A stretch of 64,000 bases of DNA from an uncultured Bacteroides sp. (GTDB taxonomy: Bacteria; Bacteroidota; Bacteroidia; Bacteroidales; Bacteroidaceae). Shown here piece after piece: positions 1 to 64,000 of the stretch. The position numbers and the translations under genes are program-made. How positions within the stretch are numbered: the stretch's first letter is position 1; each line of letters starts with the position of its first letter. A model generated the notes under the pieces. It had not been told where the DNA came from, ran no database searches, and saw only the letters and a list, made by a program, of their open reading frames with translations. The stretch lies in assembly GCA_947074295.1 (NCBI GenBank), contig CAMTPC010000003.1, positions 1 to 64,000 on the forward strand, written 5' to 3'.

Positions 1-52
1 GAGCATCTGGTTTACACCCAGAGGGTCGGCGGTTCGAATCCGTCAGCGCCCA
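1..52 (+). tRNA. tRNA-Val (anticodon TAC), 3' portion; 5' end lies outside the window
   Basis: Anticodon stem-loop tctgg-tttacac-ccaga (anticodon TAC), T-arm ggcgg-ttcgaat-ccgtc, acceptor 3' strand agcgccc plus discriminator a at 52. Confidence 0.85.
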
Positions 53-67
53 CTTCGCAAAACATTG

Positions 68-101
68 ACCTCGTAGAATAGATATTCTGCGAGGTTTTTT
101 A
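68..101 (+). terminator. Rho-independent terminator after the tRNA
   Basis: CCTCGtAGAATA-ga-TATTCTgCGAGG followed by TTTTTT. Confidence 0.8.
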
Positions 102-207
102 TTATTTTACACTTCTGCGTTTCTAATAAATCCTTAAAACTCCACTTCTCTTTATTGTTTTGCGTGAAAACTCGTTGTTATATATCTGTTATCTCCTCGA
201 TTTTATG

Positions 208-215
208 TAGTTTTG
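208..215 (+). promoter_or_regulatory. Bacteroidetes -7 element upstream of queD
   Basis: TAGTTTTG matches TAnnTTTG; located upstream of queD. Confidence 0.5.
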
Positions 216-367
216 CGCACTTTATGTCAGTGTAGCTTAAATAGTTACACAATGTATTGATTTTTAAAGAGTAAATCAAAACAACTATAGCTGATAGAAA
301 GGTGTACTATATGCAGTCATGAGATATGAAGGTAATAGGATTGTTCGGTCAGCTCAATACAGAAACT

Positions 368-700
368 ATGTTTACAGTAAAAAAAAGAATTGAAATATCA
401 GCTTCGCATAGCTTGAATCTTTCGTATGAAAGCAAATGCGAGCAGTTGCATGGTCACAACTGGGTGATTGAGATTTACTGCCGTTCACGCGAGTTGAATG
501 CCGATGGTATGGTAATAGATTTTTCGCATATCAAAGAAATCATTAAGGATAAGCTCGATCATAAGAATCTCAATGATATACTTCCCTTTAATACCACAGC
601 AGAGAATATGGCTAGATGGATTTGCGACCAGGTGCCCCATTGCTTCAAGGTGATGGTGCAAGAATCGGAAAACAATACAGCTTGGTATGAGAAAGATTAA
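368..700 (+). CDS. queD: 6-carboxytetrahydropterin synthase (QueD/PTPS family)
   Basis: MFTVKKRIEISASHSL...C-x-LHGHNW, a typical QueD/PTPS zinc-site pattern. The ORF opens at 326, but the ATG at 368 gives the usual N-terminus. Confidence 0.85.
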   Translation: MFTVKKRIEISASHSLNLSYESKCEQLHGHNWVIEIYCRSRELNADGMVIDFSHIKEIIKDKLDHKNLNDILPFNTTAENMARWICDQVPHCFKVMVQESENNTAWYEKD

Positions 701-1229
701 TGAGATTTTTTATAGCTTGCAGGGTGAAGGTGCACAGACGGGTACGCCGGCTGTGTTCGTGCGTTTCTCGGGATGCAACCTAAAGTGTGATTTTTGCGAT
801 ACAGCTCACGAGGATGGTGTGATGATGACGGATGAGGCCATCATAGCCGAAGTGGCTAAATACCCAGCACCTCTTGTTGTATTGACGGGTGGCGAACCTT
901 CTCTTTGGATCGACCAAGATTTCATCAATCATTTGCGGACATTGGGTAAGAAGATTGCCATCGAAACAAATGGTACACATCTTTTGCCCGAAGGTATAGA
1001 CTGGATCACGTGCTCACCTAAGAAGGGTGGTCAGGTGCTGTTGCCACGCATAGACGAGCTGAAGGTGGTTTACACCAGACAGGATATGTCTGTTTACGAA
1101 AATATGCCAGGAGCTAGGTTTCTGCAACCTTGTTCGGGCGAAAATATAGACGAAGTAGTAGAATACATTAAACAAAATCCCACATGGAGACTAAGTCTAC
1201 AGACACACAAGATATTGAAAATAAGATAA
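687..1229 (+). CDS. queE: 7-carboxy-7-deazaguanine synthase (radical SAM, QueE)
   Basis: NEIFYSLQGEGAQTGTPAVFVRFSGCNLKCDFCDT: CX3CX2C radical SAM motif; TGGEPSL; C-terminal SLQTHKxLxIR. Confidence 0.9.
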   Translation: MRKINEIFYSLQGEGAQTGTPAVFVRFSGCNLKCDFCDTAHEDGVMMTDEAIIAEVAKYPAPLVVLTGGEPSLWIDQDFINHLRTLGKKIAIETNGTHLLPEGIDWITCSPKKGGQVLLPRIDELKVVYTRQDMSVYENMPGARFLQPCSGENIDEVVEYIKQNPTWRLSLQTHKILKIR

Positions 1230-1771
1230 AAGATATATTCTCGCATATCGGTGATGATCCACAGCGAGAAGGTTTGAAGGGAACACCCGACCGTATTTTG
1301 CGTATGTGGAAAGAGATATTCCGCGGTTATGATGAAACGCAGAAACCTAAGATCACTGTTTTCGAGAATGGCAAGGACCGATTGGCTTATAGCTCGGTTG
1401 TGCTAGATACCGGTTGTTTTTACTCGATGTGCGAACATCACATGATGCCCTTCTTCGGCGACTATTGGTTCGGTTATATCCCCAATCCTAAGGGTAAGAT
1501 TTTGGGTATATCCAAGGTGGCACGTGTCGTAGACTACTGTGCCGCACGTCTGCAAGTGCAAGAGCGCTTGGCGCAAGATGTAGTGGAGATGATTCGTGAG
1601 GCTTTGGGTGATGAATATCCTCCACTGGCTATTGGCGTGATTCTTGAAGGTGAACACCTTTGCAAAACGATGCGTGGTGTGCGCAAGCAGGGTAAGATGC
1701 ATACTTCTTTCTTCTTTGATGGAGGTAAACTGAACGAACTGAAAGATGATCTTTATCGGTTTAAAGGATGA
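1184..1771 (+). CDS. folE: GTP cyclohydrolase I
   Basis: REGLKGTPDRILRMWKE, CEHHMMPFFG, LQVQERLAQDV, EHLCKTMRGVRK: FolE motifs. Overlaps the queE 3' end. Confidence 0.9.
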   Translation: METKSTDTQDIENKIKDIFSHIGDDPQREGLKGTPDRILRMWKEIFRGYDETQKPKITVFENGKDRLAYSSVVLDTGCFYSMCEHHMMPFFGDYWFGYIPNPKGKILGISKVARVVDYCAARLQVQERLAQDVVEMIREALGDEYPPLAIGVILEGEHLCKTMRGVRKQGKMHTSFFFDGGKLNELKDDLYRFKG

Positions 1772-1826
1772 TTTTTGTGTGAATTAATCATAAGAAAATA
1801 TAGCATAAATCAATAAAATATAGTAG

Positions 1827-1862
1827 AGGCCTTGCAGGAATTTGTTCTGTAAGGCCTTTTTG
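1827..1862 (+). terminator. Rho-independent terminator after folE
   Basis: AGGCCTTGCAG (1827-1837) pairs with CTGTAAGGCCT (1847-1857, one G-U), then a T tract. Confidence 0.8.
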
Positions 1863-1944
1863 CTTTTTGACATCTCGACGGGTAAAAACCAAACTAACTC
1901 TTTTTTGTTTCTTCTGTAGTTAAGTTTTCAATAGGATAACAGGG

Positions 1945-3393
1945 ATGAATGCAATAAAAAGAGTTTTTGCATTTTGTCTATTTTTTCAGGTAATCATATA
2001 TTGTTCTACCGGGCAAAATGTAAGTATATATCGGCAGAGTGATTCTTTGTGGTATAACAAGAAAAAACCATTGCTTGCTATAGGTGAAGTGTTGGTCATC
2101 AACATGGGTGTATGGGCTTTCGATCGCTATATAGCTGATCAGGATTTTGCGCACGTGACGCCTCGTAGCATCCAACGTAATTTTAAGAAAGGTTTTGTCT
2201 GGGATGATGATATTATTGCTACCAATTTCATTTCACATCCATATCATGGGTCTCTGTATTATAATTCAGCTCGCTCCAATGGTTTTAATTTCTATCAATC
2301 TATCCCGTTCGTGGTAGGAGGCAGCTTGATGTGGGAGTGTTTCTTGGAAACCGAACCTCCATCAATCAACGACTTGATTGCAACAACGGCTGGAGGTACA
2401 ATGTTTGGTGAGATATCTTATAGAATATCGGGCTTGATTTTGAATAATTCTAAAAGAGGTGTCAATCGGGTGATTCGAGAAATAGGGGCAGGGCTCATTT
2501 GTCCGGTGCGCGAAGTGAATCGTGTATTTTCTGGGGCTGCTTGGCGACAAAGTGATTACAATCAAGATGATGATATTCCTTTTGAATTGAATATCTGGGC
2601 TGGATGTCGCATGCTTAAGCGGAAGATTGGTAGTGGCTATTCTCCTTTCGGTGAGCTAGCGGTTTCCTTTGTGTATAATCCCAATCGCGATGAGTGCGAA
2701 CAACCTTATGATTGGTTTAGCGTGAACATGATTTTAGATGCGGGAAAGCGCTCTTGTAACTTTCGTCAGATGAATGTATCAGCATTGCTGTGGGGTAGGG
2801 ATGTGGGCAACCGAAGAGCTGGAAATTGGCACTTTGGCGTCTATCAGAATTTTGATTATTGGGATTCTCCAGTAAAGATCTATCAGCGCACGCCCTATCG
2901 CTATTCGCAGGTGCTGGCTATCGCGCCCGGCATCAACTATAAGACTATCGAGGATAAATGTGTGAAAGCAGATTTTACTACGCTAATCAATGCGATCGGG
3001 CTTGGAGCGAGTGGTACGGATTATTTCTGGGTAGGTGAACGTGATTATAGTTTTGGGAGCGGTTTGGGAGCACAGATCAAACTTTCCTTGGATTTTTTTG
3101 ATTCAGCACTGCGTTTTAAGGTCATGGCCAATAATTCGACTCTCTACACTTGGAAAGGTTATGATCCGAATCGTAATCTATATCTTGAACATCCGAATGA
3201 GTTGAATACACAAGGCGATAAGGGGCATGTAAACTTTACTGCTGTCGAAGCTAGTGTAGGCTATTATTCGGACAAAAACTGGAATATGCAGTTTGTCTCC
3301 GAGTTTATCAATCGTTATACTTATTATGCCTATCATCCCTCTCGGCAATACTCTGCATGGAGCTATGCCTTGAGAGTGGGTTATCATTTATAG
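1945..3393 (+). CDS. DUF3943-type outer-membrane-associated protein
   Basis: Signal peptide; Trp/Tyr-rich protein with a pattern recalled from DUF3943 proteins (NFISHPYHGSLYYNSARSNGFNFYQS). Confidence 0.6.
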   Translation: MNAIKRVFAFCLFFQVIIYCSTGQNVSIYRQSDSLWYNKKKPLLAIGEVLVINMGVWAFDRYIADQDFAHVTPRSIQRNFKKGFVWDDDIIATNFISHPYHGSLYYNSARSNGFNFYQSIPFVVGGSLMWECFLETEPPSINDLIATTAGGTMFGEISYRISGLILNNSKRGVNRVIREIGAGLICPVREVNRVFSGAAWRQSDYNQDDDIPFELNIWAGCRMLKRKIGSGYSPFGELAVSFVYNPNRDECEQPYDWFSVNMILDAGKRSCNFRQMNVSALLWGRDVGNRRAGNWHFGVYQNFDYWDSPVKIYQRTPYRYSQVLAIAPGINYKTIEDKCVKADFTTLINAIGLGASGTDYFWVGERDYSFGSGLGAQIKLSLDFFDSALRFKVMANNSTLYTWKGYDPNRNLYLEHPNELNTQGDKGHVNFTAVEASVGYYSDKNWNMQFVSEFINRYTYYAYHPSRQYSAWSYALRVGYHL

Positions 3394-6300
3394 CTGATCC
3401 ATAATCTTATCATCTATAGTATCTCCGTTTCTTTCTTTAAGATATTTAGAAGGTAAACAGCCAAATTCCTCTTTAAAATACTTCGTGAATTGGTTTTGCG
3501 ATAATCCGATCTGATAGGCAATTTGCGAAACATTCATCTGGCTTTGTTCCAGCAACTGCTTGCCGCGCTTGATCCGTAGGATACGTATAAACTCTACAGG
3601 AGACTTGCCAGTGATGGAGATCAGTTTCTTGTATAAGTGTCCCCGACTCATACCGACAAGCGAACTGAGCTCTTCGACCGAGAAATTGGAATTGTCCATA
3701 TTGTCTTCAACTCCTTGTATTGCTTTCTGTATCAGCTGTTCGTCTAGACTACTTATCGTTATTTCGCTGGGTGAAATATCTATAGTATTGAACTTCTGGT
3801 GATTATTGCTAGTCCACTCTATTAATTTATTGATGCGGAGAAGCAGTATCTCTGTATTAAAAGGTTTGGTGATATAATCGTCAGCTCCCTCTTTTAGCCC
3901 ATTCAGTACATGCTCTTCGGCTGTGCGTGCAGTGAGCAATATGACTGGGATGTGCGAAATACGTATATCCGTTTTTATCTTTCGGCAAAGCTCCATACCA
4001 TCCATGACAGGCATCATCACATCGCTAATCACCATTTGTATCGACTCCTTGAACAGAATACTTAACGCTTTCTTGCCGTCTGGAGCATCAAACACCTTGT
4101 AATGTTCGGATAAACATTGAACTATGAAATGTCTAAAATCGTCATTGTCCTCAACTACTAATATGGCCGTCCTATCATCCAGTGGTGTCTTACTTTGCTC
4201 AAGTATAGTTTCCTCATGTGCTGTAGCATCGGGTGTAGAAGATATCTGGGTTGTGATGCCGTTTATCGGTAGCAGGACAGTAAATATAGAACCCGCAGGG
4301 ATATTGTCTGCAACTGTGATGCAGCCTTCGTGCATGATGACATACTCCTTAACAATATTCAACCCAATACCATTTCCTGCATAGGTTGTGGTATGATGGT
4401 TTTCTTGGAAGAAACGTTCAAAAACCTTCTCTTTATTTTCTGGTCGTATGCCTACTCCTGTATCTGTCACCTGTATGCGTGCCTGTTCTCCATCGGCTGT
4501 AGCTATACGATCGATGCTGATAGTCACTGTTCCATTGGGAACATTGTATTTGATGGCATTGGAAATAAGATTAAGGATGATTCTTTTAATCTTATTTCGG
4601 TCAAAATTCATTTCAATAATGGGCGACTTGATTTCAAGAAATACTTTGATGCCGTTTAATGCCGTGATTTGGTGGAAAGGCATGCAAACCTCTTTGATGT
4701 ATTCGCTCAGATTACCAAAAGAGTAGGATAGCTGTGTCTTTTGCTCGTCAAGATGTCGAAAATCCAACAATTGGTTTACTTCGTCGAGCAGCATATTGGC
4801 GCTGCGATGTACCAATTCGAGTTCATCTTTCACCGCATTGGCTTTTTCTTTTTTAAGTAAATGTTCCAAAGGAGTAATTATAAGTGAAAGAGGGGTGCGT
4901 AAATCATGACTGATATTTGTGAAAAAACGCATTTTAGCTTCTTCCATCTTTAGCTGTTGATTTAATTCAATCTCATGCTTTTGTTTTCGCAGTTGTTTGT
5001 TGTGTTTGATTCGTATGCGAAGTGCGGTATAGATGAGTACAGCTAATGCTAAAATGGCATAGCAGGCATAACCGGTCATCGACAACCAAAAAGGAGGTTT
5101 GATGTAAAAAGTCAACCGTGAGATTTGTGTGTCATTATTAAGAAAAGGGTTATTGACCTTGACCTCGAGATCGTACTTGCCAGGAGAGAGCTTGTTGAAA
5201 TAAATACGGTTACCTTCTAGCTTAATCCACTCTTCCTTGTTGCTTAAGCGATAGGCATATTCCAACTTGTGCAGGTTGCCATAATCCATGGCAGATACTT
5301 CGAGGGCGAAGTTATGATCTGTATAATCCAAATAGATGTCTTCGGCTAGCTGAATATTCTTTTTTAGCAATATTCTGCCATCTAAGGTAGCGCTATCTAC
5401 ATCAATAGCTTGATTAGCCAAGAAAAATGCGGTGAAGATGACATTCTGTTTGCTATGGGGATAGCCTATCATATCTGGATTGATAGCCAAGTAGCCACCC
5501 GATCCCCCTATCAATATTTCATTGTTGCGGTTTCGGGTAATTGAGAAATTGTTGAATGTAAAGTTGTCGATGCCGTCTGCCTCAAAGTAGGGATAGCAAA
5601 TATAGTTTAGTTCCTTCTGATTGGGGTCATTGATTATATAAATATGTGTGATACCGTGATCCGTAGCAATCCACATATTTTTGTTTTTGTCTTCAATAAT
5701 AGCACGTATATAAGGATGCGATAAACCTTCATTTTCAGTCAAGTGTATCAATGAGTCGTCCTTCTTATTATAGATATTCAATCCTTTGCGTCCACCCACC
5801 CAAAGCAGTCCACGACTATCTTGATAAATACAGTTGGCATAATTGTCCTGGATGATGGGATGTTCACTGCGTGTATTTGAAGCGTAAACCATCTCCTTCG
5901 TGAATATATCCATGCGATATAACCCAGAACTTGTGGCTATAAGTAGTTCGCGCCCGTTACTATAAGATAGATCGGCTATATAATCCGTAAGTAGGGGCGA
6001 ATTTGCACGGGTATACTTAGTAAGGTTGCCATTACTATCGAGACAATACAACCCCTGTGTATAGGTGGCTAACCAGATGTTTCCGTCATTGTCTTCTGTG
6101 ATGCGCCGTACGTGAAGCGGAATCTCATACCCGTTATCGTTCTTGACTAAAGTGTGTAATGGAGTGAAAGTATCATCGTGTAGGAAGAACGCGCCACCAC
6201 CATAGCTCCCCCACCAAATACGCTTTTGTGAATCTACGAGCGAGCAAACGATAAGATTGGAGGGAAGGTTGTAAGTGCCTTTCTTATAATGGATGCGGTT

Positions 6301-7416
6301 GCCGTTTGATTGATATTGCTCAATTCCTTCACCATCATAACCCATCCAGAGATTCCCTTTATTATCTTCAAGCAGGCAATTAATATCTTCATTGAGCATG
6401 AGTTTCTGATTCTGGAAAGCATTCTTGTCTGGGTTTGTGTAAGCAATGCCTTGTTTACTTGTCCCTATCCACATTACACCTTTATCATCTTTAAAAAAGC
6501 AGTTGATATGGTTGCTCGGTAAAGTAAAAGCTACATCTTTTTTTCGTTGATAATGCTGAACATCTTTGCGCGAACTATTACAGATATAAATTCCTTGGTT
6601 ATCCGTTCCTATCCATATATTGCCCATGTCATCATCAATCAATGACATGACGATATTTTGTCCTTTATCAAAAAGCTCAAAGCCAGGGAAGTTGACCCAA
6701 AGTTTTCTCTTGCTATCATAACTAGATATATGGCTACCTTGCGAAGTATATACCCATAAAGTGTGTGTGGTGTCTAAATAAATCCTAGGGCGGAACTCAT
6801 TAGCGCAATTAGTAGCGCACTCTGCTAGCAATGTATTATTAGTAGTATCAGTTCTTACGATTTCATTATTGGAAAGAAGTATATAGCTATTTGCGCCGCG
6901 GCTGCTTAAATGAATGACTTCTGTAGCTTCTGGGATGATATAGTGCGATAATTCCTTTTTGTCAAATTGATAATGGAAGAGTGTATCTCCTGCATTGCAC
7001 CACATGTTCTTGTCTTCATCAATAAAGAGTTTACTGATCGTAGCCTTGATGCCTATCCTTTCTAAAGGTAAATGTATCGAGTTGATGAACTCGTCTTTTT
7101 CGCGATTGTAATAGCAGTAGTTGACAGGGGTTTTTAGCCATAACGTGCCTGCCCCGTCTTCGGCTATCCATTCTACATCATTATTGTATGCGCCCAATTC
7201 TATTGTGGTGTAGTGCTTGAAGCGATAACCATCGTAGCGATTCACTCCGTTTCGGGTAGCAAACCACATGAACCCAAACTGATCTTTTACGATACTCTGT
7301 ATGAAGTTATCTGATATCCCAGATTTAATGTCTAATTGATGAAAATTGATATTCCCCCATGAAGTCGTGGAGAAGAATACAAAGAGTATGATATAACAAA
7401 TGAAACGTTTTAGCAT
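3388..7416 (-). CDS. Hybrid two-component system regulator (HTCS): periplasmic propeller/YYY sensor, histidine kinase, receiver, AraC-type HTH
   Basis: N-terminal Reg_prop-like repeats (DxxGxxWxGT), H-box FFTNISHDLRTPL, N and G boxes, receiver ILVVEDNDDFR...ISDVMMPVMDG, C-terminal AraC HTH (GMSRGHLYKKL...). Confidence 0.95.
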   Translation of the reverse strand: MLKRFICYIILFVFFSTTSWGNINFHQLDIKSGISDNFIQSIVKDQFGFMWFATRNGVNRYDGYRFKHYTTIELGAYNNDVEWIAEDGAGTLWLKTPVNYCYYNREKDEFINSIHLPLERIGIKATISKLFIDEDKNMWCNAGDTLFHYQFDKKELSHYIIPEATEVIHLSSRGANSYILLSNNEIVRTDTTNNTLLAECATNCANEFRPRIYLDTTHTLWVYTSQGSHISSYDSKRKLWVNFPGFELFDKGQNIVMSLIDDDMGNIWIGTDNQGIYICNSSRKDVQHYQRKKDVAFTLPSNHINCFFKDDKGVMWIGTSKQGIAYTNPDKNAFQNQKLMLNEDINCLLEDNKGNLWMGYDGEGIEQYQSNGNRIHYKKGTYNLPSNLIVCSLVDSQKRIWWGSYGGGAFFLHDDTFTPLHTLVKNDNGYEIPLHVRRITEDNDGNIWLATYTQGLYCLDSNGNLTKYTRANSPLLTDYIADLSYSNGRELLIATSSGLYRMDIFTKEMVYASNTRSEHPIIQDNYANCIYQDSRGLLWVGGRKGLNIYNKKDDSLIHLTENEGLSHPYIRAIIEDKNKNMWIATDHGITHIYIINDPNQKELNYICYPYFEADGIDNFTFNNFSITRNRNNEILIGGSGGYLAINPDMIGYPHSKQNVIFTAFFLANQAIDVDSATLDGRILLKKNIQLAEDIYLDYTDHNFALEVSAMDYGNLHKLEYAYRLSNKEEWIKLEGNRIYFNKLSPGKYDLEVKVNNPFLNNDTQISRLTFYIKPPFWLSMTGYACYAILALAVLIYTALRIRIKHNKQLRKQKHEIELNQQLKMEEAKMRFFTNISHDLRTPLSLIITPLEHLLKKEKANAVKDELELVHRSANMLLDEVNQLLDFRHLDEQKTQLSYSFGNLSEYIKEVCMPFHQITALNGIKVFLEIKSPIIEMNFDRNKIKRIILNLISNAIKYNVPNGTVTISIDRIATADGEQARIQVTDTGVGIRPENKEKVFERFFQENHHTTTYAGNGIGLNIVKEYVIMHEGCITVADNIPAGSIFTVLLPINGITTQISSTPDATAHEETILEQSKTPLDDRTAILVVEDNDDFRHFIVQCLSEHYKVFDAPDGKKALSILFKESIQMVISDVMMPVMDGMELCRKIKTDIRISHIPVILLTARTAEEHVLNGLKEGADDYITKPFNTEILLLRINKLIEWTSNNHQKFNTIDISPSEITISSLDEQLIQKAIQGVEDNMDNSNFSVEELSSLVGMSRGHLYKKLISITGKSPVEFIRILRIKRGKQLLEQSQMNVSQIAYQIGLSQNQFTKYFKEEFGCLPSKYLKERNGDTIDDKIMDQL

Positions 7417-7515
7417 AGTAATATTTATTTGTGTTCAAATATAAAGCATATTGCTAGAACAGGGAAAAAATGACTAAATCAATATTCATCGTAATGTATT
7501 CATGTGTCATTGATT

Positions 7516-7529
7516 TGTATCATGATACA
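7516..7529. promoter_or_regulatory. 14-bp perfect palindrome TGTATCATGATACA in the HTCS-susC divergent intergenic region
   Basis: Sequence equals its reverse complement. Confidence 0.45.
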
Positions 7530-7696
7530 TAAAGAAGAAACTCATAAACATCCGACTGACAAAGTTAACTGCCTGGCCCCTACATTTGTACCCAATCAAT
7601 AGGTTATACACATATAGAACAAAATGATTCATAGTTGAATCACGACATGACTTATCAAGTAGTATTAATGGTTTACACCAATTTGGTGGATTTAGA

Positions 7697-7780
7697 ACTG
7701 TCATAAATAGTATCGGATATTGACTAATCGATTAGAATTGATAGTCCTTTGCGATTGCTCAGTATCCGATATTTGACAGT
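7697..7780. promoter_or_regulatory. Nested inverted repeats upstream of susC (candidate regulator binding region)
   Basis: ACTGTCA (7697-7703) with TGACAGT (7774-7780); TATCGGATA (7711-7719) with TATCCGATA (7763-7771). Confidence 0.4.
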
Positions 7781-7843
7781 GAACATGTAAGAAGAAAACA
7801 ACAATATATAATATACCAATTACTTAACTTTATTGTAATACTT

Positions 7844-10800
7844 ATGAAAAGATTGCACGGTATGAAATTAAGGTGTCTGCTGACATTAATCTGTCTTATA
7901 CCTATTCTTGCCTTTGGCCAGATACAAATACAGGGTGTGGTGACAGATGAAATCGGAGAGCCGATGATTGGAGTATCAGTTTTTGAAAAAGGAACCAGCA
8001 ATGGCACCATAACCGACCTTTTTGGAAATTATCAAATAACAGTTCCTCCTAAAAGTGTACTTGTATTTTCTTATGTAGGCTATAATGCAAAAGAACTCAA
8101 TGTACAAGGAAAAACAAAGTTGGACATTAACTTAGAACCTTCATCTCACGATTTGGATGAGGTAGTGGTTATCGCTTATGGACAACAAAAGAAGGTTACC
8201 ATCACGGGCTCAGTGTCCAATGTTAGTAGTGCTGAAATATTAAAGTCGCCAGCCGCATCGCTTGGTAATGCTATATCGGGTAAACTTCCAGGACTTTCGA
8301 CCGTCCAATACTCGGGTGTACCTGGTGCTGATGATCCTACTATATTTATCCGTGGGCAAGCCTCGCTCAATGGTTCAAGCCCTCTCGTACTTGTCGATGG
8401 TGTAGAAAGAAGCTTTACTCAGATTGACCCTAACGAAGTTGCTGATATTACGGTTCTGAAAGATGCCTCGGCTACAGCCGTATATGGTGTACGTGGAGCC
8501 AATGGCGTGATCTTAGTAACCACTAAGCGGGGTGAATCGGGTAAAACACAAATATCTGCATCTGCCTCATGGGGATTGCAAAAGGTGACCAAATTTCTCG
8601 ACTTTGCAGATTCCTATACGTATGCTACGGTTTTTAATAATGCCCGCTTGTCTGATGGCAATACACCGCGCTTTTCAGATGAGGTAGTGCAACATTTTCG
8701 TAATCAAGATCAACCATTGCTTTATCCCAATATCGATTGGATTGATTACATCATGAAGAATTCAGCCTTGCAGAGCCAATATAATATCTCGGTCAATGGT
8801 GGTAACAATATTGCTAAATATTTCGTTTCTGTAGGTATGCTCGATCAAGATGGCTTATTTAAGACATTTGGATCAGATAAAAACTCTAACTTTGCTTATC
8901 GCCGTTATAACTACCGTGCTAATCTTGACTTGAACATCGGTAAAATTCAAGAGCTTTCTATCAATCTTGGTGGCCGTGTCGAAAACAAACGTTCTATAGG
9001 AAATAATGGTGGAGATGACGGAGAGGAGTATATTTTTCGTTATCTGATGGACGCTCAGCCATTCTCAGGAGCAGGTATCGTTGATGGGCAATGGATTAAA
9101 ACCAATCCAGCTTATATTTCCTCAGAGTCAGCCGTAAGCTCGCGCGATGGTTTGGATACCTTCTATGGCCAAGGTTATAAACTATCTTCTACAAATGTGC
9201 TTAATATCGACCTTATTTACAAGCTGAAACTAGATTTCCTAACTAAAGGTCTTGACTTCCGTGTGAAAGGTTCGTACAACTCAACTTATTATCATGTTAA
9301 AAACCGCACGAACGGGAAGCCCGCTCAGTTCACGCCAATTATCAATACTGATGGCACAGTATCCCTACAACGTAGTGGCGATTACTGGAATTTGGGTTAT
9401 GATGAAAGTAGCTGGCCCAATAGAGATTGGTATGCAGAGGCAAGTATGAACTATGACCGTAAATTCGGAGATCATAGTGTGGCTGCACTGTTACTTTATA
9501 ATCAGTCAAAGAGTTATTATCCTTGGGATGCGGCAAATTCGGCATATATCTCAATACCCAAAGGATATGTAGGTCTGGTGGGACGTGTCACGTACAACTA
9601 TATGTTCAAGTATATGGCTGATTTCAATATTGGTTATAATGGCTCTGAAAACTTCGCCAAGGGCAATCGTTATGGATTCTTTCCTTCTATGTCTTTGGGC
9701 TGGACTGTTTCACAAGAGAAATTCTGGAAGCCATTGAGCAATGTTGTTTCTTATATGAAATTGCGTGGTTCGATAGGTACAGTAGGTAATGATAACTGCC
9801 AAGGCTACCGCTTCCTATACTTACCAGCAGCATGGCAAATCTTCAATGGTTATTATAATAATATTGGCGATTATGATGGGTACAATTTTGGTACTACCAA
9901 TGATATATTCCTGAATGTGGCTCGTGAATACTCTTCCGCATCGCCAGATGTAACATGGGAGACTGCAATAAAACAGAACTACGGTGTTGATATGAAATTC
10001 TTCGATGATAAGTTGAGTTTAAACTTTGACTACTTCTATGAATACCGTAAGGATATTCTAATCAATAATGAAAATATGATTCAAGCGCCTACGGCTCTTC
10101 GTCCTTCTTATATCAATTATGGTCGCGTTAAGAATCAGGGATATGAGATCACGTTGAATTATCGCACTAGCATTGGGCGCAATTTTTCGTTGTCTATCTC
10201 GCCAACACTGTCTTATGCAAAGAACAAAGTGTTGGAGCAAGCCGAAATACCTAAACCTGACAAATTAGTCATGGCCAATAGCTATATGGGACAGAAATTG
10301 GGTTTGACGGAAGATTCTCCAGTTGCACCAACATGGACTTATGCAACGGGTCATTCAATAGGAGCACGGAAAGGTTACCTCTTCTTTGAGTTTTACGAAC
10401 AAGGTAAAACAGAGGAAAGATATCAAGCCAAATATGGACAGCCAATGCCCACTCAACTTGTCAATACCTTGCTGAACGGAGATGCTGTTTATGTCGATTT
10501 GGATGGGGACGGTATCATTTCTGAAGAATACGATCAGATGTATATGGGATATACGGATAATCCTGAATATACCTTCTCGCTCAATATCTTCCTTCAATAC
10601 AAGAACTTTGACTTCACCATGTTGTGGTCAGGTGCAACGCATGTATCAAGAAATCTAGATGGTGTATACCGTCAGCCGTTCGGCCAGCAATACAACTCCT
10701 CATTGCTACAATGGGTTGCTGATAATGCTTGGACTCCCGAAAATGCCGCATCAGCTCGTTTGCCTCGTATCACATTTGCCAACGAGAAACAAAATCAAGC

Positions 10801-11050
10801 TACTTCGGATCTGTGGTATCAAGATGCGACATATATTCGCTTGAAGAATGTCGAGATGGGCTACACCTTGCGCAATCAGTCTTGGTTACCCAATTCATCA
10901 AATATTCGCTTTTATTTGAGTGGCACAAATCTGTTGACCTTTACACCGATGGATGCAAATGATCCAGAAAGTACAGGAGGTGGTTATGGATCATTTATTA
11001 AATACCCAGTTATGCGAGTGTTTAATCTAGGTGTAAAACTGAATTTTTAA
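7844..11050 (+). CDS. SusC/RagA-family TonB-dependent transporter (with N-terminal carboxypeptidase-like extension)
   Basis: IQIQGVVTDEIGEPMIGVSVFEKGT...; plug IFIRGQASLNGSSPLVLVDGVER...VLKDASATAVYGVRGANGVILVTTKRG. Confidence 0.95.
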   Translation: MKRLHGMKLRCLLTLICLIPILAFGQIQIQGVVTDEIGEPMIGVSVFEKGTSNGTITDLFGNYQITVPPKSVLVFSYVGYNAKELNVQGKTKLDINLEPSSHDLDEVVVIAYGQQKKVTITGSVSNVSSAEILKSPAASLGNAISGKLPGLSTVQYSGVPGADDPTIFIRGQASLNGSSPLVLVDGVERSFTQIDPNEVADITVLKDASATAVYGVRGANGVILVTTKRGESGKTQISASASWGLQKVTKFLDFADSYTYATVFNNARLSDGNTPRFSDEVVQHFRNQDQPLLYPNIDWIDYIMKNSALQSQYNISVNGGNNIAKYFVSVGMLDQDGLFKTFGSDKNSNFAYRRYNYRANLDLNIGKIQELSINLGGRVENKRSIGNNGGDDGEEYIFRYLMDAQPFSGAGIVDGQWIKTNPAYISSESAVSSRDGLDTFYGQGYKLSSTNVLNIDLIYKLKLDFLTKGLDFRVKGSYNSTYYHVKNRTNGKPAQFTPIINTDGTVSLQRSGDYWNLGYDESSWPNRDWYAEASMNYDRKFGDHSVAALLLYNQSKSYYPWDAANSAYISIPKGYVGLVGRVTYNYMFKYMADFNIGYNGSENFAKGNRYGFFPSMSLGWTVSQEKFWKPLSNVVSYMKLRGSIGTVGNDNCQGYRFLYLPAAWQIFNGYYNNIGDYDGYNFGTTNDIFLNVAREYSSASPDVTWETAIKQNYGVDMKFFDDKLSLNFDYFYEYRKDILINNENMIQAPTALRPSYINYGRVKNQGYEITLNYRTSIGRNFSLSISPTLSYAKNKVLEQAEIPKPDKLVMANSYMGQKLGLTEDSPVAPTWTYATGHSIGARKGYLFFEFYEQGKTEERYQAKYGQPMPTQLVNTLLNGDAVYVDLDGDGIISEEYDQMYMGYTDNPEYTFSLNIFLQYKNFDFTMLWSGATHVSRNLDGVYRQPFGQQYNSSLLQWVADNAWTPENAASARLPRITFANEKQNQATSDLWYQDATYIRLKNVEMGYTLRNQSWLPNSSNIRFYLSGTNLLTFTPMDANDPESTGGGYGSFIKYPVMRVFNLGVKLNF

Positions 11051-11060
11051 ATAGATAATC

Positions 11061-13028
11061 ATGAAAAGAGTATACTATAAAGTCACGAGTTTATTATTTG
11101 CACTGAGCACTTTCCTCTTTATGGGATGTGTGGACAATATAAGAATGTGGGACGGCTTTCTGGACAAAGCAGAAGGCGAAGATGTTAATGAAGAATTGAT
11201 TTTTTCGAAAAAGGTATATACTGAATATCTGGTATGGCAGTGCTATGAAGGCTTGTATACACCATTCAAAAGTTGCTACACACTCAACTCGGGGGTAATG
11301 GAAGGTTTATCGGATTTGATTCATTCCGAGTTAGGATGGGATGATCTGGGCCGCTTGTTCTACACAGGAAACCTTACTGCCGCCAATGCCAATCCGGGTT
11401 GGGTGCAAAGCCGCTTTGCATTCATCACGCAAGGGGGTATTCAAAATATGAATAACACGGCTAAACGCTCCATCTGGAACTGTGTGCGCGATTGCCATCT
11501 ATTGATTGCTAATATTCACCGTGTACCCGATATGACTGATGCCGAAAAGGCGCTTTATACAGCCGAGTGTAAGATCATATTGGCCGCTAAATATTTGGAT
11601 GGTATTCGTCATTTCGGTGGTTTACCTATCGTCGACCGTGCATTCAAAGGTGATGAGCAGCTAGAGGAAGGTCGCTCATCGCTTGAAAAAACGGTAAATT
11701 ATGCTTTGAGCCTTCTCGATGAAGCGATTGCCGAACCACATTTGCCATGGCACATTGCCGATGCTGATATAGCTACATGGGCAGGCCGTGTGACCAAAGG
11801 CTCCGCTGTCGGTCTTAAAGCGAAACTGTTACACTATGTTGCTAGTCCTATATTTAATAATGCAACTCCATACTGCACGGAAGAACCACAAGATGCAGTA
11901 AATGAATTGCAAGTATGGTATGGCAACTATGACAGTCAACGTTGGCAAAACGTGATAGCTGCTTGCGAACAATTCATGCAACTCAATGCTCAAAATGGGA
12001 ACTATTATCAGTTGGTGCAAGCAACGGCGCAAAACGAAGAAGCCTATCGATTGGCTTTCCGCACGGCATATCGTTCTAGAGGCGACCGTGAAAAACTAAT
12101 TGAAGTGCGCGACCGGGTATACATGACCGAATGGGATCAGGCTCCAGCCAATGTTTGGCATGCTGGTGCATGTGCGGCCACTTTGGATTGGATGGAAATG
12201 TTTCCTTGGTCAGATGGTAAGAACTTTGATGGACAACAATACTATAATCAATCTCCCGCCGAGAAGGATATTTTTGTAGACCGTGATCCTCGCTTGTATG
12301 AAACGATGGTGGTACAAAAGCAAGATTATAAATTCCAGTACTATGGCTCAGGTAATCCGGTACAAATGTGGGAAGGCGGAGATTTTAAGGTAAGTGGAGG
12401 TGACTGGGCTTGTAAACCACATGGATTTCCTACCTATAAATTTGTGCTTGACTTAGGGTCTGATGACCAAGGTGGACAAGGTATAATCGATGATGAGCCA
12501 ATGCAGGTCTCTTACTTGCGAATGGCCGAACTACACCTCATTTATGCTGAGGCTTTAGCCGAGGTGGGCCGCAATGCAGAAGCCCTGGCGCAAGTTAATA
12601 TGGTACGTCGTCGCGTAGGGTTAGGCGACTTGGAAGTGAAAAATCCTTCATTGGCATTGACATCTAATAAAGAAAATCTGATTAATGAAATTCTCCGTGA
12701 GAGGGCTTGTGAACTAGGATTTGAGTGCGAAACGCGCTTTCATGATATGAATCGCCGTCTTTTAGTGGGCGATTTCAAGAAGCAGTTACGTGGGCTCAAA
12801 GTCTATCGATTGGACGAAAATGCTAATCGTGTGGAGAAGCCCTGGGATTCGACGAAGGAGTCTTTCCCTACAAAGTTCGAATATGTGCCTTATGAAATAA
12901 CTGGCGCTAATCCACGCTTCGTATGGAAAAACCCCGAACGTTGGTCCAACAAATGGATTCTTGCACCATTGCCGCCCGATGAAATCAATAAGAACTATGG
13001 CTTAACTCAAAATCCGGGTTGGTATTAA
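11061..13028 (+). CDS. SusD/RagB-family nutrient-binding outer-membrane lipoprotein
   Basis: Lipobox FLFMGC; SusD-like C-terminus (LRMAELHLIYAEALAEVGRNAEALAQVNMVRRRVGL; ERACELGFECETRFHDMNRR). Confidence 0.9.
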   Translation: MKRVYYKVTSLLFALSTFLFMGCVDNIRMWDGFLDKAEGEDVNEELIFSKKVYTEYLVWQCYEGLYTPFKSCYTLNSGVMEGLSDLIHSELGWDDLGRLFYTGNLTAANANPGWVQSRFAFITQGGIQNMNNTAKRSIWNCVRDCHLLIANIHRVPDMTDAEKALYTAECKIILAAKYLDGIRHFGGLPIVDRAFKGDEQLEEGRSSLEKTVNYALSLLDEAIAEPHLPWHIADADIATWAGRVTKGSAVGLKAKLLHYVASPIFNNATPYCTEEPQDAVNELQVWYGNYDSQRWQNVIAACEQFMQLNAQNGNYYQLVQATAQNEEAYRLAFRTAYRSRGDREKLIEVRDRVYMTEWDQAPANVWHAGACAATLDWMEMFPWSDGKNFDGQQYYNQSPAEKDIFVDRDPRLYETMVVQKQDYKFQYYGSGNPVQMWEGGDFKVSGGDWACKPHGFPTYKFVLDLGSDDQGGQGIIDDEPMQVSYLRMAELHLIYAEALAEVGRNAEALAQVNMVRRRVGLGDLEVKNPSLALTSNKENLINEILRERACELGFECETRFHDMNRRLLVGDFKKQLRGLKVYRLDENANRVEKPWDSTKESFPTKFEYVPYEITGANPRFVWKNPERWSNKWILAPLPPDEINKNYGLTQNPGWY

Positions 13029-13055
13029 TTAAGAATCTAAATTCAAAGAATCAGT

Positions 13056-15869
13056 ATGAAGAACTATAATATCATAAAGTCTACTTTAGTGGCATTGGGT
13101 ATTGCCATTGTACCACATATCTTGGCACAAGACACATTGATTGATTACGAAACAGGAACTGTCGATCTGGGACTGGGCGTTAAGCAAAGCCAACTGCTCA
13201 CTACAGCTTCTACATATACCGTCAGTGGCGAGGAGCTGAAGAAAACGGCTGCCCTGACATTGAAAGACGCTCTCTATGGCAAGTTGTTGGGGTTGACTGC
13301 CTTAAAAAAAGGAGGATCCTCTAGCGACTACGGATATGGAGCCACTATGAATGTGCGAGGTATTCAGTCGACTAGCGAAAACGGAGTCCTCATCTTGGTA
13401 GATGGCATTGAACGTTCTATTGACTATATGACTCTTGATGAGGTGGAGTCGGTGACAGTGTTAAAAGATGCTGCAGCAGTTGCGCTGTATGGATACGAAG
13501 GCGTCAACGGTGCTTTGTTGATAAAGACAAAACGAGGCACAGCCAATCAAAACAGGGTTACTGTATCCTACGACCATAAATTCACTTTTGATCCTAAAGT
13601 TACCGAATTTGTAGATGCTTACACCTATGCGCGTGCCGTCAATCAAGCGCGTGGTTATGATGGTTTGTCTGCCATGTACAATGACTACGAATTGAATGCA
13701 TTTGCATTAGGGTTGGATCCTTATTATTATCCAAACGTAAATTGGAAAGATGAGGTATTCAAAGGTAAAGGCTCGGAAGACAAAGCTAATATATCACTGA
13801 ATGGTGGCAATGACAAGGTACAGTATTTTGCCATGCTCGACTATACGGACAGTAGAGGGCTATTAAAAGGGACCGATCAAGAAAAGTATTCGTCACAACT
13901 CAAATTATCAAAAGCCAATATCCGTGCCAATCTGGACGTACAACTAACCAACTCGACAAGTATGCAAGTGAATGCCTCGGGTATTTTTGTTGAAACCAAT
14001 CGCCCAGCAGGAGCTACCGCAAACGATCTCGCATGGATGCTGTACAACACACCTGCATCTGCATTCCCGATCCTCAATGATCCAACAAGTGAATTGGCTG
14101 CAATCTGGGGTGGAAACACAGCCTATGGTGTGAACAATCCAGTGGCAAAGATTCAAGCATCTGGTTTTCAGAAAAGTCATTCTCGTGAATTTCAAGGAGA
14201 TGTTACACTGAAACAGAAATTCGATTTCTGGGTGGAAGGGTTGGAGCTGTCGGCACGTTTTGGCTATACCAACTTTGTAGAGATATATGAACAGAACTCT
14301 CTGGGTTATATGTATGGCTATCAGCGTTATGCTTTTGATAGTAATGGCATACCGATGAGTGTGACCAACTATACGGCTGGCGACAAAACCAATAATCTCA
14401 GCTACAGCTATTGGAACAATCAACATGTACGCTCATCTTATCTATCGTTGAGCGCCAATTATCAGACCACATTTACGGGCAATGATAACTTTATTGCATC
14501 TATGATTTGGCATCAAAAGCACCGTTCTTCTGATGGTCGCTACCAGACAATCAATCGGATGAACTATATCGCTTATTTGCATTATGATGTAAACCAGAAG
14601 TTCACTACCGATTTAGTATTGACGCTCAATGGTTCTAATCGTTCGTATCCACATAAATGGTCTTTTGCTCCTACATTATCGGTAGGCTATATCTTTAAGA
14701 ATAATGCAGAAGCAGCGGGTATTAACATGGCCAAATTGCGTGCTTCAGGCGGGATGCAGCACACTGATTATGTACCCATCAATGGTATATGGCTTGAAAA
14801 TTATAATGGCGGAGGTGGTGATTACTTCTTTGGAGCAGGTACAGGATCACAACAGTGGGGAACTTTTATCGGCTATATGCCCACATCCAACTTCAAGTTA
14901 GAGACTGCCTATAAAGCAAATGTCGGTATTGATATGAGATTATTCAGAAGTTTAGATCTCAATGTTGATGGTTACTATCAGCTTCGAGATAATATATTGC
15001 TTTCGGGCGATGGACTCAACTCGATGGTAGTGGGTATACCTTCATCCTATATCAATTGGGGAAAAGTAGCTAGCTACGGCGTAGAAGCAGGAGTGAACTG
15101 GGTGAAAAATGTAGCATCAAACTCTTCCATAAATATTGGCGCAAACGTTACTTGGGGCCGGAACAAGATTTTGCGTACAATAGAAAATGTGGCCTATGAC
15201 TACCTGTCAGCTGTTGGTGGTCGTGTCAATCAGGCATGGGGCTTGCAAACCAATGGTTTCTTCGGGAGCATAGCAGATGTAAATTCATCGTTGCCACAAG
15301 AGTTTGATATTTGCAAACCAGGTGATATTAAGTATGTAGACTATAATAAAGATGGAAGCATCAATGAGAATGACCGTATAAAAATGGGTTATGACACGGC
15401 TTTCCCTGAGTTAAACTTCTCTCTCAATCTTGGTTTCCGTATCAAAGGGTTTGGTATAAATGCACAGCTACAAGGTGCGGCACACTATACACAATACTGT
15501 GGAGTGACAGGTGTATACACCCCACTGATTGATGGTGCTAATCTCTCGAAACACTATTATGAGAACTCATGGGGAGTAAGTGAGAATCCTACTTATCCAC
15601 GCCTTACTACCAAAGCCAATAATAACAACTACCGTGAAAACGATTTGTGGTATAAGGATATAAACTTCCTGAAACTACGTAGCTGCGAGGCTTACTACTT
15701 CTTCCCCGAATCGGTTATCTCAAAGATAAAACTCTCTCAGCTCAAATTGTTCGTAAAAGGCGAAAATCTCTTTACACTGAGCAATATGAAAGAGATGGAT
15801 CCGGAGAATATCGGCACGGTTTATCCTACTTTGAAAGGTGTCGCACTAGGCCTTTCATTCATGTTCTAA
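13056..15869 (+). CDS. SusC/RagA-family TonB-dependent transporter lacking the N-terminal carboxypeptidase-like extension
   Basis: The signal peptide is followed almost directly by the plug: TYTVSGEELKKTAALTLKDALYGKLLGL...VLKDAAAVALYGYEGVNGALLIKTKRG. Confidence 0.9.
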   Translation: MKNYNIIKSTLVALGIAIVPHILAQDTLIDYETGTVDLGLGVKQSQLLTTASTYTVSGEELKKTAALTLKDALYGKLLGLTALKKGGSSSDYGYGATMNVRGIQSTSENGVLILVDGIERSIDYMTLDEVESVTVLKDAAAVALYGYEGVNGALLIKTKRGTANQNRVTVSYDHKFTFDPKVTEFVDAYTYARAVNQARGYDGLSAMYNDYELNAFALGLDPYYYPNVNWKDEVFKGKGSEDKANISLNGGNDKVQYFAMLDYTDSRGLLKGTDQEKYSSQLKLSKANIRANLDVQLTNSTSMQVNASGIFVETNRPAGATANDLAWMLYNTPASAFPILNDPTSELAAIWGGNTAYGVNNPVAKIQASGFQKSHSREFQGDVTLKQKFDFWVEGLELSARFGYTNFVEIYEQNSLGYMYGYQRYAFDSNGIPMSVTNYTAGDKTNNLSYSYWNNQHVRSSYLSLSANYQTTFTGNDNFIASMIWHQKHRSSDGRYQTINRMNYIAYLHYDVNQKFTTDLVLTLNGSNRSYPHKWSFAPTLSVGYIFKNNAEAAGINMAKLRASGGMQHTDYVPINGIWLENYNGGGGDYFFGAGTGSQQWGTFIGYMPTSNFKLETAYKANVGIDMRLFRSLDLNVDGYYQLRDNILLSGDGLNSMVVGIPSSYINWGKVASYGVEAGVNWVKNVASNSSINIGANVTWGRNKILRTIENVAYDYLSAVGGRVNQAWGLQTNGFFGSIADVNSSLPQEFDICKPGDIKYVDYNKDGSINENDRIKMGYDTAFPELNFSLNLGFRIKGFGINAQLQGAAHYTQYCGVTGVYTPLIDGANLSKHYYENSWGVSENPTYPRLTTKANNNNYRENDLWYKDINFLKLRSCEAYYFFPESVISKIKLSQLKLFVKGENLFTLSNMKEMDPENIGTVYPTLKGVALGLSFMF

Positions 15870-15889
15870 CTTTTACTTAACTGACAGAT

Positions 15890-17590
15890 ATGAGACTATT
15901 AAATAAGATACTTACAGGTATGGCTGTGCTGGTGTTAGCGGCAAGTTGTGTCGATCTAAACTATACAGAAGTAACTACTAATGATGAGGATTGGATCTAT
16001 AAAAGTCCTCTTTATGGTATCCAGCAGTTGGTGACTAGCGTCTATGCGCGCCTTCCCAATGGCTTCGACAAAAACTATGAAGGTGGAAGTGGATCTACTT
16101 TAGCTGCAGCTACTGATGAGGCTGATTGCGCCATCTCAACTTCTAGTGTTCACCGGTTTTATAATGGAGGGTGGAGCCCCAATAATCCCTTCTATTTTAC
16201 TTGGGAGAATTCATACAAAGCGATAGCCGAAGCCAATACATTTTTGGAGAAACTCGATCAAATAGACCTTTCGGCCTATCAGCACAATAGTGACTATGAG
16301 GCGATGAAGACCAAATTTGAACTCTTCGAATACGAAGTACGTTTCTTGCGAGCTTACTTTTACTTCGAACTGGCGCGCACGTACGGGGATATACCATTTG
16401 CTTTGCGCTCATTAACCAATACGGAGGCCAACAACATCGTGCAGACACCTGCCATTGCCGTGTTCGATTGGGTTGCGAACGAGATGGACTTGATTGCTGG
16501 ATACCTTCCTATCACTCATACTACAGAGCTAAGTAAGGAGATCGGACGTGCTACTCGACCTATGTGTTTGGCATTGAAAGCTCGCACGCTTCTCTATAAA
16601 GCATCACCACTATTTAATACGCTCAATCGTAAAGAGTGGTGGTTGGACGCAGCCCGCGCCAATTATGAAGTCATTCGCCGCTCTGCTGCATGGGGAATTA
16701 AACTTGATGAGTACAACAAAATATGGGGAGCTAGTAATGGGGATGGTGTAGAAGTGATTTTTGCTTCCAAACAAGGTTCGCTCAATAGCTGGGAGACCTA
16801 TAATTATCCAGTGGGTGTAGAGAACGGTAATTCAGGAATGTGCCCTACACAAAGTCTGGTTGATGCGTACGAATATCAAGACGATTCACGCTCGTTTGGA
16901 GAGCGCTTCCCGAATAGCACTATCAATTTAATGACAGAGAGGCCTTATGATGGTATTGATCCACGATTCAATATGACCGTAGTGCGGAATGGTGATATGT
17001 GGCCCAATTACAATACACGTCCCATAGAGACGTTTGAAGGAGGTGTCAATGCTCAGCCTTTATTGAACGCAACACAAACAGGTTATTACCTGAAAAAGTA
17101 CTGTGATGCAAACGTCAATATCTCTACTAACAATGCTACCACCACTCCACATGCTTGGATCATGATGCGTCTAGGCGAGTTTTATCTCAATTATGCCGAA
17201 GCGATGTATCGCTATTATGGAGATGCCGAAACAACAGGCGAATTTGAATTGAGCGCCAATGCTGCGATAAATGCGCTAAGAGATCGCGATGATGTACAAA
17301 TGCCCCATTGGACAGGAACATCGGCTGACTGGGAGGCGCGTTATAAACGCGAACGAATGGTGGAACTAGCTTTTGAAAATCATCGCTTCTGGGACATACG
17401 TCGTTGGAGGGCTGGTGAAGAAGCATCTAGTGTCGGCTATGCCAAACTCACCAAAGAGTTCAATGGCACTGTAACGCTTACGCGCTACGATGCTCAACGC
17501 AGGTGGGACGATAAGTTCTATTTCTTCCCTATTCCTTTCAGCGAGTTAAACAAGAATCCTAACCTGCGCCAAAATGCGGGATGGAATTGA
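15890..17590 (+). CDS. SusD/RagB-family nutrient-binding outer-membrane lipoprotein
   Basis: Lipobox LAASC; EYEVRFLRAYFYFELARTYGDIPF; ERMVELAFENHRFWDIRRW. Confidence 0.95.
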   Translation: MRLLNKILTGMAVLVLAASCVDLNYTEVTTNDEDWIYKSPLYGIQQLVTSVYARLPNGFDKNYEGGSGSTLAAATDEADCAISTSSVHRFYNGGWSPNNPFYFTWENSYKAIAEANTFLEKLDQIDLSAYQHNSDYEAMKTKFELFEYEVRFLRAYFYFELARTYGDIPFALRSLTNTEANNIVQTPAIAVFDWVANEMDLIAGYLPITHTTELSKEIGRATRPMCLALKARTLLYKASPLFNTLNRKEWWLDAARANYEVIRRSAAWGIKLDEYNKIWGASNGDGVEVIFASKQGSLNSWETYNYPVGVENGNSGMCPTQSLVDAYEYQDDSRSFGERFPNSTINLMTERPYDGIDPRFNMTVVRNGDMWPNYNTRPIETFEGGVNAQPLLNATQTGYYLKKYCDANVNISTNNATTTPHAWIMMRLGEFYLNYAEAMYRYYGDAETTGEFELSANAAINALRDRDDVQMPHWTGTSADWEARYKRERMVELAFENHRFWDIRRWRAGEEASSVGYAKLTKEFNGTVTLTRYDAQRRWDDKFYFFPIPFSELNKNPNLRQNAGWN

Positions 17591-17608
17591 TCCTAAAATC
17601 TGATAGAA

Positions 17609-19120
17609 ATGAAACTAATCTATAAATCACTGCTGTTTACAGCTTTCAGTGCATCGCTGTTATTTAGTTTTTCTTCGTGCAAAGGTGAGCAAGAAGAAAT
17701 GAATGCCACTACATCTATTGCTGCTATTTACCCCACTGTGGTGATGGAAGGCACAACGCTTCAAGTCACCGGATCGGGACTTGACAAAACGCTTCGCGTA
17801 ATCTTTCCGGGAGAGAAAGCTGCTGAATATGTAGAGTCAAAAGGGGAGCAATTGTTATTGGTGAAAGTCCCTGCTGACATAAGCTCGGAAGAGGCTCCAT
17901 TGGTCATTATCACACCAACAGGCGAAGTGGTGAGTCGACAAACGTTACGCAAGGCAGCCCCACGAATCAACTATTTTATTCCTGCCCAAGAAGTGGCAAC
18001 CTATAATGAACTTTCAATCGTTGGCTATGACTTTCTTTTAGCCGAAGCGGTTCGTCTTGATAATGGTGAGAAGCAAATGCTTATCGAAGCGATGGATTTC
18101 CAACGCAAATCGAATACCGAAATAAAGATTAAGCTTCCAGCCGATGCACCTATAGGCAATACGGTAACCATATCAGCACTCTTTGCCCATCAAGTAGAGG
18201 TTGAGCTTGGTGTCATGTCTATCATTAAGGGCGAAGGTGGTGGTCACTGGGTAGAGTCAGAACAAGTCATATATAACGGTGAGCCCAAGAATATTGGTTC
18301 ATGGGACAATCTGATGATTGCTAAGGAAAGTTTTGCTAAGGCAAAAGTGGATGATGTTATTCGAGTATATATAGATGAAGCAGGTGACTCACCACAAGGT
18401 GCACTAAAATCGCCTACAGGCAACTGGGATGGTTTGACAGACGAGCTGGGCTGCTTCGACATCACTCCAAGTGATATCGCTGCTGGTTATTATGATTGTG
18501 CAATAGCAAATCAAGAAGTGGTAGATAAACTGCTGAATCATGGCCTAGTCATTAGTGGGCAGAATTATACTGTAGTAAAAGTCTCTCTGTTTACATCAGT
18601 TTGGATTGAAGATAATACGGATGGTGACTCTACTGACCCTATTACAGAGCATACTATTATTTTGAACGATTTTGAGCAGATAGGCGACCATAACAGTAGC
18701 TGGGATCATAGCTGGACCGATTCTGAAGCGACTGAATTTATTGTTGATGAAAAGGGTAATACCTATATGTATATAGCAAAAGATCTCTCGGGTGATAGCT
18801 GGGTGATTAACTGTAATCACGTAGATAGGGGGGAAGTGAAGAATGTTGAGAACTACGAAATAAAACTTGATATAAAGATTGACGAAGGCGCTACTGGCCT
18901 CTCTTCGGCTACTATGCAGTTTGTAATTGCCGACAACTGGTGTTGGGTAGGTGAAAACTTCTTCCCCGAAACCACAGGAGGTAAATGGATTACTATTCGT
19001 TTCGATGCAGCCAATTGGTTGTCGGGCGACCTCACAATAGGTAATATCACATGTGGCTTGTTTGGTAAAGGCATTCCAGCAGGCATTAGTATAGATAACT
19101 TTAGACTTGATCCCAAATAA
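17609..19120 (+). CDS. Putative surface glycan-binding lipoprotein (IPT/TIG-like N-terminus)
   Basis: Lipoprotein signal FSFSSC; IPT/TIG-like repeats (IAAIYPTVVMEGTTLQVTGSGLD); position directly after SusD. Confidence 0.75.
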   Translation: MKLIYKSLLFTAFSASLLFSFSSCKGEQEEMNATTSIAAIYPTVVMEGTTLQVTGSGLDKTLRVIFPGEKAAEYVESKGEQLLLVKVPADISSEEAPLVIITPTGEVVSRQTLRKAAPRINYFIPAQEVATYNELSIVGYDFLLAEAVRLDNGEKQMLIEAMDFQRKSNTEIKIKLPADAPIGNTVTISALFAHQVEVELGVMSIIKGEGGGHWVESEQVIYNGEPKNIGSWDNLMIAKESFAKAKVDDVIRVYIDEAGDSPQGALKSPTGNWDGLTDELGCFDITPSDIAAGYYDCAIANQEVVDKLLNHGLVISGQNYTVVKVSLFTSVWIEDNTDGDSTDPITEHTIILNDFEQIGDHNSSWDHSWTDSEATEFIVDEKGNTYMYIAKDLSGDSWVINCNHVDRGEVKNVENYEIKLDIKIDEGATGLSSATMQFVIADNWCWVGENFFPETTGGKWITIRFDAANWLSGDLTIGNITCGLFGKGIPAGISIDNFRLDPK

Positions 19121-19153
19121 TCTAATTATAATTTTTATTCACACTAACAATTA

Positions 19154-20965
19154 ATGAGTATGAGAAAAACACATTTTTCTACGATGGCTGTAGCAGCAGT
19201 GCTTGCCACCTCTTGTAATGACAACGTTGATATGATGATTCAGAATCATCGAGTGGAAGCCCAAATATCGGCAAGTGTTCTAGGTAGAACTAGGGTACTT
19301 GATACAATATGGGAGGCTAATGACATGATCGGGGTTTTTGTGAAGTCACCTTCGTCAGAAGGCGTGTTTCGCAATGCCAACGTACCCTATTATACTCCTG
19401 ATGCTTCTGGAGGATTCTTGGCCGTTTCAGAGAAAATCTATTTTCCACAGGATGATGAAGCGGTAGATTTTATGGCTTATTACCCCTATAGTAGCGACAA
19501 TGTAAGTGAAGGTAAATATAGCTTTGATCTTGCAGCCAATATTCCTTTGTCTGAAAAGGATTTGATGTATGCCACTGTAGAAGGACACTCACAGCAGGAT
19601 GGCACTGTTCCATTTCAATTCAGTCATATGTTGAGTAAAATAGAGGTGCAGCTGAAAAGCGATAGCAAGGTGTTGTCTGGAGCAGCGATCTCTATTAATA
19701 ATCAGTGTGATTTAGGTGTTTTTGATGTTTTTGACGGATCTGTTGCTGCTTCTAGTCTAGCCACGTTCGACAACGAATTGTTTTTTGAGGAACGCGAAAG
19801 TGCCGGGCAATATCATGTGATAGTAATGCCTACTGATCAAACGCTGGGACGTGATATTATAATAGTAGTCGATGGTAAGACCTATACGACTCCACTTGAT
19901 CCTACTTACACCTATGATTCAGGGCATAAATATAGCTTCACAATAACAATGAAAGGTATTGATAAAGACCCTGAAAATGTTGAAATAGTGATAACGCTGG
20001 ATATTAATGACTGGATAGATGGTCCGGAGGTTTCTTTGGAAGGAAGTGAAAATATTCCAGATGTGACAGGGAAAAAAGAGAATATCCTTATTTCTAGTGC
20101 AGAGGTTTTATCAGACACTCCTTTGTTAGTCGCGGCTGACCAACTAGAAGGTCTTAGTATAGGTGATGTTATTTGCCTTTATTACCAAAAAGATTTAGAT
20201 ACAGAGGCTACGGTTAATATTAATATGCCAACTACTACACGCAGCATCAATTCGCGCAACTATACTTTGACCACAGGAACAACTGCAGGGCGTATTGGTG
20301 TTGCTATAGATGATGCCGAAACATTGGCCTTTTTTGCGGCGGGTATGAGCATTACAGGAGCAGATGTGACTTTGACTTGCCTTTCTATTTACTCTAACAC
20401 ATTGGGCGTAAATACTAGTGAAGATGGAGAACAAACTGATAGTACAGATGCGACCACAGATCCTCTTACTGCGAATACCATTATGCTTATTGATTTCGAA
20501 CCTGGTGATGATCACGGTGCTAGTTGGGATAAGAGTTGGACTCTTGATACTGCTACTGTGCCAGAAGAAGAGGATGGCAATACCTATATGCGTTTGGTGG
20601 AATCCATTGCTGATGGATGGATTTTCAATTGCAATCATCAGACTATTCAAACGGTACATGGCATCGAGAATTATATGGTCAAATTTGACGTTCGTATTGA
20701 TGCAGGTGTGACAGGCGCATCGGCTGCAGGAGGTCAATACGTCATTGCTGACAAGTGGTTGTGGGTAGGTGTTGGTTTTCTGCCTGAAACTACTAATGGC
20801 AAATGGATTACTGTGTCGCATAGAATATCAGAACTCAATGCAGACCTTATAGGCGATTTAAACTTTGTAGATGAGGAAAATGCAGTGCGTGGTAATGGTA
20901 TTAGTGCTACAAATGTACCTGCCGGTATCAGTTTTGACAATTTACGTCTCGAACCTATCGAATAA
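19154..20965 (+). CDS. Putative surface lipoprotein: fimbrillin/Mfa-like N-terminus plus C-terminal domains shared with the upstream protein
   Basis: Lipobox ATSC; fimbrillin-like features (PFQFSHMLSKIEVQL, FMAYYPYSSD, YTYDSGHKYSFTITM); C-terminal VIADKWLWVGVGFLPETTNGKWITV resembles VIADNWCWVGENFFPETTGGKWITI in the 17609-19120 protein. Confidence 0.7.
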   Translation: MSMRKTHFSTMAVAAVLATSCNDNVDMMIQNHRVEAQISASVLGRTRVLDTIWEANDMIGVFVKSPSSEGVFRNANVPYYTPDASGGFLAVSEKIYFPQDDEAVDFMAYYPYSSDNVSEGKYSFDLAANIPLSEKDLMYATVEGHSQQDGTVPFQFSHMLSKIEVQLKSDSKVLSGAAISINNQCDLGVFDVFDGSVAASSLATFDNELFFEERESAGQYHVIVMPTDQTLGRDIIIVVDGKTYTTPLDPTYTYDSGHKYSFTITMKGIDKDPENVEIVITLDINDWIDGPEVSLEGSENIPDVTGKKENILISSAEVLSDTPLLVAADQLEGLSIGDVICLYYQKDLDTEATVNINMPTTTRSINSRNYTLTTGTTAGRIGVAIDDAETLAFFAAGMSITGADVTLTCLSIYSNTLGVNTSEDGEQTDSTDATTDPLTANTIMLIDFEPGDDHGASWDKSWTLDTATVPEEEDGNTYMRLVESIADGWIFNCNHQTIQTVHGIENYMVKFDVRIDAGVTGASAAGGQYVIADKWLWVGVGFLPETTNGKWITVSHRISELNADLIGDLNFVDEENAVRGNGISATNVPAGISFDNLRLEPIE

Positions 20966-21071
20966 AAAGGTTACGTATTGCTGACTTGTTTGGGAGGCCA
21001 GCAATACGAAATCCAACAAGCTATATTATATTTCATGTAAGGACATCACTCCTTCGACTACTTTTATATTT

Positions 21072-22406
21072 ATGAAGAATCTATTTTTTTCTTTTTCACT
21101 GCTATTGAGCTTGCTTTTATTGGTTTCTTGTAAGGAGACTGACGAGATAACTATAACGGGGCAACCCATGCGTCTACAATCTATGTCTCCCGCTGTTGAT
21201 AGTCAACTCTATCCCGGTAACATCATTGTCTCATTTGAGTTTGACCAACCTATTTGGCTCTCAGACAAGTCTAAGATTACTGTGAATGGTACTTCTACTA
21301 TTTCGGTAGCTGCAGTAGGCAGTAAAGTGCTTGTCAATGTCGACGCAAGAGCTGGTCAATCATACCGCGTCATGCTTGCTAAGGAAAGTTTGCAGACTTT
21401 AGGGGGCATGGTATCAAGCGAAGACTATGTATTGACTTTTGAGGTGAGTGCAGCAATGGATAAGTCACCCGAAGCTGTGAATCTGATGAACTTCATGGAA
21501 GAAAACTTCGGAAAAAAAATGATATCGGGAGTTATGGCTAATGATTCATGGAATATAAATGGTGCTATATGGGTGTATCAGCAGACGGGTAAATGGCCTG
21601 CCATGAATGGCTTCGATTATATGCATTTACCCAACTCTGCTCCTGGTAGCTGGATTGACTATTCGGACATTGCGGTGGTGCAAGAGTGGTGGAACAACAA
21701 TGGACTGGTGACAGGTATGTGGCACTGGGAGGTTCCGCTATACGAAGGTAGCTCCGATTATAATAGTAACCCCGATAAAACCAATTTTGATATAACCAAG
21801 GCTGTAACACCTGGTACGTATGAGTATGGAGTGGTGATGGCAGATATGAATAAAGTGGCCGACTATCTTTTGCTGTTGAAGCAAGCTAACATTCCTGTGC
21901 TATGGAGACCACTGCACGAAGCGGCGGGAGGATGGTTCTGGTGGGGAGCAAAAGATGCTGAATCTTGTAAAACTCTGTGGCGTATGATGTTCGATCTATT
22001 TAAAGAGAAAGGACTGAACAACTTGATTTGGGTGTGGACCTACGAGCCCGTTGGTGGAAACGATTGGTATCCGGGCGATGCCTATGTAGATGCAGTAGGT
22101 AGAGATAATTATAAGACCTATACGGAATCTATATTTGTAGATGAGTACGAGTTGATGAAGCGCTTATATCCCACGAAGCTCATTGCTCTGAGCGAGTGTG
22201 GTAGCGTATCGGATATAGGTGCGCAGTGGAATGCAGGTGCTTTGTGGTCATGGTTCATGACTTGGTATGATTATGACCGTACTTCCGATCCATCATCGGC
22301 GGAATTTCAGAAACCCGACCATATGCATGCCGATCAGTCATGGTGGATGCAAGCATTTAGCCATCCAGATGTAATTTCTAGAGAAGATATGCCGTCATTA
22401 AAATAA
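21072..22406 (+). CDS. GH26 family glycoside hydrolase (probable endo-beta-mannanase), lipoprotein with N-terminal Ig-like domain
   Basis: Lipobox LLVSC; GH26 motifs WRPLHEAAGGWFWWG, NLIWVWTYEP, ALSECGSV. Confidence 0.88.
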   Translation: MKNLFFSFSLLLSLLLLVSCKETDEITITGQPMRLQSMSPAVDSQLYPGNIIVSFEFDQPIWLSDKSKITVNGTSTISVAAVGSKVLVNVDARAGQSYRVMLAKESLQTLGGMVSSEDYVLTFEVSAAMDKSPEAVNLMNFMEENFGKKMISGVMANDSWNINGAIWVYQQTGKWPAMNGFDYMHLPNSAPGSWIDYSDIAVVQEWWNNNGLVTGMWHWEVPLYEGSSDYNSNPDKTNFDITKAVTPGTYEYGVVMADMNKVADYLLLLKQANIPVLWRPLHEAAGGWFWWGAKDAESCKTLWRMMFDLFKEKGLNNLIWVWTYEPVGGNDWYPGDAYVDAVGRDNYKTYTESIFVDEYELMKRLYPTKLIALSECGSVSDIGAQWNAGALWSWFMTWYDYDRTSDPSSAEFQKPDHMHADQSWWMQAFSHPDVISREDMPSLK

Positions 22407-22436
22407 TCTTTTGTATTATTGCAAAAAGTGTTGATT

Positions 22437-22479
22437 GCCGAATGAGAGTTGATTGTGATTCTTGTTCGGCTTTCATTTT
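22437..22479 (+). terminator. Terminator-like hairpin between GH26 and GH2
   Basis: GCCGAA (22437-22442) pairs with TTCGGC (22465-22470), followed by tttcatttt. Confidence 0.4.
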
Positions 22480-22496
22480 AAATCTATTTAGCTGCT

Positions 22497-25343
22497 ATGA
22501 AAAACGTTATTTATCTACTCTTTTTCTGGGTGATTGGGAGCTCTTTCTCTATATCTGCCCAATCTGCTCAATACCGAAACACTATTGACCTCAGTGGTGA
22601 ATGGCAATTTGCTTTGGATTCTATGAATCAAGGAGTTTTGCAAGATTATCCTAATCATTTTTTGGATGATAAAGTGCTGCTGCCAGGAACAACCGACACC
22701 AACCGTAAAGGCAAGCCCAATACGAATAGAAATGAAACTACACAACTTTCGCGTTATTATACATACGTCGGACCAGCCTGGTATAGCAAGGAGGTGACTA
22801 TTCCCAAAGATTGGAAAAACAGGAAAATCTCTCTTTTCTTGGAGCGCACACGCCCATCTACGCTATGGGTGGATGGCGTTTTAATCGATAGTTGTGCCTA
22901 TCTTTCATCTCCACATCAGTATGATTTAAGTGAAGTACTCACGCCAGGCAAGCACCGCTTGACGCTTCGAGTGGATAATGGGGAAAGCATTCCGTCGCAG
23001 ATACGGAGTAGTTCGCACGCCTGTACAGAATCCACACAAACCAACTGGAATGGTATTATCGGAAGACTAGAACTGCAAGCCACCAATTCGCTTTCTATCG
23101 AGGCTATTCGGCTTTACCCGATGGTGGAAGATCGTGCTGTGAAGGCTGTTATCACACTATCGCAAGAGCAGAAACTGAAAGGAAAGAGGTTGAGGCTTCA
23201 GGCCTCTGCTTTTAACACAGAGCAAATGCATGATGTAGAGCCTTTAGAAATCTCTCTTCAGAATGGACAACGTATTTATGAGGTAGTCTATCCTTTAACA
23301 GACTCCATAAAACTGTGGAGTGAATATGACCCTGCACTCTACCGCTTGACAGCTACAATCCCAGGTATAGATGAGGTAAGCGAAATCTTTGGTATGCGCC
23401 ATTTTAGTGTCATCGATAAACAGTTTGCCATCAATGGGCAAACTACCTTCCTGCGTGGTAAGCACGATGCTTGTGTGTTTCCACTTACTGGACATACCGC
23501 TATGGACAAAGACGAGTGGCGACGCTATTTTCGCATCTGTAAAGAATATGGATTGAATCATTGCCGCTTTCATTCTTGGTGTCCACCCAAGGCTTGTTTT
23601 GAGGCAGCTGACTTAGAAGGCATCTATTTACAGCCCGAATTGCCTATATGGGGCGCATTCAGCAAGGATACGCCCGAATTGATGGACTTCCTAAAAGCCG
23701 ATGGAGAACAATTGCTGAAGTCCTACAGTAATCACCCCTCTTTTGTGATGTTTGCCTTGGGCAATGAACTCTGGGGAGAAAAAGCATTGTTGGCTGAGTT
23801 TGTCGATCACTTTCGTGCTGTAGAGCCGCGGCATCATTATGCTTATGGATCTAATATCTATCTAGGGTGGGAGGGACATCTCCCTGGCGAAGATTTTTTG
23901 GTGACTTGTCGTGTAGGTGGTGGCGAAGGATATAGCACCCATGCACGCGCCTCTTTCTCGTTTGCCGATGCCGAAGAAGGTGGCTACCTCAATAATACTT
24001 ATCCCAATACCAAGATGAACTTTGACAACGCATTGGTGCACTCCCCAGTCCCCGTGATAGGACACGAAACGGGGCAGTTCCAGATTTATCCCAACTATAA
24101 GGAGATGGACAAGTATACAGGTGTATTGGCGCCTTGGAATTTTGAGGAGTTTCAGCGTAGACTGCACGAGAAAGGTATGGGTGGCCAGGCTGAAGATTTC
24201 TTAAAAGCGTCGGGTGCATGGTCCGTGGAGCTATATCGTGCTGATATTGAGATGAACCTTCGCACTGCTAAGATGGCGGGATTCCAACTCCTCGATTTAC
24301 AAGACTACCCTGGACAAGGCTCGGCCTATGTGGGAGTGCTCGATGCTTTTATGGATAGTAAAGACTTGATAGGACCTCAGGAATGGCGCCAGTTTTGTTC
24401 GGCTGTGGTACCACTGCTTACGATGTCGCGCTACTGCTGGAGCAGTAGAGATACGCTGCGTGTTGATGTGCAGTTGGCAAACTATGGTAATCAGTTTTTG
24501 GCGGGTAAGTTCATGAGATGGGCATTGCAAATAGATGATCGAACACTGAATGCAGGAGAACTAGTGATACCCAGCGGGCGCGGCTTGCTAGGTGTTGGCA
24601 CTTTAGAACTGCCTTTGAGTGATGTCGAAGGAGCAACAAAAGCTATATTGACCCTGCAAGTCGAGGACACTGAATATACGAATAGTTATCCGCTCTGGAT
24701 CTATCCCGAACAGATACAACCGCTATGGGGAGATGTTTACTTATCTTCCGAACTAGACGAAAAGACAATGGGTGCATTGGCTGCTGGCGGCCGCGTATTG
24801 TTAATCCCTCAAGCTGATAGTTGCAGGGATGTGACAATGGGGGCGCTCTTCCAAACTGACTATTGGAATTACCGAATGTTCAAGACGATATGCCAGAATG
24901 CCAACAAACCTGTCTCTCCTGGCACATTGGGTTTGTTGACTGATCCTCAGCATCCGATATTTGCGTCCTTCCCGACAGAATCTCACACCAACTGGCAATG
25001 GTATCCTTTATTGAAAGTCAGTTATCCGTTGATATTAGATGAGCTCTCAAATCAATATCTTCCTATCGTACAAATCATCGACAATGTGGAGCGCAATCAT
25101 AAACTCGGTCTGATCTTCGAATTCAACATAGCTGGTGGTCGGTTGTTGGTTTGCATGGCCGATCTTTTACAAACTACAAATACTCCTGAGGGAAAGCAGT
25201 TGCTGTGCAGCCTTTTAGATTATATGAATTCCGCTGCATTTCATCCAACCTGCAATATGGATAAAGATCAACTAGAACATCTCTTTTTACCTGCCGTTCG
25301 GCAAGAAGAGATAAAGACTTTACACAACATTTCTTACGACTGA
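22497..25343 (+). CDS. GH2 family glycoside hydrolase, specificity unresolved
   Basis: GH2 sugar-binding domain (NTIDLSGEWQFALD; WYSKEVTIP), acid/base motif FVMFALGNELWG, VIGHETGQFQIYPNY. Confidence 0.88.
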   Translation: MKNVIYLLFFWVIGSSFSISAQSAQYRNTIDLSGEWQFALDSMNQGVLQDYPNHFLDDKVLLPGTTDTNRKGKPNTNRNETTQLSRYYTYVGPAWYSKEVTIPKDWKNRKISLFLERTRPSTLWVDGVLIDSCAYLSSPHQYDLSEVLTPGKHRLTLRVDNGESIPSQIRSSSHACTESTQTNWNGIIGRLELQATNSLSIEAIRLYPMVEDRAVKAVITLSQEQKLKGKRLRLQASAFNTEQMHDVEPLEISLQNGQRIYEVVYPLTDSIKLWSEYDPALYRLTATIPGIDEVSEIFGMRHFSVIDKQFAINGQTTFLRGKHDACVFPLTGHTAMDKDEWRRYFRICKEYGLNHCRFHSWCPPKACFEAADLEGIYLQPELPIWGAFSKDTPELMDFLKADGEQLLKSYSNHPSFVMFALGNELWGEKALLAEFVDHFRAVEPRHHYAYGSNIYLGWEGHLPGEDFLVTCRVGGGEGYSTHARASFSFADAEEGGYLNNTYPNTKMNFDNALVHSPVPVIGHETGQFQIYPNYKEMDKYTGVLAPWNFEEFQRRLHEKGMGGQAEDFLKASGAWSVELYRADIEMNLRTAKMAGFQLLDLQDYPGQGSAYVGVLDAFMDSKDLIGPQEWRQFCSAVVPLLTMSRYCWSSRDTLRVDVQLANYGNQFLAGKFMRWALQIDDRTLNAGELVIPSGRGLLGVGTLELPLSDVEGATKAILTLQVEDTEYTNSYPLWIYPEQIQPLWGDVYLSSELDEKTMGALAAGGRVLLIPQADSCRDVTMGALFQTDYWNYRMFKTICQNANKPVSPGTLGLLTDPQHPIFASFPTESHTNWQWYPLLKVSYPLILDELSNQYLPIVQIIDNVERNHKLGLIFEFNIAGGRLLVCMADLLQTTNTPEGKQLLCSLLDYMNSAAFHPTCNMDKDQLEHLFLPAVRQEEIKTLHNISYD

Positions 25344-25593
25344 GAACTAGCTTTGTAGACCGTGGTGAGCAGCGCTACTTGTCCGGGTACATGGTGCTAT
25401 TCACCACGGTGCGTAAGGCTGTATACTAAAGTGCGTGGCCGCTCTAAGTAACTGTGAGCTGTATGGAGGCTATTTTTGATAGTTTATAGGACATTTATGG
25501 CAAATCGCTTAAATATCGACATATATGCCTATATTTTAGTTTATCTTAGTGAAATACATACTTCAAAATGCTTTAAGTTGATACAAAAATCAA

Positions 25594-25601
25594 TATCTTT
25601 G
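25594..25601 (+). promoter_or_regulatory. Bacteroidetes -7 element upstream of purB
   Basis: TATCTTTG matches TAnnTTTG. Confidence 0.55.
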
Positions 25602-25626
25602 CGACTGATAATTATCTATATTACAT

Positions 25627-26973
25627 ATGAAACTTGATTTATTGACGGCCATATCTCCTATTGATGGTCGCTACAGAGGTAAAACAGAGGCTTTGGCAGC
25701 CTATTTCTCTGAATTCGCACTCATAAAATATCGCGTACAAGTAGAAATAGAGTATTTTATCGCATTGTGTGAACTTCCACTACCGCAGCTTGCAAATATT
25801 GACCATTCATTATTTGAGAAGCTACGTTCTATATATGCCAATTTTTCGGAAAATGATGCCCAACGCATCAAGGATATCGAAGGTGTGACCAATCATGACG
25901 TGAAAGCGGTTGAATACTTCATTAAAGAAGAATTCGATAAAATCGGCGGATTGGATGATTACAAAGAGTTTATCCACTTCGGTCTGACTTCTCAGGATAT
26001 CAACAATACTTCTATCCCGCTATCGGTAAAAGAAGCATTGGAACAGGTGTATTATCCATTGTTGGAAGAGCTGATCGCTCAGCTGAAAACTTATGCTGAC
26101 GACTGGGCTGAAATACCTATGTTGGCAAAGACACATGGACAACCTGCATCCCCAACCCGTCTGGGTAAGGAGATCATGGTGTTTGTATATCGTTTGCAGT
26201 GTCAACTAGATAACTTGCGACTATGCAAACTTACAGCCAAATTTGGTGGCGCTACGGGTAACTTTAATGCACATCATGTGGCATATCCACAGTATGACTG
26301 GAAACAATTTGGTAATGCTTTTGTTGAGAATAAACTAGGCTTGGTGCGCGAGACCTATACTACGCAGATTTCAAATTACGATACACTCTCGGCGGTGTTT
26401 GATGCGATGAAACGTATCAATACCATCATGATAGATATGAACCGTGACTTTTGGCAGTATATCTCTATGGAATACTTCAAGCAAAAGATCAAAGCGGGCG
26501 AGGTGGGATCGAGTGCAATGCCGCACAAGGTGAACCCTATCGATTTTGAAAATGCGGAAGGTAATCTAGGTATTGCCAGCGCTATCTTGGAGCATTTGGC
26601 TGTGAAATTGCCCATCTCGCGTTTGCAGCGCGACTTGACCGACTCGACGGTACTCCGCAACGTAGGTGTGCCTTTCGGACATATCGTGATTGCCATGCAA
26701 AGCTCATTGAAAGGTCTGCGTAAGCTGCTGATAAACGAAGCGGCAATTGCTGGCGACTTGGATGATTGCTGGAGTGTGGTGGCTGAGGCTATCCAGACTA
26801 TTCTGCGTCGCGAAGCTTATCCAAAACCCTATGAAGCGTTGAAGGCTTTGACACGTACCAATAAGGCTATCACTGAAGCGTCGATAAAAGAATTTATTGA
26901 AGAGCTGAACGTGAGTGAAGAAGTGAAACAAGAACTAAGACTGATTACACCGCACAACTATACCGGGGTGTAA
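25627..26973 (+). CDS. purB: Adenylosuccinate lyase
   Basis: LTAISPIDGRYRGKT; GGATGNFNAHHVAYP; GSSAMPHKVNPIDFENAEGN. Confidence 0.95.
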   Translation: MKLDLLTAISPIDGRYRGKTEALAAYFSEFALIKYRVQVEIEYFIALCELPLPQLANIDHSLFEKLRSIYANFSENDAQRIKDIEGVTNHDVKAVEYFIKEEFDKIGGLDDYKEFIHFGLTSQDINNTSIPLSVKEALEQVYYPLLEELIAQLKTYADDWAEIPMLAKTHGQPASPTRLGKEIMVFVYRLQCQLDNLRLCKLTAKFGGATGNFNAHHVAYPQYDWKQFGNAFVENKLGLVRETYTTQISNYDTLSAVFDAMKRINTIMIDMNRDFWQYISMEYFKQKIKAGEVGSSAMPHKVNPIDFENAEGNLGIASAILEHLAVKLPISRLQRDLTDSTVLRNVGVPFGHIVIAMQSSLKGLRKLLINEAAIAGDLDDCWSVVAEAIQTILRREAYPKPYEALKALTRTNKAITEASIKEFIEELNVSEEVKQELRLITPHNYTGV

Positions 26974-27007
26974 ATCCTGCTTGGATAAGAGGAAACATAT
27001 TTAAAAA

Positions 27008-27015
27008 TATATTTG
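27008..27015 (+). promoter_or_regulatory. Bacteroidetes -7 element upstream of the pseudouridine synthase gene
   Basis: TATATTTG matches TAnnTTTG. Confidence 0.45.
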
Positions 27016-27068
27016 CGTATAATAAATCAGGCCGTGAGGCCCAAGTTTAATTTTATAAGAAAAGAATA

Positions 27069-28541
27069 ATGAGCACAGAAAATGATGATTGGCGCTACAA
27101 CTCAGACGAGGAACGCCCAGGAGCAGGCCGTGATGGCAACAGATCGTATAACAGAGAAGGTGGATATAACCGTCCATCGTACAACCGCGAAGGCGGTGAC
27201 AGACCCTCTTACAACCGTGAAGGTGGTGATCGTCCCTACCGCCCACGTTTTAACCCTAACAGTGACCGTCCACAACGCCCTCGCTATAATAGCAATGATG
27301 GCGGCGACCGTCCACGCTACAACAATGATGGCGGTGGTGATCGTCCATACACTCCACGTCCACGCTATAACAATGGTGAAGGTGGCGACCGTCCTTATAC
27401 TCCACGTCCACGCTACAACAACGAAGGTGGTGAGGGCAATAGCTATAACCGTCCGCAACGTCCACGTTTTAACAATGGTGGTGGTGCTGGTGGTGATCGT
27501 CCATACACTCCACGCCCACGCTATAACAATGGCGAAGGTGGTGACCGCCCTTACACTCCACGTCCACGCTATAACAATGGCGAAGGTGGCGAAGGTGGCA
27601 ACCGTCCTTACACTCCACGTCCACGCTATAATAACAATGGTGGTGGCGGCTATAACAGCGGTGGTGGCTATAATAATGGTGGCGGCTACAACCGTGGCTA
27701 CAACAATGGCGGTGGCAACCGTCCATACAGCAACCGACCACAGCGTCGCTCGGCTGACTATGATCCCAATGCGAAATATAGCAAGAAGAAACAAATAGAA
27801 TATAAGGAACAATTCGTTGATCCCAATGAACCAATCCGTTTGAACAAGTTCTTGGCTAACGCTGGAGTTTGCTCTCGTCGTGAGGCTGATGAATTTATCA
27901 CAGCAGGTGTAGTGACCGTAAATGGTGAAGTGGTGACAGAATTGGGTACTAAGATCAAACGCTCTGACGAAGTGAAGTTCCACGAACAAAACGTGAGCAT
28001 TGAGCGCAAGATTTATGTATTGCTCAATAAACCCAAAGATTGTGTGACTACATCGGATGATCCACAGGCACGTAAGACGGTGATGGACCTTGTAAAAGGT
28101 GCTTGCACGGAGCGTATATACCCTGTAGGTCGTCTGGATAGAAATACTACGGGTGTATTGCTGTTGACCAATGACGGTGATTTGGCTTCTAAGCTAACTC
28201 ATCCTAAGTACTTGAAGAAGAAAATCTATCATGTACATTTGGACAAGAATCTTACTAAAGCTGACTTGGAGCAAATCGCTGCTGGTGTTCAGTTGGAAGA
28301 TGGTGAGATTCATGCAGATGCAATCAGCTATATAGATGATAGAAAAGACGAGGTGGGCATTGAAATCCACTCGGGCAAAAACCGTATAGTACGTCGTATC
28401 TTCGAATCGTTGGGCTACAAGGTGACCAAACTAGACCGCGTCTTCTTTGCCGGATTGACAAAGAAAGGTCTACGAAGAGGTGACTGGCGTTACTTGACCG
28501 AGCCAGAAGTAAACTTCTTACGTATGGGTTCGTTTGAATAA
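27069..28541 (+). CDS. RluB/RsuA-family rRNA pseudouridine synthase with a long repetitive N-terminal extension
   Basis: C-terminal half: S4 domain (RLNKFLANAGVCSRREADEFI) and synthase motif YPVGRLDRNTTGVLLLTNDGDL; N-terminal half: repeats of PRPRYNNGEGGDRPYT. Confidence 0.9.
   Translation: MSTENDDWRYNSDEERPGAGRDGNRSYNREGGYNRPSYNREGGDRPSYNREGGDRPYRPRFNPNSDRPQRPRYNSNDGGDRPRYNNDGGGDRPYTPRPRYNNGEGGDRPYTPRPRYNNEGGEGNSYNRPQRPRFNNGGGAGGDRPYTPRPRYNNGEGGDRPYTPRPRYNNGEGGEGGNRPYTPRPRYNNNGGGGYNSGGGYNNGGGYNRGYNNGGGNRPYSNRPQRRSADYDPNAKYSKKKQIEYKEQFVDPNEPIRLNKFLANAGVCSRREADEFITAGVVTVNGEVVTELGTKIKRSDEVKFHEQNVSIERKIYVLLNKPKDCVTTSDDPQARKTVMDLVKGACTERIYPVGRLDRNTTGVLLLTNDGDLASKLTHPKYLKKKIYHVHLDKNLTKADLEQIAAGVQLEDGEIHADAISYIDDRKDEVGIEIHSGKNRIVRRIFESLGYKVTKLDRVFFAGLTKKGLRRGDWRYLTEPEVNFLRMGSFE
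27330..27640 (+). repeat. In-frame tandem coding repeat, about 48-nt (16-aa) unit
   Basis: Recurring ccacgtccacgctataacaatggygaaggtggcgaccgtccttacact, encoding PRPRYNNGEGGDRPYT. Confidence 0.85.
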
Positions 28542-28576
28542 TGAAAGAGAGAATATAACATATAAGATATAAAGGA

Positions 28577-28627
28577 CAGCAGGTAGATACACTTATAATA
28601 AAGGTGTAGTCCTACCTGCTGACTTTT
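28577..28627 (+). terminator. Rho-independent terminator after the pseudouridine synthase gene
   Basis: CAGCAGGTAG (28577-28586) pairs with CTACCTGCTG (28612-28621), then acttttaat. Confidence 0.65.
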
Positions 28628-28662
28628 AATACCCTTCTATAGTAAAAATATACACGATATTT

Positions 28663-30066
28663 ATGGAAAAAATAAGCAGAACAAAGATTGTTGATCTGTT
28701 GAAGCGTGAAGATTTTGGCGCTATGGTCAACGTAAAAGGTTGGGTTCGTACCCGTAGAGGCAGTAAGCAGGTTAGCTTTGTGGCATTGAATGATGGTTCT
28801 ACTATTAATAATGTGCAGATTGTGATTGACCTTGCCAACTTTGACGAAGAGATGTTGAAGCAGATTACTACTGGCGCTTGTATCAGCGTGAATGGTAAGA
28901 TGGTAGAATCGGTAGGCTCGGGGCAGAAAGTGGAGTTGCAAGCTGTCGAAATAGAAATTCTTGGTGCTTGTGACAATACATACCCTTTGCAGAAGAAAGG
29001 TCACTCGCTGGAATTTCTTCGGGAAATAGCTCACTTGCGTCCACGTACCAATACCTTTGGTGCAGTGTTCCGCATTCGTCATCATATGGCTATGGCTGTG
29101 CACCAGTTCTTCCATAAGAAAGGCTTCTTCTACTTCCATACACCTATCATCACGGCTTCTGATTGTGAAGGTGCCGGACAGATGTTCCAGGTGACTACCT
29201 TGAACTTGTATGATTTGAAGAAGGATGAAGAGGGTTCGATCATCTATAAGGATGACTTCTTTGGCAAACAGGCTAGTTTGACAGTTTCGGGGCAGCTCGA
29301 AGGTGAGTTGGCTGCTACGGCACTTGGTGCCATATATACTTTTGGTCCTACATTCCGTGCGGAAAACTCGAACACGCCACGCCATTTGGCTGAATTCTGG
29401 ATGATAGAACCAGAAGTGGCTTTCAATGACATTACGGACAATATGGATCTGGCCGAAGAGTTCATCAAGTATTGTGTGCAATGGGCTTTGGATAACTGTA
29501 TGGATGATATCAAATTCTTGAACGATATGTTCGACAAGGGTTTGATTGAACGTCTGCATAGCGTGTTGGGCGAAGACTTTGTACGTCTGCCTTATACAGA
29601 AGGTATCAAGATATTGGAGCAAGCCGTGTTGGATGGTCGTAAGTTCGAATTCCCTATCTATTGGGGTGTGGACTTGGCTTCTGAGCATGAACGCTACTTA
29701 GTTGAAGAGCATTTCAAACGTCCGGTGATCTTGACTGACTATCCAAAAGAGATTAAGGCATTCTATATGAAGCAAAACGAAGACGGTAAAACGGTTCGTG
29801 CTATGGATGTTCTCTTCCCGAAAATCGGTGAAATTATCGGCGGTTCTGAGCGTGAGGCTGACTATAATAAACTTGTGACTCGCATCGAAGAAATGCAGAT
29901 TCCTATGAAGGATATGTGGTGGTATCTGGATACGCGCAAGTTTGGTACATGTCCACACGCTGGGTTCGGTCTTGGCTTTGAGCGTCTGTTGCTCTTCGTG
30001 ACAGGTATGGCTAACATCCGCGATGTGATACCATTCCCGCGTACGCCCGATAACGCAGAATTCTAA
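28663..30066 (+). CDS. asnS: Asparaginyl-tRNA synthetase
   Basis: Class II aa[64 protein letters not shown]. Confidence 0.95.
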
Positions 30067-30125
30067 TCGGATATCTCCATGTCTGCCTTGCTGGCAGACA
30101 TGGATGTAAATATAAAGTTAATGAA

Positions 30126-30157
30126 GAGAGCGCCCGCTTGTTGGGTGCTCTCTTTTT
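30126..30157 (+). terminator. Rho-independent terminator after asnS
   Basis: GAGAGCGCCC (30126-30135) pairs with GGGTGCTCTC (30143-30152), then TTTTT; preceded by a second 12-bp hairpin at 30076-30104. Confidence 0.8.
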
Positions 30158-30235
30158 CAATTGCTAAATCTCTTTAACCCTTATGTCATTTAGTGCTAAG
30201 TATCAATAGGATAAAAGAAAAAAAAACTGAAATAG

Positions 30236-30266
30236 TTTGTCGTTTCGTGCGAAATGAGTAATTTTG
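30236..30266 (+). promoter_or_regulatory. Bacteroidetes-type promoter of the ribosomal protein operon
   Basis: TTTG (30236-30239), 19-bp spacing, TAATTTTG (30259-30266), matching the -33/-7 consensus TTTG / TAnnTTTG. Confidence 0.75.
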
Positions 30267-30280
30267 CAAGCCGATTATTA

Positions 30281-30345
30281 TCTGAATAAGATAAGAGATT
30301 CATTCAGAGTGGGTTAGTATTCCTTTGTCCGGGGAGGCCTGAGCC
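30281..30345 (+). promoter_or_regulatory. Structured 5' leader of rplM (candidate L13 autoregulatory leader)
   Basis: Stem TCTGAAT (30281-30287)/ATTCAGA (30302-30308), followed by an imperfect stem GGGTTAG (30311-30317)/CTGAGCC (30339-30345). Confidence 0.5.
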
Positions 30346-30392
30346 ATGATGAATAAAAAATTTTAGTAGTAACAATAAAAACAAAATTAAGA

Positions 30393-30854
30393 GTGGATAC
30401 TTTAAGTTACAAGACCATTTCTGCAAACCAAGCAACAGTGACCAAAGAATGGGTAGTTGTTGATGCTGCCGGCCAAACATTGGGTCGCCTAGGTGCTAAA
30501 GTTGCGAAACTTTTGAGAGGTAAGTACAAACCTAACTTCACCCCTCACGTTGATTGTGGTGATAATGTGATTATTATCAACGCAGATAAAGTAGTATTAA
30601 CTGGAAACAAATGGAATGACCGTGTATATCTTTCATATACTGGCTATCCTGGTGGACAGAGAGCAATTACTCCTGCTCGTTTGATCGCTAAGCCTAATGG
30701 CGAAGATAAATTGTTGAGAAAAGTAGTAAAGGGTATGCTTCCTAAGAACAGACTTGGTGCTAAATTGCTTTCTAATCTGTACGTTTACGCTGGTAGCGAA
30801 CATAAGCATGAGGCTCAAAGCCCTAAAACAATTGATATAAACTTACTTAAATAA
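30393..30854 (+). CDS. rplM: 50S ribosomal protein L13 (GTG start)
   Basis: WVVVDAAGQTLGRLGAKVAKLLRGKYKPNFTPHVDCGDNVIIINA. Confidence 0.97.
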   Translation: MDTLSYKTISANQATVTKEWVVVDAAGQTLGRLGAKVAKLLRGKYKPNFTPHVDCGDNVIIINADKVVLTGNKWNDRVYLSYTGYPGGQRAITPARLIAKPNGEDKLLRKVVKGMLPKNRLGAKLLSNLYVYAGSEHKHEAQSPKTIDINLLK

Positions 30855-30861
30855 TATATAG

Positions 30862-31248
30862 ATGGAAGTAATTAACGCATTAGGCAGACGTAAACGTGCA
30901 ATTGCACGTATCTTCGTAACAGAAGGTACAGGTAAGATTACGATTAACAAACGCGACCTTGAAACCTATTTCCCATCATCTATTCTTCAGTATGTTGTAA
31001 AACAACCATTGACTAAACTTGGTGTTGCTGAAAAATATGATATCAAAGTAAATCTTTGTGGTGGTGGTTTCACTGGCCAGTCTCAAGCTCTTCGCTTGGC
31101 TATTGCTCGTGCATTGGTTAAGATGAACGCTGAAGACAAAGCTGCTCTTCGTGCTGAAGGCTTCATGACACGTGATCCACGTTCTGTAGAACGTAAGAAA
31201 CCGGGTCAACCTAAAGCTCGTAGAAGATTCCAGTTCAGCAAACGTTAA
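30862..31248 (+). CDS. rpsI: 30S ribosomal protein S9
   Basis: GRRKRAIARIFVTEGTGKITIN; C-terminal KKPGQPKARRRFQFSKR. Confidence 0.97.
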   Translation: MEVINALGRRKRAIARIFVTEGTGKITINKRDLETYFPSSILQYVVKQPLTKLGVAEKYDIKVNLCGGGFTGQSQALRLAIARALVKMNAEDKAALRAEGFMTRDPRSVERKKPGQPKARRRFQFSKR

Positions 31249-31382
31249 TATGCTGTTCTACGAATCTGCTGTTTAGTATCTAAACTACTGGGACTCTTCT
31301 ATACATTATTATATAAGGCTACCCAGCGGTTGGTTTAGAATGAAAACAAAAAAGAAAGTAAACAAATTAAAAGAAGAAAAGA

Positions 31383-32219
31383 ATGTCAAGAACAAATTTT
31401 GATACATTATTGGAAGCCGGATGTCACTTCGGACACCTTAAAAGAAAGTGGAATCCTGCAATGGCTCCTTATATCTTCATGGAACGTAATGGTATTCATA
31501 TCATCGACCTCCATAAGACCGTTGCTAAAATTGACGAAGCTGCTGAAGCTTTGAAGCAAATCGCTAAATCGGGTAAAAAAATCCTTTTTGTTGCTACTAA
31601 AAAACAAGCGAAACAAGTGGTAGCCGAAAAAGCGCAATCGGTAAACATGCCTTATGTTATCGAACGCTGGCCAGGTGGTATGTTGACTAACTTCCCTACA
31701 ATCCGTAAAGCGGTGAAGAAGATGGCAACTATCGACAAACTGACTAATGACGGTACTTACTCAAACTTGTCAAAACGCGAAGTCCTTCAGATCTCTCGTC
31801 AACGTGCTAAGTTGGACAAGACTTTGGGCTCAATCGCTGACCTAACTCGTCTTCCTTCGGCTCTTTTCGTGGTTGACGTGATGAAAGAACACATCGCTGT
31901 TCGCGAAGCTAACCGTCTAGGTATACCTGTATTCGCTATCGTTGATACAAACTCTGATCCTTCAAATATTGATTTTGTAATCCCAGCTAATGACGATGCT
32001 ACAAAATCTATCGAAGTAATCCTTGACGCTTGTTGCGCTGCTATGACTGAAGGTCTAGAAGAACGCAAAGCTGAAAAGATCGATATGGAGGCTGCAGGCG
32101 AAGCTTCTGCTACTAAAGGCAAGAAGAGATCTGCAAAAGCTCGTATGGACAAATCAGACGAGGAAGCTATCAACGCTGCTAAAGCAGCTGCCTTCATCAA
32201 AGAAGACGACGAAGCTTAA
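31383..32219 (+). CDS. rpsB: 30S ribosomal protein S2
   Basis: LLEAGCHFGHLKRKWNPAMAPYIFMERNGIHIIDL; RWPGGMLTNFPTIRKAVKKM. Confidence 0.97.
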   Translation: MSRTNFDTLLEAGCHFGHLKRKWNPAMAPYIFMERNGIHIIDLHKTVAKIDEAAEALKQIAKSGKKILFVATKKQAKQVVAEKAQSVNMPYVIERWPGGMLTNFPTIRKAVKKMATIDKLTNDGTYSNLSKREVLQISRQRAKLDKTLGSIADLTRLPSALFVVDVMKEHIAVREANRLGIPVFAIVDTNSDPSNIDFVIPANDDATKSIEVILDACCAAMTEGLEERKAEKIDMEAAGEASATKGKKRSAKARMDKSDEEAINAAKAAAFIKEDDEA

Positions 32220-32231
32220 TCAAGCATATAT

Positions 32232-32340
32232 TTAAGTAGTCAAGTAATAGTTAAGTAGTCGCGACTGTGCGAATACACTTGTTGTAGCCAATAAACTTGC
32301 TTGACTACTTAACTATTATATATTGGCTACTTATTTTTTT
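32232..32340 (+). promoter_or_regulatory. Complex alternative-stem region between rpsB and tsf (candidate attenuator)
   Basis: 32245-32260 is the perfect complement of 32303-32318; 32232-32244 is the perfect complement of 32300-32312; GTAGCCAATA (32284-32293) is the complement of TATTGGCTAC (32321-32330), followed by TTATTTTTTT. Confidence 0.6.
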
Positions 32341-32369
32341 ATATATAAACGAATTAAAAATAGAATACT

Positions 32370-33362
32370 ATGGCTGTAACAATGGCTGATATTACCAAAC
32401 TCCGCAAATTGACTGGAGCAGGTATGATGGATTGCAAGAATGCATTGAACGATGCAGAAGGTGATTTTGACAAAGCAGTGAAGATTATTCGCGAAAAAGG
32501 ACAAGCAGTTGCTGCTAAACGTTCTGACCGTGAAGCTTCTGAAGGTTGTGTTTTGGTAAAAGTTGATGGCGGCTTTGGCGCTGTTATCGCTTTGAAATGC
32601 GAAACTGACTTCGTTGCTAAGAATGAGGATTTCGTGAAATTGACTCAAGATATTTTGGATGCTGCCGTAGCTAACAGATGTAAGACAATCGAAGAGGTTA
32701 ACGCTCTTCCATTAGGTGACATCACTGTAGCGCAAGCTGTAATCGATAGAAGTGGTATCACTGGCGAGAAAATGGAGCTTGATGGCTACACAACTCTTGA
32801 AGGTGCTTCTGTAGCTTCATACAACCACCAAAACAAAAACTTCCTTTGTACAATGGTAGCATTGAACGAAGTGGTTGACGCTCATGTTGGTCGTGACATC
32901 GCTATGCAAGTAGCTGCGATGAACCCAGTAGCTGTAAACGAAGCAGGTGTTCCTGATGCTGTGAAAGAAGCTGAAATGCAAGTAGCTATCGATAAGACTA
33001 AATTGGAGCAAATCCAAAAAGCTGTTGAAGTGGCTCTGAAGAAAGCTGGTTTCAATCTTTACATCGCTGAAAACGAAGAACACCTTAATGAAGGTATCAT
33101 GAAGGGTTCTATCACTGAAGAGCAAGCTGAAGAAATTCGCCAATTGAAGCAAAAAGTTGCTGACGAAAAAGCTGCTAACATGCCAGAAGCTATGATCGAA
33201 AAGATCGCTCAAGGTCGTCTTAACAAGTTCTATAAAGAATCTTGCTTGTTGAACCAAGAGTTTATCCAAGATGGTAGCAAGACTGTTGCTGAATACTTGA
33301 AATCAATCAACAAGGATTTGACTGTAACAGGTTTCTGCCGTTTGACATTGCGTGCTGAATAA
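32370..33362 (+). CDS. tsf: Elongation factor Ts
   Basis: ITKLRKLTGAGMMDCKNALNDAEGDFDKAVKIIREKGQ; LKCETDFVAKNEDF. Confidence 0.97.
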   Translation: MAVTMADITKLRKLTGAGMMDCKNALNDAEGDFDKAVKIIREKGQAVAAKRSDREASEGCVLVKVDGGFGAVIALKCETDFVAKNEDFVKLTQDILDAAVANRCKTIEEVNALPLGDITVAQAVIDRSGITGEKMELDGYTTLEGASVASYNHQNKNFLCTMVALNEVVDAHVGRDIAMQVAAMNPVAVNEAGVPDAVKEAEMQVAIDKTKLEQIQKAVEVALKKAGFNLYIAENEEHLNEGIMKGSITEEQAEEIRQLKQKVADEKAANMPEAMIEKIAQGRLNKFYKESCLLNQEFIQDGSKTVAEYLKSINKDLTVTGFCRLTLRAE

Positions 33363-33395
33363 TCTTATCTTACGATAGATTGAAATAATATAAAG

Positions 33396-33426
33396 AAAGC
33401 CGTCAGAACTAAATCTGACGGCTTTT
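33396..33426 (+). terminator. Rho-independent terminator after tsf
   Basis: AAAGCCGTCAGA-actaaa-TCTGACGGCTTT then TT. Confidence 0.85.
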
Positions 33427-33448
33427 TCTGTTGCTAGATAGAGCTAGA

Positions 33449-33799
33449 TCAACCTCCTACGGGTTTGGTTCTAGAATATCCTTCTTTTTTCAATAATTCT
33501 ATTATCTTTACCTTGAAGTCACCTTGCACGATAATTTCTGCGTCTTTGGCCGAGCCGCCTACACCGCATTTGCTCTTTAGCAATTTACCCAACGCCTTGA
33601 GGTCATCATCACTGCCAATAAAACCTGTGATTAAAGTGACAACCTTGCCTCCACGGTTCTTTCTATCTAGCTGAACACGTAGATTTTGTTGATCTTTTGG
33701 TAGAGTTTCGACATCGTCATTGTCCTCTACGTCATATTTATAGTCCGGATTAGTGGAATAAACAACGTTCAACCGGTCTTTCCAATCATTTTTATTCAT
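33449..33799 (-). CDS. SUI1/YciH-like translation initiation factor
   Basis: [64 protein letters not shown]. The likely start is MNKNDWKD at 33799, inside the longer ORF. Confidence 0.85.
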
Positions 33800-33890
33800 A
33801 TTTTTGTTTAGTTTATTATAGTCAAAGTTATAGTTTTGCTGAAATATATCCAACATATTTCTCGATATATACCTTTTTATTAAGAATCTT

Positions 33891-36530
33891 ATGAAAAAAT
33901 CAAACGTATATTTATATATTCTATGGGTTATTATGCTCATATTTCTACCTTGCTCTATAAGTGCTCAGAATTTTAGGGGTAAAGTCATAGATCATCAGAA
34001 TAAACCTGTACCATTTGCGGCAATTTATGTTCGTGAGTTGATGAGAGGCTTTACAGCAGATGAAAATGGCAATTTTCATGCTCCACTGGAAATAGGAGAA
34101 TATAGCTGCGAGATTTCTTCTATGGGTTATAAACCTAAAATCCTGAATATTCAAATCACGAACCAAACACACCATCATGAAATACTTCTTGAAGAGCAAA
34201 TCTATACTTTAAAAGAGGTAAATATCAGTAAAAAAGCCGAAGATCCGGCCTATGCGGTGATGCGCAATACTATTGCGTCAGCACCTTTCAATTTGAATCG
34301 TATTGATGGATACAAAGCTGAAATGTATCTGAAGGGGAGTGGTAAGATGGAAAAGATTCCTGGTATACTCAAGATCAACAAGGGGATTCGTGAAGATGCG
34401 CGCAAATATATGAACAAACTCTTTCTATTGGAAGAACAGCGAGAGATTGTTTTTAGGGCTCCTGACCATTGGGAAGCCAATGTGATAGCTTATAGTAATA
34501 CTTTTCCTGATGAGGTGCGGGTCGAAATAGGTTTATCGATGATTAATTTATATAAACCTGAACTTTTTGGACGGATATCTCCAGTCAACCCTTCGGCGTT
34601 TTCCTATTACAAGTTCAAATTGGATGGCTGTTATGTCGAAGGTGATAAGTTGATAAACAAGATTAAGGTCATACCAAGAAATGAAAATCCGCAGCTTTTT
34701 TCTGGGTACATTTATGTTGTGGAAAATAGCTGGTGTATATCTGCAGCCCAACTGAATATGGAGATAAGTGGGGTGACGATGGATGTTCAAGTGATTTGTA
34801 GCGAGATACTGCCGCATGTGTATCTCCCCACTTCAATTACTGCCGAAAATAAATTTGATGTAATGGGGTTTGAGGGGGAAGCATCTTACTTGGCCTCTGT
34901 ACAGTATCTGGATATTGACATTGCAGAGCAAAATTCCACTTCGAATAATTTGATTATCTTTGCGGAATCACAACTGCCAAAAGCAGATCGTAAACAAAGA
35001 AAGCGCTTGGCTAAAATTGAAAAATTATCTGCTAAAGATGATTTGACAATGCATGACGCTTATCGCTTATATAAACTGCGCGAAGAAGTGGCTTTGGCTA
35101 ATGATACATTGCGTACCAATCATCGATTTGAGCGAGTAGCTATCTCGCGTAGTGATAATATCACGACAGACTCTTTGGCTAATAAACGGGATTCGCTGTA
35201 TTGGACCAGTGTTCGTAGTATACAATTAAAGCCAGAAGAACTTGAAAGCTATGCATTCCGTAAAGAATTAGATGATGTAGTGGATACTTTGACCTCTAAG
35301 GTGTCGCGCTACAAACCAATTTATGGGACAATACTGAAAACTTTGATTATCGGTAATCGTTTTAATTTCAAAGACGATAAGATCTGGTTGCAGTTTTATG
35401 ATATTCTGTCGTATATTCCAGATGACAACTTTGTAGACGGTGAATGGGTTGGGGCGAAATTTGATTTAGGATTCAAGTTGTCAGATAAGATTTCGTTGGT
35501 ATTGATGCCATCGCTCTATTATACTACTAAGCGAAAGGCAATTACTGGCGAAGAAGCTATACAGCTAAACTATGCGCCTCGAAGGTTGGGACAATTCAAG
35601 ATTGCTGTGGGTTCGACATCTGCTGACTATAATGGTACTTGCGGAGAGGCGCGTCTGATCAACTCGCTAGCTTCTTCCTTCTTTGGGCGCAATGATTTGA
35701 AACTGTATGATAAGCGCTATCTAACGATAAGCAATCAGATAGAGTTGACTAATAGTCTTCTTTTCTCAGCAGAATTGACTTGGCAAAAGCGAAAAATGTT
35801 GGAGAATTTGGAGCATAAAGGTTGGTTTGGTACTAAAGCGCGACCGAACTACCCTTATGTGTCTACTTTTTCACCAATGCCTTCTAATGAACTGCTTCGT
35901 ATGACACTTGGCTTGGAATGGACTCCTGCACATTACTATCGTATGAAGGATAATAAGAAGGTATATGAACCATCAATTTATCCTACTTTTGCTTTGCAAT
36001 ATCAAAAAGCTTTTCCATTACACCGTGCTGCAGTTTCTCCCTCTTTTCAGATGGCTTCTTTCTCTGCATGGCAGAAGATTGGCTTCGGCATGTTCAACGA
36101 GATTTATTGGAGTGTCAATGCGGGTACATTCTGGGATAAAAAGGATATTCAGTTTCCTGATTTTATGCATTTCGAGATGACCGGGTTGCCTGTGACGGAA
36201 TATAGTTTTGATAATAGTTTCTCTTTGATGGGCAACTATGCCTATGCCAATGATACACGTTGGGTGCAGGCTCATTTCTCATGGTATACTCCCTATTTAG
36301 CACTAAAGTATATCCCTTTTCTTAAAAGGCAGTTGTTTGATGAAGCGTTACATTTTCGGACAGTGGCAGTCCAACATTTCAAGCCTTATTCTGAGTTGGG
36401 CTATTCGGTGGGATTTAGTAAAGTCATTCGTGTCGGGGTATTTGTTGGATTCAAGTCATTTAATTACGATCGGGTCGGAGTTTCTGTTAGTCTACCTATT
36501 CTGGATGTCATTGAACACGTATCTAAGTAG
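33891..36530 (+). CDS. DUF5686 / carboxypeptidase-like regulatory domain outer-membrane protein
   Basis: [69 protein letters not shown]-terminal barrel-like segment. Confidence 0.8.
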
Positions 36531-36584
36531 TCTAAAATTACTATTTCTATAACCGCTAAACATTGTGTATTAGATAAAATGGTT

Positions 36585-36592
36585 TACTTTTG
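36585..36592 (+). promoter_or_regulatory. Bacteroidetes -7 element upstream of rex
   Basis: TACTTTTG matches TAnnTTTG. Confidence 0.5.
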
Positions 36593-36631
36593 TGAAACAA
36601 TAAGCTAAGCATATAAAAAAAGTGTGTATAT

Positions 36632-37288
36632 ATGGAGCAACCTTTACAGCCTAAAGACTATCAAAAAGTACCGGAGCCAACCTTGAGAAGGCTACCTTGG
36701 TATCTATCCAACGTCAAGCTGTTGAAGCAAAGAGGAGAGCATTTTGTGTCTTCCACGCAAATATCAAAAGAAATCAATATTGATGCTTCGCAAATTGCTA
36801 AAGATTTGTCGTACGTCAATATTAGCGGTCGTACCCGTGTGGGCTACGAGGTAGACACTTTGATTGATGTGCTGGAGAGCTTCTTGGGTTTTACCAATAT
36901 ACATAAGGCGTTTTTGTTTGGGGTAGGTAGTCTGGGTGGTGCTTTACTGCAAGATTCGGGTTTGAAACATTTTGGACTGGAAATTGTCGCTGCCTTTGAT
37001 ATTGATCCTGCACTTGTAGGTACTACTTTAAACGGGATTCCTATTTATCATTCCGATGAGTTTGTAGATAAGATGAATGAGTATGATGTGCAGATTGGTG
37101 TTCTTACTGTTCCCATCGAAATTGCTCAATCGGTGACTGACATGATGGTGGCTGGAGGACTTAATGCCGTGTGGAATTTTACACCATTTCGTATTCGTGT
37201 CCCAGAGCATATTGTGGTACAGAATACTTCTCTTTATGCCCATTTGGCAGTTATGTTTAATAGATTAAACTTCAATAAGATAAAATAA
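36632..37288 (+). CDS. rex: Redox-sensing transcriptional repressor Rex
   Basis: VPEPTLRRLPWYL; VSSTQISKEINIDASQIAKDLSYVNISGRTRVGYEV; Rossmann motif AFLFGVGSLGGALL. Confidence 0.93.
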   Translation: MEQPLQPKDYQKVPEPTLRRLPWYLSNVKLLKQRGEHFVSSTQISKEINIDASQIAKDLSYVNISGRTRVGYEVDTLIDVLESFLGFTNIHKAFLFGVGSLGGALLQDSGLKHFGLEIVAAFDIDPALVGTTLNGIPIYHSDEFVDKMNEYDVQIGVLTVPIEIAQSVTDMMVAGGLNAVWNFTPFRIRVPEHIVVQNTSLYAHLAVMFNRLNFNKIK

Positions 37289-37902
37289 TGAAAATCATTG
37301 CTGTAGGAATGAACTATGACCAACACAATAAAGAGTTGGGCCATACGTTAGTGAATAAAGAGCCAGTTATCTTTTTGAAGCCTGATTCGGCATTGCTGAA
37401 GGACGGAAAGCCTTTCTTTATTCCAGATTTTTCGAAACGTGTAGACTACGAGACTGAATTGGTGGTACGTATCTGTCGATTGGGTAAGAATATCGCACCT
37501 CGTTTTGCGCACCGCTATTATGATGCTGTAACAGTTGGTATAGACTTTACGGCACGCGATTTGCAGAGTGAATATCGCGAGAAAGGTTTACCTTGGGAAC
37601 TATGTAAAGGTTTCGATAATTCTGCGGCGATTGGTGCATTTGTACCTATGGATCGTTTTGCTGATATTCAAAACTTGCAATTTAGTCTCGAAATAGATGG
37701 TAAAGAGGTACAGCATGGCAACACTGCTGATATGCTTTTCAAAGTAGATGAGATTATCGCCTATGTAAGTCAGTTTATGACGTTAAAGATTGGTGATTTG
37801 ATTTATACGGGTACACCTGTTGGTGTAGGGCCTGTATCTATAGACCAACATCTGCAAGGATTTCTGGAAGGAGAGAAACTTCTCGATTTTTATATTCGCT
37901 GA
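37288..37902 (+). CDS. Fumarylacetoacetate hydrolase (FAH) family protein
   Basis: PVIFLKPDSALL; DYETELVVRI; AVTVGIDFTARDLQ; LIYTGTPVGVGPV. Overlaps rex by 1 nt (TAATG). Confidence 0.88.
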   Translation: MKIIAVGMNYDQHNKELGHTLVNKEPVIFLKPDSALLKDGKPFFIPDFSKRVDYETELVVRICRLGKNIAPRFAHRYYDAVTVGIDFTARDLQSEYREKGLPWELCKGFDNSAAIGAFVPMDRFADIQNLQFSLEIDGKEVQHGNTADMLFKVDEIIAYVSQFMTLKIGDLIYTGTPVGVGPVSIDQHLQGFLEGEKLLDFYIR

Positions 37903-37972
37903 CTAGGTGCGTTTGTGTTTCAACTGTGACAACAACGCTGCTACTTTAGCGTGACATACGGTTTGAATATAT

Positions 37973-40900
37973 ATGACGCACAAGTTACATACATTATTAG
38001 TCTTATTTCTGTTTGCCTTGCTTTCGGCAAATGCACAACAACAATTCATTACGCTCGAGTGGGATGACCTACCGGCGGTAGAACTGTTGCCACAAGTCTT
38101 CGAAGAAATTCCACTGTCTGCCGATTATGAAAACTACCAATATGATGTGCGTCTGGAGTTTCCCGAATATCAAAAGCTCACGATAGAGGAGGCTGATAAA
38201 CTACGCTCGGAAGGTATTGATTTGCCCCTATTTCCTGAAATCACAACACGAATCACTGTTGTGGGTGGATCGCCTAAACTGCAAGTCAGTTTCATCCCTT
38301 TAGTACAGCGTCAGTATTTATATCATCGTATTAATTCATTTAAGCTGTCTCTTGTAGTCACTCCGCGTACCACAACTTTTACTCGTAGTGCATATAGCGA
38401 AACTTTGACTAATTCCATCTTGTCAAAAGGCAAGATAGTGAAGATCCGTGTCCCAGATTCGGGTGTATATCAGATTACTCATGCTGAACTTCGACGTATG
38501 GGTTTTACCAATCCTGAGTCTGTGTCATTATATGGTTATGGCGGATATCTGTTATCAAACTCCTTCGCGGATCATCCAGCGCATGATCTTCCTGAAATAC
38601 CTTTGCTACGTACAAGCAACGCTGTACTATTTTATGCCAGAGGTCCTTTGTATTGGACCTGGAATATATCAACATCAGCCTATACACGCGTGCAAAATTG
38701 TTATTCTGATTATGGCTACTATTTCCTTGTCGATAATGGCGAAACTCCCATAACGTTTCCTGTTGATGATGATATTGTCGCAACAGCTGATAATGTACTT
38801 ACTGCCTTTGATGCTTACTCACTTTATGAGCGTGATGTGTATAATTGGCTTAAAAGTGGACGCGAAATGTATGACAGCTATGATTATGCTAACGGTAATA
38901 CACAAGATTATTCTTTTCGACTTACTGATATTGCTGATGAGACAGCCCGTGTGACTGTGGCATTCTCGGCTCGTTCAATCTCTGCTTCTACCACTATATC
39001 TGTTTCTGCTAACGGAACAACCCTTGGTAGCCGCAGTATTCCTTCTACCGGGAATGATTACTATGTTAAAGCTGCAGAAGGAGTAGGCACTTTTGTGTGG
39101 AGTGGTGATAAAATAGAAAATACTACTGTTCGAGTAGTGCACAACCGTTCTAATGGAATTTCGGGAAGACTTAATTATATCGCTGTCAATTACCAGCAAT
39201 ATCTGCGTCTGCGCAATGGCTATTTGGCTTTCCGCTCTCAAGCCTCTGTTGGCCAGGCCACAACTTTCACGCTAACTGGCGCCAATGCTTCCACCTTGAT
39301 TTGGGATGTAACCACACCAGGTGAATATAAGCAGATAATTGGTGAACTAGACGGAGATATCTATACCTTTACGATTCCAGCGTCATCAAGCTTGCGTGAG
39401 TTTGTTGCGGTAAATTCTACAGCAACCTTTAGCTCAGTAGAGAATATGGGATCTGTTAATAATCAAAATTTGCGTGCATTAGAAACCACTGACTTTGTTA
39501 TTATTGTCCCGGATCGAGCAGGGCTTATTGCACAAGCAGAACGTTTGGCTCAGGCTCATCGTACTCATGACTCCCTTCGTGTGACAGTTATCACTGCTCC
39601 TCAGATTTATAATGAATTCTCGTCAGGTACACCCGATGCTACCGCTTATCGTCGTTTGATGAAAATGTTATATGACTGTGCCACTATCGAAGCTGATTTG
39701 CCGAAGTATCTATTGCTTTTTGGTGATTGCGCCTACGATAATCGTATGCTATCTAGTGCTTGGCAAGGTAACAATCCTGCAGATTTTCTTCTGTCTTATC
39801 AAGTTCCGTCTTCATTAGATGAGAAAACATCTTATCTACTTGATGATTATTTTGGTTTCTTGGACGATCATGAAGGGGTGGCTTTGGCTACGGATAAACT
39901 GGATATAGGCATAGGGCGTTTTCCGGTGCGTACCGCCGAAGAAGCAAAGATTGTAGTAGATAAGAATATCGCTTATATGGAAAACAAGCATGCAGGTACT
40001 TGGAAACGTACAGTTTGTTTTGTGGCAGATGATGCAGAGGGGAATAATAGCGATAATGCTTTTATGCAACACGCTATTGATTTGGCAGATAGTGTACAGC
40101 TCTATTCACCTTATGTTCGTGCTGAGCGAATTTTGGCTGATGCTTACAAACGAGAGGCCTCCTCTACTGGCTATACCTATCCGGATGCTACCCGAAGATT
40201 GATGCAGCTTTTTGATCAAGGTATGCTGATGGTCAACTACACAGGACATAGCGGCACTATATCTTGGTCCGAAGAACAATTACTCACTACCGACAATATC
40301 AATAAGATGAACTGTGCGAACTTACCTGTATGGTTTACTGCTTCATGTGAATTTACACGCTTCGACGATGCTGCTACATCGGCAGGTGAAATGGCTTTTC
40401 TACATCCCAAGGGCGGCGCTATTGCTCTATTCTCAACGGCTCGTGTGGTGTATGATACACAAAACTATCACTTTCATCGCGCAGTGATTAATGCTATGTT
40501 CAAGCAACCGATAGGAACCCGCCTGCGTTTGGGTGATATTTATAAACGTGCTAAACAAGGTACACGCTATTTACAAAGCGATGCTAACAAACTGAATTTT
40601 AATTTGACAGGTAATCCCGCTTTATTACTCACCATACCTGAGTATCAGATTAAGGTGGATGAAATCACTGGCTTGGTAGATAATTCTAACTTACCTACTA
40701 TGCAAGCGGGCTCTAAAGTTACTGTTCGTGGTCGTGTTGTAGATGGCGATGGAACATTGGTCGATGATTTTGATGGTACAGTCCATCCTCTTATTCTAGA
40801 CAATCGTGAACGTGTATATACACTCGATAATGTGGGCGAAGGCGCTGTCTTTTATGATGACCATGTGCGCACTCTGTTTTCGGGGATGGATTCTATCAAA

Positions 40901-41716
40901 GGAGGTAGCTTTGAATTTACATTTCCTGTACCCTTAGATATCAACTACTCCGATGAACAAGGCTTAATGAAGTTCTATGCCTGCTCATCTGATAAGCGCG
41001 AAGCTGGTGGGCAATACAAGGATTTTGCCGTTGGTGGTACTGTAGACGGGTTGGAAATAGGTGGCGAAGGCCCTGAAATGACGCTCTACCTCAATACTCC
41101 TGATTTCCCATGGGGTGGTAAAGTCAATGAGACACCTTATTTCGTGGCAGAACTTTTCGATGTGGATGGTATCAATACTGTCGGTAATGGTATCGGTCAT
41201 GACCTCTCATTGTGCGTTGATGGTAAAACCACATACAATCTTAATGATTACTATATACCACAAGCAGGCGACTACACTCGTGGCCGTGTTACTTTCTCGA
41301 TACCCGAACTCTCAGAAGGAAAGCACCAGCTTTCATTCCGTGCGTGGGATTTGCTCAATCAGTCCACTACGAAGACTTTAGAGTTTGAAGTTGTTAAGGG
41401 ATTGCGTCCCGACCTCTTCTCGATCACTTGCTCTAATAGTCCTGCCCGCGAAGGCACCACATTCATTCTTTCACATGATCGTCCCGACTCTGAACTTGAT
41501 GTACGGATCAGCGTTTGCGACTTTACAGGACGTGAGCTTTGGGTACATACAGAGACAGGTGTTTCCTCGGGTAACTACTATTACATCGATTGGGATCTAT
41601 GCAGCAATGCAGGTCAACGTCTATGGCCAGGTGTCTACCTGTATCGTGCTTCCATCGTTTCGGGTGGTAGTAAAGAGAGTACCAAATCAGAGAAAATCGT
41701 CATCCTTTCACAATAA
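37973..41716 (+). CDS. porU: PorU-type C25 sortase-like peptidase (type IX secretion family)
   Basis: C25-like region with the His motif MVNYTGHSG and Cys motif VWFTASCEFTRFDD; C-terminal segment resembling a Por secretion tail. PorV is encoded immediately downstream. Confidence 0.85.
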   Translation: MTHKLHTLLVLFLFALLSANAQQQFITLEWDDLPAVELLPQVFEEIPLSADYENYQYDVRLEFPEYQKLTIEEADKLRSEGIDLPLFPEITTRITVVGGSPKLQVSFIPLVQRQYLYHRINSFKLSLVVTPRTTTFTRSAYSETLTNSILSKGKIVKIRVPDSGVYQITHAELRRMGFTNPESVSLYGYGGYLLSNSFADHPAHDLPEIPLLRTSNAVLFYARGPLYWTWNISTSAYTRVQNCYSDYGYYFLVDNGETPITFPVDDDIVATADNVLTAFDAYSLYERDVYNWLKSGREMYDSYDYANGNTQDYSFRLTDIADETARVTVAFSARSISASTTISVSANGTTLGSRSIPSTGNDYYVKAAEGVGTFVWSGDKIENTTVRVVHNRSNGISGRLNYIAVNYQQYLRLRNGYLAFRSQASVGQATTFTLTGANASTLIWDVTTPGEYKQIIGELDGDIYTFTIPASSSLREFVAVNSTATFSSVENMGSVNNQNLRALETTDFVIIVPDRAGLIAQAERLAQAHRTHDSLRVTVITAPQIYNEFSSGTPDATAYRRLMKMLYDCATIEADLPKYLLLFGDCAYDNRMLSSAWQGNNPADFLLSYQVPSSLDEKTSYLLDDYFGFLDDHEGVALATDKLDIGIGRFPVRTAEEAKIVVDKNIAYMENKHAGTWKRTVCFVADDAEGNNSDNAFMQHAIDLADSVQLYSPYVRAERILADAYKREASSTGYTYPDATRRLMQLFDQGMLMVNYTGHSGTISWSEEQLLTTDNINKMNCANLPVWFTASCEFTRFDDAATSAGEMAFLHPKGGAIALFSTARVVYDTQNYHFHRAVINAMFKQPIGTRLRLGDIYKRAKQGTRYLQSDANKLNFNLTGNPALLLTIPEYQIKVDEITGLVDNSNLPTMQAGSKVTVRGRVVDGDGTLVDDFDGTVHPLILDNRERVYTLDNVGEGAVFYDDHVRTLFSGMDSIKGGSFEFTFPVPLDINYSDEQGLMKFYACSSDKREAGGQYKDFAVGGTVDGLEIGGEGPEMTLYLNTPDFPWGGKVNETPYFVAELFDVDGINTVGNGIGHDLSLCVDGKTTYNLNDYYIPQAGDYTRGRVTFSIPELSEGKHQLSFRAWDLLNQSTTKTLEFEVVKGLRPDLFSITCSNSPAREGTTFILSHDRPDSELDVRISVCDFTGRELWVHTETGVSSGNYYYIDWDLCSNAGQRLWPGVYLYRASIVSGGSKESTKSEKIVILSQ

Positions 41717-41806
41717 ATAGTGGAATATTAGGTTATTAATGGGAAGACTGCTTTATCCGTTGAGTAGATAGGAGTCTTCCGATATAAAATCTTTTTCTTT
41801 TCAGAT

Positions 41807-43009
41807 ATGAATAAATTCTTATTGCTTTTCCTTTCGCTCCTTTCATTATCTACCCTTATGTGGGCTCAGAAGGATGAGTTCAACCCAATCCATACTGGTG
41901 TCAATTCGCTGAATATAGCACCCGATGCACGAGGTGGAGGTCTGGGCGATATAGGTGCGGCAACCGATCCCGATAATAATTCGCAATATTGGAATCCCGC
42001 AAAATATCCATTTACAATCAGTCGTGCTGGTGTTGCGGTGTCCTACACTCCTTGGCTTCGCAAGTTGGTGAGCGACATCGACTTGGCCTACTTAGCTGGG
42101 TATTATCGTATCGGTGATTATCAGGCTATCAGTGGTTCGTTGCGTTATTTCTCGCTTGGTGATGTTCCTGTAGGTACAGGATCAGATGGTTTAGGCGGTT
42201 ATTCTATCAAACCATACGAAATGGCGGTTGATGTGGCCTACTCACGTATGCTTTCGCACCGATTTTCAGCGGCTGTTGCCTTGCGCTATATCTACTCTGA
42301 TTTGGCTTATAAATACGATGAAGAGGTGACACCTGCCTCTGCATTTGCTGCCGATCTTGCTTTCTATTATTCAGACTATGTGATGATTGCCCAACGTGAA
42401 TGCATGTTCTCTTGGGGTCTCAACATCTCGAATATCGGTACTAAGATATCGTATGATGGTGGTAACTATAGTCAATTCCTACCTACCAATCTTCGTCTAG
42501 GGTTCTCGCTACTGGCACCCATAGACGATTACAATACCATTTCGTTCAATCTCGATCTCAATAAACTCCTTGTACCGACACGTCCTACTTTCGAGCAATA
42601 TCAGAAGAAGTTTGGTGACGACATGACTCATGCCGATTATATCGAATGGATTCAGACCGAAGGCTACAATGACATTTCACCTATTAAAGGTATCTTCAAA
42701 TCATTCAGTGATGCACCTGGTGGCTTCAAGGAGGAGATGCAAGAGATACAGTGGTCTTTTGGTGTAGAATATATGTACAACAACCAGTTCTCTGTGCGTG
42801 GTGGTTATCACTACGAGAATGCCAACAAAGGCAATCGTAAGTATTTCGCATTCGGTGCAGGTTTTCGCATGAGCGTATTCTCATTGGATGCTGCCTACTT
42901 GCTCTCTACCGCGCAGAGCAATCCGCTCGACCAAACTTTGCGATTCACCTTAGGTTTCGACCTCGATGGTATTCGAGACTTGTTTGGCGGTGGTGGTCGT
43001 CGCCGTTAA
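41807..43009 (+). CDS. porV: PorV/LptO outer-membrane protein
   Basis: TGVNSLNIAPDARGGGLGDIGAATDPDNNSQYWNPAKYPF; beta-barrel protein adjacent to porU. Confidence 0.88.
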   Translation: MNKFLLLFLSLLSLSTLMWAQKDEFNPIHTGVNSLNIAPDARGGGLGDIGAATDPDNNSQYWNPAKYPFTISRAGVAVSYTPWLRKLVSDIDLAYLAGYYRIGDYQAISGSLRYFSLGDVPVGTGSDGLGGYSIKPYEMAVDVAYSRMLSHRFSAAVALRYIYSDLAYKYDEEVTPASAFAADLAFYYSDYVMIAQRECMFSWGLNISNIGTKISYDGGNYSQFLPTNLRLGFSLLAPIDDYNTISFNLDLNKLLVPTRPTFEQYQKKFGDDMTHADYIEWIQTEGYNDISPIKGIFKSFSDAPGGFKEEMQEIQWSFGVEYMYNNQFSVRGGYHYENANKGNRKYFAFGAGFRMSVFSLDAAYLLSTAQSNPLDQTLRFTLGFDLDGIRDLFGGGGRRR

Positions 43010-43024
43010 TCACTCTAAACCATA

Positions 43025-43507
43025 ATGAAGATGAAGATACGTGTAGGATTCGGATTTGATGTGCACCAGTTAGTCGAAGGGCGCGAACTCTGGTTGGGTG
43101 GCATAAAGTTAGCGCATACAAAAGGATTGTTGGGGCACTCAGATGCTGATGTCCTGATTCATGCGCTTTGCGATGCCTTGCTTGGAGCTGCCAATATGCG
43201 CGACATCGGTTATCACTTTCCCGATACCTCAGGAGAATTCAAGAACATCGACAGTAAGATTCTGTTGAAAGATACAGTGACACTTATTGCCTCCAAGGGC
43301 TATCATATCGGCAATATAGATGCTACGATTTGTGCTGAACAACCCAAGTTGAAAGTACATATTCCTTTAATGCAGCAAACTCTGGCCACTGTGATGGGGG
43401 TAGATGTAGATGATGTTTCTATTAAGGCCACCACTACAGAGAAGCTCGGCTTCACTGGCCGTCAGGAAGGCATATCCGCCTACGTCACAGTGTTGATAGA
43501 GAAATAA
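43025..43507 (+). CDS. ispF: 2-C-methyl-D-erythritol 2,4-cyclodiphosphate synthase
   Basis: RVGFGFDVHQLVEGRELWLGGIKLAHTKGLLGHSDADVLIHALCDALLGAANMRDIGYHFPD. Confidence 0.97.
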   Translation: MKMKIRVGFGFDVHQLVEGRELWLGGIKLAHTKGLLGHSDADVLIHALCDALLGAANMRDIGYHFPDTSGEFKNIDSKILLKDTVTLIASKGYHIGNIDATICAEQPKLKVHIPLMQQTLATVMGVDVDDVSIKATTTEKLGFTGRQEGISAYVTVLIEK

Positions 43508-43540
43508 AGATGCTATTTACGTTTCTATAGAAAGAGAGCG

Positions 43541-43584
43541 TCCCGCTACTGGTGCCATGGTGCCTTAGCGGGATGTTTTTGTTT
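43541..43584 (+). terminator. Terminator after ispF
   Basis: TCCCGCTA (43541-43548) pairs with TAGCGGGA (43566-43573), then tgtttttgtttt. Confidence 0.7.
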
Positions 43585-43689
43585 TGGATGATTTTATAGC
43601 CTATTACGTACGATTGAGACAGTTTTGTTGTGATTCAATGGCGTATTTTTGGAAACGATAATCATTACTATTAAAACTTATACATCAAC

Positions 43690-45606
43690 ATGAAAAAGAT
43701 ATTTACTCTTCTTAGTCTTTTCATTTGCTTTGCTTCGGCAAGCGCTTATACCGAAAGAAATTTACTGACCAGTAAATATGACATGCAACAACTAAAAGCG
43801 GCACTACTTTGTGATCAAAGCTGGGTGCCCTATCCTGCATACACTGACCGCACAGGTTGGAATGCCCTTTTGGGAGATGCTCGCGGAAACGTCATTGCGC
43901 ACGGTGAGAAACAGCTCGATTTTAAATGGAACGTAATTAAAGCCACCGACTACCTGGCCTATGAACGTACAGGCGAACGCATGATTATGCAAGATCCGTT
44001 CGAGGAAAATCGTCGTGGACTCAATGCGCTACTCTTAGCGGAGCTTGCCGAAGGCGAAGGACGATTCATGGATCAGATCATCAACGGTGTTTTCCAGGCT
44101 TGCGAAACCACTTCATGGACTATCTCAGCGCATGTGCCGCGTCAGACTTCACGTCGTTCGTTGCCCGATTGGCGTGAACCCGTTATCGACTTAACCTCGG
44201 CGGGCTATGGCATGACACTCTCTTGGATTTACTATTTTCTTCAAGATCAACTCAACCAGGTTGATCCAGCTATAGCCCAGCGCATCAAGTTCGAAGTAGA
44301 TCGCAGAGTGCTCCAGCCCTTTATCGATGACTTACCCTCATCTTGGTGGACAGCCAGCTATTGGAAGCCAGGCGATATTATCAACAATTGGAATCCTTGG
44401 TGCAATCACAACGTATTGCAATGTTTCCTTTTGGTAGAAGATGATTGTGAGCGTCTTACACAAGCGGTGTGGCAAGGCATGGAATCAGTCGATCGCTTCA
44501 TTAACTATGTGTCGGCAGATGGCGCTTGCGAGGAAGGACCATCTTACTGGGGACATGCCGCGGGCAAAATGTACGACTATCTGCAAGTGCTCTACTATGC
44601 TACCAATGGCGCCATCAACCTGTTTGATGAACCACAGGTACGCAACATGGGTGAATATATCTCTCGCTCCTATATCGGTGATGGTTGGGTGGTCAACTTT
44701 GCCGATGCTTCGGCAAAAGGTGGGGGAGATGCCGCTTTGATTTACCGTTATGGTGATGCTACTAATAGTAAAGAGATGAAACAGTTTGCCGCTTCGCTTT
44801 TGAAAGGTAAAAAGCCAACCATCTCCTATGGCAATGACACTTTCCGCTCGTTGGAATCCATGCGTAGTTATCAGCCCTTGCAACAAGTGTCGCCCATACA
44901 TCAGCACCCCACTTGTACATGGTATCCCGAAACACAATTCTGCTACATGACCAATCGTGATGGTTTGTTTTTTGCGGCTAAGGGTGGTCACAACAACGAA
45001 AGCCACAACCACAATGATGTAGGCACCTTCCTGCTCTATGCCGATAACAAACCCTTGTTGATTGATGCTGGTGTAGGAACTTATACAAAAAAGACATTCA
45101 GCCCCGAACGTTACACCATCTGGACCATGCAGACCAATTATCACAATCTGCCCCTCATCAATGGCTATGCACAGCAGTTTGGCCGCGAGTTTAAAGCTAC
45201 AAACCCTCAATGCAATGCCAAGAAATCCACATTCAGTCTAGATATTGCATCAGCCTATCCAGCCGAAGCAGGTATAGATAGCTATAACAGACAATACACC
45301 TTAAAAGGCAAGACGCTCATCATCAACGATGCCTATCGTCTCAAAGAGGTTAAGGCTGACAATCAGTTGGTGTTTCTCACCGCTGTCTCTCCTACACAGA
45401 CAGCCGATGGAAAGCTACTTATTGCGGTCGATGGGATTGAAGCCACTCTTCACTATCCTTCGGGATGGCAGGTAGTCACAGAGCCTATCCATCTTGATGA
45501 TAAGCGCCTCTCCAATGTATGGGGCGAAAATATCTATCGCACTGTTTTGACACAAACCAATACACCTGCACAGGGTAGGTTTGAAATCAAGATCGTGAAG
45601 CATTGA
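43690..45606 (+). CDS. Heparinase II/III-like protein (putative polysaccharide lyase)
   Basis: Signal peptide; alpha/alpha toroid then beta-sheet segment FFAAKGGHNNESHNHNDVGTFLLYADNKPLLIDAGVGTY, typical of heparinase II/III-like enzymes. Confidence 0.85.
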   Translation: MKKIFTLLSLFICFASASAYTERNLLTSKYDMQQLKAALLCDQSWVPYPAYTDRTGWNALLGDARGNVIAHGEKQLDFKWNVIKATDYLAYERTGERMIMQDPFEENRRGLNALLLAELAEGEGRFMDQIINGVFQACETTSWTISAHVPRQTSRRSLPDWREPVIDLTSAGYGMTLSWIYYFLQDQLNQVDPAIAQRIKFEVDRRVLQPFIDDLPSSWWTASYWKPGDIINNWNPWCNHNVLQCFLLVEDDCERLTQAVWQGMESVDRFINYVSADGACEEGPSYWGHAAGKMYDYLQVLYYATNGAINLFDEPQVRNMGEYISRSYIGDGWVVNFADASAKGGGDAALIYRYGDATNSKEMKQFAASLLKGKKPTISYGNDTFRSLESMRSYQPLQQVSPIHQHPTCTWYPETQFCYMTNRDGLFFAAKGGHNNESHNHNDVGTFLLYADNKPLLIDAGVGTYTKKTFSPERYTIWTMQTNYHNLPLINGYAQQFGREFKATNPQCNAKKSTFSLDIASAYPAEAGIDSYNRQYTLKGKTLIINDAYRLKEVKADNQLVFLTAVSPTQTADGKLLIAVDGIEATLHYPSGWQVVTEPIHLDDKRLSNVWGENIYRTVLTQTNTPAQGRFEIKIVKH

Positions 45607-45684
45607 TAGGCTATCCCAATAAATAAAATTGTCGTTTGATTTTTAATCATCCGTTTATACTAAAAACCCATTATTGAATACCCT

Positions 45685-45724
45685 TACTCGATCTGTTGAC
45701 TAGCCTTTGCTAGCCAATCGAGTA
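45685..45724. terminator. Hairpin 1 of a tandem pair downstream of the heparinase-like gene
   Basis: TACTCGAT (45685-45692) pairs with ATCGAGTA (45717-45724); inner stem TTGaCTAGC/GCTAGcCAA. Confidence 0.7.
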
Positions 45725-45729
45725 CCTTT

Positions 45730-45778
45730 CCCCCGTTTGTTGATCAACCTTGCTCAGCAAACGGGGGATTTTATTTTA
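45730..45778 (+). terminator. Hairpin 2 of a tandem pair, Rho-independent terminator
   Basis: CCCCCGTTTG (45730-45739) pairs with CAAACGGGGG (45758-45767), then attttatttta. Confidence 0.75.
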
Positions 45779-46012
45779 TCTATTACTAAAGCCTAAGAGC
45801 TTGTCATCTAGTAGATTGACCTTTTATTTCTATCCCTGAAAATATTACGACAATCAATACCAACTTTAAGCTTTACCATTGCGCCAAATGTTTTCATAAT
45901 AGTTTACATCACGATGCCATCGACTTGTAGTACAAGCTACATCACTATTTGCAGTTTCCCTCGTTTGCTAAAATCTCTCTCCTTCACGCTATCCCCCTTT
46001 ATAAAATATTTC

Positions 46013-46020
46013 TACCTTTG
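46013..46020 (+). promoter_or_regulatory. Bacteroidetes -7 element upstream of mnmA
   Basis: TACCTTTG matches TAnnTTTG. Confidence 0.55.
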
Positions 46021-46043
46021 TAATATATAAATGTTTTCACAGT

Positions 46044-47138
46044 ATGGATAAGAAGAAAGTATTGGTGGGGATGAGTGGAGGAATTGACAGTACTGCCACG
46101 TGTCTGATGCTGAAACAACAAGGCTATGATATCATAGGCTTGACCATGTGGGTATGGGGAGATAAACCGATTGAAGCCGTAGAGTTGGCTGCCCGTATGG
46201 GTATAGAACATCATATAGCTGATGAGCGCGAAGCCTTCAAAACGATCGTGGTAAAAGATTTTATTGACGAATACCGCAATGGTCGCACCCCTAATCCATG
46301 CGTGATGTGCAATCCACTTTTCAAATTCCGAATACTTACCGAGTGGGCCGACCGCTTGGGGTGTGCCTATATCGCTACTGGTCATTACTCGCGCATCGAG
46401 CAGATGGATGGGCGCTATTATATTGTTATGGGTGATGACGAAAAGAAGGATCAATCTTATTTTCTTTGGCGACTCAGCCAAGACGTATTGTCGAGATGCA
46501 TCTTTCCCCTGGGTGATTATACCAAAGTGACTGTCCGCGAATACTTGGCTACAATGGGCTATGAAGCTAAGTCAAAAGAAGGGGAGAGCATGGAAGTTTG
46601 CTTTGTGAAAGGCGATTATCGCGACTTTCTGCGCGAACACTATCCAGCCCTTGATACCGAGATAGGTGCAGGCTGGTTTGTAAACTCTAATGGAGTGAAG
46701 CTGGGTCAGCACAAAGGATGTGCCTATTACACCATCGGTCAGCGCAAAGGCTTAGAGATAGCTTTAGGTAAACCAGCTTATGTTCTTCGTATCAATCCTG
46801 AAAAGAACACAGTGATGCTAGGTGATATAGAACAGCTCAAAGCCGAATATATGTTGACAGAACAAGATGCCTTGATAAGTGAAGCTGAAGTGATGAACTG
46901 TGAACACTTGAGCGTTCGAATCCGTTATCGTAGTAAACCTATACCTTGCCAAGTAGTACGTGTCAGCGCATCACAACTACTGGTTAAGTTTCTGGAAGAT
47001 GCTGCATCCGTGACACCTGGCCAGTCTGCCGTATTCTATGATGGGCGTCGTGTATTGGGAGGCGCATATATCGCCTCTCAAAAAGGTATTGGGCTAGTGA
47101 TCAGCCAACAACAAGAATATTTTAAAACAAATTCATGA
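46044..47138 (+). CDS. mnmA: tRNA-specific 2-thiouridylase MnmA
   Basis: [54 protein letters not shown]. Confidence 0.95.
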
Positions 47139-48499
47139 AATCTATAAACTGTTTACTACTCTCCCTTATTGGGTTATTGATGTCTGTAGGGCTTGCCGCG
47201 CAACCCACACCTCTGAAGTACCGTGTCTATCTAAAGGACAAGAATTATAATAAATATTCGATTGACAAGCCCCAAGAATTTCTTTCGGCCCGAGCTATCG
47301 AGCGTCGTAAGAGACAGCACATCGCTATTGACTCCACGGATTTGCCTGTGTCGCCTGCCTATATAGAGACGATAGTGATGACTGGTGGCAATGTGGTGAC
47401 CAAAGGGAAATGGAACAACTTCGTGACTGTAGCTGTGATAGATTCTATAGTAGCGGGGCAAATAGGCGAACTACCTTTCGTGAAGAAAGTAGAGCTGGTT
47501 TGGCGCCAACCGCCAGCACATAAACCTTCTGAAACGCACAAGCGCGACACTCTTATCAATGCACCTGCCAAAAGTAAAAGTCACTATGGCGTGGGCGAAG
47601 AGCAGATAAACATGTGCAATGGCAATAAACTGCACGAAGCGGGCTATAAAGGGCAAGGCATGATGATTGCTGTGATCGATGCAGGGTATCATAATATGGA
47701 CCGCATCACGGCTATGCAAAATGTAAAGGTAGCTGGCACAAAAGATTTTGTAAAGCCAGATTCTGATATTTATATGGAGAATAATCATGGCTTGGGCGTA
47801 CTGTCGTGCATGGCGATGAATGCTCCAGGCATCATGGTCGGTACCGCGCCCGAGGCAGAGTATCTGCTTCTCCGTAGCGAAGACGCTTACTCCGAACAGT
47901 TAGTGGAACAAGATTATTGGGCTGCCGCAGTAGAGTTTGCCGATAGTATTGGAGCTGATTTGGTAAATACATCTTTGGGCTACTACGCTTTCGATGATCC
48001 GCTGGACAACTATCGCTATAAACATCTTGATGGACACTTCTCCTTGATTTCTCGTCAAGCCTCGATGGTAGCAGATAAAGGTATGGTGATGGTATGTAGT
48101 GCCGGCAATTCGGGTGCCGGATCATGGAAAAAAATAACACCTCCTGGAGATGCCGAACATGTGCTCACGGTAGGTGCTGTAGAAAAGAGCCGTCTGCTGG
48201 CACCATTCTCCTCTGTAGGCAACACAGCCGATGGACGTGTGAAGCCCGATGTAGTGGCGATGGGCGCATTGACCCAAGTGATGGGGACAGATGGCAATAT
48301 ACGAATGGCCAACGGCACTTCTTTTGCCACCCCTGTGATATGTGGTCTGGTGGCTTGCTTGTGGCAGGCTTTACCCGATCTCACCGCCAAAGAAGTAATG
48401 GAAAAGGTACGTCATGCGGGTGATCGTTCAGATTTCCCAGACAATATCTATGGTTATGGCATCCCCGATTTTTGGAAAGCTTTTAACGAAAAGAAATGA
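47135..48499 (+). CDS. S8 (subtilisin-like) family serine peptidase
   Basis: Signal peptide; [13 protein letters not shown] (Asp), [12 protein letters not shown] (His), [15 protein letters not shown] (Ser). Confidence 0.92.
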
Positions 48500-49746
48500 G
48501 CGAAGAGATATTGTCACTGCACGAACTTAACGCTTTAGTGAGGCGTGTTCTCGATGAATCATTACCCGAATCATGTTGGATCAGGGCCGAACTGAGTGAT
48601 GTGCGCCACAATGCCAATGGACACTGCTACTTGGAGTTTGTCCAGAAAGACGAGCGCAATGGCCAGCTTATTGCCAAAGCACGTGGCATGATCTGGAATC
48701 AAACCTTTGCACTACTCAAACCCTATTTTGAAGAAAGTACGGGACAGACTTTTGGCAATGGACTAAAAGTGCTGGTGGAGGTTTCTGTGCAGTTTCATGA
48801 ATTGTATGGATTCAGTCTCACTGTACACAATATAGATCCTACCTATACGGTAGGTGATATGGCACGCCGGCGCTTGGAAATCATTCGCCAGTTGGAAGAG
48901 GAAGGAGTGCTGACACTCAATAAAGAACTGGAGATGCCGATGCTCCCACAGCGGATTGCCGTCATCTCATCATCTACCGCTGCCGGATACGAAGACTTTT
49001 GTCATCAGCTGCAAAACAATGCCTATGACTTCGCTTTCCAAACTGTGTTATTCCCAGCCTATATGCAGGGAGCACAGGTCGAAGAATCTATCCTTAATGC
49101 ATTGCATCTGATCTATGATCGGATGGAGGAGTTTGATGTAGTGGTCATCATTCGTGGTGGAGGCGCCACTTCCGAACTGTCTTGTTTCGATTCTTATCTG
49201 TTGGCGGCAGCATGCGCGCAGTTTGATTTACCAATCATAGTAGGAATAGGACACGAGCGCGATGAGACGGTGCTCGACGCCGTGGCCAATGTAAGGGCAA
49301 AGACACCTACTGCTGCGGCAGAATATCTAATAGGGCGTGCTTATGATGCAGCTGCACGTCTATCTCTCCTTTCCAGTCGTATACATCAGGGAGTATCTGA
49401 GCGCATTACCAATGAATTTTCTCGTTTAGAACGTTTCCGACATCGTTTACCCTCGGTAGTGATACGTCGATTGGCAGCCGAAAAAACGCGTGTGGTGATG
49501 ACGGCGGGTGAATTGCAACGATCATCAAAAGCTTTGCTGTTGCGTCAAAACCACCGATTGGAACTGTTGAAACAACGTGTGTCGGATGCTTCACCCCAAC
49601 GGCTTTTGGCCAAAGGATATAGCATCACGCTGTGCAATGGAAAAGCCGTGAAAGATGTATCTCTATTAAATGAAGGCGAGGAGATTTCGACACGCGTGTG
49701 GAAGGGAGAATTAAAATCAATCATTACAACTAAAAAGCAAGACTAA
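48496..49746 (+). CDS. xseA: Exodeoxyribonuclease VII large subunit
   Basis: SLHELNALVRRVLDESLPESCWIRAELSDVRHNANGHCYLEF; IIRGGGATSELSCFDSY; GIGHERDETVLD. Confidence 0.95.
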   Translation: MSEEILSLHELNALVRRVLDESLPESCWIRAELSDVRHNANGHCYLEFVQKDERNGQLIAKARGMIWNQTFALLKPYFEESTGQTFGNGLKVLVEVSVQFHELYGFSLTVHNIDPTYTVGDMARRRLEIIRQLEEEGVLTLNKELEMPMLPQRIAVISSSTAAGYEDFCHQLQNNAYDFAFQTVLFPAYMQGAQVEESILNALHLIYDRMEEFDVVVIIRGGGATSELSCFDSYLLAAACAQFDLPIIVGIGHERDETVLDAVANVRAKTPTAAAEYLIGRAYDAAARLSLLSSRIHQGVSERITNEFSRLERFRHRLPSVVIRRLAAEKTRVVMTAGELQRSSKALLLRQNHRLELLKQRVSDASPQRLLAKGYSITLCNGKAVKDVSLLNEGEEISTRVWKGELKSIITTKKQD

Positions 49747-49749
49747 TAT

Positions 49750-49959
49750 ATGGCAGTTAACAAAGATAGCTATGCACAAGCCATGGCAAGACTCGAAACC
49801 ATCGTGCGTCAGATAGATAGCAATGAACTGGATATTGACGAATTGGCAGGAAAATTGAAAGAAGCAAACGAAATTATTGAGTATTGTACTGCTAAACTCA
49901 ACAAGGTAGACCAGGAAGTAGAAAAAATGTTGGATGGAAAGGCGGATACTGAAGAATAA
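49750..49959 (+). CDS. xseB: Exodeoxyribonuclease VII small subunit
   Basis: Small acidic helical protein (YAQAMARLETIVRQIDSNELDIDELAGKLKEA) directly after xseA. Confidence 0.93.
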   Translation: MAVNKDSYAQAMARLETIVRQIDSNELDIDELAGKLKEANEIIEYCTAKLNKVDQEVEKMLDGKADTEE

Positions 49960-50006
49960 AAACTATATTTGCTTTTCAAAAAAATACTTAATTAATACAT
50001 CCCGAT

Positions 50007-51026
50007 ATGAAGGAATTAGACTGGTCGAATATCGGATTCGGCTATATGCCGACCGACTACAACGTGAGAATATACTATCGTAATGGCGAATGGGGTAAAC
50101 TCGAAATCAATAGCAGTGAGATGATTAGTATGCATATGGCTGCTACTTGTCTGCATTATGGTCAAGAAGCATTTGAGGGATTGAAAGCTTTCCGTGGTAA
50201 AGACGGTAAGATTCGCATCTTCCGTTTAGACGAAAATGCAGCTCGCCTGCAGAGAAGCTGCAATGGCATATTGATGCCCGAGCTTCCTACTGAGCGTTTC
50301 AAAGAAGCAGTACTCGAGGCGGTGAAACTAAATGAACGTTTTATTCCTCCCTACGAATCGGGTGCATCGCTCTATATTCGCCCTTTGATGATTGGCACTG
50401 GACCTCAGGTAGGTGTGAAACCTGCTAATGAATATTTATTCATCATTTTCGTAACGCCTGTAGGGCCTTACTTTAAAGGTGGCTTCTCGGCCAATCCGTA
50501 TGTTATCACACGTAAATACGACCGTGCTGCTCCTCACGGCACAGGTACATTTAAAGTGGGTGGAAACTATGCAGCTAGTCTACGTGCTAGCCGCGAAGCA
50601 CACGAGGCAGGCTATTCGGCTGAATTCTATCTGGATGCTCGTGAACACAAGTATATAGACGAATGTGGCGCCGCTAACTTCTTTGGTATTAAGAACAATA
50701 CTTATATCACACCGCTTTCTACATCTATCTTGCCATCTATCACCAACAAGAGCTTGATGCAATTGGCAACCGATATGGGTATGGAGGTAGAGCGTCGCCC
50801 TATCTTGGAAGAAGAGCTTTCTACATTCGAGGAAGCTGGTGCTTGTGGTACAGCTGCGGTTATCAGTCCTATCGCTAAAATAGATGACCCAGAAAAAGAC
50901 CATACATATATCATCGCTAAGGACGGCAAACCGGGTCCAGTGAGCACAAAACTATACAATAAATTGCGTGCCATACAGTATGGTGATGAACCCGATAAAT
51001 ACGGTTGGATCACTGTTGTAGAATGA
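50007..51026 (+). CDS. ilvE: Branched-chain amino acid aminotransferase
   Basis: LHYGQEAFEGLKAFRGKDGKIRIFRLDENAARLQRS; GGNYAASL; ECGAANFFGI. Confidence 0.95.
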   Translation: MKELDWSNIGFGYMPTDYNVRIYYRNGEWGKLEINSSEMISMHMAATCLHYGQEAFEGLKAFRGKDGKIRIFRLDENAARLQRSCNGILMPELPTERFKEAVLEAVKLNERFIPPYESGASLYIRPLMIGTGPQVGVKPANEYLFIIFVTPVGPYFKGGFSANPYVITRKYDRAAPHGTGTFKVGGNYAASLRASREAHEAGYSAEFYLDAREHKYIDECGAANFFGIKNNTYITPLSTSILPSITNKSLMQLATDMGMEVERRPILEEELSTFEEAGACGTAAVISPIAKIDDPEKDHTYIIAKDGKPGPVSTKLYNKLRAIQYGDEPDKYGWITVVE

Positions 51027-51084
51027 AATGCTAAATCCTGCAACAGTTGCTAATCTTTAGTTGAATTATACCAAAGTATTATAA

Positions 51085-51130
51085 AAAAGCTTTCCGTTGA
51101 ACTTAAATGTTAAACGGAAAGCTTTTCTTT
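51085..51130 (+). terminator. Terminator after ilvE
   Basis: AAAAGCTTTCCGTT (51085-51098) pairs with AACGGAAAGCTTTT (51113-51126), then ctttatc. Confidence 0.85.
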
Positions 51131-51189
51131 ATCTGCGAAAACGCGGAGGCGAATTAGAATATACGATATATAGATACACGATAGACACT

Positions 51190-52347
51190 ATGATACAATT
51201 CAATAAAACACAACTTATCGATTCAGAAGCCATTCTCAATGCTGTATTGAAGAATGTCAATGCTTATGTCTTATTGATTAACTCAAAAGTAGAGGTGCTT
51301 TTCACCAACTATTATGAGCTAAACGGAAAGACTGTAGACGAAAGTGATGAAACCATAAGAGTGGGCGATTTGTTGCACTGTCTCAATGCGGAAAGTTCGG
51401 AAGGTGGTTGCGGGACGCATGCACTCTGTGCGCGATGTTCCATTCGCAAGGCTATCGAGTCGTCTTTCAAAGAAAATACAGGGTTTTCAACCATCGAAGA
51501 TAATCTAGAATTGATTATGGATGATGGTTCGGTGGCATGTTGTGATGTGAATGTGTCGGGTAAATTTCTTGAAAAAGCTGCTGAGCCGCAATTAGTGTTG
51601 ACCATTCATGATATTACTTTGCTTCGTCAAACACAAAAAGAGTTAGAAGTGGCGCGTCAGAAAGCTGAAGATGCCAATCTTTCAAAATCAGTATTTTTGT
51701 CTAATATGGGACACGAAATACGAAACCCTCTTAACGCTATTGTAGGTTTCTCCGAGTTACTTATGAATACTACTTCTCCAGAAGAGTGCAGTCAATACAT
51801 TGATATTATACGTCTCAACAATGGTTTGCTACAACAGCTTGTAGCAGATATTCTAGACCTTTCGAAAATAGAAGCTGGTACACTAGAACTCAATAACACG
51901 GATGTAGACATAAATTTATTGATGGCTGAGCTTGAACAGATACATCGCTTTAAATTATCTGAAGGAAACAGCCAACTTCATTTTATAAATAGATGTCCTG
52001 AACCAGGTTTCACGATACATATCGATCAACACCGTTTGATGCAAGTTATTAATAACTTCATAACTAATGCAATTAAGTTTACAGAGCAGGGAGAGATAGA
52101 GATGGGATATAGACCATGCAGTGAAGGATTGTACTTTTATGTGAAAGATACGGGAGATGGTATTCCGACCGATAAGCTAGGGTTGGTTTTTGATCGCTTC
52201 GTTTCCTTGCAAAAGAAAAATATAGGCACAGGACTTGGGCTCGCTATTTGCAAGACAATAGTTGAGAAGTTTGGTGGTAATATCGGTGTGAACTCAGTAT
52301 TGGGCGAAGGCTCTACATTTTGGTTTACTTTGCCCTATAAGAGATGA
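51190..52347 (+). CDS. PAS-type sensor histidine kinase (no receiver domain)
   Basis: H-box FLSNMGHEIRNPLNAIVGFSELL; NNFITNAIKF; VKDTGDGIP; GTGLGLAICKTIVEKFGG. The ORF opens at 51097, but the ilvE terminator overlaps that start, so ATG 51190 is preferred. Confidence 0.85.
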   Translation: MIQFNKTQLIDSEAILNAVLKNVNAYVLLINSKVEVLFTNYYELNGKTVDESDETIRVGDLLHCLNAESSEGGCGTHALCARCSIRKAIESSFKENTGFSTIEDNLELIMDDGSVACCDVNVSGKFLEKAAEPQLVLTIHDITLLRQTQKELEVARQKAEDANLSKSVFLSNMGHEIRNPLNAIVGFSELLMNTTSPEECSQYIDIIRLNNGLLQQLVADILDLSKIEAGTLELNNTDVDINLLMAELEQIHRFKLSEGNSQLHFINRCPEPGFTIHIDQHRLMQVINNFITNAIKFTEQGEIEMGYRPCSEGLYFYVKDTGDGIPTDKLGLVFDRFVSLQKKNIGTGLGLAICKTIVEKFGGNIGVNSVLGEGSTFWFTLPYKR

Positions 52348-52366
52348 AAATAGCTATTGTCTAGAA

Positions 52367-52690
52367 TCATCTGTCTAAATTATAGACAATAGGTGCGATG
52401 GGCTCTATCTTTAAATCAGGGAAATTCTCTTTCATCCATTTTGAACGGAGCATGAAGCCGGCAATCTTTTCTATATCCTCATCAGATAATGTTCGGAAGC
52501 CTTGCATCACTTCATGAGGCATTACATCATAGCCTATATATTTATTAAACAAGTCGCCATAATAAGCAGGGAAACGGGGGTCTCCATTTAATCTTCTTCT
52601 GAATAGACTAGCTGAATCTATTTCACCAATCACCCCCGTGAATGGATGTTCGGCTAGTAACTCATCCAAAATTTCTACGTTTGTTTTCAT
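52367..52690 (-). CDS. Conserved hypothetical protein
   Basis: 107-aa ORF without overlapping genes, oriented divergently from trmB; no family recognised. Confidence 0.6.
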   Translation of the reverse strand: MKTNVEILDELLAEHPFTGVIGEIDSASLFRRRLNGDPRFPAYYGDLFNKYIGYDVMPHEVMQGFRTLSDEDIEKIAGFMLRSKWMKENFPDLKIEPIAPIVYNLDR

Positions 52691-52847
52691 CTTCTATCCT
52701 CCATTTGTTTATTCCGATGTGTATGATTTCTATTGCTATTTGCAAATTAACTACTAAATATTTATAATCCTTAGTTTTTACCCGTATTATTGAGCATAAA
52801 AGGCTGTGATTTCTATCCGCCTAATTGTGGGTTACAGCGAAAGTCTG

Positions 52848-52855
52848 TAATTTTG
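52848..52855 (+). promoter_or_regulatory. Bacteroidetes -7 element upstream of trmB
   Basis: TAATTTTG matches TAnnTTTG; lies inside the ORF track extension of trmB. Confidence 0.6.
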
Positions 52856-52876
52856 CAGTGTAACCACATAAATGAT

Positions 52877-53635
52877 ATGGGAAAAGGAAAATTAGAGAAA
52901 TTTGCCGATATGGCAAGCTATCCGCATGTGTTCGAGTATCCCTACTCGGTAGCGGATAATGTGCCTTTCGAGATGAAAGGCAAGTGGAACAACGAATTCT
53001 TTGGCAATGACAACCCCATCGTACTGGAATTGGGCTGTGGGCGTGGCGAATATACTGTAGGCTTGGGCAAACGATTTGTGGACAAGAACTTTGTAGGTAT
53101 CGATATTAAAGGTGCACGTATGTGGACTGGGGCTACAGATGCTTTGAAGGATGAAATGAAGAATGTTGCTTTCTTACGTACTAATATAGAGATTATCGAT
53201 CGTTTCTTTGGCCCCGAAGAGGTGAGTGAGATTTGGTTGACTTTCTCGGATCCGCAGATGAAGAAAGCTACTAAACGTCTTACTTCTACCTATTTCATGG
53301 AACGCTATCGTCGCTTCCTGAAGCCTGGTGGATTGATTCATGTAAAAACGGACAGCCAATTCTTATTCACCTATACAAAATACATGTTGGAGGAGAACAA
53401 TATCCAACCTGAATTTATCACCGAAGATCTTTATCACTCGGGACTCGAAGATGAGATACTAGGCATAAAAACCTACTACGAACAACAATGGCTCGACCGT
53501 GGGCTTAATATAAAATATATCAAATTCCGCTTACCGCTGGAAGGCGAACTGAAAGAACCAGATGTGGAGATCGAACTCGACCCTTATCGCAGTTACAATC
53601 GCAGCAAACGAAGCGGACTTAAAACCAGTAAATAG
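52877..53635 (+). CDS. trmB: tRNA (guanine-N7-)-methyltransferase
   Basis: [69 protein letters not shown]. Preferred start MGKGKLEKF. Confidence 0.93.
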
Positions 53636-53639
53636 CACT

Positions 53640-54740
53640 ATGACATTATATCCAAAATTGATAGAAGATGCATTGGCAACAGTGCGCTATCCAGGCAATG
53701 GGAAAAACCTAATAGAGGCTGAAATGATAGCCGATAATATCCGTATCGACGGTATGAAGGTGAGCTTTTCCATTATTTTTGAGAAACCTACTGATCCTTT
53801 CATGAAATCGGTACTCAAGGCTGCCGAAACAGCGATACATACTTATATTTCGAAAGAAGTGGAAGTGACTATTACTGTGGAAAGCAAGCAAACTGCACGA
53901 CCCGAACCTGGCAAATTGCTGCCACAGGTGAAGAACGTGATTGCTATCTCCTCGGGAAAAGGGGGAGTGGGTAAGTCTACGGTATCAGCCAACTTAGCAG
54001 TGGCTTTGGCTAAACTTGGCTATAAAGTGGGTTTGTTGGATGCTGATATCTTTGGTCCGTCAATGCCCAAGATGTTTGACGTAGAAGATGCACGTCCAGT
54101 AGGCGAACATATTGATGGACGAAGCATGATTGTACCTATTGAGAAATATGGTGTGGAACTCTTGTCAATTGGCTTCTTTGTGGACCCAGACCAAGCTACA
54201 CTATGGCGCGGGGGAATGGCAAGCAATGCTTTGAAGCAGTTGATTGGTGATGCGGCATGGGGTGAACTCGATTATTTCCTTTTGGATCTTCCTCCCGGAA
54301 CCAGCGATATTCACCTGACCATCGTGCAAACTTTGGCTATCACAGGAGCGATTGTGGTGAGCACGCCTCAGCAAGTGGCTCTGGCTGATGCACGAAAGGG
54401 TATCAATATGTTTACCAATGATAAGGTGAATGTGCCTATCCTTGGGTTGGTGGAGAACATGGCATGGTTTACACCTGCTGAATTACCCGAAAATAAATAC
54501 TACATCTTTGGCAAAGAAGGCGCAAAACGATTGGCCGAAGAAATGCATGTACCTTTGTTGGGCGAGATTCCTTTGGTGCAGAGCATCTGCGAACACGGTG
54601 ACAAGGGTGCACCTGTGGCGCTTGATGAAAATTCCGTGACTGGAAGGGCTTTCTTGCAGCTGGCCGAAGCAGTGGTGCAGCAGGTGGAAAAGCGAAATGC
54701 AGAACAAGCACCCACTCAAATAGTGGAAACACATAAGTAA
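53640..54740 (+). CDS. Mrp/NBP35-family Fe-S carrier ATPase
   Basis: [67 protein letters not shown]. Preferred start [12 protein letters not shown] at 53640. Confidence 0.93.
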
Positions 54741-54851
54741 TTTAGATATTACGATATGCTTTATCCCCTTTATTTTTTGCTTCGGCAAAAGATAAAGGGG
54801 ATAGTCGTTTTTTTATGCTACCAGAAACTATTGGTAACTTATTGATTTTAT

Positions 54852-54859
54852 TATCTTTG
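54852..54859 (+). promoter_or_regulatory. Bacteroidetes -7 element upstream of the GH20 gene
   Basis: TATCTTTG matches TAnnTTTG. Confidence 0.5.
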
Positions 54860-54886
54860 CCAGCATACTAATTCTAAATCTTTTTT

Positions 54887-57235
54887 ATGATGAAACCACT
54901 TAGACATCTACTTCTGTTGTGTGTGTTGGCTACATTACTGGGCGCATGTGAAAACAAAGAACTTTACGCCAATTTTGAGGTAATACCACTGCCACAACAA
55001 ATCATCTACTCCCTTAAAAATAATAATTTCCATCTCACAGATGAGGTAGTCATCTTCTATCCCGATAGCGATTTATTGGTGAAACGCAATGCCGAGTTCC
55101 TGGCATACTACCTGAAAGAGTGTTCTGGTAAAACCATTCCGCTACAATCCTATAAGACTAAAAAGGATGTTACCTTTCCTGCTATCTTTTTGGAATGTGG
55201 AGAGACTGTGGAGGAGGATGAAGGATATGTAATGAAAATAGAACCTCATTATATAGGAATCAAAGGGCGTACACCACAAGGGGTTTTTTATGGTGTGCAG
55301 ACTTTACGCAAAGCTGCGCCGGCACGTGTCAAAGATGATGAAGAGATTATTTTTCCGGCTGTACTTGTGGCTGATTATCCTCGTTTCCCTTATCGTGGCA
55401 TGCATCTCGATGTAGGACGTCATTTCTTCCCTGTGGAGTTTATCAAGGATTACATAGATCTGTTGGCGCTGCACAATATGAATACATTTCACTGGCATTT
55501 GACCGAAGATCAGGGATGGCGTATTGAAATAAAGAAATATCCTCGCCTGACTGAAATCGGCTCGAAACGCTCGGGGACGGTGATTGGGCGCAATTCAGGA
55601 CAGTTTGATAGTATTTCTCACGAAGGTTTTTATACACAAGAACAGATTAAAGAAGTGGTGGCCTATGCTGCCGAACGTTTCATCACGATAATTCCCGAAA
55701 TAGACTTGCCTGGCCACATGCTTGCTGCATTGGCAGCCTATCCAGAACTGGGATGTACAGGTGGTCCGTATGAAGTGGAGCAAACATGGGGTGTCTTTGA
55801 TGATGTGCTGTGCATGGGCAATGATGATACCATGACATTTCTGGAAGGTATAATGGATGAAGTAATAGAACTTTTCCCATCAGAGTATATTCATATAGGA
55901 GGTGACGAAGCGCCTCGCGTACGTTGGAAGGAATGTGCCAAATGCCAACGCCGCATTGTGGCAGAGGAGCTGAAAGCCGATGATAAACATTCGGCGGAAG
56001 ACCGTCTGCAGAGCTATTGCATGACACGAATCGAACACTATCTGAACGAGCGTGGAAGACGTATCATCGGCTGGGATGAAATATTGGAAGGTGATGTGGC
56101 GCCCAATGCTACTGTGATGTCATGGCGTGGTGTAAAAGGTGGTGTGGAAGCGGCTAAACTGGGGCATGATGTGATAATGACTCCTAATGACTATATGTAT
56201 TTTGACTACTATCAGACAGCTGTTACGGAAGATGAGCCATTGGCGATAGGTGGCTATGTGCCTTTGGAAAAAGTATATAGCTTTGATCCTGCACTGGATG
56301 AACTGACAGAGGAAGAGCAGAAACGAGTACTTGGTGTGCAAGCCAATGTCTGGACAGAATATATTCCTACTACGAAACAAGTGGAGTATATGATATTGCC
56401 TCGTATGGCGGCTTTGGCCGAAGTGCAGTGGACGATGCCAAAGCGCAAAGATTATAAATACTTCACAGATGCATGTCGCCGAATGATGAAGCTTTATGAA
56501 CGAGACAGCCTGAACTTTGCCACGCATATCTTTGATATTACACCCGACTATTCGTTAGATGAGAAGAAGCGCGCGGTAGTGGTGAAACTGACTACTGTTG
56601 ACGACGCGCCCATCTATTATACCCTGGATGGCAGTGAACCTACTAAGGAATCGGCTAAGTTCAAAAAGAAATTGAAGATAACCCAAAAGGCCACTTTAAA
56701 AGCAGTGGCTATCCGTGAAGATGGAACTATGAGCAGAGTGCTGACCGAAAATATAGTTTACAACAAGGCGACAGGAATGCCAATCATTTTAACTGCTGAA
56801 CCTTCTTCCAGGTATGCGTATAAAGGGGCATCAACTTTGGTAGATGGCTTAATGGGTTCCAATAACTATGCCAGTGGTCGTTGGCTGGGCTTCCTGACTG
56901 ATGCCGAAGCAGTGATAGACTTGGGAAGACCAACAGAAATTAATAGTGTATCGACTAAGGCGTTTGTCAGCCATGGATCATGGATAATGGGGGCTACGCA
57001 ATTGGCAGTTTTTGTTTCGGATGATGGTGAGACTTATAAGGAAGTGGCAGTAAAGGACTATCCTGCATCAACGGAAGTGGCCAAAAAAGGTATTGAGTGC
57101 TATGAGGTCAAATTCTCTCTTGTGCAAGCGTCATATGTGAAAGTGCTTATTAAATGTACACCTCAACTGCCTATTGGACATCCAGGCGAAGGTAAAAAAG
57201 CTTATCTCTTTATCGATGAGATTATCATCGATTAA
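54887..57235 (+). CDS. GH20 beta-N-acetylhexosaminidase, lipoprotein, with C-terminal accessory domains
   Basis: Lipobox LLGAC; YRGMHLDVGRHFFPVEFIKDYIDLLALHNMNTFHWHLTEDQGWRIEIKKYP; catalytic DE in IHIGGDEAP. Confidence 0.95.
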   Translation: MMKPLRHLLLLCVLATLLGACENKELYANFEVIPLPQQIIYSLKNNNFHLTDEVVIFYPDSDLLVKRNAEFLAYYLKECSGKTIPLQSYKTKKDVTFPAIFLECGETVEEDEGYVMKIEPHYIGIKGRTPQGVFYGVQTLRKAAPARVKDDEEIIFPAVLVADYPRFPYRGMHLDVGRHFFPVEFIKDYIDLLALHNMNTFHWHLTEDQGWRIEIKKYPRLTEIGSKRSGTVIGRNSGQFDSISHEGFYTQEQIKEVVAYAAERFITIIPEIDLPGHMLAALAAYPELGCTGGPYEVEQTWGVFDDVLCMGNDDTMTFLEGIMDEVIELFPSEYIHIGGDEAPRVRWKECAKCQRRIVAEELKADDKHSAEDRLQSYCMTRIEHYLNERGRRIIGWDEILEGDVAPNATVMSWRGVKGGVEAAKLGHDVIMTPNDYMYFDYYQTAVTEDEPLAIGGYVPLEKVYSFDPALDELTEEEQKRVLGVQANVWTEYIPTTKQVEYMILPRMAALAEVQWTMPKRKDYKYFTDACRRMMKLYERDSLNFATHIFDITPDYSLDEKKRAVVVKLTTVDDAPIYYTLDGSEPTKESAKFKKKLKITQKATLKAVAIREDGTMSRVLTENIVYNKATGMPIILTAEPSSRYAYKGASTLVDGLMGSNNYASGRWLGFLTDAEAVIDLGRPTEINSVSTKAFVSHGSWIMGATQLAVFVSDDGETYKEVAVKDYPASTEVAKKGIECYEVKFSLVQASYVKVLIKCTPQLPIGHPGEGKKAYLFIDEIIID

Positions 57236-57290
57236 ATTAAAACGTTCGGACTGACTCGCTAAGCAATGTATAGACTTGCCGTTTATAAAT

Positions 57291-57331
57291 AAAAGCTCCT
57301 TTTACAGATTTATGATGTAAAAGGAGCTTTT
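57291..57331. terminator. Bidirectional terminator between the convergent GH20 and exporter operons
   Basis: AAAAGCTCCTTTTAC (57291-57305) pairs perfectly with GTAAAAGGAGCTTTT (57317-57331). Confidence 0.85.
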
Positions 57332-57336
57332 AAGTG

Positions 57337-58590
57337 TTATGATGCAAATTGCTCACGTTTCCGCTTCAGTTTATTATACTGCTCTATCATGTGTTTGCGA
57401 CTCTGGATGATTTGCCATCTGTAAGCCATGCAAGTGCACAAGAAATAGATTACCGTCTGTATCCAAAGAGCTATATATTCCATGCGTACTTCTTCGAGGG
57501 TAGCTCCCATATTATTGATGCGCACATAACCATTGATACCGAATGTTGATGGAAACAAATACGAGAAGTATTTCCAAAAGGATGGTATGGCAGTTCCAGG
57601 CCATGAAATACCTGATAAAAATACTAAAGGTACGGATGTGAACACGAAGATTAGCATGCCCGTTTCGCGATTGCGTACGAAGATCGAAACTGACATGGCA
57701 AAAAATATACAAGCCGATAACAGCGGCATCGCAAAGAGTATGATGTCACGGGGCAAGCCTATTTGATTCAGGCGGAAGAAATAAGGAATGGCACAAAGTA
57801 CCCAAACTGACATGATAGCATAGATCAAACCATAACTTAAACCTTTACCCAATACGATACGTAGCGTGCCACTGTAATGACGATTGATCGGCACCAAATC
57901 TTTGAAACGGTTCTGCTCGCGTTGAGTTCCGGCAGATAGACCTATACCCAACAATAATGTTTGTTGGATCACAAGCACTAATACGGCGGGGATCAGGAAA
58001 GCTGCAAAACCATTGGTCGGATTGTACAGAGCCACATCTTCATATTCAATGGGGTAGGCTGTGATTTCGTCCAAGCGCTCGGTCGAATTGCCTGCGCGCT
58101 CTATCTTGATATCCCGGTTCATGTCAAGGGATACAGCCGTATTCGCCATAAGTATATTCTTATAATATAAAAGCCCACTCATGTCGCAATAGATGCTGAC
58201 GTGAGTCTGAATGCCACGTGCGATATCGTTGCTAAAGCTTGATGGGATATAAATGATACCATAGGCTTTGCGCTCGCGCATCATCTCCTTGGCTTCTTCC
58301 ATATCCGAGCAATAGGTGATGATATCTACTTCGGCTGTGGCATCTACCTTACGCAGATATTCGCGACTCATTGAACTACGTGACTCATCAACCACTACAA
58401 CAGGTACTTCGCGCACCACTTCATTGGTATAGATAAAACCATATAGCAATGGATAGATGATCGGCACAATGATAAAGAAAATCAATACACCTGGATCGCG
58501 AAAAGTAATACGAAACTCTTGCAACCAGATATAGAACATATCATCAATGCCTTCTTTTATCTTTTGTTTAAAATTACTCTCTTTCATCAA
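57337..58590 (-). CDS. ABC-2 type transporter permease
   Basis: FRDPGVLIFFIIVPIIYPLLYGFIYTNEVVREVPVVVVDESRSSMSRE; C-terminal TM segments with LSGISWPGTAIP. Confidence 0.9.
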   Translation of the reverse strand: MMKESNFKQKIKEGIDDMFYIWLQEFRITFRDPGVLIFFIIVPIIYPLLYGFIYTNEVVREVPVVVVDESRSSMSREYLRKVDATAEVDIITYCSDMEEAKEMMRERKAYGIIYIPSSFSNDIARGIQTHVSIYCDMSGLLYYKNILMANTAVSLDMNRDIKIERAGNSTERLDEITAYPIEYEDVALYNPTNGFAAFLIPAVLVLVIQQTLLLGIGLSAGTQREQNRFKDLVPINRHYSGTLRIVLGKGLSYGLIYAIMSVWVLCAIPYFFRLNQIGLPRDIILFAMPLLSACIFFAMSVSIFVRNRETGMLIFVFTSVPLVFLSGISWPGTAIPSFWKYFSYLFPSTFGINGYVRINNMGATLEEVRMEYIALWIQTVIYFLCTCMAYRWQIIQSRKHMIEQYNKLKRKREQFAS

Positions 58591-59768
58591 GGCATATATT
58601 TAATGTTGTGCAATGCATATTTCAATCGGGGAACGACCAAGAAAGGCAAAAGCATAAATATCAGAAGTGCCACATAGTTCATCCACGAGTAGGCCATGCT
58701 GTATCCATTGAGTGCTTGGTCTACATAGATGAGGAAGTAATGGCGCAAAGGGAATAACACACTGAGACCTTGTAATAGAGGGTTCATTGCCATCACAGGA
58801 AATGAGAACCCGCAGATAGAAATGGATACAACACCCCATAGTGAGGCAAAACTCAAGCCTAGACGAAGTGATGGGAATGAACCGATCATCACTACACCAC
58901 AAGCTTGTGATGCCAATACAAAGCATAATGATGCCAATATCATCGGGAATATGCCGCTATTGCAAGGGAAATGCAAGAAACCATAGAGATAGACATTATA
59001 AAAGATACTCATAATGAAGAAGACTATGGTCTGTGGCACTAACTTGCCTGCCAATGCGATATAAATAGAGTCATTGCTCAGACTAAGCCAATCGTTTGCA
59101 GTGCCATCCTTTATCTCAGTTCCTATCGAAAATACAGTCGTCATGAAAATCATGATCATAAGCATTGCTGGAACTAAAGTGTTGCATAGGTAAACCGAAT
59201 AGTTGAGCCAAGGATTGTTCAACGCATGCGTGTCAATAACGATGGGTTGCAGATTGGCCATGGCTTGTTGCTCAGTGGCGCCACGTGCGTACATCATCTT
59301 GCGGCTTGCAGCCCCCGAAGCCAATTCGCTCATCATCTTCATATCTTTCATCAGTAATGATCCGGCAACAAAGAATGAGTTGTTGGTGTAGAATGATATA
59401 GTGGGCTGTTTTTGCGATGTGGCATCGGTACTTAATCCCGGAGGTAGATAAAAGAATGCATAGATCTTCCCTTCTTGCATCGCAAGACGTGCCTCACTGA
59501 TGTTGGGATAATGGGCTATGACATTAGTTTGGCCAAATGAATCCAAGTTGCGGACGATGTTACGCGAAGTCGCAGTCTGATCCATGTCCACCACGCCTAC
59601 AGGCAGATTTGTGGGGAGGCCTGAGGCCATCAATGTTGTGAAGAAAATATAGCAGAACATTGGGGCGATGATCATACAGAAGATGTAGATAGGGCGCGAA
59701 CCAAACCTACGCAGCTCGCGTTTCATCACTAACCAAAGTGCAACATATTTCTTTGTTCTCTCTTCCAT
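58587..59768 (-). CDS. ABC-2 type transporter permease
   Basis: MKRELRRFGSRPIYIFCMIIAPMFCYIFFTTLMASGLPTNLPVGVVDMDQTATSRNIVR; C-terminal TM segments. 4-nt overlap with the next permease. Confidence 0.9.
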   Translation of the reverse strand: MEERTKKYVALWLVMKRELRRFGSRPIYIFCMIIAPMFCYIFFTTLMASGLPTNLPVGVVDMDQTATSRNIVRNLDSFGQTNVIAHYPNISEARLAMQEGKIYAFFYLPPGLSTDATSQKQPTISFYTNNSFFVAGSLLMKDMKMMSELASGAASRKMMYARGATEQQAMANLQPIVIDTHALNNPWLNYSVYLCNTLVPAMLMIMIFMTTVFSIGTEIKDGTANDWLSLSNDSIYIALAGKLVPQTIVFFIMSIFYNVYLYGFLHFPCNSGIFPMILASLCFVLASQACGVVMIGSFPSLRLGLSFASLWGVVSISICGFSFPVMAMNPLLQGLSVLFPLRHYFLIYVDQALNGYSMAYSWMNYVALLIFMLLPFLVVPRLKYALHNIKYMP

Positions 59769-59771
59769 TGT

Positions 59772-60764
59772 CTATTTCGCATTAATGATCACAGACATGC
59801 CAGGACGAAGACCTGGTACTGGAGTGATAGGGCGAGCACGTACTTCGAATGTTCTTAAATCGAACTGTCCTGTTGTTTTTGTGGCTTTCCAAGCCGCATA
59901 AGTGCCTAAGTCTTTTAAATAATATACTTGCAGGTCTATTTCTTTGTCCAAAGCTGGGATGAAAGCTACAAAGTCGGTTCCTACGGTCAAGCCACGGAGC
60001 AAATCTTCGCGTACGTTGAAGGTAACCCACATATCACTCATCACTGCAATATTCATGATAGGTGCACCCGTGCCTACCAACTCTCCAACTTTGGGGAATA
60101 TCTCTGTCACCTCCCCATCAGCAGAGGCAGTCAGAAAAGTTTCGTTGACATACGACTCGACCTCGGCCACTGCTCCTTTGGCACGCTCAGCCAATGCTGC
60201 CGCGGCAAGTTTATCCTCGCGCTCAGCGCCATTAACTGCCATATCATATTGGGATTTAGCGGCTTTCTCAGTGGCAATAGCCGCATTGAGTTGTGCCGAT
60301 ACTTCATCGAATTTCTGCGCAGGCATCACACCTTGTTCATATAAGTTTTTGACACGCGTAAAGGATTTCTGAGCGATATCTAATCCTGCGATCGCTTTCT
60401 GCCACATCTCATAGGCTGCCTGTATCTGCTCTTGACGTGCCCCTTTAATCGCCTTTTCGTTTTGAGCTTCGGCGGCAGATTGTGCGGCGCGAGCTTGCTC
60501 CAGTTTGGCCATGATATCTGGTGCCTCAAGAATGGCAAGTGTATCACCAGCTTTCACTTTCTGTCCCTCTTTTACACGAAATTCGAGTATTCTACCGGGT
60601 ACTTTGCTGGACACGCGGTATTCGTCCACTTCGGCTTGTCCTTGAATGATTTCGGGTCCTTTGCGCAATGTGAAGAATCCGACTAAAGCAACTAACACGA
60701 TAACTCCCATCAGAGTAAGGAAAGCAAGTAGCATATTGCTACTCTTAGATTTTTTTGATTCCAT
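59772..60764 (-). CDS. HlyD-family periplasmic adaptor (membrane fusion protein)
   Basis: N-terminal TM; VSSKVPGRILEFRVKEGQKVKAGDTLAILEAPDI; coiled-coil; GLRPGMSVIINAK. Confidence 0.93.
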   Translation of the reverse strand: MESKKSKSSNMLLAFLTLMGVIVLVALVGFFTLRKGPEIIQGQAEVDEYRVSSKVPGRILEFRVKEGQKVKAGDTLAILEAPDIMAKLEQARAAQSAAEAQNEKAIKGARQEQIQAAYEMWQKAIAGLDIAQKSFTRVKNLYEQGVMPAQKFDEVSAQLNAAIATEKAAKSQYDMAVNGAEREDKLAAAALAERAKGAVAEVESYVNETFLTASADGEVTEIFPKVGELVGTGAPIMNIAVMSDMWVTFNVREDLLRGLTVGTDFVAFIPALDKEIDLQVYYLKDLGTYAAWKATKTTGQFDLRTFEVRARPITPVPGLRPGMSVIINAK

Positions 60765-60869
60765 AGTGAATTTGTGATATCTGTGCTTGCGAATGCTATG
60801 AAGATGACGCTTCGCAAGCCTATTTTTTATTTGTTCTATTTTTATATTGGTTCAATCTTGATTATGGGT

Positions 60870-62336
60870 TTAGCGTAATGTACCCATAGAACGTTGAAGA
60901 TAAACCTCTGTGAGCTTCACATCAATTTGTGCATCTATTTTATCAGACTGTGCCGAAAGCCATGCTGTTTGTGCTTCCAATACATTGCTGGTAGGAATCA
61001 CACCTTCTTGGAACCCCAGGGTCGCATAACGCAGGTTTTCATCCGCTTTTTCTTGGTTCTTATTAGCCATGGCAAGCTTCTTGGCAGCCTCATTTACCTT
61101 AAAACTAGCCTGGTTTACTTGAAGTTCAATCTTCTCACGGGCTTCTTCTAATTTGTATTGAGCGATGCGAGCTTCCGATTTGGCAGCTTGTACTTTATAG
61201 TGACCTTCGCGCCAGTTCCAGATAGGCACTTGTAGCATTACGCCCACATTCCACATGCCACGAAATTTATTCTCGAAGCTGTTAAATACAGATGGGTTGG
61301 ATACTAGATACGAACCAACAAATGCTAAAGACGGCAGATGTTCGGCACGTTCCACGTTTACTTTCTGTTTATACATCATATGCGCCAACTCGAGGCTTCT
61401 GATTTCAGGGCGATTAGCAAAAGCTGACTCCAAGTCTGCTACTACGCCACCTTCTAGCAAGGGGATGTCTTCAATCGATTCATCCTCAAGCGTGATGTGA
61501 GTGGTCAAATCTATGCCGCAAAGTTGGCAAAGAAGCATCTTCGAAAGACTTAAACCATCCTCAACTTTGGTTAGTGTCATCTCTGCTTCATTGAGTTTCA
61601 CCATCACTGACAGGCCGTCGGCTTTTGTAGCTACTCCCTCGTTAACCATCAAATTGACATCGTGATTCAGCTTTTCTAGCAACGCTACATAGCTTTCGGC
61701 TAACTTCTTCTTATTGGACAACGAAACGACTTGCCAATAGACTTGATCAGTACTCAGAATCACTTCTTGCATGCCTGTGTTGTGCTGTTGACGCGCTAAT
61801 TCCTCTGCATATTGAGTGATTTTATTATAGGCTCTGATTTTACCGCCCATATAGAGTGGTTGTGTCAATGTGATAGCGCCAGCATACATATTGCGGGTAT
61901 CAGTACGCAAGGCATCGACTAGTGATTGACCGACTTGATTAAAGGTGTCACCAAGCTTTTCGCCTAATATCGTAAAAATAGGGCCAAATTGTTGTGCTAA
62001 GTCAGGTGACAGCTGTCCTAGAGCGCTACCCGTTTGTTCTATCATGCCACCAACTGTAGTTCCCATATTGGAGATGGTGGCCTTTTGACTTTTGCTCAGA
62101 AGAGAAATCTCTTTCTGCGTACGCATATAGCCTGCGGTTGCTGATATTTTAGGTAAATAATTGGTGAAAGCCGCTTTTCGCTTATAGTGTGCGGCGTTGA
62201 TTTCTTCACTACCGATGAGTAGTTCCTTGTTATTCTCTATCGCCATTGCACGGCAACTATCCAGACTTAATGTCATCTGAGCATTGCCAATGACTGTCAT
62301 GCATAACAAAGATGTGAGAATAAATACTTTTTTCAT
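60870..62336 (-). CDS. TolC-family outer-membrane efflux protein
   Basis: Signal peptide MKKVFILTSLLCMTVIGNAQ; LSLDSCRAMAIENNKEL; paired TolC-like repeats. ORF opens at 62381; MKKVF start at 62336 preferred. Confidence 0.93.
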   Translation of the reverse strand: MKKVFILTSLLCMTVIGNAQMTLSLDSCRAMAIENNKELLIGSEEINAAHYKRKAAFTNYLPKISATAGYMRTQKEISLLSKSQKATISNMGTTVGGMIEQTGSALGQLSPDLAQQFGPIFTILGEKLGDTFNQVGQSLVDALRTDTRNMYAGAITLTQPLYMGGKIRAYNKITQYAEELARQQHNTGMQEVILSTDQVYWQVVSLSNKKKLAESYVALLEKLNHDVNLMVNEGVATKADGLSVMVKLNEAEMTLTKVEDGLSLSKMLLCQLCGIDLTTHITLEDESIEDIPLLEGGVVADLESAFANRPEIRSLELAHMMYKQKVNVERAEHLPSLAFVGSYLVSNPSVFNSFENKFRGMWNVGVMLQVPIWNWREGHYKVQAAKSEARIAQYKLEEAREKIELQVNQASFKVNEAAKKLAMANKNQEKADENLRYATLGFQEGVIPTSNVLEAQTAWLSAQSDKIDAQIDVKLTEVYLQRSMGTLR

Positions 62337-62511
62337 TGTATCATACATATTATAAATGGAATAAGCCTTGGATGCGTCCATTTGTTTATTTTCAGTGTAT
62401 TACTGGTTGTAAGCGATGAGTTAACAGTGTAATAATTGCATAAACAACCGAAACAAAATTATAGGCTTTGTATGATATAGCAAAGGAATTTAATGATTTT
62501 TTATAAAAGAA

Positions 62512-62549
62512 ACCCCTGTTACAGCTTGCAACTAGCTTATAGCAGGGGT
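62512..62549 (-). terminator. Terminator of the 62588-63460 minus-strand gene
   Basis: ACCCCTG (62512-62518) pairs with CAGGGGT (62543-62549); on the minus strand it is followed by TTCTTTTA. Confidence 0.7.
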
Positions 62550-62587
62550 ATGGAACAGTAGAAAAGTTGTTTAAACCAGACTACTTT

Positions 62588-63460
62588 TTAGTTTAAAGAT
62601 ATGCTTTGAGATCCTATTAGTGCGCCTTCTGAGAAGATATCAACTCGGTAGGTACCTGCATTTAAGTACTCGTCCACATTCCAATAAACGGTAACTTGTT
62701 GCTCTTCTCCATTATATTCTATGTATTTACGTATGGAGTAGGGTAGAGTAGTATTCTCAAACTTAAATGTATTGGCTTCATTTCTGCAGAGCACTTCATT
62801 ATTGGGTTTATATATGTTAATGTATAAAGTGCGTTCACCCGTAGTAGCTGTAATGTTTTTTGTTATGGTAAAATTGATCACAAACTTGGTGACGTCTTTT
62901 ACCTTCTTCGCATTTCTATCTCGTTTGTTTTTTGGTTCAATCTGTATATTCGTAGCATCAAGTTGTGCAGCAAGTGTTACGCGCTTGTTTAATTGTTTCT
63001 TTTCTTCGGAAAGGGTGTTGACTTGTTTTGATGCGGCATTATATTTGCGAGTCACATCATCTATAATTTGTTTTTGCTCGGTAGTGAGACGATTCAATGA
63101 GTCAATTTGATTTATATAAGTAACCATTACTTTGCGTAGAGTGGCCAACTCTTTTTTCAGACGGCGAATTTCGGTAGCATTGGTGCTTTTTACTGTGCGT
63201 AGTTCTTCAAGAAGACGTTGTGTTTTTACCTGCTCTTGTTCTAGTAAGATTGATAGAGAGTCATTGGATACGGTAAGTTTTATTTCGTCGTATTGCTGGG
63301 CGAAATGTGTATATTCATTCTCGAGTTCCTCTTTCTCAAGGGCAAACTCTTCTCTTAATTCACTGTTGGTTCGCTTTTCGCTTACTAAAAGAAAAATTAC
63401 TGCCAATAGAGCTATCGTTAAAATGGCTATGGCAATGCTGATCATGGTTTTTTTATTCAT
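62588..63460 (-). CDS. Conserved hypothetical protein: N-terminal TM, long coiled coil, C-terminal beta domain
   Basis: TM MISIAIAILTIALLAVIFLLV; charged coiled-coil heptads; C-terminal TGERTLYINIYKPNNEVL...VTVYWNVDEYLNAGTYRVDIFSEG. Confidence 0.75.
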   Translation of the reverse strand: MNKKTMISIAIAILTIALLAVIFLLVSEKRTNSELREEFALEKEELENEYTHFAQQYDEIKLTVSNDSLSILLEQEQVKTQRLLEELRTVKSTNATEIRRLKKELATLRKVMVTYINQIDSLNRLTTEQKQIIDDVTRKYNAASKQVNTLSEEKKQLNKRVTLAAQLDATNIQIEPKNKRDRNAKKVKDVTKFVINFTITKNITATTGERTLYINIYKPNNEVLCRNEANTFKFENTTLPYSIRKYIEYNGEEQQVTVYWNVDEYLNAGTYRVDIFSEGALIGSQSISLN

Positions 63461-63752
63461 ACTATATACTATAGAATCAATTTATTGCAAAAAATGAATG
63501 CAAAAATAATCATTAAGTTTGGGTGTGCGGATTAAAGGAGCTAGGAGGTGTATCCAATTAACGTTTATTCTTAAATATTTAGAGGAGCTTGCTTCCTTTT
63601 CGCGTTTTCCACTATCGCATATTCTCATCATTTCTTTCAAGATACCTTTCTATAAAGCCAGTTTTGCAATCTCGACATTTCACATTCGATAACCAATGTT
63701 TTCTTTAACTAAAATTATTACGGAAATATTTCTTTAATATCAGGTAACGTTG

Positions 63753-63760
63753 TATTTTTG
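63753..63760 (+). promoter_or_regulatory. Bacteroidetes -7 element upstream of mdh
   Basis: TATTTTTG matches TAnnTTTG. Confidence 0.5.
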
Positions 63761-63808
63761 CCCGCAAATTAAGAAGGTATTAATTATCAATTTTAAAATA
63801 AAAAGAAT

Positions 63809-64000
63809 ATGTCAAAAGTAACCGTAGTAGGTGCCGGTAATGTAGGTGCTACTTGTGCAAATGTGTTGGCTTTCAATGAGGTAGCTGATGAAGTAGTAAT
63901 GCTTGATGTGAAAGATGGTGTTTCGGAAGGTAAAGCAATGGACATGATGCAATGTGCACAATTGCTTGGTTTCGATACAACTCTAGTAGGCTGTACTAAC
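63809..64000 (+). CDS. mdh: Malate dehydrogenase (partial, runs off the window)
   Basis: MSKVTVVGAGNVGATCANVLAFNEVADEVVMLDVKDGVSEGKAMDMMQCAQLLGFDTTLVGCTN: Rossmann GAGNVGA motif. Confidence 0.9.
   Translation, partial: MSKVTVVGAGNVGATCANVLAFNEVADEVVMLDVKDGVSEGKAMDMMQCAQLLGFDTTLVGCTN

Follow-up and report, generated by a model that had tools for sequence, protein, structure and literature searches.

The DNA analyzed here is a 64,000-nt window, taken from one contig of a draft Bacteroides genome (3.7 Mb, 88% complete), in which translated reading frames reveal the gene order rplM-rpsI-rpsB-tsf. The rpsB gene (31383-32219, + strand), encoding the 278-aa ribosomal protein S2, and the tsf gene (32370-33362, + strand), encoding the 330-aa elongation factor Ts (EF-Ts), are co-directional and separated by a spacer of 150 nt (32220-32369), from which we infer that they are co-transcribed. 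The one Bacteroides-type promoter motif (TTTG ... TAnnTTTG) found is upstream of rplM, at 30236-30266 (TTTG-N19-TAATTTTG), and is probably the operon promoter. Upstream of this motif, the asnS-rplM spacer (30067-30392) also displays two strong G+C-rich hairpins. From rplM to tsf, the rpsB-tsf spacer included, the window contains no TAnnTTTG motif. Moreover, when rpsB-tsf loci of Bacteroides and related genera were fetched via the tsf protein, 168 of 172 yielded a spacer, and just two of these 168 spacers contain the motif. Since there is no promoter motif from rplM to tsf, and since a promoter would hardly fit into the 26-55-nt spacers seen in 18 species, expression of tsf probably depends on read-through. 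When the spacer (32220-32369) was scanned with Rfam covariance models, there was no match at E ≤ 1, including to the S2/rpsB motif and other ribosomal leaders. The sole match of note, to STnc450 at 33388-33443 (- strand) and below threshold, is just an ordinary G+C-rich terminator hairpin 3' of tsf.

Most of the spacer is predicted to fold into one long structure. In folding predictions computed without proteins or kinetics, the minimum-energy structure is a single hairpin spanning 32233-32260 and 32303-32333 on the + strand, with small apical helices. Its energy of -39.6 kcal/mol is far beyond chance when compared with shuffled sequences (-20.5 ± 2.9 kcal/mol, z = -6.6), none of 200 shuffles reaching it. 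The hairpin consists of an outer stem of 11 bp, including one G-U, between 32233-32243 and 32323-32333, stacked on an inner stem of 17 bp between 32244-32260 and 32303-32319, which together form one continuous hairpin whose pairs have probabilities of 0.92-1.0 in the partition function. Directly 3' of the base of this hairpin is a run of seven T (32334-32340). The element thus has the hallmarks of an intrinsic terminator, that is, a stable hairpin ending at 32333 followed by a U-tract. However, the short G+C-rich stem that is usual, but not essential, in intrinsic terminators is absent, since the approximately 28 core base pairs are AU-rich, and a scan for short-stem terminators did not list the long hairpin. 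The remainder of the spacer is an AT-rich tsf leader (32341-32369, + strand), about as long as the entire spacer in species without a hairpin.

The arms of the hairpin are tandem repeats of approximately 8 nt, with AAGTAGTY as the unit, and the 5' arm (32232-32260) contains the direct repeats TTAAGTAGTC ... TTAAGTAGTC. The extended motif TTAAGTAGTY occurs three times in the 64 kb, against 0.3 expected, and all three occurrences are in this element. Because the arms share one unit, every direct copy is complementary to every inverted one, which gives rise to alternative pairings. These had been noticed in a previous sequence-only reading of the window, and all the segments that it quoted are indeed present: 32300-32312 pairs perfectly with 32232-32244 over 13 bp (16 bp with one G-U), 32303-32318 with 32245-32260 over 16 bp, and GTAGCCAATA (32284-32293) with TATTGGCTAC (32321-32330) over 10 bp, the latter being followed by TTATTTTTTT, while a palindrome, AGTCGCGACT, is found at 32257-32266. 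Although these stems are real, that reading missed the dominant fold, in which the outer stem makes the hairpin continuous. In the partition function, the 13-bp and 10-bp stems both have a pair probability of 0.000, and forcing them to form costs approximately 10 and 18 kcal/mol, respectively. In folds of the growing transcript, which are minimum-energy snapshots and not kinetics, the 5' outer arm pairs with the inner 3' arm first and with the outer 3' arm later, in 12 of 12 related elements. In such models, the two upstream pairings would be successive registers of one folding path, not two end states, with 32300-32312 as a transient partner. No antiterminator end state excluding the terminator was found in these folds, whose end state includes the terminator-like hairpin.

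To place this hairpin in an evolutionary context, we compared 87 non-identical rpsB-tsf spacers, 86 of which come from the genus of the window, some from incomplete genomes. A hairpin is present in 69 spacers of 72-158 nt and missing from the other 18, of 26-55 nt. Using simple motifs, the hairpins were assigned to type A (AAGTAGTY units, as in the window), B (TTGAGAA units), C (AATGTGCCAATTTGC), D (AGTAGTY), E (GGTAAGAT) or to rarer types. The hairpin of B. faecis is of type C. Type D is probably related to type A through loci L149, L183, and L192, which have their apical sequence in common. The arms of these three hairpins differ, 5' and 3' sides alike being made of either AGTAGTT or AAGTAGTC units, as would be expected of arms that evolve in concert. 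In types A-E, the base of the hairpin begins a median of 8-9 nt 3' of the rpsB stop codon, and 37-47 nt remain before the tsf start codon. In 64 of the 69 hairpin-bearing spacers, the T-run 3' of the hairpin is longer than the A-run 5' of it, and the median length of the T-run is 6 in types A/D and C, 4 in B, and 3 in E. At same-genus loci, stems of at least 20 bp are present in 68 of 89 rpsB-tsf spacers versus 27 of 89 for the 135 nt upstream of rpsB. Stems in the rpsB-tsf spacer are also longer than those of hairpins after tsf (median 31 versus 18 bp), many of which are of the ordinary G+C-rich kind. A strictly conserved terminator at the end of the operon, as opposed to a changing one in the middle, is found in some species only (11 of 87 when a strict motif is applied).

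Type A illustrates what is conserved within one family of hairpins. Ten of 160 genomes of the genus contain the pattern GTAGCCAA-N(2-22)-TTGACTACTTAAC, a single time each and invariably at rpsB-tsf. In an alignment of 11 distinct homologous spacers, 91.7% of the cells are paired for the long hairpin and 95.8% for its outer stem, and the core of the inner stem is invariant on its 3' side. The 13-bp alternative between 32232-32244 and 32300-32312 is nearly invariant as well (96.5% of cells paired), but trivially so because both 5' segments copy one repeat unit. By contrast, the 10-bp stem between 32284-32293 and 32321-32330 is not conserved, with 58.7% of cells paired versus 61.8% when the partner is slid by three columns. 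Its core is perfect solely in the window and one relative, making it specific to the clade of the window, and the palindrome AGTCGCGACT is not shared among the aligned spacers. In the apical part, GTAGCCAA (32284-32291, + strand) is retained in all 11 elements despite variable neighbors, with no conserved perfect partner. Covariation in this alignment is weak, 101 of 500 shuffles reaching the observed level, as there is hardly any variation in the arms. A conserved fold is better supported by the other types, in which double compensatory changes, counted without a shuffle control, were seen in 9 of 28 (type C), 8 of 26 (B), and 7 of 33 (D) base pairs versus 3 of 29 for type A. In relatives, it is the long hairpin that is kept with double changes, not the 10-bp stem put forward in the sequence-only reading.

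The sequence of the hairpin is far less stable than its place. On a quick tree of S2 and EF-Ts, in which many inner branches are weakly supported, the distribution of types needs 20 changes, for a possible minimum of 8 and a mean of 53 when types are shuffled. Unrelated hairpins are found even where the flanking gene sequences are approximately 90-95% identical, as in L149 (type D) and L155 (type E), or L196 (type B) and L192 (type A). At the rpsB-tsf site, place and fold thus persist whereas the sequence has been repeatedly replaced. Such a position, kept while the sequence is exchanged, is expected if the fold and the U-tract are what matters. Intrinsic terminators usually change sequence rapidly, and replacement of the hairpin is therefore not odd per se but favors a terminator.

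We consider it reasonably probable (approximately 0.6) that the hairpin acts midway through the rplM-rpsI-rpsB-tsf operon as a leaky intrinsic terminator, best read as assembled from repeat hairpins of a kind also seen at other places in Bacteroides genomes. Once RNA polymerase has moved past rpsB, the arms, being made of repeats, would fold into one long AU-rich hairpin with its base abutting seven U. A fraction of the transcripts would stop at the U-run, generating an rpsB mRNA capped at its 3' end by a stable hairpin, and the remaining transcripts would read through into tsf, keeping EF-Ts below the level of S2. If tsf is essential, termination must be partial. We infer that termination occurs, that only a part of the transcripts is affected, and that the S2:EF-Ts ratio is set in this way, in line with the suggestion of the sequence-only reading that a terminator-like element between the two genes could set this ratio. 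The long hairpin followed by T7, the one-sided T-run, the compensatory changes, and the lack of a recognizable tsf promoter all point to such a terminator, as does, by analogy, a precedent in Staphylococcus aureus. The AU-rich stem, longer than in hairpins after tsf, and the 18 species without a hairpin argue against it, and, given the weak T-runs of types B and E, the function that the types share may be something other than termination.

In S. aureus, an intrinsic terminator between rpsB and tsf shows partial read-through by Northern blot, with an rpsB transcript of approximately 0.9 kb and a slightly weaker read-through transcript (PMC4608709). The likeness is a terminator hairpin at the same place, with a demonstrated function there and a putative one here. 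However, in S. aureus, tsf also has a predicted promoter of its own, and RNase Y cleavage occurs, whereas the spacer in the window has no recognizable promoter, and its hairpin is an extended AU-rich array of repeats. The S2 leader, or rpsB motif, is likewise a structured RNA element of the rpsB-tsf transcript, but it lies 5' of rpsB, where it is described as an operator for S2 (PMC2704228, citing Aseev et al. 2008), and the spacer in the window does not match it in Rfam. Internal terminators in ribosomal-protein operons of Methanococcus maripaludis, as reported in PMC10450193, similarly combine intra-operon termination with unequal expression, but that system is archaeal and unrelated.

The chief rival to a terminator is an mRNA-stabilizing or processing element, in which the hairpin stops 3' exonucleases after cleavage of the spacer, so that the rpsB portion of the message lasts longer than the tsf portion, with no termination involved. 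REP elements act as such stability elements in operons. This rival is favored by the poor T-runs of types B and E, and would fit with hairpins found directly after the rpsB stop codon in all types and with stems exceeding those after tsf. It would also fit with the distribution of hairpins of 24 bp or more, whatever their kind, in 400-kb samples analyzed with a simple ORF caller, where they occupy 19% of the spacers between co-directional genes, 50% of those between convergent genes, and 7% of those between divergent genes in genome G123 (22%, 28%, and 13% in G007), and thus tend to sit 3' of genes. Still, stability does not require the T-run to be so consistently one-sided as in types A, C, and D, and we regard this explanation as unlikely. 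The same two samples, together with pieces of the genome of the window, ruled out that repeat hairpins are confined to co-directional gene pairs, as selected copies had suggested, since long hairpins are commoner between convergent genes.

It is more doubtful that the hairpin is a functionless or selfish repeat, the spacer merely tolerating insertion of hairpins that multiply in Bacteroides genomes. Hairpins of 7-8-nt repeats are amplified in a species-specific manner (loci L206-L245 in G123, G118, G007, and G012), with few in several other Bacteroides. There are 162 AATGTGCC-type matches in G123 and 56 in G118, and 97 TTGARAA-type matches in G007 and 84 in G012. Hairpins of the type-A unit are also found at unrelated loci in some other Bacteroides. 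A multicopy nature, which according to the sequence-only reading would weaken its proposal, thus applies in part to other genomes but not to that of the window (88% complete), in which longer type-A patterns detected no further copies, the element being single-copy as assembled. However, genomes often carry at rpsB-tsf a type other than the one that they amplify (type A in G123, type C in G012 and G021), which indicates that this site is no random sample of the currently amplified family. Arms conserved between species whose spacers otherwise differ, double changes preserving pairing, and the strongly one-sided T-run also speak against mere tolerance. Like REP and REPIN palindromes of enterobacteria and pseudomonads, these are interspersed palindromic intergenic hairpins, but the arms in the window consist of 7-8-nt tandem repeats, and the element at rpsB-tsf is the only copy in its genome. 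The TAACTGA heptamers of Beggiatoaceae, cyanobacteria, and five Bacteroidetes are also intergenic 7-nt direct repeats, but they are mostly located just 5' of start codons and have been presented as direct repeats rather than as the inverted arms of hairpins (PMC4679880). Our search of the open literature for the repeat sequences themselves found no paper containing them.

Finally, a regulated attenuator with mutually exclusive folds, as proposed in the sequence-only reading, in which S2, EF-Ts, or ribosome traffic would choose between upstream pairing and terminator, is highly improbable: the upstream pairing kept in 11 homologues, the predicted switch of the 5' outer arm between 3' arms during transcription, and a stem base approximately 8-14 nt from the rpsB stop codon, presumably reachable by a terminating ribosome, would suit it, but that pairing is trivially kept and is an intermediate compatible with the final hairpin, the folds revealed no antiterminator end state, the proposed 10-bp terminator stem is not conserved, and the spacer matches no Rfam ribosomal-leader family. 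None of the present evidence requires a regulated switch.

Returning to the leaky terminator, it is conceivable, as a long shot, that the repeat build itself is the device, the multiple copies of one unit in each arm leading every hairpin through wrong-register pairings and strand exchange before the base adjacent to the U-tract closes. If true, register exchange would tune how frequently RNA polymerase escapes, which would account for repeat families replacing one another at rpsB-tsf, and a ribosome at the rpsB stop codon could modulate the outcome. Unequal protein output from one operon is still poorly predictable from sequence. Dozens of Bacteroides species offer a natural series, with a fixed site, many unrelated hairpins, and a hairpin-less version, in which hairpin and T-tract can be compared with the measured S2:EF-Ts ratio. 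The 7-8-nt repeat hairpins of Bacteroides would thereby gain a testable role at one translation operon.
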